From NCBI GenBank assembly GCA_017871115.1, contig JAFCIZ010000002.1, forward strand, positions 1,633,501 to 1,697,500: a DNA stretch of 64,000 bases, written 5' to 3'. The translations under genes and the position numbers were made by a program. This DNA comes from Cunninghamella blakesleeana. Taxonomy: Eukaryota; Mucoromycota; Mucoromycetes; Mucorales; Cunninghamellaceae. How positions within the stretch are numbered: position 1 is the first letter of the stretch; every line of letters starts with the position of its first letter. Under the pieces are notes generated by a model. The model was not told the origin of the DNA. It ran no database searches and saw nothing but the letters and a program-made list of their open reading frames with translations. Positions 1-64,000 of this stretch are shown in pieces.

Positions 1-607
1 TTTTTCTTTTTTTTTTCTTTTTTTTTATCATATGGGTTTATAATTATTTTTAATATAATATTTAAAGTTTAAAATATTATATACAACAATATGAGATATA
101 TAGACAATCTTTCCGCGTCAATAGATAAGTTAATATATATATATATATATATATATGTATATTTATTCTTTTATTTTTTTTATTTTATATACAACACGTT
201 TTTATTTTATTATTATTATTATTTTGATATGTTACATTTTACTATTATTAAATAATATATTTATATTAGTAGTACTTGTGATTAAACTAATTGATACAGC
301 GACTTTACATAAAGTATTAATACAGTTGAAGGAATCATAAAATGTTACTATCTTTCAAAAAAGGTACCGCTATTTCCATTTAATAGATAATAGTAATAAA
401 AAAAAAGCGTTTTTTTATTTATCATATGAAAAATAAAATAAAATAAAGGACCCCATTTGACATGACTGATTGCTACCTATTTTAACTCTATTTGTATTTT
501 TTTTTTATTCACAGCTGACAATAAAAAAAAATCATGTAAATAATAGTATGAAAAATCGTGGAGAATCAGAATCATTGGTTGAGAGTTTACACAATGTGAT
601 ATACAGG

Positions 608-638
<31 letters not shown>

Positions 639-796
639 TAATATAAATATTTTTTTAAAATAGTAAAGACAGATTATTATCTTCATAGATCATAATTTGG
701 ATGTTTCTTTTGTTGTTATAACGGTAAATCAAAGAGTTTTATGAATAATAAAAGAGAATAAATAAACAAACATTGAAACTTTATTTTTAAAATGAA

Positions 797-799
797 TTG

Positions 800-845
<46 letters not shown>
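797..845. repeat. (TTA)n microsatellite
   Basis: About 16 uninterrupted TTA/ATT trinucleotides. It lies in non-coding DNA and is among the longest pure trinucleotide runs in the window. Confidence 0.95.
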
Positions 846-848
<3 letters not shown>

Positions 849-2924
849 ATATATCTATTGGTTATTTTTTTTTTTATAAAATGAGATCAAACTATCATCT
901 AATCAATATTTATAAAATATATTATAAAGTCCCCGTCATCATATAGGAACAAATTATAAAGAAGGAAACAAAATATTACAAAATAGAATAGTTTAGATCA
1001 AAAACCAGAGATAGGCAATATTACAGTTTAAAAAGTGAATGACAATATCAATATGTAATCGAAAAATGATGACTCGAAAATAAATCTTTAGAGGATATTA
1101 GGCCATTTATGAATCTTTTATTAACGATAGTAATCGAAGATCATACTTTTTAGTATAAAAGAAAAAGAAAAAGAAAAATCGTTTTATATAATCATATGAA
1201 AAATAAAAATAAGCTCTTATCTTGAAAAAAGTAAATAAAATATAACGTGGCAATACTTTATTTAGATTTAAGTTGATCTAAATAAATTCATATTCTATAC
1301 TATTGATAATAAAAATTATTAAAAAAGGATTCACTATTAAAAAATAAACGAGAATTTATATTATAATTTTATTAAGATTATACATAATACAACTGAAAAA
1401 TAGTAATGTTTAAAAATAAAGTAAAATAATAATGATATTATATATATATATATATATATAACAGGTATTCATAATGAAATAATGAACTTATTATTATTGC
1501 TAGGAAAACTATTGTCATGAATATTGTGTAAAACCTTTTTATCAAGATCAACCAATGAATAGCTTACTTATGGTAAATAAGGTTTCTTGTGGGTTTGACA
1601 TGATTATGAAAATCTGGCTGATACAAAAATAAACAAATTGCTAAATAATAAAGAAAATTAAAAAATACAATGAGTACTTAGTTTTCCTCAATCTATTTGT
1701 CCCTTTTTTTCAATGTACACATTACTATTATTATTTTGAACGACATTTATTATTTATGCTAGTACTAATAATCACAGAAATTCTTTTATTAACCATTAAA
1801 AAAAAATTATTACGACAAGGAAAATAATATAAAATAAGTCATATTAATAATATAAACAAAGCAATGAAAATATTTGAAAAGTATAAATAGTAAAAATAAT
1901 AAAGCGGAGAATAAGAATTTTAATTTTAAACAATGTGATCCAAGTATTAAAATAGTTTATATGAAAGAGGCGGCCTGTTCTTTTTAAATTAATTACCATA
2001 ATCCATATATTATAGTCAAGAATATTACAAAAACTATCATTATATACAAAAATAATGTGGCACAAACGCCAGTAACATAGGCAAGGCATAACTTTATCAT
2101 ACAATGGGTACTACTTAACTGTTGTTTTAAGTAAATACAACTTGATAATTAAAAAATAAATTACAAAAATAATGTATTGTTTATAAAAATGAATAAATAA
2201 ATTAAAACCTGGCTAGGATCAACAGTTTTATTATAGGTGGAAAAAAGTATTATATACTCGTATGCTAAAAATAAACAGTTAATATTTTCAAAAGGTACAA
2301 TTAACCCACCTCTCTAAAGAAAGGCTATTAACTATCTTTGTTCAATCTCCGCCTATATTGCTATATAAGGTTAATTTTTATAAAGCTAGGAATGAGTAAA
2401 AAAGATCAGCGACTCAAAGGGAATAGAATAAGGTGGCAGTCTTGTCTTATATGTAGAAAGGTCTGATTTTTAACAATAAATAAAATAAAAATAATATAGT
2501 TATTTTGTATATATATTGATATTATAATATTAACTGATGTATTATTCATATATATTAATAAAATTAATAAAGGAAGAAAAGATCTAAATACATGAATAAA
2601 CAAAAAGTATATATAATTGCTTAATCGTTAAAGAAAATAAAAAAAATACGCATATATATAAAATGACATGATTCGAAAAACAAAAGAAAAGCGCTTTTTT
2701 TTGTACAACCTTACTTGCATGAATTCATTATTCGGTTAAAAAGTAATTATACTATAAAAGTGGGATAATTTAAGATTCTAATATATTATTTTTACAGCCA
2801 ATTGGTTGAGTCAAAAAAAAAATGTATATGTAGTCAGTTTCAACCGTTTTGTTTAATTTTTACTTTTTTACACTGTAATAAAAAAAAGAACAAAAAAGCA
2901 TTGATTTTTTGAATTTTGGGTTCT

Positions 2925-3260
2925 GATTCAATACTTCTTTTTATTATACAATGATCGATACAATTCAGTTTCGATTAAATATTATCAAGTGCTAAGTAGT
3001 CTAATCAATTACTATTTAGTAACATTCAGTTCTGATCGAGCATTATTCAGTACCAAGTATTATTCAGTACTAATAATTATTTTTCAGTTCTGATTAAATT
3101 CTATTCAGTATTATTCAGTTCTGATCAAGTCTTATTCAGTTCTAATTAAGTTTTATTCAATACTATTCAATACCATTAAGTTCTGATTAAGTATTATTAA
3201 ATACTAGTTAAGTCTTTTTCAGTACTGGTTATGTCTTTTTCAGTTCTGACTATGCTTTGT
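2925..3260. repeat. Degenerate minisatellite array, copy 1
   Basis: Roughly a dozen or more diverged units of about 18-24 bp, centred on the consensus TATTCAGTTCTGATTAAG, with variants such as TATTCAGTACTAATTAAG. Spacing between successive TTCAGT cores is irregular. The array and its left and right flanks recur in a diverged second copy about 600 bp downstream, so the whole block appears to have been duplicated. Confidence 0.85.
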
Positions 3261-3519
3261 TTGGTTTTAATTTGATGATTTAATAAAAATATATATATTT
3301 AATATACAACTTTCCAGTCATTCTAAGTATTTAAAATATATTTGAATTTGTATTATCATTACCGATGCTATTATATTTTAGTTGGTTATAATATCTTTCA
3401 ATAAATAAAAGCAGGTTAATAAAATTGGATGTTTTTTTAAAGATTACTAGCACATCGCTATAATAAAAAGAGCTATTTTTTTTAAAGTTTTCTGAATTTT
3501 AATAAAGAAATGAAAAGTA

Positions 3520-3775
3520 CTGATATTTTGAATTCAAAGTTTTGGTTCAATACCTCTCTTTGTTACACAACAATGGATGTAATTCAGTGCTAATTAAATA
3601 ATATTCAGTGCTAATTAAGTATTATCGAGTTCTAATCAAGCTTTATTCAATACTTCTCAGTTCTAAGTACTATTCAACACTATTCAGTTCTGATTAAGTA
3701 ATATTCAGTTCTAATTAAATACCATTCAATTCTTTTCAGTTCTAATCAAATATTATTCAGCTTTAATTTCATAAA
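3520..3775. repeat. Degenerate minisatellite array, copy 2
   Basis: Second block of TTCAGT-type units (TATTCAGTTCTAATTAAG and variants). Its left flank (a GAATTC..GTT..GGTTCAATAC stretch, then a tract ending in TACACAACAATGGATG) aligns with the left flank of the first array. The sequence after the array (TAATAAAAAAAGTATATTTG, then a GTTATAGCATTTACAG tract and AACAAGTTAATGAG) aligns with the right flank of copy 1. It is shorter and more diverged than copy 1. Confidence 0.8.
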
Positions 3776-3954
3776 GTCCATTAATAAAAAAAGTATATTT
3801 GAAATTTATATAAAGATTGTTAATGTTATTATATTTCTGATAGTTATAGCATTTACAGATAGTAAAAACAAGTTAATGAGCTTGGTTACATTTTTAAAGA
3901 ATATCGGGAGAAATGTAGTCTAAATCCAATCATTCAAAGAGAAGTATTAATAAA

Positions 3955-4215
3955 CGTTATAAAAAAAAAAAAGAAAAAAAAAAGAAAAACAAATTGAGTA
4001 CCTTTTACTTGGAAGTGTATGTAACATCTAAAATCATCTAATTAATATGGTATAATGATTAATCAGGTTAATATATTTCCAGGATACAAGTATTTTTTAA
4101 TAGATTGGCAAAAATTAATACAACATAATATATGTAGATATTTAAACTATACTGTGTATTTAATAGGTATCAAATTACAATGATGTTTACCACTAATGCT
4201 ATTTTTATTTGCTAG
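3955..4215. repeat. Diverged local duplicate, left copy
   Basis: Starts with an A/G-rich tract, then reads through a ladder of shared words (GTACCTTTTACTTGGAAGTG, ATATGGTATAATGATTAATC, CAGGTTAATATATTTCCAG, ACAACATAATATATGTAG, AAATTACAATGATGTTTACC). These line up in the same order with 4922-5170. No open frame is shared, so this is probably an old non-coding duplication or two copies of a decayed element. Confidence 0.7.
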
Positions 4216-4921
4216 ATCATTTAATATTATTATTATTATTATAATATACTTAAAAAGAGGGATAAGAAATGAGTAAAAAAATAAAAAAAAATAAAAAAAA
4301 AGAAGAGAAAATAATATATAAGAAAAAGTAAATAAATATAAATTGACTTTTAGCTTTTTTGTTTCAACTACTACCATTATTACCACCTTTACTACTCTTC
4401 TCATCTCTGGAACTTCCAGTAATAATGGTTACTATATTAGAATAGGAACCATACATTGTGGTAATGTTTACGGTGGATCAAAAAATCCCAAACAAACAAC
4501 ACCCAAAAGATTTTGCAATTTAAAGTATTCGAACGTTTAAACATACAAGAATACAAATTAATAATGTAAGAGTATGGAAAAGGTATTTTGCAAAATTAAT
4601 ATATATTTTCCATCACATTGATTTAAGTAAATATTCAATACTATATATATATATATATATATTAGATATCATCTTTACTATTATTTCCATTTTATTATAG
4701 TAGCATTATTAAATAGAAATATCAACTACAACAAAAAAGATATGGCTCTACTATTTTTTTTGTAACAATTTCCTTTTGAAATATACTTGTATCACTACAT
4801 GCTCGTCTATTATTAAAAAAATAAACACAAATCTTTATTTGCTAAGAATTCAGGCTTTTCAGTATTTCTAAGTTTATTTTTTATCACAGTAACAGAATAT
4901 AGTCTGAATATAATAAATCTT

Positions 4922-5170
4922 ACAAAAAAAAAAGAAAAAAGAAAATATAATACGAGCGCCTTTATTTAAAAGTACATTTAGCATCAAGAATAACTCAACT
5001 AACATAATATAATACTAAGTCAAGTTAATACATATTCAGCATTATAATATTTTTTAATAAATTTATAAAATATACACTAACATAATAAAGGTAGGTACTT
5101 AAATTATTTATTATATTTAATATATATCGAGTTACAACGATGTTTCCTGTTAATATTATTATTATCCCGA
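4922..5170. repeat. Diverged local duplicate, right copy
   Basis: Partner of 3955-4215 at an offset of about 960 bp. Matching words in order are GCGCCTTTATTTAAAAGTAC, ACATAATATAATACTAAG, CAAGTTAATACATATTCAG, CTAACATAATAAAGGTAG and GAGTTACAACGATGTTTCC. A TTA trinucleotide run follows both copies. Divergence is high, so the duplication is old. Confidence 0.7.
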
Positions 5171-6117
5171 GTGCTGGTATTTTTTACTCAAAGCCGTGGC
5201 ATCCTTTTATTATTATTATTATCCGCCTTCTTGGCAAAATGATATGTTGTCTAGCCTTTTGTATCAATATCCTGCTCTAGCTGAGCATTTTCTTTATTTA
5301 TTTTAATGAGATAAGGTGCATTTTAATGGTTTCAAATTCTGTCATGCAAATGAATCTTAAAATTATTACTACCTCTATCATATGTTGCGATCCAGTTAGG
5401 ACTAATGGGATTCAGTAGCAACTTAATCTCTATTTTATTTTTTAATTTTAGAATATATCATTTAATGATTTGATTAAAAAGAATGAATGGATTAAAAAAA
5501 AACTAGTGAACAACTTACATTTAAAAAAACACAATGTTTAATATTAATACTATTTGAATGAAAATATGTGTATAGCTTTTATACATACTTTTTTTTCTTT
5601 TTTTCTTTTTTCTTTTTTTTTTACATACGTATCAATTATTTTATAAAAGAAAACTGAGAAATTAATTATGAAAAAACTATAGGCAAGTTCTACGTATTAT
5701 TTGTAAGAGAGTCGCTAGTAGAACTCGGTTTATCTTGTTTTCATTAATTCTTTCTATATTATCAATTCTTTATTACTTTCCGGATTTTTTTTTATCGCCA
5801 TTGATTTTTTAAATACAAAATGTTTTGAGAAAAGAAAAAGTCAAAAAATTGTATATAGTGCTCTTTTTTTTTTCTATGTGATAAATGAATTTCCATTTAT
5901 AAGTTTCAAAAAAAATCCATATGTTGTGTACATGGTAATATCCAGAATATACATTTATTAAGCATAAATTAATAACTGAAATAAAAATTCCTGTTTTTTT
6001 TCATTTTCTATAGTTTTTTTTAAAGGAGGAAAGCCCCGGCCATAAAAAAGCGCAGCCAAAAGTGAACTTTCCAAGGTTTATAAAAATTATGCGCTCGATA
6101 TGTCTTGATATCCATAC

Positions 6118-6156
6118 CACAAAAATATTTTTTTTATAAAAAAAAATATTTTTGTC
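6118..6156. repeat. Long AT inverted repeat upstream of IPK1
   Basis: ACAAAAATATTTTTTTTATA followed at once by AAAAAAAATATTTTTGT: a nearly perfect palindrome of about 37 bp that could form a hairpin or cruciform. It lies about 130 bp upstream of the inferred IPK1 start, just before a TATATAAG element near 6188. Whether it has a regulatory role is unknown. Confidence 0.7.
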
Positions 6157-6285
6157 ACATAAATTTAAAGTCAGTTTTACCCAACCTTATATAAGTGACG
6201 CGCCCTTTTTTATAAAGAAGAAAATTTTTTTCTCCGTTCGTTTTCTTCGACTTTTATTTTATCTTTTATACCAACTTGTGGTTTA

Positions 6286-8091
6286 ATGATTTTTTTGACA
6301 CAACGCGATGCTTTAGACTGGGCTTATTTAGCTGAAGGCAATGCTAATTTAGTTTTAAAGTATATAGGCAAGGATCCACAATTGGTAAAGTTTTATTTTT
6401 CTTATAGTATTGTTATTATTATTATTATTTAAGAGAGATTACTATTAAAACTCTATCTATTCTTAAATCTTTTTTTTTATATATTTTTATTAAAAGTATT
6501 AAATCTTTTAAATATTATATAGATGGGTCGTGTTTTAAGACTTGCCAAATTAAAGACAACTGATAATAAGGATAAACAATCGAGTCAAGATTTTAATGAA
6601 CAATTTAGTAAACATATTATTGGAAAACTTGTTGGTCCCCACTATATAAACGATACGGTAATACTAGTTTATTTTTATTTATTTGTTTTTGTCGGTTAAA
6701 AAGATATATTAGTCATATTTACTTTTATTGTAGGTCCAAATTCAAGTCGATGAATCGTTTATTACTTTAGTTGAAAGCAATTTTCAAGAGAAAAGGTGTA
6801 TAAAAAGAAGAAAAGATCATCTCCAACGACAACCTACAGCGTTTTTAATGAAAGATTTGACTTTAAGCTTTACACCCAATGACACTTGGACTTTTGAAAT
6901 CAAGGTAAAAATTATAGAGTATGAATAATAATGATCAGGGCCGCTTTATTTTTCTTTTTTCTTTACTCATTTATTTTGTACCTTTGTTTTTATCTGACCA
7001 TTTATATACATACATACTACATACGTACCTACGTCTATGTATAGCCAAAGTGGGGATTTTTACCAAATTCTAAATGGATAGATCAACAACATCAACAACT
7101 AAAAATGGAAAAATGTCGATTTTGTATGCATCAACGATTGAGAAATAAAAAGCACGATTCAACAAGGAAAAATAAGAAAGACGAAGATGAAATGGAAGAC
7201 TATTATTGTCCATTAGATTTATATTCGGGAAATCCACATAGAATGAAGCGCGCACTAAGAACATCATTAACTATACCTCATAGCTATTTGAAATTATTTT
7301 ATAATGGACAACAGGCCGACAGCCTTTCTGAAAGATACAATTATTTACACTTGTTACTTCCTCATCTTAAAACAACAACATTAATATCTCAAGTCACTGA
7401 TTTATTAGTTACTATATTATTAAAAGATCCTATATTACAGCATTTGAAGCAATTGCAACGAACCTTGGATGCTTTGGATATTGAAGGCATTTTCCCCATT
7501 TACCAAAAATATACTAATGAAGATGAGGACAGTAATGATATCCAATCAACTTGTTATGATATTGATTTTTGGAGATCGATCCTTGAAAATTTTTTAATCC
7601 GCTTGACCAACAATTCGGGTAAGTTTTAATATAAAAAAAAAGGAAAAAGGAAAAAGGAAAAGAGAAGAACCAATGTTTCAATTAATCTAAATTGGGTAAT
7701 TCTTTAAAATGTACATTTTTTTTTTTTTGTATTTCTTTGATTAGAAACAGTAAACCCAAGTTTAGTAGACCAAGATATCCAAAGAATATATGAATATTTA
7801 CTTTCCATGACACTAAAGGATTGTTCCATTATGATTAGTATATCACCAACAACAACAGCTACAGATAATAAAAATAATAATAAAAATTCCCTTGAAAATA
7901 AAACAATAACGATCAATAGCGAAGACCATGATCATCAACGCTATCATCACTTTAATTATGATATTAAATTGGTAGATGTTGATATGAAAAAATGGAACAA
8001 AATTCCTTATTGGTTCGAATTAGATAGACAAATTATTGATTATAACCTTCAAATATCGTGTGACCGAAAATGTTTAGATTCTATTTTATAA
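6286..8091 (+). CDS. IPK1: Inositol-pentakisphosphate 2-kinase (IPK1 family)
   Basis: Makes InsP6 (phytate) from Ins(1,3,4,5,6)P5 using ATP. InsP6 serves mRNA export and is the precursor of pyrophosphate inositols. Inferred exons: 6286-6384, 6523-6657, 6734-6904, 7045-7618 and 7745-8091, all with GT-AG introns and consistent phases, giving 441 aa. Family signatures are visible in order: AEGNANLVL near residue 18 (nucleotide-binding N-lobe), RVLRLAK at the start of exon 2, EIKPKWGFLP spanning exons 3 and 4, CRFCMHQ, then YCPLDLYSG and KDCSIMIS near the C-terminus. The length is typical of fungal and plant enzymes. The start ATG precedes a stretch that matches the usual N-terminus of the family. 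The upstream region has a TATATAAG box and a CT-rich leader. Confidence 0.92.
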
Positions 8092-10675
8092 ATAAATCTA
8101 TATATTTTTAATAATTATAATTAAAATGTAATTATAGATTATATTATTTTATCTTTGTTTTTTTAAAAAAAAAAATCCACAAGAAAAAAAAGGATATATA
8201 ATTATATAATTATATATATATTTATACAATATAAGATAAAAAAGGTATGTTTCACCAGATCCAGTTGTTCAACCAAGAACCCTTTAGTGACAATATAAAC
8301 GATACAAGTACACGTACACCTATACTCTTCCTCCTTTGTGATACAATGAAAAAAAAAACAATAGAAGCTTTTTCGTCATTCTTTTTATATATACATATAT
8401 ATATATTTTTAACTACTTTTTTTTTTTTTTTATTCTTGCCATGCGATATAAAGTTACGTTAACAAAATATTAAGGGATATGTATATAATTGAAGCATAGC
8501 ATTGCATCACATGTAATATTTAGCTGGAAAATAAAAATAAAAAAAATGAGTGATTATTTTAAGATATGATTCCATTCTCGGTAAAATTATACACCTATTT
8601 TTTCTTTTTTTTTTTTATAAAATATTGTAGTGGTTTCTATGGTGGATTATTTAAAAAAGGCAATTCGTTCCTTTTCAAAATAGGTAAATCAAAGAATAAA
8701 CTTTTTTTTCTTTTTTTTTCTTCAATGTTTATAAAAAAGGATTATTATTTTTAATATTAAATATTATAAAAAGATATATATATCTTTTTTTTTTTTTGAT
8801 TAATGATTATAAAACTATCATAAGACTTTTTTTTTTTTTTTCCTTGGTTACTATTTTTTTTATATCCAGCTTAACAAACTTTAACTTATTTTTATAACTC
8901 ATTAAGAAACTTTCCATATAAAGCATAACTATAATGACTAGTTAATGTACTTTCTACTTATAGAGCTTTAAGTTTTGATAACCTAACCTTGTTTTTTGGA
9001 GGGAAAAAAAAATAAAAATAAATAGTTACGTAGGGGTGATTACATGATACGTATTTCATTAAAAAAAAAAGAAGAAATGATACTATATCTACTACATAAG
9101 ATTAAACAAAAGAAAAAAAGAAATTTTTTAAAATATTGATTGATATAAAAGATGATAGATTGAAATAGTGATGATGATGATGATGATGACTATTGCTATT
9201 ACAAACCAAGATATACTTTAGAAGCACGTTTCTATATTTTCCATCTGATACGAATCTTTTTTTTTAAGGAGGAAAAAGTATATAGAAAAAAAGGTTCTAA
9301 GGTAAGCAAAAAAAAAAAAAAAACCAAAGAACTCCGCGATTTGAGCGAAGAGAAAATCACATTTATTTTTTGAAGATCATTTAGAGTTACTATTTATTTT
9401 TGACTACGTATGTAGGTTTTTTATAACATGTTTCTTTTCTATTAATAAGGCTAATTAGATAGTAAAAACATAAAATAATAGTGGTTCATCTTCTATATTT
9501 AATTTTTATCTACCTTTTTTATTTTTATTTATATATAAATATATAAATATATAGATATATATGTTTTGATCTTCATCTTTACTACTATTAAAAAAAAAAG
9601 ATAAGAATTGATGTACCTTTTTTTTATATGTGTATATATAAAAAACAACAATCCTATTTTAAGTTTTCTTTTTTAAAAGGAAAATGTTTAATAATTTTTT
9701 GATACCCGCTTTAAAAGGCGTGTTTCCTTTCCTTTTATAATGTTTTGTATTTCGAAGGAAAAAAAAAACTTTTTTATATTTTTGCGTGCGAAAAATAACT
9801 GATCTGAATTTTATTAACCGCACGTTCCTTTCGCTCGCCCGGTTTCTTATTCTGGGTAGAAATGCTGTATTGTTTAAGAACAAAAAAAAAAAAAAAAAAA
9901 TTTTTTTTGATGATCGTAATATATAATTACTTTCTCTATCTAAAATTACCATATATATATTACATATATATAAACAAAGCTCTTTTTTTTCATATTTCTT
10001 TACTAGGGATCATACGTTTTTTTCTTTTTTTTCTTTTTACAAAAGATTTTTCTATGGTTTGATAAGATAGATGTTTTCTTTTTTTTAAACAAAAGGACTA
10101 TTTCTCCGCCTGTTAGTCAAGTTACATAAAAAAAAAGTGGTCATTATATCATCATTTTTTTTTATTTATAGGAGTGTTAAGAGGGAATAGGTATAAAAAA
10201 GCAACACGCGGACTTGATTCTTTTCAATTAATCCACTAAACCAAATTCATCTTCATTTGAGAACCGCCACGCAATTTGGGAGGAATGGGAAAAAAAAAAA
10301 AAAAAGGTTTGTTCAAAATAAAAAAGAGGGGAATAGACTGATTGGGTATTTTTAAAAAAAAGGATTTCCCGATTTAAAGTCCTACCTGATTAAAAAGAGT
10401 AAAATTCCTTTTTTAACAATTTTTATTTTTTTGTATTTTTTTTCACCTTTCAACTTTTTTTTTTCTCTCTCTTTTCTTTTCTTTTTTATATTTTTTTAAA
10501 AAATAATAATCTTTCCTTTCCTTCCTTACTCCACTTTTTTTTTTTTTTTTCTCTCTTTCTCTCAACTTTCCTTTCAACTTCACCTTTTTTAAATTCTCTT
10601 CTCTCACCCTTTTCCTTTCATTTATATTATCCTCCTTTTGCACTTTATACTTCCTACCCCAGTTTATAACAAATC
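8092..10675. other. Gene-free spacer and homeobox-gene promoter
   Basis: Spacer of 2.6 kb between two plus-strand genes. It contains poly-T/poly-A tracts and TA repeats, but no open frame with recognisable protein content. The part nearest the homeobox gene contains scattered less AT-rich words (around 9780-9850 and 10200-10290) that could be promoter elements, and ends in a long pyrimidine tract. Confidence 0.6.
10440..10640 (+). promoter_or_regulatory. Coding-strand pyrimidine (CT) tract upstream of homeobox gene
   Basis: About 200 bp composed almost entirely of C and T on the coding strand (blocks such as TTTCTCTCTCTTTTC and CCTTTCCTTCCTTACTCC), ending about 40 bp before the ATG. CT-rich stretches just upstream of the start are a known feature of strongly or moderately expressed fungal genes, usually near the transcription start. 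The functional role here is inferred. Confidence 0.6.
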
Positions 10676-12716
10676 ATGTCAGCAGCTACAGCCTCACCTA
10701 CACCTACTAGTAATAACGCCATGACAGATTCTCTTTCAGATAATGAAATGAACAATTCTATTGAATCTTCAGCAGTTAGAAAAAGAACACGCGCCACAGC
10801 AGAACAACTTGCTGTACTTGAAGATACTTTTGCAGCAAATGTTAGCCCTAATAGTAAATTGAGAAAACAGCTTTCTGAACGGTTACAAATGAGTGAGCGT
10901 TCTATTCAAATTTGGTTTCAAAATAGAAGAGCTAAAGTCAAACATATGCAAAAAAGAGCTCAAATGCAAATGCAACAAGCTTCTATTCGTGCTCAATTAT
11001 ACCACTATCATCAACAACAATATGGTATGCATCCTACTCCCCCTCCCCATCCTCAACAACAACCTTACCCTATCATGCCATTACCTCAACAACAACAACA
11101 ACAATACAATCATCATCCTCATCATCCTCATCATCGTGTTCCTTTACCTGCTGCTGCTGTAAGAGCTCAAAGTGTAGATACTTCAATGAATCCTACTCCA
11201 CCTGCTTCCATTACTTCTTCATCATCAACAGACTCTCCTTCTTCTTCTTTGGATTCTTTACATAACTTACCTCCTTCTCATCATCTTTCTAATACAACTA
11301 CTACCACTACTTCATACCCATTACAAGAAAATATGGATTTTCCCGATTATTTAAATGGTGGTCCTTTATCACCTTCTCCTAGTCCTCACCATGATTTTCA
11401 ATCTGTTCCTTTATCTCATCCATTGGATAATTCCAATGACAATGGTATGACTACATCTTCTACTGCTTTACCTACTTTAGTCTCTGTTCCTGATGCTGGC
11501 CCTACTGCCATGTTAACAACTGGCTCTTCCTCTTCTTCTCCATCTAATGATCATTTAATGTCTACTCCTGCTACCACTCCTCCTACTTCTTTGGTTGAAC
11601 AACCTACTGTTAGTCCTCAAGATATTTGGCCCGCTTCTATTTATCATACAAGTAAGTATTATATATATATATATATATTATATTTTATTTTTTTACTTAC
11701 TCTTTTTCTTTTTATTAGATCTTATGCGTTCACAATCCGTAGCTGCTATTCCTATGGCCACTTCCAATTCTGAATTTTCATCTACTCATCTTGAAAGATC
11801 ACTCAGTAATCCTCCTGTTACAACCATTGATCCATCTAATTTAATGATGAATCATCGTCTTTCAGCTACACCACCTGTTGAAAATGCCACCACCTCCACA
11901 ACAACACAAGAAAATAATACTGATAATAATAATAAATCATCCATCAATACAAACGATTCCTCTTCCAACTCATCCTCAGAAATTTATGATGTCTATTTAA
12001 ATTGTACTACTTTAACTATTGGTACTTGGCATCGCCTCAAGTTACGTGCTTCTGATTTACTTTGTGTATTAAAGGATAATGTTTTTGAATGGCATATTGA
12101 AGATGCTGGGTGTCATTTTAAAATGGAAATTGCTTTATCCTCTGTTGCAAGTATTGATTTCGTTGAAGAAAATAATGGTTTAGCTGATGTTCATTTTGAT
12201 ATCAGTGAAAGTCCTTTATTTTATATGGAAACAACAAACAATAATAATAACAATAATAATGAAAATAATACATCTTCCTCATCATCAACTTGGGTACAAT
12301 GTAGCGATTTTACCGAAGGAAAACAAGCATCTCGATTTTTCCGTCATTCTTTAAAGGGTGTTTCTCAACATTTAAAACAAGATTTAATGACTTTAATGGA
12401 TAAATGTCCTGATGCAAGAAGATGGGTTCGATTCCTTGATCCTCTTTCTTCTACTACTACCACTCATCCTCATCAACACCAACATACCACTTCTCATTTC
12501 CAACCTTCTTATCCTTTAACTACATTTGATCCCATGTTAACTACTGGTGCCCATCCTTTTAATCCATCCAATCCTCTTATGGCTACTACCATGACTCCCC
12601 CTCCTCCCCCTCCTCCTTCTCATCCTAATGCATCTTCTTACCTTCATCCTTCTTATTGGTCATCCATGTATTCTCAAACTCCTATGATGATGGGTGTATC
12701 TAATTATCTTGTTTAA
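10676..12716 (+). CDS. Homeodomain transcription factor with conserved C-terminal domain
   Basis: Two exons (10676-11651 and 11719-12716, phase-1 intron) give a 657-residue nuclear DNA-binding protein. The homeodomain covers about residues 34-95, with helix 3 carrying IQIWFQNRRAKVK (Trp80, Asn83, Arg85). Gln-, His-, Pro- and Ser-rich low-complexity segments follow. After the intron, a well-ordered region (about residues 420-580, beginning VYLNCTTLTIGTWHRL) contains an ITWH-like beta-rich block, a poly-Asn insertion and SRFFRHSLKGVSQHLKQDL. A homeodomain plus such a C-terminal region is found in fungal homeobox regulators of morphogenesis; I recall the Hoy1/Pah1 type, but cannot assign the orthologue. 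The C-terminus is Pro- and Met-rich. The ATG follows a long CT tract. Confidence 0.85.
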
Positions 12717-13360
12717 TTTTTCCTTATTATTTATTTATTATATATAATTTATTATTATTCTTTTTTGTTATATTATTATCATTATCATTATTTTCATTTT
12801 CTCATTTGTTACTATTTTACATATATATTTTTATATATCTTTTTATTTTACTATTTTACATATATATATATATTTATATTTTCCCGTTTTTATTATTTAA
12901 CCTCATTCCCCTACCTTTTTTTTTTCATATTTATTTATTGTTGTTTTTTTATACTTTTTTTTTTGTACCTCTTAGTATATTTTCGTTTTTTTTTTATACA
13001 TTTAAAAAAAAAATAGCTGTTTTGAATTTTGTATTATATTTTTTTTAATTCAAATATTAATAAAAAAAAAGAGTCTTTTTGAAAAAAATCTCCCGTTTCA
13101 TTTATTATTATTATTATTATTTTATACTATTTTTTATTAAAAAAACAGTTGAATTTTTTTCATTCGCATTTTCTTTTATATACTTATATTTATATAAATC
13201 AGGCAATAATAATGATAATAAACATTTTCGTTGAAAGAATAAAAAGAAAATAATAATAATAATTACATGAATAGATAATTTATTTTTATATTTTTTGTAG
13301 TTTTTTTTTATGTTGTGTATATATAAAAAAAGATGATGATGAGAAAATATTTTTTTTTTT
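12717..13360. other. Spacer between convergent genes
   Basis: Region of 644 bp between the stops of the homeobox gene (+) and the RhoGEF gene (-), made of T-rich and A-rich tracts and TA repeats. It should contain both 3' UTRs and polyadenylation signals; AATAAA-like words occur (for example near 13058). No coding potential is seen. Confidence 0.7.
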
Positions 13361-15144
13361 TCATTTCTCCAGAAATTTAAGTTGGAATACTAACTCGTTA
13401 CCACTAACGCCATCTTCCATCACACAATGAATCACATCTAATGGATCGGGCTTCAAACAGCGGATATTATTGCCAGGTACGACTTGTACAAGGTGGCCCT
13501 AATAAAATATAAAAGATATAGAGATGTAAATAAAAAATAAAAATAAACTTTTTTTTATTTTTTTTTATGTGAAACAAATAAATAAAATAAAAGCACTTAC
13601 GGTATCAATATGTCGAATTTCAATAAAACTAGAATCAAATGCAACAATATATGGGTATCGAAATGCAAATGCTGTAGGATGTCCTTCCCATTGAATTAAC
13701 CAATCATTTCGAGCTCGTCTACCTTTTTTATCGATATAAAATGCTAAATCTATATATACAAGACAAAAATAAAGATAAAAAGAAAAAGAAGAATAAATAT
13801 AAAGTTTTACACTTTCACTTTTTTATCATTATTTTTTAACTTTTTTTTTTTAACTTTTTTGTCTTACCATTATAACATAATAAAATATTGCCATTAGGAT
13901 GGCGGAACATAGATATAGGTTTAAGATCATATTTTGAACTTAATGCATTATGGCTTTCATCAGTAGGATCTAATACACCTATTTTTGTTAATAAAATGAA
14001 ATAAAGAAGAAGAAGAAGAAGAAAATATAAAATCAATGTTTATTTTTTTTTTTCATTCTATATTCCTATTTTTAACTTATTTTTTTTTTTTGGTTTATAA
14101 TACATACTTTGTACACCAGCGGAACCCACATCAACCATTTGAAAACCTTTTGCACTACCAACACATAAAACGTTTTTAAAGTATTGAATGGAGGTTGCTT
14201 CACCAGGAATATACAAATCTTTAAATACTTTTAAACTTTCATGATGTTTGCCTAAAAGGGTTCCCAATTGTTTAGTTTTACGTCTAATACTTTGTTGTCT
14301 TTTCTTCTTTTGTTTAGCAGCATCAGTGTCATGAACTTCCAACGCACGAATTGTTGAGGTCATGGCATTATAACGAACATAACAAACTAGCGATTTTTCC
14401 ATAGGTTGACCATCAGAAGTAGATCGATCCATTACTTTACCTACTTTGAAAAAGGATACATGGCTACTGATTTTTCTTCCTCTTCTTCCTCCTCCATGGG
14501 ATGATGATCCATTGTTATTTGCTGATGATTCATTCATATCCATTATCATTGGCTCATCCATTAATATTTTATTACTACCACTGTTTTCATTAGTATTACT
14601 GTTGTTAGCATAAAGATGATCTTGTCTTAATAAAGAATCCATTGCATAAGTATATAATGTTTTGTCTGCCAACACCAAAATGAATTTATTTTCCAAAATA
14701 TCAATTTGTGATACTTTATCCATAGATAATAACCGCTGTACTTTTTTATTTTGTTTACTATTTGTTAATAAATAAACACCTTGATCACTTCCAATAAGAA
14801 TAGATTCACCTAATATAACGTATGGTATAAAAATAATAATAATGAATATTAATAAATAAAAGAATAATGTATACTCTTAATTTTTTTTTTCCATTCTGAT
14901 CTTTATATATAACAGTATATTACCAAATACAGCAGCACAGTTTACTTTATTGAAACCGTTAAAGAATTCATTATTAATAGGAACGACTTCGAAGACTTTT
15001 TGTTTTTCGGTGATGGAATAACGATATGATTCAATTTTATCTACCCATTGACGACGACTTGTAAAGGTGCTTGCAAATAAAGTGGTTGTTGCACTTCCAT
15101 TTCTACCAAGATGAACAAAACTAATTGGGTATCCACTCTTTGTT

Positions 15145-15176
<32 letters not shown>

Positions 15177-15438
15177 GGTATTGTTATTATTGTTGTTATT
15201 ATTATTGTTATTGTTATTATTGTTATTATTAGGTGATGATGATATTAATGCTGATAAATCTAAAGAAGTAATAGAGTCAGTTGCACAATGTGCATTATGT
15301 TGACCATAAGGAAGAATTACACTAGATCGTTTGGTTTGATCAGGTAACGAAATGGCAAGTAATTGTATGGGAATTGGCTACGTAAATTATTATATAATAA
15401 TAATAATGTATAAGAAATAGTAAGTATAATGATAAAAT

Positions 15439-15474
<36 letters not shown>

Positions 15475-18400
15475 GGGATGATGCATATGCATGTAATCTT
15501 GTGTGAATCATTTATAAAAATAGATATATTTTTTATGTCCTAATTTCCTTTTTTATCTATTACCTTTTTTACTAATTTGAAATGCTCTACATCATTAACA
15601 AATTTTGATTTTGTAATAATAAGATAGTGGTCCAATAGGTATACTTGTAAAGCTAACGATTCAGAACCTGTACCTTTTCTTTTTAATGGACCTTTCATTA
15701 TAATTTGTCTTTCTTCGGCTAATAAATCAAGTTGCTAATATATATATATATATAGTTATGGTGAGAAAGTATTATTAGTAACATAGTTTTTCTTATTCTT
15801 GTTTTTATATTATTGTTATTTTTTAAGGAAAAAAAAAAGTCTTGGTATTTTCTTTTTTATATATATTACCATATTCAATATCTGGGAAGAACCTTGTAAT
15901 TTTTCAGATAATACTTGTAAATTAAATTTATTTTCAGTTTTCCCGGTTTCATGGTTCACGTCTGTTAAATGTTCGGAAATAACCTTCATAGCTCTTGGAA
16001 TTGTTTCTTGATCAGGATGATCTTTTGGTGTATGTTTTAAAATTTCACGTAAAAGTAAATTATAACGTCCTAACCGGGTAGTGGGTTTTGTTAAATAACC
16101 ATTTAATTCCAATTTACGAGACACTGGTAATCGTTCTGTTGTCTATAGATGTATTCATTCAACCCCCAAAAATAGTTTTTTTTAAAAGAAAAAAAAAAGT
16201 AAAAGATAAAAATAAGTTTAAACTGTCATCATCCTATTACTGAACCAGGTATTTGCTTTCCCCTTTCTTTTTATTTTGAGTCTCCTTATGCTTATTATCC
16301 ATCCTTTTTTTTTTTTTTAAAAAAAAAAAAACTTGAATCTATTTTTATATTTATATATTACCTGAACAAAATCAGCAAATTCTGGATTAGTTGTTTTTTC
16401 TGTTTCAAAAACAGATTTACCATAGATTTGATGAGCACCATATTGAACAAAAGGAGTGAAGTGAGCAACGTATTCCAAAATAATATCACCTACTTGATCT
16501 ACCACAGGATTTAATTTTTGTCTTTTTTCTAAAGCTTTTGCAAAATTATTATTAGCTTCATATACTTCCATGATATTCCAAAAAATATCCTTTACAACTT
16601 GCTGTCTTCTTTCTGGAGGTTGTATTATGTCAGTTGATAATAATGGTTGAATCCAGTGCTATAAAAAATAAAAAATAAGGTTTTATTTAATCATATGAAA
16701 CAAATAAAAAGCTTATTTAATTATGTTTTATATATAATAAATAAAAAATTACCTTATCTACATAAGCCAAATCATCAACAAAATCTCTTTCAGTATAAAT
16801 CAATTCAAAAATATTTTCTTGCCGTTTTCGATCTTCTTTACTAAGTTTATTCACAATATATTTGGGTACAGTGGTTGCCCATAGGCGGTCTTGCTATAAA
16901 TCATAAATAAAAATAAAAATAAAAAATAATTAAAAATATATAAATAAAAGTTGTACAAAAAAAAATTAACAATGTTTTTTTAGTTTATTTTTGACATGTC
17001 ATACATACCTTTTCATTAAGAGATGATTTACTACTTGTACGATGAATAGTTTTTTGTGAGCTTGAACTATGGGCTTGCTAAGAATATAAAAATAAAAGAA
17101 AGACAAAGTGTAAGATATAATAATACAACTCTTTTCCCTTTTATATAATATTACTTGGTATGATATATATGACATATGTTTACCTGTTCTAAACGACGAG
17201 GACAAAAGACACTATAACATAATTTCTCACGAGTGCATGTAGGAGAGTAGCAATTGGTTAAAATTGTAAAGACACCATTAGGTTGATTTCCATCTTTCTT
17301 TTGTTCTTCTTGAATCTTTGCAAAGTTAAAAACAGATCCATCATCATCATCATTCCCAACGATAGGGCTATCTAAATCCACAGTAAAAGGTGATCTTGAT
17401 TGCCACATACTAACTCTTTCAGTAAATCTATATAATTCATTTCTTGAATCCCTTAATCTATGTTCATAATTCACATCATGGAAAAATTTTTGTGCATCCA
17501 AAGCTCTTCCCAAGAGTAAAGCTAAATTTCGATCTTTACTTTTAATTAAAAATATTAATTTATCCTATTATATATATAAAAAAAATATAAAGTTATTTTT
17601 ATATTATATATGTATCCTATTTATTTATCATGATAATCTTTTTTTTTTTTTTTTCTTCTTCTTCTTAATCTTACCACAGCTTCTACCCCATCAAAAGTAT
17701 CTTTATATTTAATACCATCTTTAATTTTAGTTCCCGTTGTAACACGTTCTTTAAAAGCGACGGCTACTTCAGATAACAAAGCTGGATAAACAAGAGGTGT
17801 ACTATCTTTTAAATTTGAAGAAGTAGAAGTAGCAGAAGAGGTTGAATTGCTAGTGCTGATTTCTTTAGAAGGACGAATGGATTTTTCAAATGAAAATGAT
17901 TGTGCTCTTTCACCATGAGATCGATGCCCTGTAATTCTTAATGCTGTAGAGGTTGGAAAGTTGTATACACTTTCTGCTGATCGCCTTAATGGAATAGATA
18001 TAGAAGATACTACTTCTGATTTTAGATAACCTATATATAAAATAAATAAATAGATATAAGTGACGTACTCGTTATCTTTGTTTATTTTATCTTTTCATTC
18101 TCTCTCTGTCTTCCTCTCTTTATATATATATATATATATATATATATTTAATACTTACTACTTGAGCGAGACATAGCGGATAATCTTGCTCTCATAGGAG
18201 CAGTAGTTTTTGATAATCTTGATAATAGACTTGTTTTATCCGAGGATTTCTTTTCTTTTGTTTTTTTCCCATGTTGTTGTTGGTTGATTGATGAGGAGTC
18301 ACTAACAATAATGGTAGGTTCCAAATGAGAAGAAGAAGCAAAAAGAGTTTGGGTGCTTTGTTTCCGTCTTAAAGGAGTATGATTAGAAATGGATGTAGAA

Positions 18401-18930
18401 GAAGAAGGAGATGTTTGAAGTACAGCATGAGGTGTAATAGTGTTATAAGGATTAAAAAGACTATGTTGATGATGTTTAGCAAAAGAAGAAGGTGGGTGCG
18501 GAGAAGTAGAAGTAGAAGAGATATTACTATCATTATTGTTTGTATGAGCAGTTGTTGTACCACCTACACGTAAACTATCCATGGTTTGTAAACTAATGAT
18601 GGATCGAGTTGCATCATCGTCAGTTTCATATTCAGTATGGAGTGAAAATAATGACATGTCATCACTGTTTAGTGTTGGGAAATCAGGTAGCTTTAGAGGT
18701 GCAAAGGCTATGGCTCCTTCAGGTCTATATTCAAATACATTGTCATCGTCTTCACCTTCATCTTTTAACGGATAATCAAGTTGGGGAGGATGAGAAGAAG
18801 TAGTGGTAGTAGTGTTGGTAATATTGGTGGTGGCTGTTTTTTTATCGATAGATCGTTGTTTTATACCATGTTTTTTATAATATTGTTCGCGTATAGATGC
18901 TGAAGGTGTTAATTTCGTATGAGTCGCCAT
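13361..18930 (-). CDS. Rho1 guanine-nucleotide exchange factor, DEP-DH-PH-CNH (Rom2 type)
   Basis: Activates the Rho1 GTPase in cell-wall integrity signalling and polarised growth at the plasma membrane. The gene has many exons. The N-terminal exon (18930-18148) is a disordered Ser/Thr-rich region. It is followed by a DEP domain (exons around 17.5-17.7 kb, ending in RALDAQKFFHDVNYEHRLRD), a DH domain (about 16.9 to 15.9 kb, including VDQVGDIILEYVAHFTPF and RLGRYNLLLREILKHTPKDH), a PH domain (about 15.7-15.5 kb, with GPLKRKG and LLDHYLIITK) and a C-terminal citron-homology domain (about 15.3 to 13.4 kb) ending in NNIRCLKPDPLDVIHCVMED. This order is that of yeast Rom1/Rom2. An Asn tract interrupts the CNH domain. 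The start ATG at 18930 has a purine-rich plus strand upstream, meaning a pyrimidine tract on its own strand. Exact exon edges were not all resolved. Confidence 0.88.
15147..15230 (-). repeat. Poly-Asn trinucleotide run inside the CNH domain
   Basis: ATT/GTT repeats that read in frame on the minus strand as about 28 residues of mostly Asn, following a Ser-Pro pair and followed by TTKSGYPISFVHLG. The run sits in a surface loop position of the predicted beta-propeller of the RhoGEF. Confidence 0.8.
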
Positions 18931-19593
18931 TTAAATAAAGTGATATTATTATATAGGTGATAAAAAGGTAGAAAAAGTGAGGAAGAGTAATAATAATCTT
19001 TTCTTGGTTCTTTTTTTTTTGTTAATGTTGTTTTTGGCAAAAGAAGAGTAATAATAGTAATAATAAAGTTTAATATATAAATATGTATATAAATATAAAT
19101 TATAATAAATGCATTTGCTTTTTTTTAAAAAAAATACAAAGAGAAAAAAAAAAAAGAGATGATTTACAAACTATATTTATCTAAAAATATAAATGATAAT
19201 AATAATAATAATATATATAAAAAAGGGAGAAAGGAGAGGGAAAGAAAAGAGAAAAAGAAAGAGAGAGAAAAAGAAAAGAAAAAGAAAAATAGAGAATATA
19301 TTTAAATTTTGATAATTTTTTAAAAAAAGGGGAATAAATATGGTAATTCAAATTTTATTTTTTTATTGCCCCGACTATTTATTTGTCACTTTTATTTCCT
19401 TTCTGGCCTTTTATTCTCTTCTCTTTTACTTTTTTTTTTTAATATAAAATAAACTATTACTATCAATATTAATATTAATACTCATAATCATAATAGGATT
19501 ATGTTACTGGTTTTTACTCTCGCTCTCTTGTAAAAAAATATATCTGATCCATTCATCTTTTTTTTCTTCTTTCTTATTTATATTGAATCGTTA

Positions 19594-19625
<32 letters not shown>

Positions 19626-20572
19626 GGCTAATTGATTAAAAATAATGTATACATATATTTTTTAACACACGTTTGGTAACACACACCTATATTGACTTTA
19701 TATATATATATATATATATATATTTATAACCTATTCATTCGTTTATTTATTTATTTATTTATTTTTCTGGTTCCAGTCATTTAAAAAAAAATTACTTAAA
19801 TATATAAATATAAAGTCGATTTTATATATAATTTTAAGGATGTGTTATTTATTAGTTGGTCTCTTTTCCCTTTTTTTAAATAATGTCAAGTATGAAAATT
19901 TAAATTAATTTTTTCGCAAACACATTTTAAAATCCCGATTTTTTTTTTATAAGATTTAAAATCTGGACTTTGGTTCTATTTTTTTTTTCCAACTCTTTTT
20001 CCTTCCTTTCTCCTTTTTTAAAATTATGAAATGGGCAAGTGGTCCAATATAATTACATATTTTTTATTTTATTTATAAAACAATATATATATATAATTAC
20101 TAGACTCTATATTTTACTTGATTAGAAATCCAATTTATAAATAAGCAATTTAGTGATTATAAATTAGCAAAATTTTGTAGTAATAAAGAATAAATATTAA
20201 AAGGTTATTATTGTAATACAGCATTCATACATTTTTTCTAGGATTTTTGTCATTATATTGTAAAAAAGGGATAGTCATGTAAACTAGAATACAATTATTT
20301 ATGCATGGTTATTAGTATATGAATTTATATCAGTATATAATTTTATTTTTTAGTAAACTTACAAATTATTAGTTAAATATTAAAATAATACATATAAAAT
20401 ATAGATTAGTTAGATAAAATAAATTAATAGTGTTATATATAATAATGTACCTTTTTTTTTTTTTTTAAAACAATGAAAATAAGAATATGTATATAATATA
20501 AATTAATAATAATAAAAAGAATAATAATATCATTCGTTATATATATATATATGTATGTATGTATATATATGT
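18931..20572. other. Spacer with divergent-side promoter of RhoGEF gene
   Basis: Spacer of 1.6 kb between the RhoGEF start and the stop of the methyltransferase gene, both on the minus strand. From about 19220 to 19300 the plus strand is almost pure purine (GAAAGAGAGAGAAAAAGAAA), the expected CT tract of the RhoGEF promoter. TA and TTA microsatellites lie near 19590-19625, 19700-19722 and 20540-20570. No gene is seen. Confidence 0.65.
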
Positions 20573-21847
20573 CTAATCAATGATAAGAGAACCATTTAAA
20601 ATGGACAAGACCATATCAGATATGATTGCTTTTTGAAAATGATCTTGATACACTTGCCATTGTAAAGTCAATGTAAGCCCCAATTCCTGCTCAAGGCTTA
20701 ATCTTAAATCATAAGGAATCCGATAAATATCAAATGTTAAATGATCTACTGCATATTGAAGTAAAGATTGAACAATAAGAAGTCGTATCATTTGAATTGC
20801 TAAATTTTCATTCCTTCCCCCACATTCTAAAGCCGTTTTCAATTTAATCCAAATATCCTCTTTATTTTTGTCCAATGGCGATGATGATAAAGATGACGGT
20901 GGTGGCATAGCGAATAAATAGAGAGATGTCGAAGAAATTTGTTTTAATAAATTATAATCCATAAATGATAAATCCCAAGTACAATTTCTTACTTTTTCCA
21001 TAATTGTTCGAGTAGAAGTAAACGATTTAGGCTGCTGTTCTTGTTGTTGATAAAAATGATCCACATATCTTATTATTTGATAAATACAATGTCTAATCAT
21101 TACTAATTGCTGAACATAATTTTCCATTTCCATTATTTGACTTGTAGTAGGGATAGCATAAGGGATACTAGCCATATGTTTTCCAAAAAATCGCGTCCTA
21201 CCTTGTTGGTCATAGTAACAGTATGCTCGTATAAAAAATTGAACCGTGCTTGAATTTAAAATGCCAAGAAAATAGTATTCAAGTGATGCATTAGTGAATG
21301 GCTGCCGTAATTGCTGTTCATTTTCTAATGATGGTGAGGATTGAATAATGGGTTGGTTGGCTTTAATAGTAAAATACATACATTGATTGGTAACACATCG
21401 ATAAGACCGATCCATAAAAAACCTTTGTCTTGGTTGCGTCCGACTAAAATAACCAAAGTTAATAGGATGAACAAATTTCACTGGTACATCCATTCCACAT
21501 TTATTATAATGGCACCAAGCTATCTTTTTTTCTGTTTGGCCAGGTTGCAATTCAAGTCGCGCTTCTTTTAAATAATGATATAATGAGCTGGTGGGATCTA
21601 ATTTTTCTGAATCATCTTTATTGATTAAGATCATGGAATAAAATGATTGATGATGTTCATCCAAACGATCAAAGGGAACATAGGCTTCGGCTGGGGAGGT
21701 TTCTTTTTTTGTCAATCTTTGGGGGTCGCGGTGATACCAAAATTTAATTTCTTTACACACTTTATCATTTATTAATGTATTAGAGTGAGGAGAATGATGA
21801 TGAATATGATCCGTATTATTCATATCGTTGATATTATTATTATTGTA

Positions 21848-21878
<31 letters not shown>

Positions 21879-24560
21879 CTATTCATTTTAGTATTATTAT
21901 TGTCATTAATATTATCATTATTTTTATTATTAGTTGTTATAATAGTAGTAGTAGTAGTAGTAGTAATAGTGTTGTTATTAGTAGTATTAATTGTGTTGTT
22001 ATTAGTAGTATTAATGGTGTTGTTAATATCATTATGTTGTTGTGTTCTATTAATGAGTAGGAGATTATGGTTATGACTATGATTATTATTGTCGTCGGTA
22101 ATAGTAAAAGATGTGGTAGGTGTGGAAGGTGTATTAATTGATGATAATGTTGAAATGGATGTAGAAGTAGATGTCGATGAGGATGATGCCATAGTTGAAG
22201 TTGAAGAAGATGGAGATATATACAATGAAGATTTCGACATGGAAGATTTTCCATTCCAATAAAAAACTGGCCTTAGCCATCTATCACAGTATTCCTTTCC
22301 AAATTGTTGAATTGCCCATTGCGTTCGAACGACTAATGCATAAACAGGGTTTGTGTTAGGGCCACGATGCCATATTAAAGGAGAGATTGATCCCTTTTTC
22401 CCTCGTTCTCCATCACATAACCTAGGATAACTACGTGTAATATCCATTAATTGATCAGACACAATGGATGTAGGTGATAAATAACCAAACGATTTATGCA
22501 TAATTGTATCAAAAAGATGAATATCATGAGTAGGTGTTTGTTTATATTTAATCAATGGATCTTCTTGTGAAGGTTCTGCATGTGTTGGGTCAAAATGTTC
22601 ATAAGCATTCAAGATGTCTATTAAGCTTGATTTACGTGATAAATATCTTAAAAATAAAACGTGTTGATGATGGCGGTGATGGTGATTATGATGATCTATA
22701 ACTTGATTATTCATGTTTTTTTCTGGCCGTTTACACAGTCTAAAAATAAGTGAATCAGTCTGTACTTTTGGCCATACTTTATAAGGTTCAAATTGAAAAA
22801 ATTCTAGTAATTGACAATTGGTCCATATCCATTTTCTAATTATATACAAAAATAGAATAAAATAATATTATTAATGATAGATAAATTTAATAACTATATT
22901 TTCAATTGTTTTTTTTTTTTTCCCTTACCTTAAACTTTCAGCAAATTGAAGTACTGTCCATTGGCTTGGAGTAATAAAACATAATTGACCAGTAGTAGGA
23001 CGGCAGCGTTGAAGACAAAACCACATAAAATACATATATGCTTGCGTTCCTTTCCCACCTAAATATGTATCATCATATAAAGTCATGTCTGGATCATTAA
23101 TGAAACCCGTTTTACGAATCATATAAGGTGGGTTGGTGACAATATAATCAAATACTAATTGCGACGGATCTCTTAATTTTTCAAGTTGTTGTTGTTCCCA
23201 TAATGAATCATTTGTTGGGGATAAGGATATATTTTTATCTAAGCGTAATGTATCATTTCTAAAAAGTGACAATCGACCAATACTAAATCCGTGGAAGGAG
23301 GTATTTAATAAAAGGCACTGCTGATATAAAGGAAACATATGTATCATGATATTTAGTTTTCCAAGTTTAAAAGCGAAAGGGTCAATTTCTACTCCCCATA
23401 TTGTATCTGATAACTGGGATAAAATTCTTTTTAATGCTTCCCCATTATGCCATATCTCTATTGGATAATATTGTTTCACTTGATCGATTAATCTTGTTAA
23501 ATATTCGCACAAAAAAGACCCAATGCCCATACAAGGATCAAAGACACGAGGTAAAGTTAGATGAGGATAGGGATGGTCATTTAGAATGAGAAAGGAAGAA
23601 GGTGATGAGGATGGTAAACATCGGTTCCACATGAATTGTACGACACTTTGAGGTGTATAAAACTGACCATGATCTTTTTGATGTTGTTGGGCCACAGGCT
23701 GTAATAAATGAGTTGTATAAAATCGAGTAATCACCGTATCCATTAAAGTTAAAGAACGAAAAGGCTGAATTCCCTTTGTATAAAAGCGATATTGAAGGTC
23801 ATTCACTAACTCTGTACGATGCTGCCAGTGGTACCAAGTAAAATAATCATCTGATGAGCTAATTACATCATCTTTGCAAGTAAAAAATCCCAAAAATTGA
23901 TCAAAAGGCTTCACTTGATTGTCCTGTACTAAATCATTAAATACTATCTCTATTAATCCAAGATACACTGACATGAAGCCTGTCATTAGACAATACATAT
24001 CTGCTGATGCCTGTTGACTTAATGGTTTTGTATCTTCTTGAACTTGGTATAAAAACGTATTAATCGCTGCTAAAGGAATATCTGGTATACAATCCACTGT
24101 ATTATAAAAAAGAAAGAAGAAATAATAAAAAAAGGTAAATAAAAAAAATATGTATTATATGTATAAAGAAGAACAATGAACAAACGTATGAATAAAAAGA
24201 TACATATATAGTTATAAACAAATAATTATAAATAAATAAATAAACAAAATAAAGTTTACCATTTTTGTGTTGTTGCTGAAGTAATGCATTCCAAATATCT
24301 ATTTTGACTTTTTTTAACATTACACCCAGTATATCAATAATAATTTGAGCTATACTATCTGTCATTTCCCAAATAAGATCAGTTGAATCTGTTGAAGTAG
24401 AGCAAGGTGTATGTAAATGGTTATAGGATTCTTCTGACATTAGATCATAATCTCTTTTATTGACATTGTTAAGGTTTTGTTTTAAGGGACTAGTAATGGG
24501 TGAATGAAGAAGGACTGGAAGGGTTGCTGTTGTTGTTGTATCTGTTATATTATTAATAAG

Positions 24561-24596
<36 letters not shown>

Positions 24597-24704
24597 ATTA
24601 TCATTTGTTGTACATAGAGGAGGTTGGGATAATATTGCAGTAGATATTGGTGGCAAAGTTAGTATTGGAGGAGCATGTCTAATATAATCATTAATATCGA
24701 TCAT
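20573..24704 (-). CDS. Type IIG/Eco57I-like adenine-N6 DNA methyltransferase with TaqI-like specificity region
   Basis: Predicted SAM-dependent DNA adenine methyltransferase. Three exons (24704-24260, 24096-22929, 22835-20573) join in phase to 1291 aa. Visible motifs: GQFYTP near residues 292-297, typical of type I/IIG methylases; motif I FDPCMGIGSFLCEYL (DPCMGIGSF about 335-343); an acidic strand end WGVEIDPFAFKLGKLNI (about 382); catalytic motif IV TNPPYM (NPPY about 470-473). Then AESLRKWIWTNC crosses intron 2, and a target-recognition-like segment YFLGILNSSTVQFF...FFGKHMASIPYAIP lies at about 1053-1098, as in the TaqI/Eco57I C-terminal specificity domain. About 150 residues of Ser/Thr/Asn low-complexity sequence (about 740-890) are inserted in the third exon. 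No PD-(D/E)XK nuclease motif is evident in the first 290 residues. The architecture is bacterial, but introns and low-complexity inserts show it is resident in the fungal genome. Bacterial origin by transfer is inference. Confidence 0.85.
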
Positions 24705-26060
24705 TGAAACATGACTTTCATTGAATCAATAACGTTAAAAAAAAAAAAAACGAAAGGAAGGAAGTAATATATACAATATAAATATATATATATATATATA
24801 ACCTTAAGGGAATATATATAATTATATTTTTTTTAATAATATATTTATAAAAAAAGTTAAAAAAAGAGAGAAAGAGAGGTAAAATTTAAAAATAAAACCC
24901 ATAAATTTATAGGCAACTCCGCTATAATTTTTTTTTCTTAAAATTTTTTTTTTTGTAAACTCTATCAGTTTCTGTATTTTTCAGTTGTTAATATAGTATA
25001 TAATTTTTAGTATTATTAAATATAGATAAGAATAATAACGTTAATAGTAATGATCATATTATATAATGATATATTTATAATGATAATAATGACAATAATA
25101 ACAGTAATAATAATAATAATAATATATTGTTACAATTTAAAAAAGAAGAAAGGTAAATAAAATGATCAAATAAAGTAATTTATATCGAGATATTTAAAAA
25201 AAGTTAAAATCCACTTGAATGGCTTTTTAAAATTCTTATTCTTATTTTTCTCTACGTTGTAACAATTTTATCAAAAGAAAAAAAAAAGCTATATCATAAA
25301 AATTCCATTAATTATGCATTTTTTAAAAAAAAATTATGCTGTAGCTACCTAGTTTTCCTTTCTTATAAAAAACTTGTTTTTTTTGCTGTCAATATTTTTT
25401 ATACGGTGTTTTAACTTTTTGATTATAAATATAAAATCCTATTTAGACTTTTTTATATTTATTATGCTGTCATGGTTATAAACAGAAAAAAAAAAAATTC
25501 ATTGTTTTCCATATTTATATTTGTATATTATATCCCAATGCGATGGGTTTATGAATATTTATATTCTTTGGTTTTGTTTCTTAAAAAATCACTATAAAAA
25601 TGCTATTTTCGCTGGGATTTTTCTTTTCTTTTACGTACTTTATTTAAAAATAAAAAGAGAAAGAAAGAAAAATAATTAATGAACGTTTCATATGAAGTTT
25701 AATAAACTTGTGTTTAGCTACAATAGGTTGGGGCATCAAAAGGTCTCTATAATTCCCCAACTTTAATCAGTTAAAAAAAACCCACGGGGATTGAATTTAT
25801 GATTGCATGTGATATAAAGTTTCTATATATTTTTTTTCGCTTGTTTTTCTTTTTTGTACTTCCTTTCTTTTCTAATTTTTTTTCAAACTAGTATTATTTT
25901 ATTAATATTAGTATTGCTATTATAATAATAATATAAACATATTTATATTTTTACTTATAAATAGATAAACATATATACAAACAAACACACACACACATAT
26001 ATATATATAATAATAATAATAATAAATTTAAAAATATATATAAATATATATAAATAAACC
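24705..26060. other. Shared divergent promoter region
   Basis: Region of 1.36 kb between the divergently transcribed methyltransferase (-) and CDP-DAG synthase (+) genes. It holds T-rich tracts, TA runs and TAATAA repeats, and a pyrimidine stretch (about 25826-25885) ahead of the synthase. The last 60 bp before the synthase ATG contain CACACACACACA and TATATA runs. No coding gene is seen. Confidence 0.65.
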
Positions 26061-28238
26061 ATGGGTAAAAAAGGATCTAAGAAACAACAAACCAAATCAA
26101 CAGATCCCTCTCCTTCTTCTTCTGAAACTGTTGTAGCAGAAAAGCCTGCTGTACTATTAGTTAACGATAAAACTAGTAAAAAATGGCAAAACATGTGGAT
26201 CAGAACTTTATATACATTTTTAATGATTGGTTCTTTCTTTTTGGTTCTTGCTTCTGGGTATATATGGTCTATCGTTGGTGTTATGATTATTACCGTTATG
26301 GTTTATGATGAAGTTATTAAAATCTCTTGCAAAGGTGCTCAAGAACAAAACATTAAATGGTTTAAAACCATGAGTTGGTAAAGTATAATATCATATTATA
26401 ATATAAAAAGGGCGAATAAAGTGAGATAAAAAGGATAAAAGCGATGGAAATAAAAATTCAGAAAGAGAGAGAAAGCGTGTGTGTGAATAGTGAAAAATGA
26501 AAAAATGAAAAAAGATTAGCGAAAGAGAATAATGAAAAACATAAAGGTTTGATCTATACATATGTATAGAGAGACAGAAGAGCTAACTAGTGACCATTCA
26601 TACTATTATTTATATATATAGGTATTTCTTGGCTACTACAGAATACTTTTTATACGGTGAATCGATTATTTATTATTTTAAAGAAATTGTTATGGTTGAT
26701 TCCTTTTTATTACCTTTTGCTATTCATCATCGTTTTGCAAGTTTCACTTTATATGTTCTTGGTAAGATATTAAAAAATTAAAAAAAAAAAAAAAAAAAAA
26801 CTATTATATTATTATTTATGAATCCAAAATGAAAAGGTAAGAAGAACAGGCTATTTATTATTATTATTTTGTTTTCCTTAGGTTTCGTCTTTTTTGTTAT
26901 GAATTTAAGAAAAGGTCAATACAGATATCAAATGTCTCAATTTGGATGGACTCACATGGCTTTATTCCTCATTGTTGTGCAAAGTCATTTTATTGTTGAT
27001 AATATTTTAGAAGGTTTAATATGGTAAAAACTTAATTAGAAAAAGATTTTTATTTAGTTAGAGTGATGGTTATTTTTTTTTTTTAAAAAAAACAAAAAAC
27101 AGAAACATAGTTATTCGTGATAAAAATAGTAATAATAGTAGGAGAAAAGGTATAATCTAAATTTTTTTTTCTCTTTTTCATTCTTTTTATAATAGGTTTG
27201 TTTTGCCAGCAGCTCTTGTTGTATGTAATGATGTTTTTGCTTACCTTTGTGGGTTCTTCTTTGGTCGTACACCGCTTATTCAATTAAGTCCTAAAAAAAC
27301 AGTCGAAGGTTTTGTTGGCGCTTTCTTATGTACTTTAATACTTGCTTTCGGGGTACGTATATATTATTCTAAAAAATAGTTGAAAAGAGAGTAGTACCTA
27401 ATAATTCATTTTGCATATGCATACCATTTTATTTTATTTATACATTAGGCTTCCACTTTACTTATGAGATTTGATTATATGATTTGTCCAGTACAGGTAA
27501 TAACTTAATAATAACGATAGAACGATTATATTGATATATTCACAGATGTTGATATATGAAACTCTTTTTATTCTTTTTTTTTAATGAATTTATAACAGGA
27601 TTTAGGTGCTTCCGCTTGGTCTGGTGTCTCATGTGACCCTAAAAACCCAGTATTTATCTCTTCACCATGGATCTTACCCGCTGCTGTTCAGTATGTGATT
27701 AAAACATTGACACAGTATGATATTACCGAAGTATGGATTGCACCTGTACAATTCCATTCAATTGCTATGGCTTGCTTTGCTTCTTTGATTGCACCATTTG
27801 GGGGTTTCTTTGCTAGTGCTGTGAAACGTGCCTTTAAAATTAAAGATTTCGGTGATAGTATCCCCGGCCATGGTGGTTTAACTGATCGTATGGATTGTCA
27901 ATTTTTAATGGGTTTCTTTGCTTATATGTATTATCATAGTTTTATTAAGGTAATTGTTTTTTCTTTATAATTATTATAATTTTTTAAATATATATATCCT
28001 GATTTATTCATCCATCTATCCATACCGTTTTCTAATTTTTATTTATTTTAAATATATATAGAAATATAACGTTACAGTTGGAGGAATTTTAGAAATGGCC
28101 ATCAATAATTTAAGTGCAAAAGAAAACGTAGAATTATTAGAACGTTTACAAACTTATTTAGTTAACCAAGGACTTTTGGAAAGCGAACAAATCCCTGCTA
28201 CTTTATTGGAAAGAGCTCAACAATTTTTAACTCGTTAA
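26061..28238 (+). CDS. CDS1: Phosphatidate cytidylyltransferase (CDP-diacylglycerol synthase)
   Basis: Converts CTP and phosphatidic acid to CDP-diacylglycerol at the ER, the precursor of phosphatidylinositol, phosphatidylglycerol and cardiolipin. Seven exons (26061-26377, 26622-26761, 26882-27023, 27196-27352, 27449-27496, 27599-27949, 28062-28238) join cleanly to 443 aa, the normal eukaryotic length. The N-terminal 40 residues are Lys- and Ser-rich and cytosolic; multiple membrane helices follow. [16 protein letters not shown] is in exon 4. The family signature is in exon 6: [20 protein letters not shown] then GLTDRMD, with the conserved metal-binding Asp residues. The cytosolic tail [20 protein letters not shown] closes the protein. 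The start codon lies in an ACCATGG context. Confidence 0.95.
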
Positions 28239-28724
28239 AAAGATTAAAAAATGTTATAATCTTTATATATATATAGTATATTGTATGCTTTTTATTCTAT
28301 TTTACTATTTTATTATTCTACTATTCTACTATTCTACTATATTTATCATTATTATTATTACTATTATTACTTATTATGTTATATAGCAAACTATCATTAT
28401 CACTTTCCTCTTTTTTTTATATATTTTTATTTTCCGCTTTTTATTCTTAATGCATACGTGTTCATTTTTTTTTTCTTTAAAAAATTATATATCTACAATG
28501 ACCACATTTATTGACTTTTTTTACATACCAAATATTCATATAAAATAGGCTTTAAATAAAAATTAACAAAGTTTCATGATGAAAAAAAAAAAAATAAAAA
28601 ATTATGTATAAAATATAAATAAAAAGTTTGTTATATTTCTATATTAAGGTTATATAAATTATTATTATAATTCTTGCAAGTAATGAATGATATGATAAAG
28701 TTGTATACATTTATAAATAACTTG
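28239..28724. other. Spacer between convergent genes
   Basis: Region of 486 bp between the stops of CDP-DAG synthase (+) and SPT2 (-), with an irregular CTATTCTACTATT repeat at about 28297-28345 and T-rich tracts. It should hold both 3' UTRs. No gene is seen. Confidence 0.7.
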
Positions 28725-28895
28725 CTATTTTCTTTTTGATTTAGCCAATTTTCTCTTTTGCCTTTCCAATTCCAGTTGTTCTTCTAATTGATCTTCACGA
28801 CGAGCCAAACGTTCACTATTTTTTTTAAAATATATATGTACACATAACAAAAAAGATATTAATTTTTTGGTTAAATTGTTCATCCTTGTTGTTCT

Positions 28896-28928
<33 letters not shown>

Positions 28929-29777
28929 GTATATTATTTAATAATATAACGTAAATATTACCTTCTCTTTTCTTCACGTAAAACTTCGCTTGTTCCAGCT
29001 TCCATATCATCATCTGAATATATACTTTCATTAGCATACCTAAAAAAAAAGAGGCATATGTATATGTATTAGTAACTTTTTAAAAATACATCATGATAAA
29101 AAAAATAGAAGGTAAAAATAATATGTAGTGGAAGCTTACTTTGATCGGTCATAACGGAATAATTTACTAATTTCAGAAGAATAATCATTATTATAGCGGT
29201 GACCTATTTCTTCTTCTTCATCATCATCTACAATAAACGAATCCAAATCTTCATCTTCCTCTTCTTCATCTTGATATCTACTACGACGTTTCATATCTCT
29301 TTTTGGGTCCACAACCCGTTTAAATGGCATTCTAATAGGCTGCCTTTGTTGTTGTTGTAAAGGAGGATAAGGCCGTTGAGAAGAAGAATGAAGTCTATCT
29401 GATTTCATTCTTGATGCACTACTACCATTATCCATAGGTCTATTATTATTACTATTTCTTACTGTTGGTCGTTGGTCTATTCTTTGTTTTTTTCGATAAT
29501 AAGCATCCTCTTCCTCTTCATTATCTGAATACTTTCCCTTTGCGTGTCGAATATCTCTTTGAATTTCCTCAATTGATTGTCTGTCCCGTTTCACTCGTTG
29601 AACTTGCTGTAAAGGTGTATTATGAAGTAATTTTATTCTATCACGTGCTCTCATATTAGCATTGACCAAGGGTTCTTTTGGTTTAGACTTAGGTACAGTA
29701 CTAAATGGTCGTTTGACATATAATGATGACGTTGCCAATGAAGATGAAGATGGAGGTGTATTGGATCTTATTGGTCC

Positions 29778-29812
<35 letters not shown>

Positions 29813-30828
29813 TATTAGTTAATTATATTTATCCTTTACTAACTAATAATAATCTTTTATTGATTGATTGATTGATTTTAAATTACGCATTAATATTATT
29901 TATTATTTATTTTACCTTTAATTTCCTTATTTGATTTATTCATTAATAATGAGGATGGTAAACTATGATCTTTTGTGGATTTTATTGGAGTTGTTACTGT
30001 TGTTGCTGAGGATGGAGTTGTTACTGTTGTTGCTGAGGATGGTGTTGATTTTTTTGGTTGTGCTACTTCTTTTGCTTTTTCCATAAGTTGTTCATAAGAT
30101 ATATGTACAGGTTTCTATTTATATAAAATAAAAATAATATATGTATTAAATAAATAAATAAATATAAAAACATATGTACATAAATATATATATATACTCC
30201 TTTAAAAATACGTACACATATACATAATCATTTTATCTTATTTTATTTTGTTTATTGTTTACCTTTTTTTCAACTATAGGTGGTGGTATAGATACATTTT
30301 TTTTAGTTTTTGAACTAGAAGAAGCTTGTCTTGATTTTGAATCCATGGATCTCCCTTGACGTTGTTGATTACCGATAGATGGTTTACGACTACTGGCACT
30401 GCTGCTACTATGAACATGATTATTAATACTGCTATTATTATTTGATAAGGTTGTTTTTTTCTTTTGTTGTTGTAATTGCTGTTGTCTTTGTTCCATTTCA
30501 AGTTTTTTTTTTTGTAATTCTTTTTCCTTTCTTTCTAGCTCCCTTTTTACAGCTTCTTCTTTTAAACGCTTTGCTTCTTCTATTTTTCGTCTTTCTTTGG
30601 CTTTTTCTGATAAGGCAGCATCTTGAGCTTTAGCGACATCGGCTGCTTGGGCCATAAGTTGTTCAAAAGTAATATCCTTTGAATTGCCCTAAAGAAAAAA
30701 AATATAAGTATTTTTTAAAAAAGAGATCTATTTATTAAAATATATATATACATTTATTTTTAATAAATATTTCCTTTTCTCTATTATTATTATTTATTAT
30801 TACTATTATTTATAAATACCTTTATCAT
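28725..30828 (-). CDS. SPT2: SPT2 family chromatin protein
   Basis: Histone H3-H4-binding chaperone of transcribed chromatin. Six exons (30828-30820, 30688-30263, 30114-29916, 29776-29140, 29039-28962, 28815-28725) join to 479 aa. The first coding exon is only nine bases (Met-Ile-Lys). The N-terminus has ITFEQLMAQAADVAKAQD and a highly charged coiled coil (about residues 25-70, EKAKERRKIEEAKRLKEEAV). A second EQLM motif (ISYEQLMEKAKEVAQ) is in exon 3. The diagnostic SPT2 domain is C-terminal: acidic stretch, ISKLFRYDRSKYANES, then DDDMEAGTSEVLREEKRSER and LARREDQLEEQLELERQKRK. Matches to the family consensus (MEA, EEKRS, ED, basic end) are clear. The protein is nuclear, with basic clusters throughout. 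Confidence 0.9.
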
Positions 30829-31187
30829 GGTCAAAATCAAGTATATTGATGATGATATAAATGATTATATTTATTTATAGTGGTTTGTATTTATATATAT
30901 ATATGTTTTTTAAGAGAAAGAAAAAGAAAGAAAGCGGAGGAAGGGGAAAAAAATTAACATGTATTTTTAAAAAATAGCGGACTTTGAAAAATAATGTCAT
31001 TAATTTGATTTTGGAAGAATATTCTTTTTTTTTGTTTCTCTTTCCCCTTTTTCGAAAGATATACTATTAACAAAAATATTAGACATAATTATGAATGTTG
31101 TCACTTTATATTTATAATACTTTAAACTATATTGTTTGAAACTATACAAAATATTTTTTTTATTAATATAACAAATAAATATACATA
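30829..31187. other. Short spacer with SPT2 promoter
   Basis: Region of 359 bp between SPT2 and the MFS symporter gene, both on the minus strand. It includes a purine stretch on the plus strand near 30911-30945 (the pyrimidine tract on the SPT2 coding strand) and AT-rich 3' UTR sequence of the transporter. No gene is seen. Confidence 0.65.
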
Positions 31188-32816
31188 TTATGGACGGTAT
31201 ACAAAATGAGAATCTTCTACATCAGTCAAATCATTAACGACATCTGATTTTTCACCCACACCATCAAGAGATTGTTTTTTACGATTATCTCTAACAATTT
31301 TCCAGCGAATAATACCGTATAATATAAAGATTACCACATTGGCGGCACTATAAACGCTCATGGCTGTGATGTAACGAGGTGCTTCACGCGAAAAAGTTAA
31401 TAAAGGACCAACAAAGTTACCTATACAATAAAAAACCAACTGACTTGAAGTATAAAACACCTTTTTGGAATAACCTTTCACATTATTATTGATACTTGTT
31501 TGCACTAAAATATAAACAGGAGTACAACCGTAAGCCAAATAAATACCTAATAACTTGACAGGTCCTGAAGGAATTACATCCAATAATAATACACCAAGAA
31601 ATGAAACTACAGACATCCCCATTCCAATGTAGCATATTTCATTATATCGTTTAGATAAAAATGTAGTGATCACAATCAATAAACAACCACAAAGACCATT
31701 AGGGATATTTAATAAAATAGCTTGTAAATTCTATATTTTTTTAAGAATAATATAAATAAATAAATAAATAAAATTAAGGAGCAATTAAAGTATGAATCAA
31801 TGGTTTATAAATTTACCGTAAAGCCAAATTCGACAATAAGCTGGGATGAAAAGACAGTAAGACTTCCGTTTTGAAGATTACAAAGAGCAGAAATTAAAAT
31901 ATAACAATAATATTTTGGATCTCGAAGCGCTTCCCAAATGTGTGCCTTATTGAATTTTGTATTTTCAGCTACACCATTATCTAGTGATCTTTCATCAATA
32001 ATGCGTTCTTCTTCAGGTGTTAAACTAAACCACCTTGATTTAGCCTTATCTGGTAAAAAGATGAAAAAGACGATTCCTTCAACAAAAGTAATACTACCCC
32101 AAATAATGTATGCTATAAAAATAAAAATAAAAATAAAAAATAAGTATAAGAATAGAATAAGTACGAACAGTTAATATACTTTTATATATTGTTTTATTTT
32201 CTGTTTCTTTAAAAAAATTATATCTACTTTACTATATTGCCAACCAGAAAGACCATGTAAACCATGCATGTTTCTAAATCATTCATGTAATTTTATATAT
32301 ACATACATATATAATAAAGTTAAAAAAAAGGTAAGGCTAATTCATATACATATATATATCATTTTATTTTATTTTATTTTATTTTATCATTTATTATTAC
32401 CCAATACCATAACCTATAAGTCCACCAAGACAAATAGCACTAGCATTAGCAACAAACATGTAAGAAATATACATAATTTGTTCATGGCGGCGATATAGTC
32501 TTGAAATAAGAAGAAAAATACAAGGATAAGTAACAGCTTCAAAAAAACCCAATAGAACCCTTAAAAATGCCAATTGACCGAAATCTTTTGCTAAAAAAGT
32601 ACAAGTAAAACTGACCCCCCATAATAATAAAATGACACCCATATATTTTGAAGTTGGTAAACGTTGGATTAAAAAGTTATTAGGAATTTGGAATGCAATA
32701 TAACCAACATAAAATAAGGCACCCAGCCAACCAAATTGTTCTTTTGTAATATGTGTATCCTCCATAATACCTAATACACCTGCACCATTCAAGGCTGACT
32801 TATCTACGAACTATAA

Positions 32817-32848
<32 letters not shown>

Positions 32849-33064
32849 GCATTAGCATTATTATTATCATTATTATTATGTTGATAATGAAAATACCTGC
32901 GTGAATAAAATCATAAATAATAATGGTAAAAAGACTCTGTCAATTTTACGTTTGACCCTCTTTTCTGCTTCTGAATAAACAAATTTTTCTTGCTTTGGTG
33001 ATGTTTTTGTTAAAGATTCATGGTCGATACTAATAGTATCTGATATTTCTTTTTTTTCAGTCAT
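31188..33064 (-). CDS. MFS anion:cation symporter, Dal5/allantoate permease-like
   Basis: Plasma-membrane importer of the ACS branch of the major facilitator superfamily. Substrates in this family include allantoate, nicotinate, pantothenate and other organic anions; the substrate here cannot be told. Exons run from the ATG at 33064 to the stop at 31188. The cytosolic N-terminus (about 50 residues) is followed by KRKIDRVFLPLLFMILFTQ joined to FVDKSALNGAGVLGIMED, the hallmark of the Dal5 group. Next are YIAFQIPNNFLIQRLPTSKY and ITFVEGIVFFIFLPDK after a small exon (MHGLHGLSGWQY). The C-terminal half includes QTSINNNVKGYSKKVFYTSS and ISREAPRY-like residues, with an acidic tail. About 12 helices are present. 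At least four introns are inferred. Confidence 0.85.
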
Positions 33065-34822
33065 ATGAATTTATCTATATATTAAAATTAAAAACCGAAA
33101 TCAAAAACCAAAATTAAAATATTAAAAGTAAAATGAAAAGAAAAAAAAGGAAAGGATAGAAAAAAAAAGGTATTTAAACTTTTATGCCTTATTTGTCGGT
33201 TATTCAAAAATAGGATTCAATAAAACCAAGCACCTCACATGATGGTAAAAAAAAAAAGATATCAACTTAGCATTAAAATAAGAAAATAAAAAACTGGAAG
33301 ATATCATAAATGATTAGATAAAAAATTCTATATTTTATGAAAGGTATAATTTTTTCTTTCCTTTCTCTCTCTTTTTTTTTTCTTACTATTGTTCTGCAGT
33401 TTTTTGATTAATAAAAGATAACAGATTTATCTATTACCAAAGAGAGTGAGTTTCTATTTTTTTTTTATTTTTTTTTGATCTCATTTGGGCAAATCAGTTA
33501 CACCACGATAAAACCTTCATAACCCGTCAAATATCTTTTATAATTCTTATTGGAGAATTTTTTTTAACTTGAAAGTCAAAATGAAATCGCTATTTTTTAA
33601 CCATTTTTGGATCATTCGATTTTCTTTTTTTTTATTTTTTCCCTCGACGGAGATTCTAATATATGTATTGTTATTATCTACTTTTTTATAAAACATTATA
33701 AAACAAAAACTAGATTATATATGTGTATAAATATATATAAGTTATTCCAAGTTACTGGTTGCAATAAAATTTTCATTTTTTGATGTGAAAAAAATAATGT
33801 AATAAAGTTTTTGTCATGATCTCATTGATTTTCTCATGTCTTTCTTTAGTTACATCGAAAAAAATACCTAAAATTCTCTCTACTTGTATATTTTAATAAT
33901 AATAATAAAATATTATAATTTTTAAATGAATAACATGGAAAAAATGATAAGCCTTTTAAGGCTGCATATCAGCGAGATAATAATAATAATATGTATATAT
34001 AAATTGCATATAAATACATAGTAAACTAATAAAAAAACCAATTTACACTATCTCGACCCAAAAAGGCGTTATCATTTTATCATTTTTAAAGTTTAAAAGT
34101 TATCAAATTATATATCCTATTTAGGTTGATAACCAAAAATAAATAAGTAAAATGAAATAAACCTATATTTCTTGTAACTGATGCTTTTTTTTAAATTTAA
34201 AAGGGGGCCAATTGATTAGTTTGATTAAGAGTACCTATGGCGAGGATTGAGTAATATGGTAATTTATATATACAATCTTTTAAGCTAATTTGGGGGAGAA
34301 AAAAGCTCGATATGGAGTTTAAAATATGAAATGAATTTTTTGCCCTTTCTCTTTTCTGCACTTTTTATTTATTAAAACTATAAAGTTACTTAAAAATAAA
34401 TATTGTAAAACAAAATAGCAATACATTTATGATATATTATTCTGATGTTACGTTTTTTTTATTTATTGGTTATTATTATTGTTCTACTGGTACTTCATAA
34501 TTAACTCCATTTTGTAAGAAACAAAAAAAGTATATAAAATATAGTACATACTTTAGTTTATATCATTCATAATATAAAAAAGTTAAAGAAAAGCTTATAA
34601 AAGTAGTGGACATATAATAACGAAGAAAATTTTTATATTTTTATATTTTATACAGTAAAACTAATCTCAAGTTCCATAAACTAGTGAAACCGTTGTTAAA
34701 AGTAAAAAGTATATATAATAGTTAGGGCATGGGTAAAAGGCTGTGCTTATATGTAAACACAATTTTTAACTTATTTTTTAGATGAAATATTATAATATGT
34801 ATCCTTTTTTTCTCTTTTTTTT
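33065..34822. other. Divergent promoter spacer
   Basis: Region of 1.76 kb between the MFS symporter (-) and the four-helix membrane protein (+). It is AT-rich throughout, with pyrimidine tracts near 33355-33385 and 34795-34825, the latter just ahead of the inferred start of the membrane protein. No open frame resembles a protein. Confidence 0.6.
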
Positions 34823-36796
34823 ATGTTACCGTACTTCAATATGAAGTTGAACAAGAAATACCTGCATTCACTTTTTTCGAGTCGTCATCTTGCATTATTA
34901 TCGGAGTTATTATCCATTGTATGTAAATCATTTTATATATTTAACATATATAATATATATATATATATATATCATATTACAACCAATTCATACTATAATG
35001 TTATTATTATAAACATTTATAGGGAACAGGAATAGCTATCATATGCTTGGAGCAATTCATTTTTTCAAGTAAAAATACAATAATCATTCAAATTAATAAC
35101 ACATAGAGTGATCTTTTTTACATGAGCTAATTTATATATATATTTATTTATTTATTTATTTAGAAAGAATAATATATGCTGATACAATTGACTATTATGC
35201 ATACCTTTTTTTAATTTGTTTGGTGAGTTTTATTGGAATAATTGGGCTTGCAATAATATTAAAGGTAAGCTAAAAAATATAGTGACAATAAAAAAGGTAC
35301 GTATTTTATGCATATATAGTAATAATATAAAATAAATCATCTTTTTATTTTATTTTCACATATAGAGGTCTACTAGTAATATGACCAAGTTAGTAAATTG
35401 TCTTATTTTATTTGGTTTGATTCAATTTATTGTTGGTTTAACGCACATCCTTCTTCTATATATTAATTATCATCCTATCCTTTTACGATTATGTTTTATT
35501 CGACAACCAAATAATGAATTTTGGAGAGCATTGGGTTATGAAGATGTAGTTGGTATTCAAGAAGTGCTATCAACTTGTCAAGATGAGTGGGAATGGCTTA
35601 GTTATGCTCACCTATTGGTTTGGTTGATTTATTCCCTTGTTTTAGTAAGTGCAGTCTTCTATTTCTTCCAATTTTTTATATAAAATGAAAATAATTGAAT
35701 AATTAATTAATTAAATACCAACATCAATACTCATTATTTTTTGTATATATGTAAGATTATTAATATTTTTTCGGTTCGTCGATACTGCTATCGTTTGAAA
35801 CGTAAAACACAATCAACTCTGGATAAGCTAGTACATTCTTCAACATGGGATGATAAAATCATTACAGATTTTGATAATAAAGAACCCTACCAACAACAAA
35901 AACAGCAGCTATACGATGAAGATTATTATTTCCATTACCAACATAATCGTGAAAATGATCTCCATCAGCAATGTTACAATGATAGTGATACTGATAGTAC
36001 AAAATCACCTACTTCTTCTCCTTCTTCACCAACAGCTTTATCACCTGTTACCATCTCATCACCAATTTGTCAACCAACAAGAGAAGAATTGGAAGCTACA
36101 GAAGCTTTAGCAAATGCATTATACAAACAAAGACAGCGGCTTTACGAAGAAATAACAAAAAATAAAAAATTGAAATCGAGTGGTTCCAAATCAAAAAGAA
36201 ATAGTAAAAATTTTAAATCAGCATTAGCATCCACATCATCATCAATAAGCCTTCCCTTAGACGATCAGCAACCCCTCTTAAAAGAAAATAAACCTAATCA
36301 ATATGATAATAATAATAATAATGAAGCTGAAGATGGTGAAATAAAACCTATATTAAAATCTTTTCTTCATGAAGATGCTGGTCAATCAAGACGGAGTAGT
36401 AGGCGACACGAAAAACTTTCTATCAAAACACAATCTATTTTACCTCCTATAACTGGGTATCCTAAACATGAAGAAGAAGAAGAAAAAGCGAATGCGTTGA
36501 GTTTTTCTAGTTACAAACAAGATATAGAAACAACAACAGCACCATCCTTCTTTCAATCGTCGACCGGTACTACCGCTTATTCTAATAAAACAGCAACAAT
36601 ATTTCCTCAAAAATCAGTTTACTCGGATGATATAGCAACAGCTTTTCCTCAAAAACCGGTATATTCTAGCGATAATGATGATAATATAGTAAGTCATGAT
36701 ACAGAGTTCCCCAAAGTGTCTGCCTACACTGAAGATACACCAACGTCTCCTCAAAAATCAGCTCATTCTGATGATGTAGAATTTCCTAATAATTAA
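34823..36796 (+). CDS. Four-helix membrane protein with long disordered tail, unknown function
   Basis: Not recognised. Five exons (34823-34918, 35023-35068, 35164-35264, 35366-35644, 35756-36796) join in phase to 520 aa. Four hydrophobic helices are predicted in the first 200 residues: LALLSELLSIGTGIAIICLE, AYLFLICLVSFIGIIGLAII, VNCLILFGLIQFIVGLTHIL and YAHLLVWLIYSLVLIINIF. The loop between helices 3 and 4 is the largest (about 45 residues, with Cys, Trp and acidic residues), giving a tetraspanin-like topology, but there is no CCG motif. A basic juxtamembrane stretch (RRYCYRLKRK) precedes about 320 mostly disordered residues with a coiled segment (EELEATEALANALYKQRQRL) and short imperfect repeats of the type FPQKSVYSDD. 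It is probably a plasma- or endomembrane protein with a regulatory cytosolic tail. The start codon is uncertain. Confidence 0.6.
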
Positions 36797-37200
36797 ACAT
36801 GGTATTGGTATTCATAAAAAATAATCCTCACCACACATAAAAATAAAAAACAAAACTTTTTATAGTCATAAGCTTTTTTTTATTTTTATTGTTTGACTAA
36901 ATTATCCATTAGTTTTTAAAGCAAATATAAACATATTCTTTCATTGGCATTCAAAATAAACTAAAAATCTTTGTCATATTTAAAAATAAACACTTTTTTA
37001 ATAACCTTAAATTATAATATATATATTTAAACAATCATACATAGATTTCTGTTTTTTATTCGTGTAGTTGCGTTTATTTATTTTAATTTTTTTTTTTGAC
37101 TGTATATATAGATATTTATTGCTTATTATATTGGTGAACAAGAGAATAACGATAAATGGATAATTGTGCAAAAAAAAAAAGAAAAAGTGTATATTGCTAT
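36797..37200. other. Spacer between convergent genes
   Basis: Region of 404 bp between the membrane-protein stop (+) and the NDUFB8 stop (-). It is AT-rich 3' UTR sequence without coding potential. Confidence 0.7.
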
Positions 37201-37690
37201 CTATTCTGAATCGTCAGGACGAGCCTATAAAATAGAAAAAAGAAAACAATATATAATACATTTCTCAGCATCTAATTTACATTTATATTTTTCAATATAT
37301 ATATATGTATTATGAATAACTTACACCACAAGGTCTAACATCACCTTCACGATAACCTAAACTTTCTTTTAAACCTTCATAAGGATAAGTACGTTTAACC
37401 TAATACAAGATAAAATAAATGTATATAATTTTCTTTAGTTATTGAAATTATATGAAAAATATATATTTTTTCTGTTATTATTTTACAGCAGGTCTTTCAG
37501 GATAAGTCTTATAAATAATACCAACAGCAGCAGTAAATACACCTGCAGCTAAAGCTAATTGAGCAAGAGCTTTGTAAGGACTATAATGATGAAGATCAGG
37601 AGCCCATACACCAAAAAGTTCGTCTTCTTCGTGAACCTATTATATTTAATATATTCATCATCAATAATAAAATATATAAATAATGAGTAA

Positions 37691-37727
<37 letters not shown>

Positions 37728-38046
37728 ATTGATTCGTTCTATCCTTATTATCCTTATTATTATTATTATTATATTTGTCTTTTTTTTATTGTTGAAATAT
37801 ATAAATATTGATTTAAGAATTGTTGCTTACAGGTTCACCAAAGTTACGTTTATCTTGAGGATCCCACCAACCAAAAGGACCTCTAGTTTGAACACTCTTT
37901 CTAGGTAAATTGGGATAATCACCGATTTGAGGATCTTCTAATACTTCTCCGGTGTTGAGAGTGGATTGAGGACGAGCTGTTGTCATAACAATAGGTCGTT
38001 GCACGAGTTGTCTGCTTAATAATCGTGAGGTAGTTGTACGAAGCAT
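37201..38046 (-). CDS. Mitochondrial complex I accessory subunit NDUFB8 (ASHI)
   Basis: Accessory subunit of the membrane arm of NADH:ubiquinone oxidoreductase. Four exons (first 38046-37831, last ending at 37201) give about 154 aa. The first 30 residues are basic and hydroxylated without acidic residues (MLRTTTSRLLSRQLVQRP), a typical mitochondrial presequence. The conserved block IGDYPNLPRKSVQTRGPFGW then WDPQDKRNFGEP is in exon 1. EEDELFGVWAPDLHHYSP and a single membrane helix (ALAQLALAAGVFTAAVGIIY) are in exon 2, followed by KTYPERPAVKRTYPYEGL. This layout matches fungal NDUFB8 orthologues. The gene ends in a short acidic tail. Confidence 0.85.
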
Positions 38047-38663
38047 ATTATGTTTTTAATGATATATGATATTTTTTAAAAAGAAAGAAAGAGTGGGGAG
38101 AAAAGGGTTTGGGTTTTAAAAAAATATAATGAAAGAAAAAAATTATTATAAACAAAAAAAAAATAGATATATAATAAAATAGTCAGTCAGTCAAGGGAGT
38201 CTTTTTGAACCCCGACATCATTTTCCTCTCAGTATATAAATAATATACACTACAATAAATTTTATTAATATGCCATTACTTCTCTTCTTATCTATAAATA
38301 ACGTATCAATAAGTTTATATCGATGGTATGATATAATCAAATTTTAAAATTATTTTGACTTATATTTCAACAATAATAAAAAGCAATGATCAGTACCGTT
38401 TTTTTAAATAAAAAAATGTTTTTTATAAATAAATGTATCACTTCTAGTTTTAAAAATACTAGGAACGTTATTTTTTTAAAAAAATTTGTGTTAAAAAATA
38501 AATTATTTCTTTTTATTTTAAAACAAAAAAAGCTGGCGTTTTTTATTTATTTTTTATATATTATTTACAGTTATATAAAGATTAAGGATACTAATTTTTT
38601 TTCTTTTTGGTTTTTTATAATGTAAGGTTATATAAAGGGTTTTTAAAAAAGAAAATAATCTAT
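38047..38663. other. Spacer
   Basis: Region of 617 bp between the NDUFB8 start and the peroxiredoxin stop, both on the minus strand. The open frame at 38386-38625 (+) is Phe-, Lys- and Ile-rich and looks like chance. A GTCAGTCAGTCAAG stretch at about 38182-38196 lies in the NDUFB8 promoter. No gene is supported. Confidence 0.6.
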
Positions 38664-39415
38664 TTAGTTAACGGCGTTGAAGTATTCCTTGGAAGCTTCA
38701 ACAGAGGGCTTGATGGTTTTTTCACCAGCGGTCCAGTTAGCAGGGCAGACTTCGCCATGTTCATCAGTAAACTTGAAAGCTTGAACAAGACGTAAGACTT
38801 CATCAACAGAACGACCAACGGGTAAATCGTTGATGGTAATTTGACGAACCTTACCTTGAGGATCAATGATGAAGAGACCACGAAGAGTGATACCTTCTTC
38901 TTCAATAAGAACACCATAGTCTTTAGCAATGGCCTTGGTCTTATCGGCTAATAAGGGGAAGTTTAATTCACCTAAACCACCTTGCTTACGAGGAGTGTTG
39001 ATCCAGGCTAAGTGAGAGAATTCACTATCACAAGAAGCTAATAAAAATAAAATATATGATTAATCACGCCCATTCTCTTTTTTTTTTACTTCTGATGGGA
39101 TAAATAAGACACGTATTTATTTTATAATCCTTTATCCTTTTATTTTTTTTTAAATATAAAGAAGACCTATTTTATTATTTTAGTTTATTTAAATAACTTA
39201 CCACCAATAACAACAGTGTCAATAGCTTCAAAGTCCTTGATACGGTCAGAGAAAGCTAAGATTTCAGTAGGGCAGACAAAAGTGAAATCCATAGGATACC
39301 AGAAGAAAACAACATATTTACCCTTGTAATCAGATAAAGAGATATCTTTGAATTCACCATTAACAACGGCGGGACCAGTGAATTCGGGAGCTTGCTTTTG
39401 TACTTGAGCGACCAT
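38664..39415 (-). CDS. Typical 2-Cys peroxiredoxin (thioredoxin peroxidase)
   Basis: Reduces H2O2 and organic peroxides with electrons from thioredoxin; also a chaperone and redox sensor in the cytosol. Two exons (39415-39202 and 39037-38664) give 195 aa, the usual length of Tsa1-type enzymes. The peroxidatic cysteine is Cys48 in DFTFVCPTE; the resolving cysteine is in HGEVCPANW near the C-terminus. The GGLG motif and the C-terminal YF (SKEYFNAVN) are both present, the pair that makes eukaryotic 2-Cys enzymes prone to overoxidation and hence able to signal. No targeting sequence is seen. Two TTAGTCA words lie upstream, resembling AP-1/Yap1 sites. Confidence 0.95.
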
Positions 39416-40213
39416 GATTAATATTTTATTTATATATATTTATTTTTTTATAATAAAAAAAGAAAAAGAAAAAGAAAAGAAAAGAAAGTGAAAGAAAAAA
39501 ATAGAAGGGTATTTTTATATTTAGCGTACTATATCACATAAAAAATCTGATTTTTAAAAAAAAAAAAATAGGGTGTAACCATTATAATATCGCGATTTAA
39601 CTGGTTAATATTTCCTTCTATATTCACCTGGGTTTAAATCCGCTTAGTCAAAAAGTTACCTTCCAATCATTTTTTATTTTATTTTATTTTCAAAAATTTT
39701 CGTAATAAGTATAATCATTTTTTTGTATTAAAGAATAAAAAATAACAATAATAAAATAAAATTGTCAAGTTTTATTAAAAAACTGAAATTACAAAAAAAA
39801 TGAAAGAAGTTTAGTCACATATTTTTTCCACATGATTCCATAGACTTTTTTTAATTTATATACAAGCTGTCAAACTTATAAATTAATGTTCCTGGAAAAT
39901 ATTATCCCACGTTATAAAAAAATGAGAAACAAAATTACGGATAAAATAAGTTGAGTAATAATATGCTCTTTTATTTAAAATACGATTTTTAATAGGATAT
40001 TTCAGTATTATTATTACTGACTTTACGATTGATCATGAAACTTAAGAGCTTTCCATTTATATTTAATACTTAAGAACTTCCATTTTGAGATAAGGAACTG
40101 AGTTTAAAGTGAGCCTTTTTATAATACTGTCCAACCGTGTATATATAAATATATATATATGTGTGTGTGTCTTTGTAGTGTATAAGGATAAGTAATAATG
40201 ATGACTATAGTTG

Positions 40214-40250
<37 letters not shown>

Positions 40251-40253
40251 TAA
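39416..40253. other. Spacer with peroxiredoxin promoter
   Basis: Region of 838 bp between the TONSL-like stop and the peroxiredoxin start. A purine run on the plus strand (about 39455-39500) is the pyrimidine tract of the peroxiredoxin promoter. TTAGTCA occurs at 39644-39650 and 39811-39817. TA microsatellites are near 40140-40245. No gene is seen. Confidence 0.6.
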
Positions 40254-43200
40254 TTATTCATTTATTATTTCACATCCATCAATATTAAAATGCTTTAGTT
40301 TAGGGTGCTTATTATAAAAGTCAGATATCTGTTTTTGAGTAATTGACTGGATCATGGTGTAAGATAATTCAATGGATTCCAATTTATCTTCGTGATGTTC
40401 ATAAAAATAATCAAATGATTTGAGCGTGATTAAATTACTGCTTAATATAATTTTGGCTGGGCAGATTATGGCATCAAATAACTTTATTACATCATCATCC
40501 TCTATATATAAATATATCATATATTAGTTAATTATTAATACTGGATAAATTTCTTTTTTATGGCATGATTCCTTTTTTTTAAAAAAAGAAAAATTTACTT
40601 AATAAGTTTGCAGACAAATCTATTTGGTTTAAGGGCAATGTAATGGTGTTTAAAAATCGAATCAAAGTATCAATATCATCCGTTTTTAAATCTGTTATCA
40701 GAAATAAATAAATATAAAATAAAAAGAGATAAAAAGAAGGTTAATATAGATTAAATTTTAAAATATATATAACAAAAAAAATCCCTGTTGTACCTGTACC
40801 ACGCAAATCTAAAGCAGATGATAGTGTTTCTTCAGCCAATGCTTTTATAATTTTTGTATTCTTTTTCGTTTTTAATCTATCACATATGTTTTCATAAACT
40901 TCTAAAGGTGATCTTTCCAAATATCCTATAAATATAAATTGTTTATACATATATAACAAGTATACATATATATGGTTTAATATAGATATCATTAAAATAT
41001 ATAGCAAAAAAAATAACGCTAATATTATTCGTTACCAGCTACGTTTGCCTCCAAATTCTTAATTGGTTTCATCAACAAGCTTTTCAAATTCATATCCGCA
41101 GGTAAATTTTTACCATCAAGGGTAAAACAGTTTATATTAGGCTAGAAAAACAATACCAACCATTATAATCATGTATAAAAATAATAAAATATAATAAAAC
41201 AGTAAAAATAAAATTAGTACACTGGTAATGAAATATTAAATATAAATGAAAATAATAGACCAACTTTTATATTAACTTACTTCCACGCTATATCTTTCCC
41301 ATATTAATTTTGACACTTCACTTGCTAACCATTCCAATGTTTCTTCAAGGCTATCAATTGGAACTAAAATATATATTTTTCTTTCTTTTAACTTCAATGA
41401 TACCAGAACAGACTAACAATAACAATAACAATAATATATATGGATGATTAAATCAATAAAGTGTAATTAATATATGGTAGATGCAATAAATAAATTGAAA
41501 AAAAAAGAATAGTATATTAGCTTACATTTTTAACTGCTGTATTCAAAGTATTATGTAGTTCATTTTTCAAAGGTGAACGAGAATCTATTGTGTCTTCCTT
41601 GGTATTATCTTCATTTTCATGATCAATATCCATATCATCATCCGCCACCTAAAAACATTATAAATAAAATAAAAAACTTAATAATCATAAGTATTAATAC
41701 TATACTATTTGCATTTTTTTTTTTAATATTTTATAAATTACTATAGAATTATATCGTATTTTAGTATCTTTAGTGATTTTCATCCATTTTTCATAAAGAT
41801 CATCATCATCAAAGTAATAATATATTTGAGTGAATCGTTCAAAAGCATCGATCATAATATCCATTTGTTTTATTTCATCTTTAATATATTTTTTCGCATT
41901 TTCCACAATTTGTTGATTTAAATCCTCTAACATTGTTAATGATGTAAAAAACCACGTCATATATATGTTTGCTTTTGTCTCTAATAATTCAATTTCTAAA
42001 ACATATAATAAGTAATCTTCACTCATTTGATCCCGCTTTTCAATTAATTTACAGTATTTAAGACCAGTATCTACAATATCCAGTGCAGGTTTTGCTAATT
42101 CTAATTCACCAAATAATTCAGAGAGTGATAAACATTCTTCTACGATTTGTAGACATAGCTTTTTATGATCTACACCATGGATGTTATTGCTGTTGTTGTC
42201 GTTGTTTTTAGCAAGATCATTGCAACGTTTTGCACTTTCAATAGTATCATAATTATTGATTAGTTGTTTAAATCTCCTTCGTTGATCTCTCATTTTGTGT
42301 ACCATATCCACTACTGCTTGAATCATATCATTTGCTGTTTGCAAGTCATAGCCATCATCTTCGTTTTTCTTTTCATTTGAATAAGTTGAGTTGGCCCAAG
42401 AACGCATGTCACGGCATAATTCCATACAAGCAGAATAAGATTCCATCATAATGTATATTCTCGCCACTTCGATCATAACCGCTAGTTGATCACCCAGCTG
42501 ATATTTTTTAGTCAATTCTAATTCTTTGAGCCGACAATCCAACGTTAATTCCCATTTTCCTCGTCCAGAATAAAGATTTCCCAATTCCCACCACGTTTTT
42601 CGTTCACTATCATAATCCTTCAATTGTTTGGCGTCTTCAATTGCATCCATTAAATATTTTATAGGTTCGCTGATATCTTGAATTTCATAACTGAGTTTTG
42701 ATTTGATCACACCAATATTAAAATTTGAGGATCGTTTGATATCCTTTAATAATAGTTGATCCCCTCCAACATTATCTGCTGTCATTTTTAAAATAATTTT
42801 TCTTTCCTTTTCATAAAATTGCTCTGCATATTTGAAGTCCTTGAATTTTCGATTATCAGAATGACCGTGTGTAAAATAAGCATCAGCTAATAATTTATAA
42901 GCTTGTTGGTATAAACTGTTGTCTTTTAAATCGGATTTGGAAGTTCTGAATAAATCCAGTAGTTGTACGTTAATTAATATACCATTATCAAAGTCAGGTA
43001 TTCTATAATAAAGTAAATACATGTTAGTGGTTATTATTATTACTATTATTATTATATTGTATTAATATTTAAATATATTATGTATAATATATTAATGTAA
43101 CATTACTTGTGATAACACTGGATCATAATAATATAGGTTCTATACATATAAAAAATATGGCATTCATAAATATTATGAAGTTAGTGCCCATTTGATAAGT

Positions 43201-43529
43201 TTTAATTATTATTGTTTTTATTTGTTTTCTTACCTTGCTAGATATCGATATAATTTTTTCTTCTTAAAAACTTTGATAGCTTTTTTACAATAATTTAAAC
43301 ACTCTTCTAAATCTTGCTGTCTATAATAACCTTGAGTTGAAGTAGGATCTTCTGGATCTATATACTCAGCTTGATTTAAATATAAATCGGCAAGATCTAA
43401 TAAAACACGACCAGCTAATTTTTCATTGTTTTCTTGAGTATACTGTTTAAGTTTGCTTTTTCGACCTTTTATTTCTTCGGCAAATGGCGATGATTTAGCT
43501 AGTTTAATTCCATAAGTAATCTTTCCCAT
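40254..43529 (-). CDS. Tonsoku/TONSL-like TPR-UBL-LRR protein lacking ankyrin repeats
   Basis: Probable replication-fork repair scaffold that reads new histones; identification is by architecture. Exons run from 43529 (first exon to 43234; second 43002 to about 41745; then smaller ones) to the stop at 40254. The N-terminal 530 residues are TPR-type helices, for example GRVLLDLADLYLNQAEY, LYQQAYKLLADAYFTHG, TWWELGNLYSGRGKWELTLD and RLKELELTKKYQLGDQLAVM. An acidic stretch follows (VADDDMDIDHENEDNTKEDT), then a ubiquitin-like segment (LKERKIYILVPIDSLEETLE ... WLASEVSKLIWERY ... CFTLDGKNLPADM) and a short leucine-rich repeat region (SALDLRGTDLKTDDIDTLIR, LNQIDLSANLL, KLESIELSYTMIQ, KLKHFNIDGCEI). 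This order is that of TONSL/TSK, but the ankyrin repeats of animal TONSL are absent, as in plant TSK. Alternative: an unrelated TPR-LRR protein. The 5' end shares a short promoter with the SET1-like gene. Confidence 0.65.
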
Positions 43530-43779
43530 ATTACCATTATTATTATATAAAAAATAATGAAGAAAGAGATAGGTATTTTATAGAGTTTAATTTAAAAATA
43601 TATTTTGAAGAAAAAGGGAAGAAAAAAATGATCAATTTTTTTGCTTTAAATGATATTAAAATACCGCTTTTTTTTAACAGCGTCAAAATTTTTATCACTC
43701 TCACTTTTTTTTGCTATTTCTTATTTCAATACGTTATATTACTATTACTATTATTATTTTTATTTAAAAAAGGAATGAT
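43530..43779. promoter_or_regulatory. Compact bidirectional promoter, TONSL-like/SET1-like
   Basis: Only 250 bp separate the two divergent start codons. The middle contains A-rich and T-rich tracts, an ACCGC/GCGTC-containing core (about 43662-43686) and CACTCTCACTTTTTTTTGC on the SET1-like side. Both transcripts must initiate here. Confidence 0.6.
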
Positions 43780-46284
43780 ATGACATCTTCATCAACTATT
43801 CCATCCTCAAATAGAAATAACAATGAAAATGATAATTATTTAATAAATAATGGATCGTCTTCTTTTAATCTAACTCATATACAATCACCTCCACGTTCAG
43901 CTTCACCTACTTATTATCACAGTAATAGTAGTAACAATACCCAAGCAAATGTACCACTACGATCTTCATTCATAATAGACATAGCTGAACAAGACCCAAC
44001 TTTACAAACTTCTTTGCCTAAGATATCTCAAGTATCACTGTCGTCTTCTTCATCAGACGTAACACCAAATATAGATCCAGCACCGACGGCTAGCTTTGAT
44101 CCTCACCCTCACTGCCATCAACAAAACTCTTCCACAATTACTACAGATATCGTTATGGCAACACCTCCTCCATTACCAGAAGATATAGTACAGTCTATTT
44201 CAATACCTCCTGAAGTGATATCAATTGAATCTACCGAAAATAACACTATTAGTACAGCTACTATACAACCACTGCCACCATTACCAAAAAAAATAACACG
44301 CCGTGGGCGGAAAAGGAAGTCTAACTTGACGAATAAATATAAGCTTAAGAAAAAAAGAGCCTCTATGGCTACTGATAATACCTCTCCTTCCCAACAACAA
44401 CCAGATAATGAAGAAGAGCTGTTAATAAAAATGAAGTTGGAGGGGAAAAAAAAGCTGGAAGCTGAAGATAAAAAACTAGAAGAAAAAAATCAAAAAATCA
44501 AAGAGGAGCAAAAAGAATTACAAAGGCGAATCTCTCTGTTGGCTCCAGATTCAGATTCGGATGATGGGGAAAATCTATTTAACACCACTACAGATTATAA
44601 TAAAAATGAATTTATAAAAATATTTACAGAAGTACAAGATAGTGAAGATTATAAATGGCTTCAAAAGGCTTTTTTAGAAAAATATCATACTGATTGTTAT
44701 GCAGAAAATAACACCGTATCAATTGATACTACCACTAAAACATATTCATCATCATTATCATCATCACCATCGTCTGCTACTACTACTACTACTAGTTCCA
44801 TCCGTTCTAATGGAATTGAAAATCAAATTAAAAACAATATATTAATGCCACTAAAACCATCTGATAATGATACACTCCAATCTGAAACTGCACATGGATC
44901 TAATACAAATTATTGTACATCTATACCTACACCTTTTGATTCACTTTCTGAAACTTATGAAAATTGTAATGACAATATTAGTAAGTATTATGGCATCTCT
45001 CCATCACCTTTGTTGAGTGCAACCATTACTACTAATGGATCACAATCATTTGATTCTCCTCCTCCTTTATTGTCACCTTTTAAAGCCAAATGTCTATCAC
45101 CTCTATATTTAAGTATATTTGAAGACCAATCTAATTCATCTATCCACCCTTTTTCTTCAAATGAAATAGAAGCAAAAAAAATAATCAGTGACCCGCCACC
45201 GTTGTCACCATTAGCAACAAATATCATTAATAATAGATATATTCAATCTAAAATTGCAGAAAATTCCTCTTATATGGAGTGCGCTAGATCAAGGATATTT
45301 ATATCGTCCAAATTTGCTAAACCTATACTTAATAAAAATATATCATCGCCAACTTTGCCATCAGTATCATCGTTTTCATCAATAAAAAAAACATCTCCTT
45401 TATTAACTTCACCTCAATCACTTTCTGCATTAACTACTACTACACCACCATCAGCATTATCCACTTCATTCAAGGAAGTAAACCCACCCTTAGCCTCCTA
45501 TTCCGCATCGTCATTATCCTCATCTAATATAAGCAATGCTAATACAATTGACTCAAAAGAATCTAGAATAAAAAACTTTCAACTTAATTTTCAAAACAAT
45601 TTTACAAAATATCAAATGTTAAAGAAAAAACAAAAGAAATTGAAATTTGGAAGATCAGCTATTCATGATTGGGGACTCTTTGCCATGGAACCTATTTATC
45701 AAAATGAATTTGTAATTGAATATTTGGGGGAAGTTATTCGACAACAAGTAGCCAATCATAGAGAACGAGAATATGAAGAAAATGGGATAGGTAGCAGTTA
45801 TTTATTTCGCGTGGATGATGATATTATTGTGGATGCTACGATTAAAGGAAACTTGGCTAGATTTGTAAATCATTGTTGTACTGTAGGTTTTTTTAGTATA
45901 TTTATATATATATAAGAATAAGAAATAATATAATTTCTATAGCATTATGGACGTAATTAACATTTTTTTACTCTACTTTTTTTAAAAAATATTAGCCTAA
46001 TTGTAATACAAAGATAACTAAAATTGGTAAAAAGAAAAGAATAATTATTTATGCTAATCGAGATATCAATCCTGGAGAAGAAATTACTTATAATTATAAA
46101 TTTCCAAAAGAAGATGAAAAAATACCTTGTACTTGTGGTAGTAAATTTTGCAAAGGATCGTAAGTGAATATATATATGCATTTAGTGACAATGGTGATGA
46201 TTATATATTTTTTATGAAATTACACTAATAATCGTTTTCATTATTATTTCCATTATCATATTATTTATTAATAGATTAAACTAA
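43780..46284 (+). CDS. SET1/KMT2-type histone H3-K4 methyltransferase, short N-terminus
   Basis: Predicted catalytic subunit of a COMPASS-like complex, transferring methyl groups to H3K4. Exons 43780-45882, 45996-46159 and 46275-46284 give 758 aa. The C-terminal 140 residues are a textbook SET1 catalytic core: [94 protein letters not shown], and a post-SET CxCxxxxC ending in CKGSLN. A possible n-SET element ([17 protein letters not shown], about residue 290) and an ECARSR stretch (about residue 500, resembling the WDR5-binding Win motif) are present, separated by Ser-rich linkers. RRM domains usual in fungal Set1 are not present, and the upstream neighbour leaves no room for them. A basic coiled segment lies near residues 185-250. 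Confidence 0.88.
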
Positions 46285-46919
46285 AAGTAAAATTATGTAG
46301 CTTGATCGTTTATGTATGGTTTTTTGAATTATATAGAAATCTCTAATATAATAAATTGAAACTTCCTGTTATTTATTTTATTTTATATTTTGAATACTTA
46401 TAATTGCCCAATTATCCTATTTATAGTTTCACCTTACAAATATATTTTATAAATTATTAAAAAAATACCTATAACTTAGAGATACATTTTATGTTTTTGA
46501 ACTGATAAAATGTTGGAGCAGAGTAATATAATAAAAAATTAGATTTTACCAGAATCATACCGTGAGTTTCTTTAAAACTAACAAAAAGAAATTCATACGC
46601 TCAATTTTTTATACTAAGTTAGCTATTTTTTTCTTCGAAATTTTTTTTTATATATATTTCATTTTAAAAAAGAAAGTTGATACACTAATACTTTAAATAA
46701 AATCATAAAATTAATATAAAGAGGTGAAAAAAATTGGGCGGGTTTAATTTTTTTATAAAAAAAATTAATTTTTCAGATTTTTTTTTTTTTCACTCTACTT
46801 TTTTTTTTTAAAAAAAAAAGTTAATTATACCTTTTGTACTGAATGAATGTCTTATGATAAATAGTAATATTATTATTATTGTTATTATTATTGTTATTAT
46901 ATATGCTGTAGCATAATAA

Positions 46920-47400
46920 ACTAATCTATATACAAGTTTTATTTTTTAAATTAATAAAATAGATTTATTTGGTATCATGCCTATCTATTGTATTTTTTCT
47001 GGCGGCGTTTTTTATTTCTTGGTATTACTCTGTTTTTTATGCTAAAATATTATTTTTTCATTGTAAATATTGTTGTATATTAAAACTAATTTATAAATCT
47101 ATTTTGTTTGAATTAATAGAATAGATTTATTTGCTATTATATTTTCTCTGATGATTCCTGGAATACATCTATAATTCTTTGCTTTTGGCTACTCTCTATA
47201 AATACTAGTGCCTTTACTGGTGGTTGTCGTTTTTTATATTCTTGGTGACATATTTCCGTTATGGTACATAAATATATCTTTTTTTTTTTACTATAATCGT
47301 GTTTTTAAATGAAATATATGTATATATTATAGAGTATAAATCTAATATATATATTTGTTTGTTTGAATTGGCGTAAATAGGTTTACAAGCTTATAGCTAT
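46920..47400. repeat. Three imperfect copies of an AT-rich repeat
   Basis: Related segments at 46922-46980, 47094-47146 and 47338-47397. Each starts AATCTAT/AATCTAA, continues with a T-rich GTTT...TTGAATT segment (TTAAATT in the first) and ends with AATAG/AAATAG then GATTTATTTG or GGTTTAC. Spacing is about 170 and 245 bp. Function unknown. Confidence 0.5.
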
Positions 47401-47479
47401 TATTTTTAACTCACTGACGCTTTTGATACCCACACTATGGATCTACAATCACTTTTATTCCTCTTCTTTTAACCCTTAG

Positions 47480-48630
47480 AGATAATGATAAATTAAAAAT
47501 GAAACTTACTGCATGGCCAGGGACCTATACGAGGCTTGTTGAATTCGACGCAGTGGGAACCGTGTATAAGTATTGGTTGTGGATACTTGGTTTCTCGCAC
47601 CATCCTAAACGGTGGATGGCATTGCACAGAAAGGTTCAAGCATGTTAACTCGAGTTCAGGAGTTCAGCCTTGCAGCCCGTTTGGTTGGGTTCATTTTTTA
47701 TTTAGAGTCATTGTTGGGTTAATGCTTATTGGTTTGGCCTGTTGATGGCTTTTTACTATTTTGTGATGGTAAATTATGCTTGAAGGTAACTGAACTCAAC
47801 CAAGTTGGCTTTTCGGGATTTCTTTGTGCATAACCTACAAAGATATCTGGGGAGTCGAAGAAATAATAGTGGATTGTATGATCACAGCATAGTGGCTGCT
47901 TATCATTCAAGACGATTGGCTTTGTTTTTCTTATTCTTTGTAACTAGTATTTTATTATATTCAAAACTACGTTCAGCCTATTTTATTCAAGAAGATGACT
48001 TTTTTACTTAAGATAGCACCCCTTTACAATTCGTGGTGGCAAGCTCGTTATATTCATATTGTTGACCTCATACACTCAAAATTTTTGCACTTTCCTATTC
48101 AAGATGATGGCCTGTTTCTACTTAAAATGGTCGGCTATTCTTATTTATTATATTGAATCTTTTTCAAGATGTTGATATGGTTTTATTGTTTACGGCGATT
48201 ATTCAAGATACTGGCTTCTTTTATTCAAGTTGGTTGGTCCTTTTATTCTTTTGTTTATAATTATTTACTTTCTTAATAAGAGGATACCGCATTCGATATT
48301 TATATCATTACCCTACCAATAGTTGATCACTATCTAGTGGTTTTAACGTGGCGCGATGGGTTTTAGCAATGCCATATCCTCTGTCATTACAAAGTAAATT
48401 ATTATAAATTTTTTATTTTACCACTTCTGTTTCCTTACCATAGTTGCCACTGAGTGGTTTAACGAGGCGCGATAGGAAATTAAGAAAAGGAGGGGTGTTT
48501 TTAGTGGAATTGACCACACTACTGGGTTCTCTTCCCAGTGTCGAACCGAAAATTTTGGTTAGGATTTTCACCTCTCATATCTTTGTGTAGGATTTTTGAT
48601 CCATAAGATATAAAAAAAAAAAAAAAAAAA
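47480..48630. repeat. Repeat-rich island, possible decayed mobile element ending in poly-A
   Basis: Less AT-rich than its surroundings. At least six copies of a TTATTCAAGATGATTGGC-like word occur (about 47905, 47984, 48096, 48161, 48201, 48221). A pair of about 45 bp direct repeats lies at 48318-48363 and 48440-48480, sharing TAGTGGTTTTAACGTGGCGC and CGATGGG/CGATAGG. A hairpin ACTGGG-TTCTCTT-CCCAGT lies near 48523-48541, followed by a near-palindrome AACCGAAAATTTTGGTT. The block ends with an 18-base A run. This mix suggests remains of a retroelement, but no coding domain, clear terminal repeats or target-site duplication can be seen. Confidence 0.5.
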
Positions 48631-49122
48631 GCATGTAGTAAAATAAATAATATAAATAGTATTTGCTTTTATTTATCTAATAATACTGATAGAAATATTT
48701 ATAAACTTGCGCTGTTTAAGTTTATATATATTAATAGTGTTTATTATTAAAAGCTATACAAAAAAGTATCATTTTATGATGAAAAAAAAGGTATATATAG
48801 CATGTGAGTAGCAAAATTCAAAAAAAAAAAAAAAAAAAATGGTTACCATGTAAAAAAAACCTTCGGGAATGGATGATTTTTACACCCTATAAATTTACTT
48901 TATTTATAATATCCTTTTTGGGATGATTTATATTTAAATGGATAAATTTTACCGAAATGACAAAAAAAAAAAAAAAGCGTTCGGCGTACTTTTCTTTAAT
49001 AATACGGAATGTTAGCCGATAAAATAACAATATATATAAAAAAAAGCTTTTCTACCTTTTTATCATTTTTATTGAATCAATTACATTTATTTATTTTACT
49101 TTATTTTATTCTTAAGAAAAAA

Positions 49123-50481
49123 ATGACAGGAGAACAACCTATTATAATTATTGGATCTGGGTTATCAGGATTAGTATTAGCCCATGCCTTAAAAAAATAT
49201 CAAATTCCCTATATAATATATGAAAAAGATCAAGGAATTCATTCAAGAAAACAAGAATCCTCTTTAACTTTACATCAGTCCTGGTACCAATTAAGTAAAA
49301 TATTTTCTTCTGAATCCCTTTTATCCTTAATTGAAACCGCTAATGTGAATCCTGAAGAAACTAATAATTTAAGTATGGTGATAGTGGATGGTAGTACTAA
49401 TACAATCTTAGAATCTCTTGAAACCAATGGACCAAAACATCAACATCAAAAAAATTTAGAATCCATTTCTACTGTTCCTATGGTTGCCCATCGTTTAAAT
49501 CATCATCGTTTACGCCAATGGTTGATTCAAGATCTTGATATACAATGGGGATATGAATTTGATCATGTTGTTCAGCAGCAAAACAAAGATAATGTTCAGG
49601 TTCATTTTAAAAACGGCCATGTAGCTCAAGGTAAATTGATTATAGGTGCTGATGGAACAAGGTCTAAGGTATGTCAAGAATTAGTTGGTGGCAGTGATGT
49701 TTTTAATCAAATCACAACACATCATCCAGCTTATATGCTTACATGTAAAAGATGGTTAACAGAGAATCAGTATAATGAGATACGTCAAATCGTCAAACTT
49801 CATGGTTTTATTTTTGGTTATCCAGTTGCTAATCAAAATAATAATGATGATGGCGATGGTGATGAAATCAAATATCCTGAATATCCATTAAATTTATTAT
49901 TTGTGGTTTTGAATGATGTTAATAGAGAGATATCACCTGAAGCTCCTTATCAAGTCTGCTGGATGATTTCAAAATATGAACAAGATATGGATAAATTAAC
50001 CAAAGCAGATAGATACTTGACTGACCATGATCGTTTACAATTAGCTAAATCATGGGTTAAAGGCCGATTCCAAGATCCATTCCAATCTCTAGTATTAGAT
50101 ACTCCTGATAATGCTGTAGTATCCAAAATAAATTTATGGGAACGACTTGTACCAATAGATCATTTATCCAAACAATCTTCTGTTACACTTATTGGTGACG
50201 CCTGTCACAGTATGGTACCTTCTCAGGGCGCTGGTGGTAATCAAGGTATTGTAGATGCTGTTACATTAGCGGATCAATTAAAAAACGTTTATCATCCATC
50301 TGTTGATTATCCATCAACTTTGCTTGCTGAAGCTTTATCTAATTACCATCAAGATACTTATTCAAGAACTACGCCCATTGTTGAATCCTCAAGTATACTT
50401 TATACAAATAGCTTTAAATCACCTGAGTTTTTTGTTCAACAAATAAAAAAAATCAAGCAAATGATTAGTCAAAAGCATTAA
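49123..50481 (+). CDS. FAD-dependent monooxygenase (salicylate hydroxylase/UbiH-like)
   Basis: NAD(P)H- and FAD-dependent aromatic hydroxylase-type protein; the substrate is unknown. Intronless, 452 aa from the chosen ATG. An in-frame upstream ATG at 49009 would add 38 hydrophobic residues, but the dinucleotide-binding fold begins immediately after the chosen start (PIIIIGSGLSGLVLAHAL), so the shorter form is preferred. The three family motifs are present: GxGxxG (GSGLSG, about residue 12), the DG motif (IIGADGTRSKV, about residue 180) and the GD motif (VTLIGDACHSMVPSQGAGGN, about residue 355). There is no C-terminal membrane anchor. It is one of the few intronless genes here, which could reflect recent acquisition or retroposition; neither is shown. 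Confidence 0.88.
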   Translation: MTGEQPIIIIGSGLSGLVLAHALKKYQIPYIIYEKDQGIHSRKQESSLTLHQSWYQLSKIFSSESLLSLIETANVNPEETNNLSMVIVDGSTNTILESLETNGPKHQHQKNLESISTVPMVAHRLNHHRLRQWLIQDLDIQWGYEFDHVVQQQNKDNVQVHFKNGHVAQGKLIIGADGTRSKVCQELVGGSDVFNQITTHHPAYMLTCKRWLTENQYNEIRQIVKLHGFIFGYPVANQNNNDDGDGDEIKYPEYPLNLLFVVLNDVNREISPEAPYQVCWMISKYEQDMDKLTKADRYLTDHDRLQLAKSWVKGRFQDPFQSLVLDTPDNAVVSKINLWERLVPIDHLSKQSSVTLIGDACHSMVPSQGAGGNQGIVDAVTLADQLKNVYHPSVDYPSTLLAEALSNYHQDTYSRTTPIVESSSILYTNSFKSPEFFVQQIKKIKQMISQKH

Positions 50482-50751
50482 TTATTATCTATGCGTTTAT
50501 ATATATTTACTATTATTATTCTTACTATTATACTTTAGTTTAGTTTATTTATTACCTTATACTTTTCATATATATCCATATACATCCTTTTTTAGTAAAT
50601 TATATTTTTATAAATATAGCAAAGCATTATAATAATAATAATAATCTATAATTTATATATTTATATATATATATATACACTTATATAGTTTATTTTAAAT
50701 ATAATTAGTAAAAGTAAAATAAAAAGATAAAAATAAAAATAAAAATAAAAA
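50482..50751. other. Spacer between convergent genes
   Basis: Short 3' UTR region between the monooxygenase (+) and TAF6 (-), AT-rich with TA and AAAAT repeats. Confidence 0.7.
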
Positions 50752-52340
50752 TTAAATAGTATGTGCTGATTCCAAGATATTATCAATGATAATTTTTCTG
50801 TCTTCTCTTTCTAAAAACGTTTCCCCAATAAGAGATCCAATAAAATCGATTAATTTTTGTTGATCCTGATGAGATGCTCTTTCCCCATTTCCCATAGATG
50901 TATCTAGCCCATTTGCTGGTGATGATGATGATGAAATTATTGAATCATTTCCAATTTGTAATAAAATATCCTAAAAAATAATTGTAAAATAATGCAAATC
51001 AGTTTAATCTATACCAATTTTTTATATATATTTATATATTACCACTAATGCTTCTTTGCATTTTTCGGCGCTTGCTAATTTAAGGGCGTTTGTACTATTA
51101 AAAGCATGCTGTAAGCAATTTTCTGAATAAAATTTAATATTAGGTAGGATCAAAACACGAGTAACTTCAGTACCAAGTTTATCTAAACCTTTGATGGCTC
51201 CATATTGTGTTGTTAATGGTTTTGTAGGATCCAAAAAAGCGCGTAATAAAGCCTTAGTGATGCGAGGTTGCAATGTATGATATGATTTTCCATATTGGTG
51301 GCAAATATAAGCAATTAATGAAGCCGCTCTATCTCTAATACTCCAATGATCCTGTTCTAAAGGATCTTCACAAATAGTACGGCCAACCAAACATGATAAT
51401 ATAGATGGGACAAGTTGATGTAACTATTTTTTTTTAACAAAAAATAAAAATAAAGTAAAAATAAAAAAAAGTAAAATTAATAAGCGTTTGTATATATCAA
51501 AAATGTTCATTTATGATTCTATTTATTTTTATTATTATTTTACTTACATATGGTTCTACAAATAAGTGTTTATTATTTAATATAGAGTGTGATGTTGATA
51601 ACATGGCATCTAAAACTTCCAAATTTTTGTGATTCTGAATGACCTTTTTTTGAATATGTTGAACAAAATAAGGCAAAAGTTGGTGTAATCCAGGATCATT
51701 TCTTAAACTTTCAAAGGCTTGAGATCTTAATCGTTCATCTTCACTCACTATAGCATCAGTGATACGTTCAAAGTACATTTGTAATTCTTTTGATAATATA
51801 TGTTTTACTAATGGTTTCACATCTACTTGGTCGGTTGATATACCATTAGTTGAATTTTGAGTCTTTGGTCGCTTTGTTAATAAATCGGCTTTAGCGTCTA
51901 TATATAAATATAAATTTAAAAACTCATAACAGTTAATCATCTATATATATATTATCTATTTAATTCCTTTATCTCTTTATCTTTTTATTATTTTACCACT
52001 AGGGGTTGGATTCTGAGGAATAGCTGGTTGAACACCTTCAATAGCTAACCAATGAGCAGTAAAGGATACGTCTAAAGGTATTTTTGGTAAAGGTTTATTT
52101 ATAATAGAATCAAAATCGACTTCTTCGTCCTTGATATAATAAAGACTTTGGTTATTTACTGTTGTACGTTTAAACTTTGCTATGTCTCCATTTCCATATC
52201 CATACAAAGGTTCAACATTTTTTACTCGTAAAGCTGCATTAATATCATCAACTGTAAGTTTTGATCGTTTTGAATGGCGCATAAACTTTGTTGCTTCCTA
52301 AATATTAACAGAAAAATAATATTGGGAAATAATATTGGTA

Positions 52341-52372
<32 letters not shown>

Positions 52373-52702
52373 TAGTAATAAATTATTATATATATGTTTA
52401 TACGATTGAACAATTGTTATTATCATTATTATATTTTATAAATTTTTATTTTATTTCATTTTACTTGTATTAATTCTTGAACGCGATAATCCACATCTTG
52501 ACCTAAAGCTGTAGCAACATCGTCTTTTAAATTGGTAATACCTAAAGATTCACCTATATTCTATTTTAAATAAAATAAAATAAATATAAATTTTAGATTG
52601 TTAAAATAAATTAATAATTTCAATTATAATATTTAAATATTCTTAAGAAATGCAAAAGCTTTTCTTGATTACTTTTATAGTTTCTTTTGGTATAGCACTC
52701 AT
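50752..52702 (-). CDS. TAF6: Transcription initiation factor TFIID subunit 6
   Basis: Histone-fold and HEAT-domain subunit of TFIID (and of SAGA in many fungi) that pairs with TAF9. The first coding exon is 30 bases, 52702-52673 ([10 protein letters not shown]), joined to [31 protein letters not shown] and [20 protein letters not shown], a typical TAF6 histone fold. EPLYGY and [19 protein letters not shown] are the conserved linker between the fold and the TAF6 C-terminal domain. Helical HEAT repeats follow, including [28 protein letters not shown] and [18 protein letters not shown], then [15 protein letters not shown]. The tail ends at the stop at 50752. About six introns are inferred. Length is in the family range. 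Confidence 0.93.
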
Positions 52703-52717
52703 ATTATTGAATATATA

Positions 52718-52753
<36 letters not shown>

Positions 52754-53297
52754 AATACACAAAAAAAAATATAAAAGAGAGGAGAGAGGGAGGAAAAAAA
52801 AAGGTAAATATTTTAGAAAGAAAATTTAAACTCAGATTTTTTCGAGGATTTTTATTTCTTCTCTTCACTCTTTGATCATACCTACTCCAACTGAGTTAAA
52901 ACCGCCCTAAAAAATAAAAATAAAAATAAAAATATTATTGTAAAACCTATTAAAGAATAATGCACAAGTTAAATACTCACTTATATCTACAGATATTCGA
53001 TTATTTGACTTGAAGAATTAATAGATCAGCAAAAAAAGTAGTATTTTAAAAAATATTTTTTTATTATAATAATAATGATAATAACGAGTATAGTCATATT
53101 TTTTTTGAAAAAGATGTATATAAAATTTACTTTTTTTAAAAATCATATAATAAAAAACGATAATAATTTTCATGATGATGCTTTTATTATTATTAATGGC
53201 GAAAAAAAAAAAAAAAAAAATAATAGCTATAAAATAAAATAATTATGAAAATGTATGTATATAAATGATATTGATAAGATAAATAAAATAAAATAAA
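52703..53297. other. Spacer with TAF6 promoter
   Basis: Region of 595 bp between the TAF6 start and the SPX-RING stop. It has an extended TA microsatellite (52711-52751), an AAAAT run near 52911-52935 and a poly-A tract near 53200-53220. No gene is seen. Confidence 0.65.
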
Positions 53298-55461
53298 TTA
53301 CATTATAATACAATTATGATTCTCTTTACTCATTTTAGCAATTTGTTCAGGAGTAAACTTTCTTCCAGTCATGATTTCTATATCTTCAATAGCTTGTTCA
53401 CGTTCATTATCTCTTTTCTTTTGTTTAATTTCTTTAGGAAAATACATTAATAAAAAGTTTTGTAAAGGTTCATCTAAGTTTAAAGCACTAGCGGTTTTTA
53501 CAGCAGTTGGGTGTCTACAAAGAGGACAGCTATCCATTCCTTTCCTTTGAGCTTTGATTAAACATCTTACACAATAAAAGTGACCACATTTAAGTCGAAT
53601 AGGGCGCCAAGCTATATTCATACAAACAGGACATGCTATTTTATTTTATTTTTTTTAAAAAAAAGAAGCATAAATATAAAAAGATATACATAAATGATAA
53701 ACAAAATAACAAATCGATCAATTAAAAACTTACAATAATCATCGGGTTGTGGAATAATTGTTGTTAACTTGTCCATAATGGAAGCACATATTAACTTTGC
53801 TAAAGTAGGTGTAAAATATTTATCCATTCCAACAAAATCAGGAAAACTAGAACTTGCACTATACATAAAGGAAATAAAATCGAGAAGAAATAATTATTAT
53901 AATCATCTAAATCCTATTTATATATATATTAATTTATTCTTTTTTTTTTTTTTTCCTTAATCACATACGTAAGACCACTTCTTTTATCATGTTTTTTCAA
54001 GATTTTTGTCATAGCTGTTTGATTTAATGCTTGATAATGTTTCATTGTAATTAATTCAGTATTAAGAGCCATAAATTGTCGTAAGGCAGATTTGGAAGAG
54101 CTATTTTTTAATTTTGAGATCTAGATAAAAATTGATGAATAAAATAAATATATAAGCCATTTATTTTAATTTAATTTGCATATATATATATTTACCAAAT
54201 TTTCTTTATGAAGCTGACTAGCAAACCATGACATTTGTTGTTTTGCTTTATTTACAGAGTGCATTGATCTGTCGGTTTCAACCCTGCCTTGAAATATTTG
54301 AGCATCCATATAATGACCAAAAATTTGTCTCCAAATATACATGTCATCTTTTTGATTAGGTGAAGCCTATATCATTAAATAAAAAATAAAAATAATAAAA
54401 TAAAATAATTATGATAGGTGACCAATAAAAATAAACTCGTATAATAACATCGATTTTTTTTTTTGAAAATAGTGATATTAATAAAAATAAATGACTTACA
54501 ACTTTCACCATACGTTTTTCAAGTTCATTAATATCAGTTTCAAATTTGTCACAGGTATCTTTTTGCAAACGTACAGAACCTTGAAGTTCGGTCATGAGCA
54601 TATAAAAAAATTCATCATCCTGTTCCAGTTCGATCACCACGCTTTTCATTTCACCATTTTCTTTATTATTTTCATCCTTGTGTAGCGTTAATTGTGTCAA
54701 TTCTCTGATTAGTTTAGCAGTAGAGTTTCTTCTTTCTCTTTTAGTTATATTCACTTCATCCTCATCCTCATCCGTTAATTTTGACCCTTTTTGCTGTTTA
54801 TCTTTTTCTTTTCCATCTATTTTTTCTTCTTCCTTATCATTAACTATTTCTTTTTCTTCTTCCTCTTTTTTATAATTTAAAGTAAAAAAATCCACATTAT
54901 TTGAACTATGGCGATATTCTAATGGAAAACGTTTTGGAGGTGACGAGGATTGAGTCGATACATCCGATTCTTCTTTTTTATTTTCTTTTTCATCAACTGT
55001 TTTATCGTTATTTTGTTTTTGCTGCTGCTGCTCTGTATCAATAAACCCTGCAAGTAACTCGGTTACTTTTTTATTACTACTATCATAAGTGAATCGTATA
55101 CAAGGTTTTACATTGGGTGCTTCACCTTTTTTTAAAAAAAAATAAAAAATAAAAAGTCAATATCTACCTACACTTTATTTATATGTGTATATTTATATAT
55201 TATCACGCTGTTATTTTATTTTATTTTACCAGTAAAATAATACTGTATTTGAGGAGCATCAGGATTAGATTCATTTTCTGGAGACTCTTGCTCTTGGTGA
55301 TTTAAATGATCTTGTAACATAGCTACAGACATACCATAATGTTCAATTTCGTCAGCTACTTTTGTAATTATCTTTTTCAGCTTTTTATATTGAATAAGAT
55401 ATGGTCTCCATTCAAAAGGTATATTTTCAGATTCTGTTTCTAATTGTTTAGCAAACTTCAT
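53298..55461 (-). CDS. SPX-domain RING-finger E3 ligase with C-terminal CaaX-type end
   Basis: Predicted phosphate/inositol-pyrophosphate-sensing ubiquitin ligase. The N-terminal SPX domain starts at Met1 (MKFAKQLETESENIPFEWRP, YLIQYKKLKKIITKV), is interrupted by long acidic and Ser-rich insertions, and resumes with FFYMLMTELQGSVRLQKDTC, FETDINELEKRM and LRQFMALNTELITMKHYQAL then ILKKHDKRSG. The C3HC4 RING finger is CPVCMNIAWRPIRLKCGHFY ... CVRC ... CPLC, split by an intron whose phases join to DDYSCPVC. The protein ends in KENHNCIIM, a match to a C-a-a-X prenylation box. SPX-RING proteins occur in plants (NLA) and fungi; the CaaX end is unusual to my knowledge. A CTCACGTGAG palindrome lies about 140 bp upstream. 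Stop at 53298; about five introns. Confidence 0.88.
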
Positions 55462-56207
55462 TATAATTTCATGACAAAAAAAAGTAAAAGTGGAAGAAGA
55501 ATTTAAATAAAAAAAATTTTTTTTTAAAATTCTTTATATATGGTAAATTTAATTTTAAACCACGTCTCTAAATAATTTCGAATGATTGGTCATTATTCTC
55601 ACGTGAGTCTCCATTTGGTAGCTTTGTGTTACTTTGCTCTTTTTTTAAAAAAAAAAAAGAGATGACAATAAAGAAGAGATTGGTGATCAAGAATAGATTT
55701 CTTATTATTTTATTAATATTAGAGATTATCTTAATATTATTATTATTATTTAATTATTGAAAAAATAGTACGAAGTAATGTGCAATACTTTTAATAATAA
55801 TAATAAAAAACAATAATAATCAAGTGTATTTTTTTATTTTTGCATAACAAAACAAAATTAACTTCAAAGTTTAGTTAAAGAACAATTTTAGAAAAATGCC
55901 TTGTACGACAAATATTAAAAACAATTGGTGCGTGTGAAGGTATTAAAAAAAAGAAAATGTGATCACCAAGAGGTGTACATCCGTATGAAAAAAAACTAAT
56001 GATGAAGATGAAACTTTATTTTTCTATTAACAAATAAAATGTATTTTTTTAAGAAATAATAATAATAATACATATATAAAATAAATAATAATAATGAATT
56101 AAAATAATAATGATAATGATGAAATGTAAGTAGTATACAAAAAAAAAAGGTGAGAGTGGGAGTATATATATAAAAAAATTACAAAAATAGTATAAAATAA
56201 AATTACT
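55462..56207. other. Spacer with SPX-RING promoter
   Basis: Region of 746 bp between the SPX-RING start and the MFS stop. The proximal part has TTTTTTTAAAAAAAAAAAA tracts, an ATTGG (inverted CCAAT) at about 55585-55589 and the CACGTG palindrome. The distal part is TAATAA-rich 3' UTR of the transporter. No gene is seen. Confidence 0.65.
55598..55607. promoter_or_regulatory. CTCACGTGAG palindrome (E-box, Pho4-like)
   Basis: Perfect 10-bp palindrome with a CACGTG core 137 bp upstream of the SPX-RING ATG. In yeasts, CACGTG is bound by the bHLH factor Pho4, which controls SPX-domain genes. In this AT-rich background such a word is unlikely by chance, but binding is inference. Confidence 0.5.
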
Positions 56208-58412
56208 TTAAACAATTTCTTTCTTTTCTTTTAAATCAATAACTTCTTTTTCATTCAAAGTTTCGGTTGATGATAATTTTTGTGTTGTTGTTGGTCTTAC
56301 ACCGAATTTAATATTTTTAATGAAAAGGGAACATATCAAAGCTAAAGCAGATGCTGCGATAGGTAAAATGAATACAGTATGAATAGCATTATAATAAGCA
56401 TGAATGATTGGTTTTTGTATGTCCAATGGCATATTTCGAATATATAAATAATTTTCAAGAGCGCCATATTGTTTAGCAACACCCTATTTTAATATATACA
56501 TATAAATATAAAAATATTAGTCACTTCACATTTAAATAAACAAATAAAAATTTAGATGCTACTATTATTACTATTATTAAAAAAAAACTTACGAGAATTT
56601 GAGGGTCAATTAAAGCATATTGCGCTTTTAAAAAGGTTTGTAAAAGTACTTGATAAATTGCTACACCTACAGATGATGCTAAAATAAGGAAGAAATTATT
56701 CTAAAAAAAGAAAAAAATTATAAGTATTTTATTATTATTGATTTTATCTACATCTATGTATGTATGTATGTATGTATGTATCAATATATTCTTACCAATC
56801 CAATAGCAACAGCAATATCTTTTACATCAACCAAATATTGAATACATGTAATAACATTAGACTGTGATAAACCGAAACAAAAACCTATAAATATATATAT
56901 ATGTTAACAAAAAAAATCTCAAGTTAATAAAAAAAAAATCATTTCATTATTTTTTACTTTTTATTATTATTATTATTATAGTTTACCACAGAAAGTTAAA
57001 AATCCAGCTTGTTGACCCCAAGTACTTGATTCATTTACAGTAAAAAAAAGACCATAACCCAAAAGATTAATAGCAGCACCAAAAACAATATAAAATTTAA
57101 TGTAAGGGAAGACAGAAAGAGCATAACTACTACCAACGGAAGCAATAATGAGACATACCATATAAGGAATTAAACGAATACCAGAAGACATACTATTAGC
57201 GCCAAAGACAGATTGGAATAACATAGGTCCAAAGTATAAAGTACCAATGAAGACTAAACCTAAACATATCATGTATATATATAAAATAAGAACTGAAGGA
57301 TTGAAAATAACTCTTCCAGGCATTAACTAATATAATAAAAAAAGATTAAATATATAAATAAACATGGTTCAATAAATTAATTATGATATATATATATATA
57401 TACTTACGGGTTCTTTAGCTACATAAGTTTCAACTAAAACCAAAGCAATCAAAGAAACACCAGCAGCAACAATAGGACCAATAAAATGAGCACTTCTCCA
57501 GCCATAAGTAGGTCCCCAACTTAAAGCTAATAATAAACAACATACAAAACTAAGGGAGAATAAAGTACCCCACCAATCAATACGTTTAATTTTATCTGTC
57601 AAAGATGTTTTTTCTAATTTAAGAGGTTCTTCAAGTAACCAGGCAATAATAATAAAAGCGATGACGGCAAGAATCACATTTAACCAAAAATCCCAATGCC
57701 AATTGACATGATCAACAAATGCACCACCTAGTATATAATTATTATTAATATTATCATTTTTTTTAAAAAAATAAATAAAAAAGATTGAAAGTTAAATAGA
57801 ATGATCATTGTCATTATCATTATTATTATATAATTAAAATATATTTTACCAATAAGGGGACCAACACAACTAGCTAAACCATAAATAACAGTTAAAAGCG
57901 ATTGAAATTGAGGTCTACGCTGAGGAGGAACTAAATCTGTAATGATAATAAAAGCCAATGCCTATAGATATAATAATAATTATTTTTAATATATATGTAT
58001 ATATAAAGAAAAAAATAGCAATTATTATTAAAATGTTTTCAAAAAAATAATAGTTTTTTTTCTTATTTTATTTTTATATTTTACCATAATAAAACCACCA
58101 CCAACACCTTGTACACAACGACCAGGTATTAAGACATCCATTCTAGGAGCGAGAGAATTAACCAAAGATCCAATGAAAAACATAAGGATACCAAATAAGA
58201 AGACGGGTTTTCTATATAATTATTGAAAAAGTAAAAAAAGAAAAAAAAATATGCGCTTTTAATATATGTACTTTCTATTATATAATTATTGTTGATTAAA
58301 ATAAACCACCATTATTCTACCATTATTGTATATCTTATTACCTTCCAAAAATATCAGAAAACTATACATAATAAGAATAAGAAAAAAGAATAAAAAAATG
58401 AGTCAACTTTTC

Positions 58413-58449
<37 letters not shown>

Positions 58450-58772
58450 TAATTATAGGAAGTAATACACACCTTTCCTGCAAGAGGTTGCACAGCGTTA
58501 AAAACGACTAAATAGGCAGTGGCAACCCAAGTTTGTTGTGATAATGCATTTAATTCAGTAGCAATAATACTCATTGCGGGTGCTACTACGGTTGTATTGA
58601 GTGATACCATAAACATGGCTATAATAATACCAACATATAAAAGAACAGTTTTGAAACGTGATACGGTTGGTTTGTCATTATTAATTACTGTAGTGGAGGA
58701 TTGTTGATCTTCTTTTATATTTGAAGTGTTAAATTCATTATTTACTATTTGTTCTATTTCGTTATTTTTCAT
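56208..58772 (-). CDS. MFS drug:H+ antiporter-type transporter, 14 helices (DHA2-like)
   Basis: Proton-coupled exporter of the major facilitator superfamily, plausibly for drugs or secondary compounds at the plasma membrane or vacuole. About nine exons from 58772 to the stop at 56208. After a 40-residue acidic N-terminus, LNTTVVAPAMSIIATEL is the motif D1 region and WVATAYLVVFNAVQPLAGK follows (helix 2). FGRKPVFLFG is motif A. GRCVQGVGGGFIMALAFIII is motif B with its Arg, then [29 protein letters not shown] (motif C region). A central amphipathic block (DWWGTLFSLSFVCCLLLALS) and a C-terminal half including YFGPMLFQSVFGANSMSSGI are typical of DHA2 proteins. The cytosolic tail is charged. Confidence 0.9.
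56755..56780. repeat. (GTAT)n microsatellite in intron
   Basis: Six consecutive GTAT/TATG units in an intron of the MFS transporter gene. Confidence 0.9.
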
Positions 58773-60930
58773 TTTTTTCTTAAAGGTATATATAGATAAG
58801 TAGTAAAAAAAATAATTTTTTAAAGTGAAAAAAGAAGAAAAGAAAGAAGAGAGAGAGAGAAAGAGAAAGAAAAAAAGTTAGTATATATAAGAATTTTTTC
58901 AAAAAAAAAAAAATCCTTAGTTTTTTTGATCCATCCAAATGGGCATTAATTTTCCCGGTAATCCCCAGCCAATAAAAATTGTAGGATTAAGAATAATGAT
59001 TTTCTCTTTTTTACCTACTTTTACGCTTTTTATTTCAAAATAGATGTATTCTAGAATAAGGTTACGTTACATAAATATATAAAAATAACATACTAGTGCC
59101 CTTTACATACCTTCTATTATAGAGAATGTTTATTCTTTTTTCATTGTATTATAAATCGAGTTATCAAAAAATAGAAATAAAACGTACCTCATTACCAAAT
59201 ATGCTTATTTTAGTATCAAAGATCCACGTTTTTTTAACTCAGTGGATTTTATATTTTTCCAGAATAAAGTTTACAGAAGATTCTTTGATCCAATTTCATA
59301 TGGACATGAGATCAAAGTATGTGGCAAACAAACAAATTTTTCCTTTTTTCCTTTTTTTTTTCTTCAAAAAACGATTTCTTGTTATTACTTTTTAAGATAT
59401 ACGTATATATATTAATTTATTATTTTAATTATCAATGGTATATATGTATATAATTTATAATTGTTCAGATCAAATCAAATATATTAATACTTATTCGGGT
59501 TATAAAATCCTAATTTTTTATTTTTGTTTTATATTTGTAACCATTAAAACGTTGAAACACCGGATTTCGGACTTTAGCCCTTCATATAAAAAAAATAGTT
59601 GTATTAATGATGTATCCAATAAAATTATTTACCTTTTATTAACACTATTACTTATTATGATAAACGGGTTTATCAACAGAAATAACACCGTCTTTTAATT
59701 ATTAATGCAAGACTATCTTTTTTTAAAAAAAATAAAAAATAAAATGAGCAATTAAAATTAAAGCTTTTTATCATAACATTTTTTTAACTATAAAAAGTAA
59801 TTTTATTTTACATTTATAACTATTTGCCATATATTTTTAAATGTAAATATGTGAACTTAATTTATATACCAAATTAATATATATAAATATCTTTTTTTTG
59901 TCTTTTGCTTGTCTCAAAACTAATTCTCTTTTCTTTATGATCAAGTTGTATAGTTAGGTAATCTTTTGTTGCCCTTTTAAATTAAAAATAATAATGAAAA
60001 TCTAATACGCAATTGATCATTGTTTTTTATAATAAACAGTTTTACAACATCTTGTTACGGTTTTTACCAAAGCTAAAGTTAACTCTTATATGCATATATT
60101 TAGAAAATAATTATACTTTTGTTCCATTATTATTTCATACCAGCTGATCCATAATCTATGGCGATATCCGTTTATGACTTAATAGATTTCTTTAAATAAA
60201 TTTGAGAATACTTGAAACCATCTTGTGAAAATTGGTCTGTAAATAGAAAATGGCGACGTTACCGAACTGTTAATTTTTTCAAGTTAATTGGTGTATTTTA
60301 TAGAAAGAAAAATTCATTTTAACTGAAGGCTTTATTAGGTAATATTTATGGTTTAGTAATTTTAAGCGTACATATAAAAAATCGTTCATTTGCATAAAAT
60401 ACAATTGATTATTATAATAATAAAAACAGTCATTTGATGATAATAATTTTTCCATAATAAAAATTATTCTGGATGCTTATAATCATATTTCAAAAAAATT
60501 ACTAAAAAAGACTATATACCTATATGCTGATGCTAACATGTAAGGTCTTCTTTTTATTTTTTAAAAAATAGATAAATAAATAAATAAAATTTCTTCCCAT
60601 GAAACTTTTATTTTTTATTTTTGTTATCATTGTTTATTTGGTCTGCATTAGTTAGGCATAGAATACAAAAAAAAAAAAAAACCAACAAAAACCTACACGA
60701 AAAGATCATGAAATCGTCCCTGAATTTCCTTTAGAAGGAAAGAAAAAATAAACAGGTTTTATTTCTTCGAGCTTGGAGTCATAAATCTTTTGAAGATTAT
60801 TGGATAGTTTTTAAATTCCGGTTTTTTTTGAATTTTCGTTAATTTAATTTCATTATTCCTTTACTTTCTTATTTTTTTTTCTTCTACTACTTTTTCATCT
60901 AATAAATATAAAAACACTTTTCATCTTAAA
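58773..60930. other. Divergent promoter spacer
   Basis: Region of 2.16 kb between the MFS transporter (-) and thiolase (+) genes. A purine run on the plus strand (about 58830-58880) is the pyrimidine tract of the transporter; a pyrimidine tract (about 60855-60900) precedes the thiolase ATG. A CCAAT box lies near 58971. The open frames at 59126-59698 (+) are Ile-, Phe- and Tyr-rich with no family resemblance and are not called. Confidence 0.6.
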
Positions 60931-62974
<2,044 letters not shown>

Positions 62975-63357
62975 ATATTTAATATATTTTTAAATTTCAT
63001 TTATTTACATTTAATACATACATATAATAATTTTCGTTAATAAAATAATATTTTATTGTAAAAAGAAGTTAAGATTAAGGGTATATTTAATTTTCCATTC
63101 ATTTTAAAAAAGAAAAAATGATTTGAAAAGATGATTTCTTTTTAACATATCAATCCTTTTTTTGTTCTAGTTTTTATATGCGTTTTTTTTTTAAAAAAAA
63201 TCTGAGTTGGGTAGCGCTGTTTATAAAAATTCGATTTTTTTAATTTTTTTTTCGCTTTTTTCTTTTTATTCAATATATATTAAATTTATATAGTTATTTA
63301 GATCTAAATTTCTATTACATACATCAACAAATAGAATAAAATAAAATAGCTTTAATC
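62975..63357. promoter_or_regulatory. Spacer with tRNase Z promoter
   Basis: Region of 383 bp between two plus-strand genes, containing the thiolase 3' UTR, a TTTTTTTTTTAAAAAAAA tract near 63184 and a pyrimidine stretch (about 63235-63270) before the start of the next gene. No gene is seen. Confidence 0.65.
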
Positions 63358-64000
63358 ATGGTTGTCAGTATGGATATAACTTTTTTAGGTACTAGCAGTG
63401 CACAACCTAGTACTACACGCAATCATCAATCTATGGCACTTCGAGTAAATGGAGATATATGGTTATTCGACTGCGGTGAAGCAACACAACATCAGTTTCA
63501 AAAGAGTCATCTTAAAATGGGTCGTATTACTAAAATATTTATTACACATATGCATGGCGATCATTGTTTTGGATTAGGTCCCTTATTATGTTCCATGTCT
63601 GATAATTTAAACCCTACCAGCCAAGCAACCATCGATGATCATCCGCCTATAGATATTTATGGCCCTTCGCGCTTAAGAAAGTGGTTAAGAACTACTTTAT
63701 GGATGACTTATTCTAACCTAGGGAAAAAATATCGAGTTCATGAATTGCTACATAGTGATATAAATGAAGAAGAGGGTAGTGAAGAAAATGGAAATATAAA
63801 ATATCATCCTCAAGAGTTACCTGGAAAAAATATAAAATTATCACCTTCAGCCGTCATTGATCTTGGAGATGGATTTAAAGTTACAGCGACAGGGATTCAA
63901 CATTCAATACCTTCTTTAGGATTTATTATTCAGGAACCAGATGTATTAGGAAATTTAAATAAATCAAAGTTATTACCTTTACTTGAAGAAAATGCTTTGG
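63358..64000 (+). CDS. Ribonuclease Z, short form (tRNase Z/ELAC1-like), partial
   Basis: Zinc-dependent endonuclease that removes 3' trailers from pre-tRNAs. The frame is open from the ATG at 63358 to the window edge, so the 3' end is missing (214 residues visible). The N-terminus is MDITFLGTSSAQPSTTRNHQ, then WLFDCGEATQHQFQKS, and the metal-binding HxHxDH motif (THMHGDHCFGLGPLL) at about residues 64-69. GIQHSIPSLGFII matches the conserved His region downstream. Because the HxHxDH motif is this close to the N-terminus, the gene must be the short form; the long form common in fungi has it in the C-terminal half. Met5 is an alternative start that begins right at the conserved core. Confidence 0.9.
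   Translation, partial: MVVSMDITFLGTSSAQPSTTRNHQSMALRVNGDIWLFDCGEATQHQFQKSHLKMGRITKIFITHMHGDHCFGLGPLLCSMSDNLNPTSQATIDDHPPIDIYGPSRLRKWLRTTLWMTYSNLGKKYRVHELLHSDINEEEGSEENGNIKYHPQELPGKNIKLSPSAVIDLGDGFKVTATGIQHSIPSLGFIIQEPDVLGNLNKSKLLPLLEENAL

Follow-up and report, generated by a model that had tools for sequence, protein, structure and literature searches.

Results

The stretch of DNA analysed here, called the window, comprises 64,000 nucleotides of Cunninghamella blakesleeana (positions 1633501-1697500 of contig C2, in an assembly of 31.9 Mb and 12 contigs), and has a GC content of 26%. On its minus strand a spliced open reading frame runs from 24704 to 20573 in three exons of 445, 1168 and 2263 nt, which together give 3876 nt, or 1291 amino acids plus a stop, with the frame intact (Table 1). 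GC by codon position in this gene is 39/35/22%. The closest named proteins come from C. echinulata, with identities of 99% and 95% (the latter for P0002) in the region used as the query. The deposited C. echinulata protein P0001 could be aligned with the window protein end to end; 1180 of the 1205 aligned residues are identical, and window residues 32-55, 866-867 and 1024-1083 have no counterpart in it. A stretch of 15 residues across splice junction 2 is identical in P0001, and P0002 reads through splice junction 1 with two substitutions in 16 residues. Translation and the junctions spanned in these two proteins thus bear out the 1291-residue frame with two GT-AG introns proposed in the initial annotation. 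The spliced protein also contains, in the order described there, GQFYTP, DPCMGIGSF, the acidic strand IDPF (residues 386-389) and NPPY, which is the gamma-class order.

Table 1. Coordinates of the metB gene and of other features in the window
Feature	Position	Strand	Content and evidence
Exon 1	24260..24704	-	Residues 1-148 + 1 nt (translation); N-terminal low-complexity Asn/Thr tract, then beginning of helical domain
Intron 1	24097..24259	-	163 nt, GT-AG; ends GTAAAC...ATACAG
Exon 2	22929..24096	-	Helical domain, motif X, motif I, acidic strand, motif IV
Motif X, GQFYTP	23651..23668	-	Residues 292-297; sequence
Motif I, DPCMGIGSF	23513..23539	-	SAM binding, residues 335-343; sequence
Motif IV, NPPY	23123..23134	-	Catalysis, residues 470-473, then MIRK; sequence
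Intron 2	22836..22928	-	93 nt, GT-AG; ends GTAAGG...AATTAG
Exon 3	20573..22835	-	End of catalytic domain (with W559), target recognition domain, helical C-tail, stop
Target recognition domain	21149..22633	-	About residues 606-1100, borders approximate; from Phycomyces model residues 441-780
Low-complexity Ser/Thr/Asn/His stretch	21755..22240	-	Residues 737-898, in recognition-domain loop
U11 spliceosomal RNA (RF00548)	6026-6210	-	Rfam, 70 bits vs 39
SPT2 chromatin protein frame	29136-29822	-	Pfam; same window as metB
SET-domain frame	43768-45915	+	Pfam; same window as metB

Six of the ten other open reading frames scanned in the window have a Pfam domain (homeodomain, TRF2/HOY1 PH-like, CNH, SPT2, SET and FAD-binding), and these fungal-type neighbours make the setting eukaryotic. 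With Rfam at its gathering thresholds and ARAGORN, no structured RNA or tRNA was found in the window besides the U11 snRNA, a match which is a sign of the minor spliceosome in this fungus.

Pfam matched the window protein to Eco57I (3.7e-20) and to N6_Mtase (PF02384; 4.3e-14, 53 bits against a cut-off of 20.4), both above the curated cut-offs, and no other family was found at E<=1, nuclease families and MT-A70 (PF05063) included. The absence of a nuclease motif and the separation from the MT-A70/METTL4 type, both stated in the initial annotation, are therefore upheld, the protein having NPPY in place of DPPW. Of the three domains expected there, Eco57I and N6_Mtase were matched and TaqI_C was absent from the window protein at E<=1. 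Among eight relatives scanned with Pfam, TaqI_C was found in six, above the cut-off in one, and not in C. echinulata P0002 or Gongronella P0053.

With residues 220-720 as the query, 125 proteins were retrieved at E<=1e-3. The best 100 of the 120 matches listed reach E<=6.3e-29 and make up a single family, and the 89 that carry organism names all come from early-diverging fungal groups: Mucorales, Umbelopsis, Endogonales, Glomeromycotina, Mortierellomycotina, Calcarisporiella, Basidiobolus and Paraphysoderma. The remaining 20 matches listed are PglX-like, at E 1.5e-9 or weaker, and two are named BREX-1 PglX. A second search, with the Blastocladiomycota member P0060 as the query, gave 79 proteins, and every named one was from an early-diverging fungus. 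Judged on these named matches, the family is apparently restricted to early-diverging fungi; the Conidiobolus member named by Lax et al. was not among the matches listed in either search. Mortierellomycotina relatives (for example P0054-P0059, P0081, P0084) are often 1500-2250 aa long, far above Mucorales lengths.

The name metB was given in 2024 to an N6_Mtase gene that is conserved among early-diverging fungi (Lax et al., PMC11258239), and MetB is reviewed in PMC13297926 and also cited in PMC12695648. By sequence, the window gene is a MetB ortholog, with one copy found in the genome. Besides the single Eco57I match of this genome, the only N6_Mtase match other than metB was a HemK-like protein on contig C1 (E 3.1e-4), which was set aside as HemK/MTQ1-like by its motifs and scored 2.4 bits on the family profile. 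MT-A70 gave four matches at three places (L004-L007; contigs C10, C2 and C6), and L004 has DPPW then PNKS, and L006 has DPPL. Going by these matches, both types of writer, MetB and MT-A70, seem to be present in the genome, as in Mucor.

Conservation was read from an alignment of 62 relatives, two of them from C. echinulata. The window protein agrees with the consensus in all 125 columns that are at least 95% conserved, a count slightly favoured by the two C. echinulata rows. NPPY occurs in 62/62 aligned relatives, the alignment having been made without the family matches that lack it. Of the 100 family matches, 94 have the motif; none was recognisable in P0086, P0093, P0096 and P0098-P0100, some of which are marked partial. 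The Asp and the first Gly of motif I are kept in all 61 aligned relatives with residues there. When Gongronella was left out, the near-invariant columns numbered 78 in the recognition domain and 70 in the core; all of them, 78/78 and 70/70, are kept in the window protein. These alignments suggest strong constraint on the window gene, and the 125 near-invariant columns speak against relaxed selection.

CamA, the C. difficile orphan enzyme (7lni, 7lt5, 8cxs; PMC8187626), was the nearest solved relative of the family, both in a profile search of solved structures and in a fold search with a predicted model. MmeI (5hr4), which is given as the solved MetB homolog in the text of PMC11258239, was absent from the 12 sequences that the profile search gave at E<=0.01; an MmeI-type recognition domain, PF20466, was reported in MetB in the same paper through HHpred. 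Run as a single sequence against solved structures, the first 733 residues gave no true match at E<=1, the only row being an alignment to a His-rich tag. In the fold search most CamA entries had Z of 24.6-26.6, overlapping with 3ufb, a type I M subunit (25.0 and 25.4, over fewer residues); DrdV reached 24.2 and 24.9 and BrxX 25.1, the rmsd of CamA being lower. By Z alone, the lead of CamA in predicted fold is modest.

The likeness extends to details. Motifs X, I and IV and a recognition domain lie in one chain in the window protein just as in CamA, and the predicted MetB fold follows CamA along almost its whole length, recognition domain included. Gamma-class order, lack of a nuclease, the cage residues and an equivalent of Lys172 are common to CamA and MetB. 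The CamA cage residues Tyr30, Tyr168 and Phe253, with roles described in PMC8187626, align with F294, Y473 and W559 of the window protein, and in the aligned relatives with residues at these positions they are F or Y in 61/61, Y in 62/62, and W or F in 61/61. K477 aligns with CamA Lys172, and R476, which is invariant and lies in the MIRK after NPPY, with CamA His171. Identity between CamA and MetB is 18%; the loops and the C-tail of MetB are longer, and its N-terminus bears an additional helical domain, about 120-140 aa long in Phycomyces, that is not in CamA. Their sites differ as well, although both CAAAAA for CamA (PMC8187626) and AAAACA for Mucor MetB (PMC11258239) are non-palindromic and A-rich. 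An open-library literature search yielded no paper linking MetB with CamA among the matches listed.

Catalytic and recognition domains related to those of MetB are also found in BREX PglX/BrxX and in type IIG/IIL enzymes (MmeI, DrdV, BsaXI), and by single-sequence search the PglX-like proteins are the closest bacterial-type ones among the matches listed (E 1.5e-9 and weaker). Full PglX identity was rejected, at 32 bits against a cut-off of 400 for NF033451. NCBIfam gave only sub-cut-off PglX and MAD2 matches. The best PADLOC model was type IIG for P0001 (6.8e-13) and P0060 (2.8e-12), and mad2 for P0004 (8.3e-18) and P0025 (2.9e-17). These defence-system labels were not adopted, the matches being read as a common catalytic domain only. 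In the Phycomyces model, the segments N-terminal to the catalytic domain and C-terminal to the recognition domain are predicted to be almost wholly helical. PD-(D/E)XK nucleases have an alpha/beta fold, unlike these helical flanks, which thus do not look like the nuclease of a fused type IIG enzyme. The type IIG label of the initial annotation is accordingly a loose one: it has the best PADLOC model in two of the four members scanned on its side, but no nuclease was seen and CamA is nearer.

A tree was built from 44 rows, 38 non-bacterial (one unnamed) and 6 PglX-like. The non-bacterial rows, with the Mucor protein among them, were split from the PglX-like rows with SH-aLRT 100; here M. circinelloides P0025 served as a stand-in for M. 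lusitanicus MetB. Glomeromycotina, Mortierellomycotina and Umbelopsis each formed one group, and the window protein fell beside C. blakesleeana, in the vicinity of Gongronella. With Gongronella set apart, Mucorales took two changes, and Gongronella itself took one, with a support of only 63. With the PglX-like outgroup the root fell inside Cunninghamellaceae, and was dismissed as a long-branch effect: on each side of the root the bacterial branch measures about 4.4 changes per column, which makes this rooting unreliable. The rows of the tree, like the matches listed in the searches, were confined to this fungal family and to PglX-like sequences, and there was no sign of a place within an old eukaryotic non-DNA methyltransferase family, which the initial annotation had set against its own reading.

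An ancient bacterial transfer of metB was inferred in PMC11258239, with a tree, and endosymbionts were suggested as the source. Our search of genome contigs for a bacterial donor gave only four distant loci at 23-30% identity, and IMG/VR gave one at 23%. These distant loci single out no donor, and the origin from endosymbionts is neither supported nor excluded; going by predicted folds, transfer by a viral route may be an alternative. Adenine methyltransferases of giant viruses and phages (for example Hyperionvirus, Bodo saltans virus and Cafeteria roenbergensis virus) appeared as BFVD fold matches of the predicted model, at E 4e-11 to 4e-8 and lower coverage.

To compare recognition domain and core, we took the pairwise ratio of their identities. 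In fungal pairs without Gongronella (n=1653) the mean ratio was 0.96-1.14 across core-identity bands. At 30-50% core identity the contrast between PglX-like bacterial (0.97, 0.90) and fungal pairs (1.14, 0.98) was slight, and it became clear only in closer pairs, where the bacterial ratio, measured with approximate domain borders, was 0.82 (50-60%, n=36), 0.64 (60-75%, n=9) and 0.71 (>=75%, n=11), and the fungal one 0.96, 0.98 and 1.01. Because recognition-domain identity keeps pace with the core and 78 of its columns are near-invariant, these alignments predict a common target across the family members other than Gongronella.

Gongronella butleri has five diverged MetB proteins (P0049-P0053), all of which keep NPPY; four of the five copies are probably on one contig. 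They retain 50-58 of 77-78 near-invariant residues in the recognition domain and 50-56 of 70 in the core, which suggests that the constraint on the core has loosened too, less than that on the recognition domain. For the 10 pairs within this set the identity ratio is 0.78, and for pairs with other family members 0.84-0.90. On these comparisons the copies are candidates for changed specificity, and a general loosening of constraint may be an alternative reading of the divergence. The position of CamA Lys172 is L, W, A, K and R in the five copies; it was considered as a special specificity switch and discarded, since 22 of 158 near-invariant columns show at least four states in the copies (in one of the 22 a gap was taken as a state) and the position therefore does not stand out.

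Discussion

Our results make it very likely that the window gene encodes a gamma-class N6-adenine DNA methyltransferase of bacterial descent that is resident in the fungus, and that the enzyme most probably acts alone, as a writer of the CamA kind. The analysis itself provides the gene structure, the family membership, the conserved catalytic residues and the predicted fold; the knockout phenotype and the motif are those published for Mucor, where deletion of metB lowered 6mA, mainly asymmetric, by 70-75% and removed the AAA6mACA motif (PMC11258239). According to the text of that paper, the evidence for MetB activity is the gene deletion, a catalytic-motif mutant having been made in mta1, not metB. 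The initial annotation's central claim, a bacterial-type lone 6mA writer outside the MT-A70 type, is therefore correct in kind by the Mucor deletion but not new, its function having been in print since 2024 (PMC11258239).

From these elements we infer activity in the window species, together with its target site, base flipping and the remaking of marks. The N-terminal catalytic domain would bind SAM via motif I and the acidic strand, and one adenine would be flipped into the aromatic cage of F294, Y473 (of NPPY) and W559, and then methylated. The C-terminal domain would read a short non-palindromic site, probably of the AAAACA type as in Mucor. Since such a site is non-palindromic, only one strand would be marked, which would explain the 'asymmetric' 6mA, and as it would leave no hemimethylated template, the marks would have to be remade after each replication. 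AAAACA occurs 138 times in the window against 132.5 expected, being neither enriched nor depleted, so composition gives the motif no support. In Phycomyces, 91.72% of 6mA sites are symmetric though it carries a MetB gene (P0004), and hence the gene need not dominate the methylome. MT-A70 writers (Mta1/Mta9, METTL4) also make 6mA in early-diverging fungi, and differ from MetB in family, in having DPPW, and in their symmetric ApT sites.

NPPY is common to protein-glutamine methyltransferases (HemK/MTQ1) and RNA methyltransferases, including some rRNA adenine ones. The window protein might thus methylate RNA or protein instead of DNA, the more so as its own genome has a HemK-like NPPY protein; against this stand the fold match to DNA-bound CamA over almost its entire length, recognition domain included, the Pfam matches to DNA-methylase families, and the loss of DNA 6mA upon deletion of the Mucor ortholog (PMC11258239), which make such a target very improbable. 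Another role through DNA or RNA binding, which the initial annotation had allowed for, is disfavoured. A decaying or inactive relic of the ancient transfer, as the large low-complexity inserts might suggest, is highly improbable given an intact frame, full retention of the near-invariant core and recognition-domain columns, and NPPY throughout the aligned relatives. Apart from the bacterial ancestry of the domain, little speaks for contamination or for a restriction-modification system on a mobile element, and this explanation is barely conceivable: the gene has GT-AG introns in a window of low GC, its neighbours (homeodomain, CNH, SPT2, SET) are of fungal type, the same family occurs in many fungi and clusters by fungal group in the tree, no nuclease family is present, and the best bacterial-type match among those listed reaches only E 1.5e-9. 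The gene is thus resident in a fungal chromosome, as had been proposed.

A change of target site within Cunninghamella deserves more weight, though we regard it as unlikely. In Gongronella, which lies close by in the tree, the recognition domain has diverged in five copies of the gene, and relative to Phycomyces the recognition domain of the window protein carries inserts of 18, 129 and 19 aa. However, all 78 near-invariant columns of this domain are kept, its identity to that of Phycomyces is 62%, and the 18- and 129-aa inserts sit in the stretch of residues 737-898, which is predicted to be disordered (block-mean pLDDT 23-41 in the model of C. echinulata P0002). We hence continue to favour a CamA-like writer with a Mucor-type site. 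M. lusitanicus MetB has in common with the window protein the N6_Mtase domain, the recognition domain, the bacterial ancestry and the separation from MT-A70, and differs from it in the long low-complexity inserts of the latter and in having a published motif and phenotype (PMC11258239).

In summary, the window gene is an additional member of a known fungal enzyme family, and the structural and evolutionary inferences drawn from it are modest. Neither Cunninghamella nor Gongronella is named in the main text of PMC11258239. What is added here is CamA rather than MmeI as the structural model, one-strand marking of a non-palindromic site as a simple proposed reason for asymmetric 6mA, the predicted single motif across most of the family, and Gongronella as a natural exception. 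It is notable for a eukaryote to employ a sequence-specific bacterial DNA methyltransferase as an epigenetic writer of its own, and this has been known since 2024. We put forward, tentatively and as a doubtful possibility, that MetB broke free in Gongronella, with at least five copies whose catalytic motifs are intact and whose recognition domains have diversified. If true, Gongronella would be a eukaryote possessing several sequence-specific 6mA writers that differ from one another.
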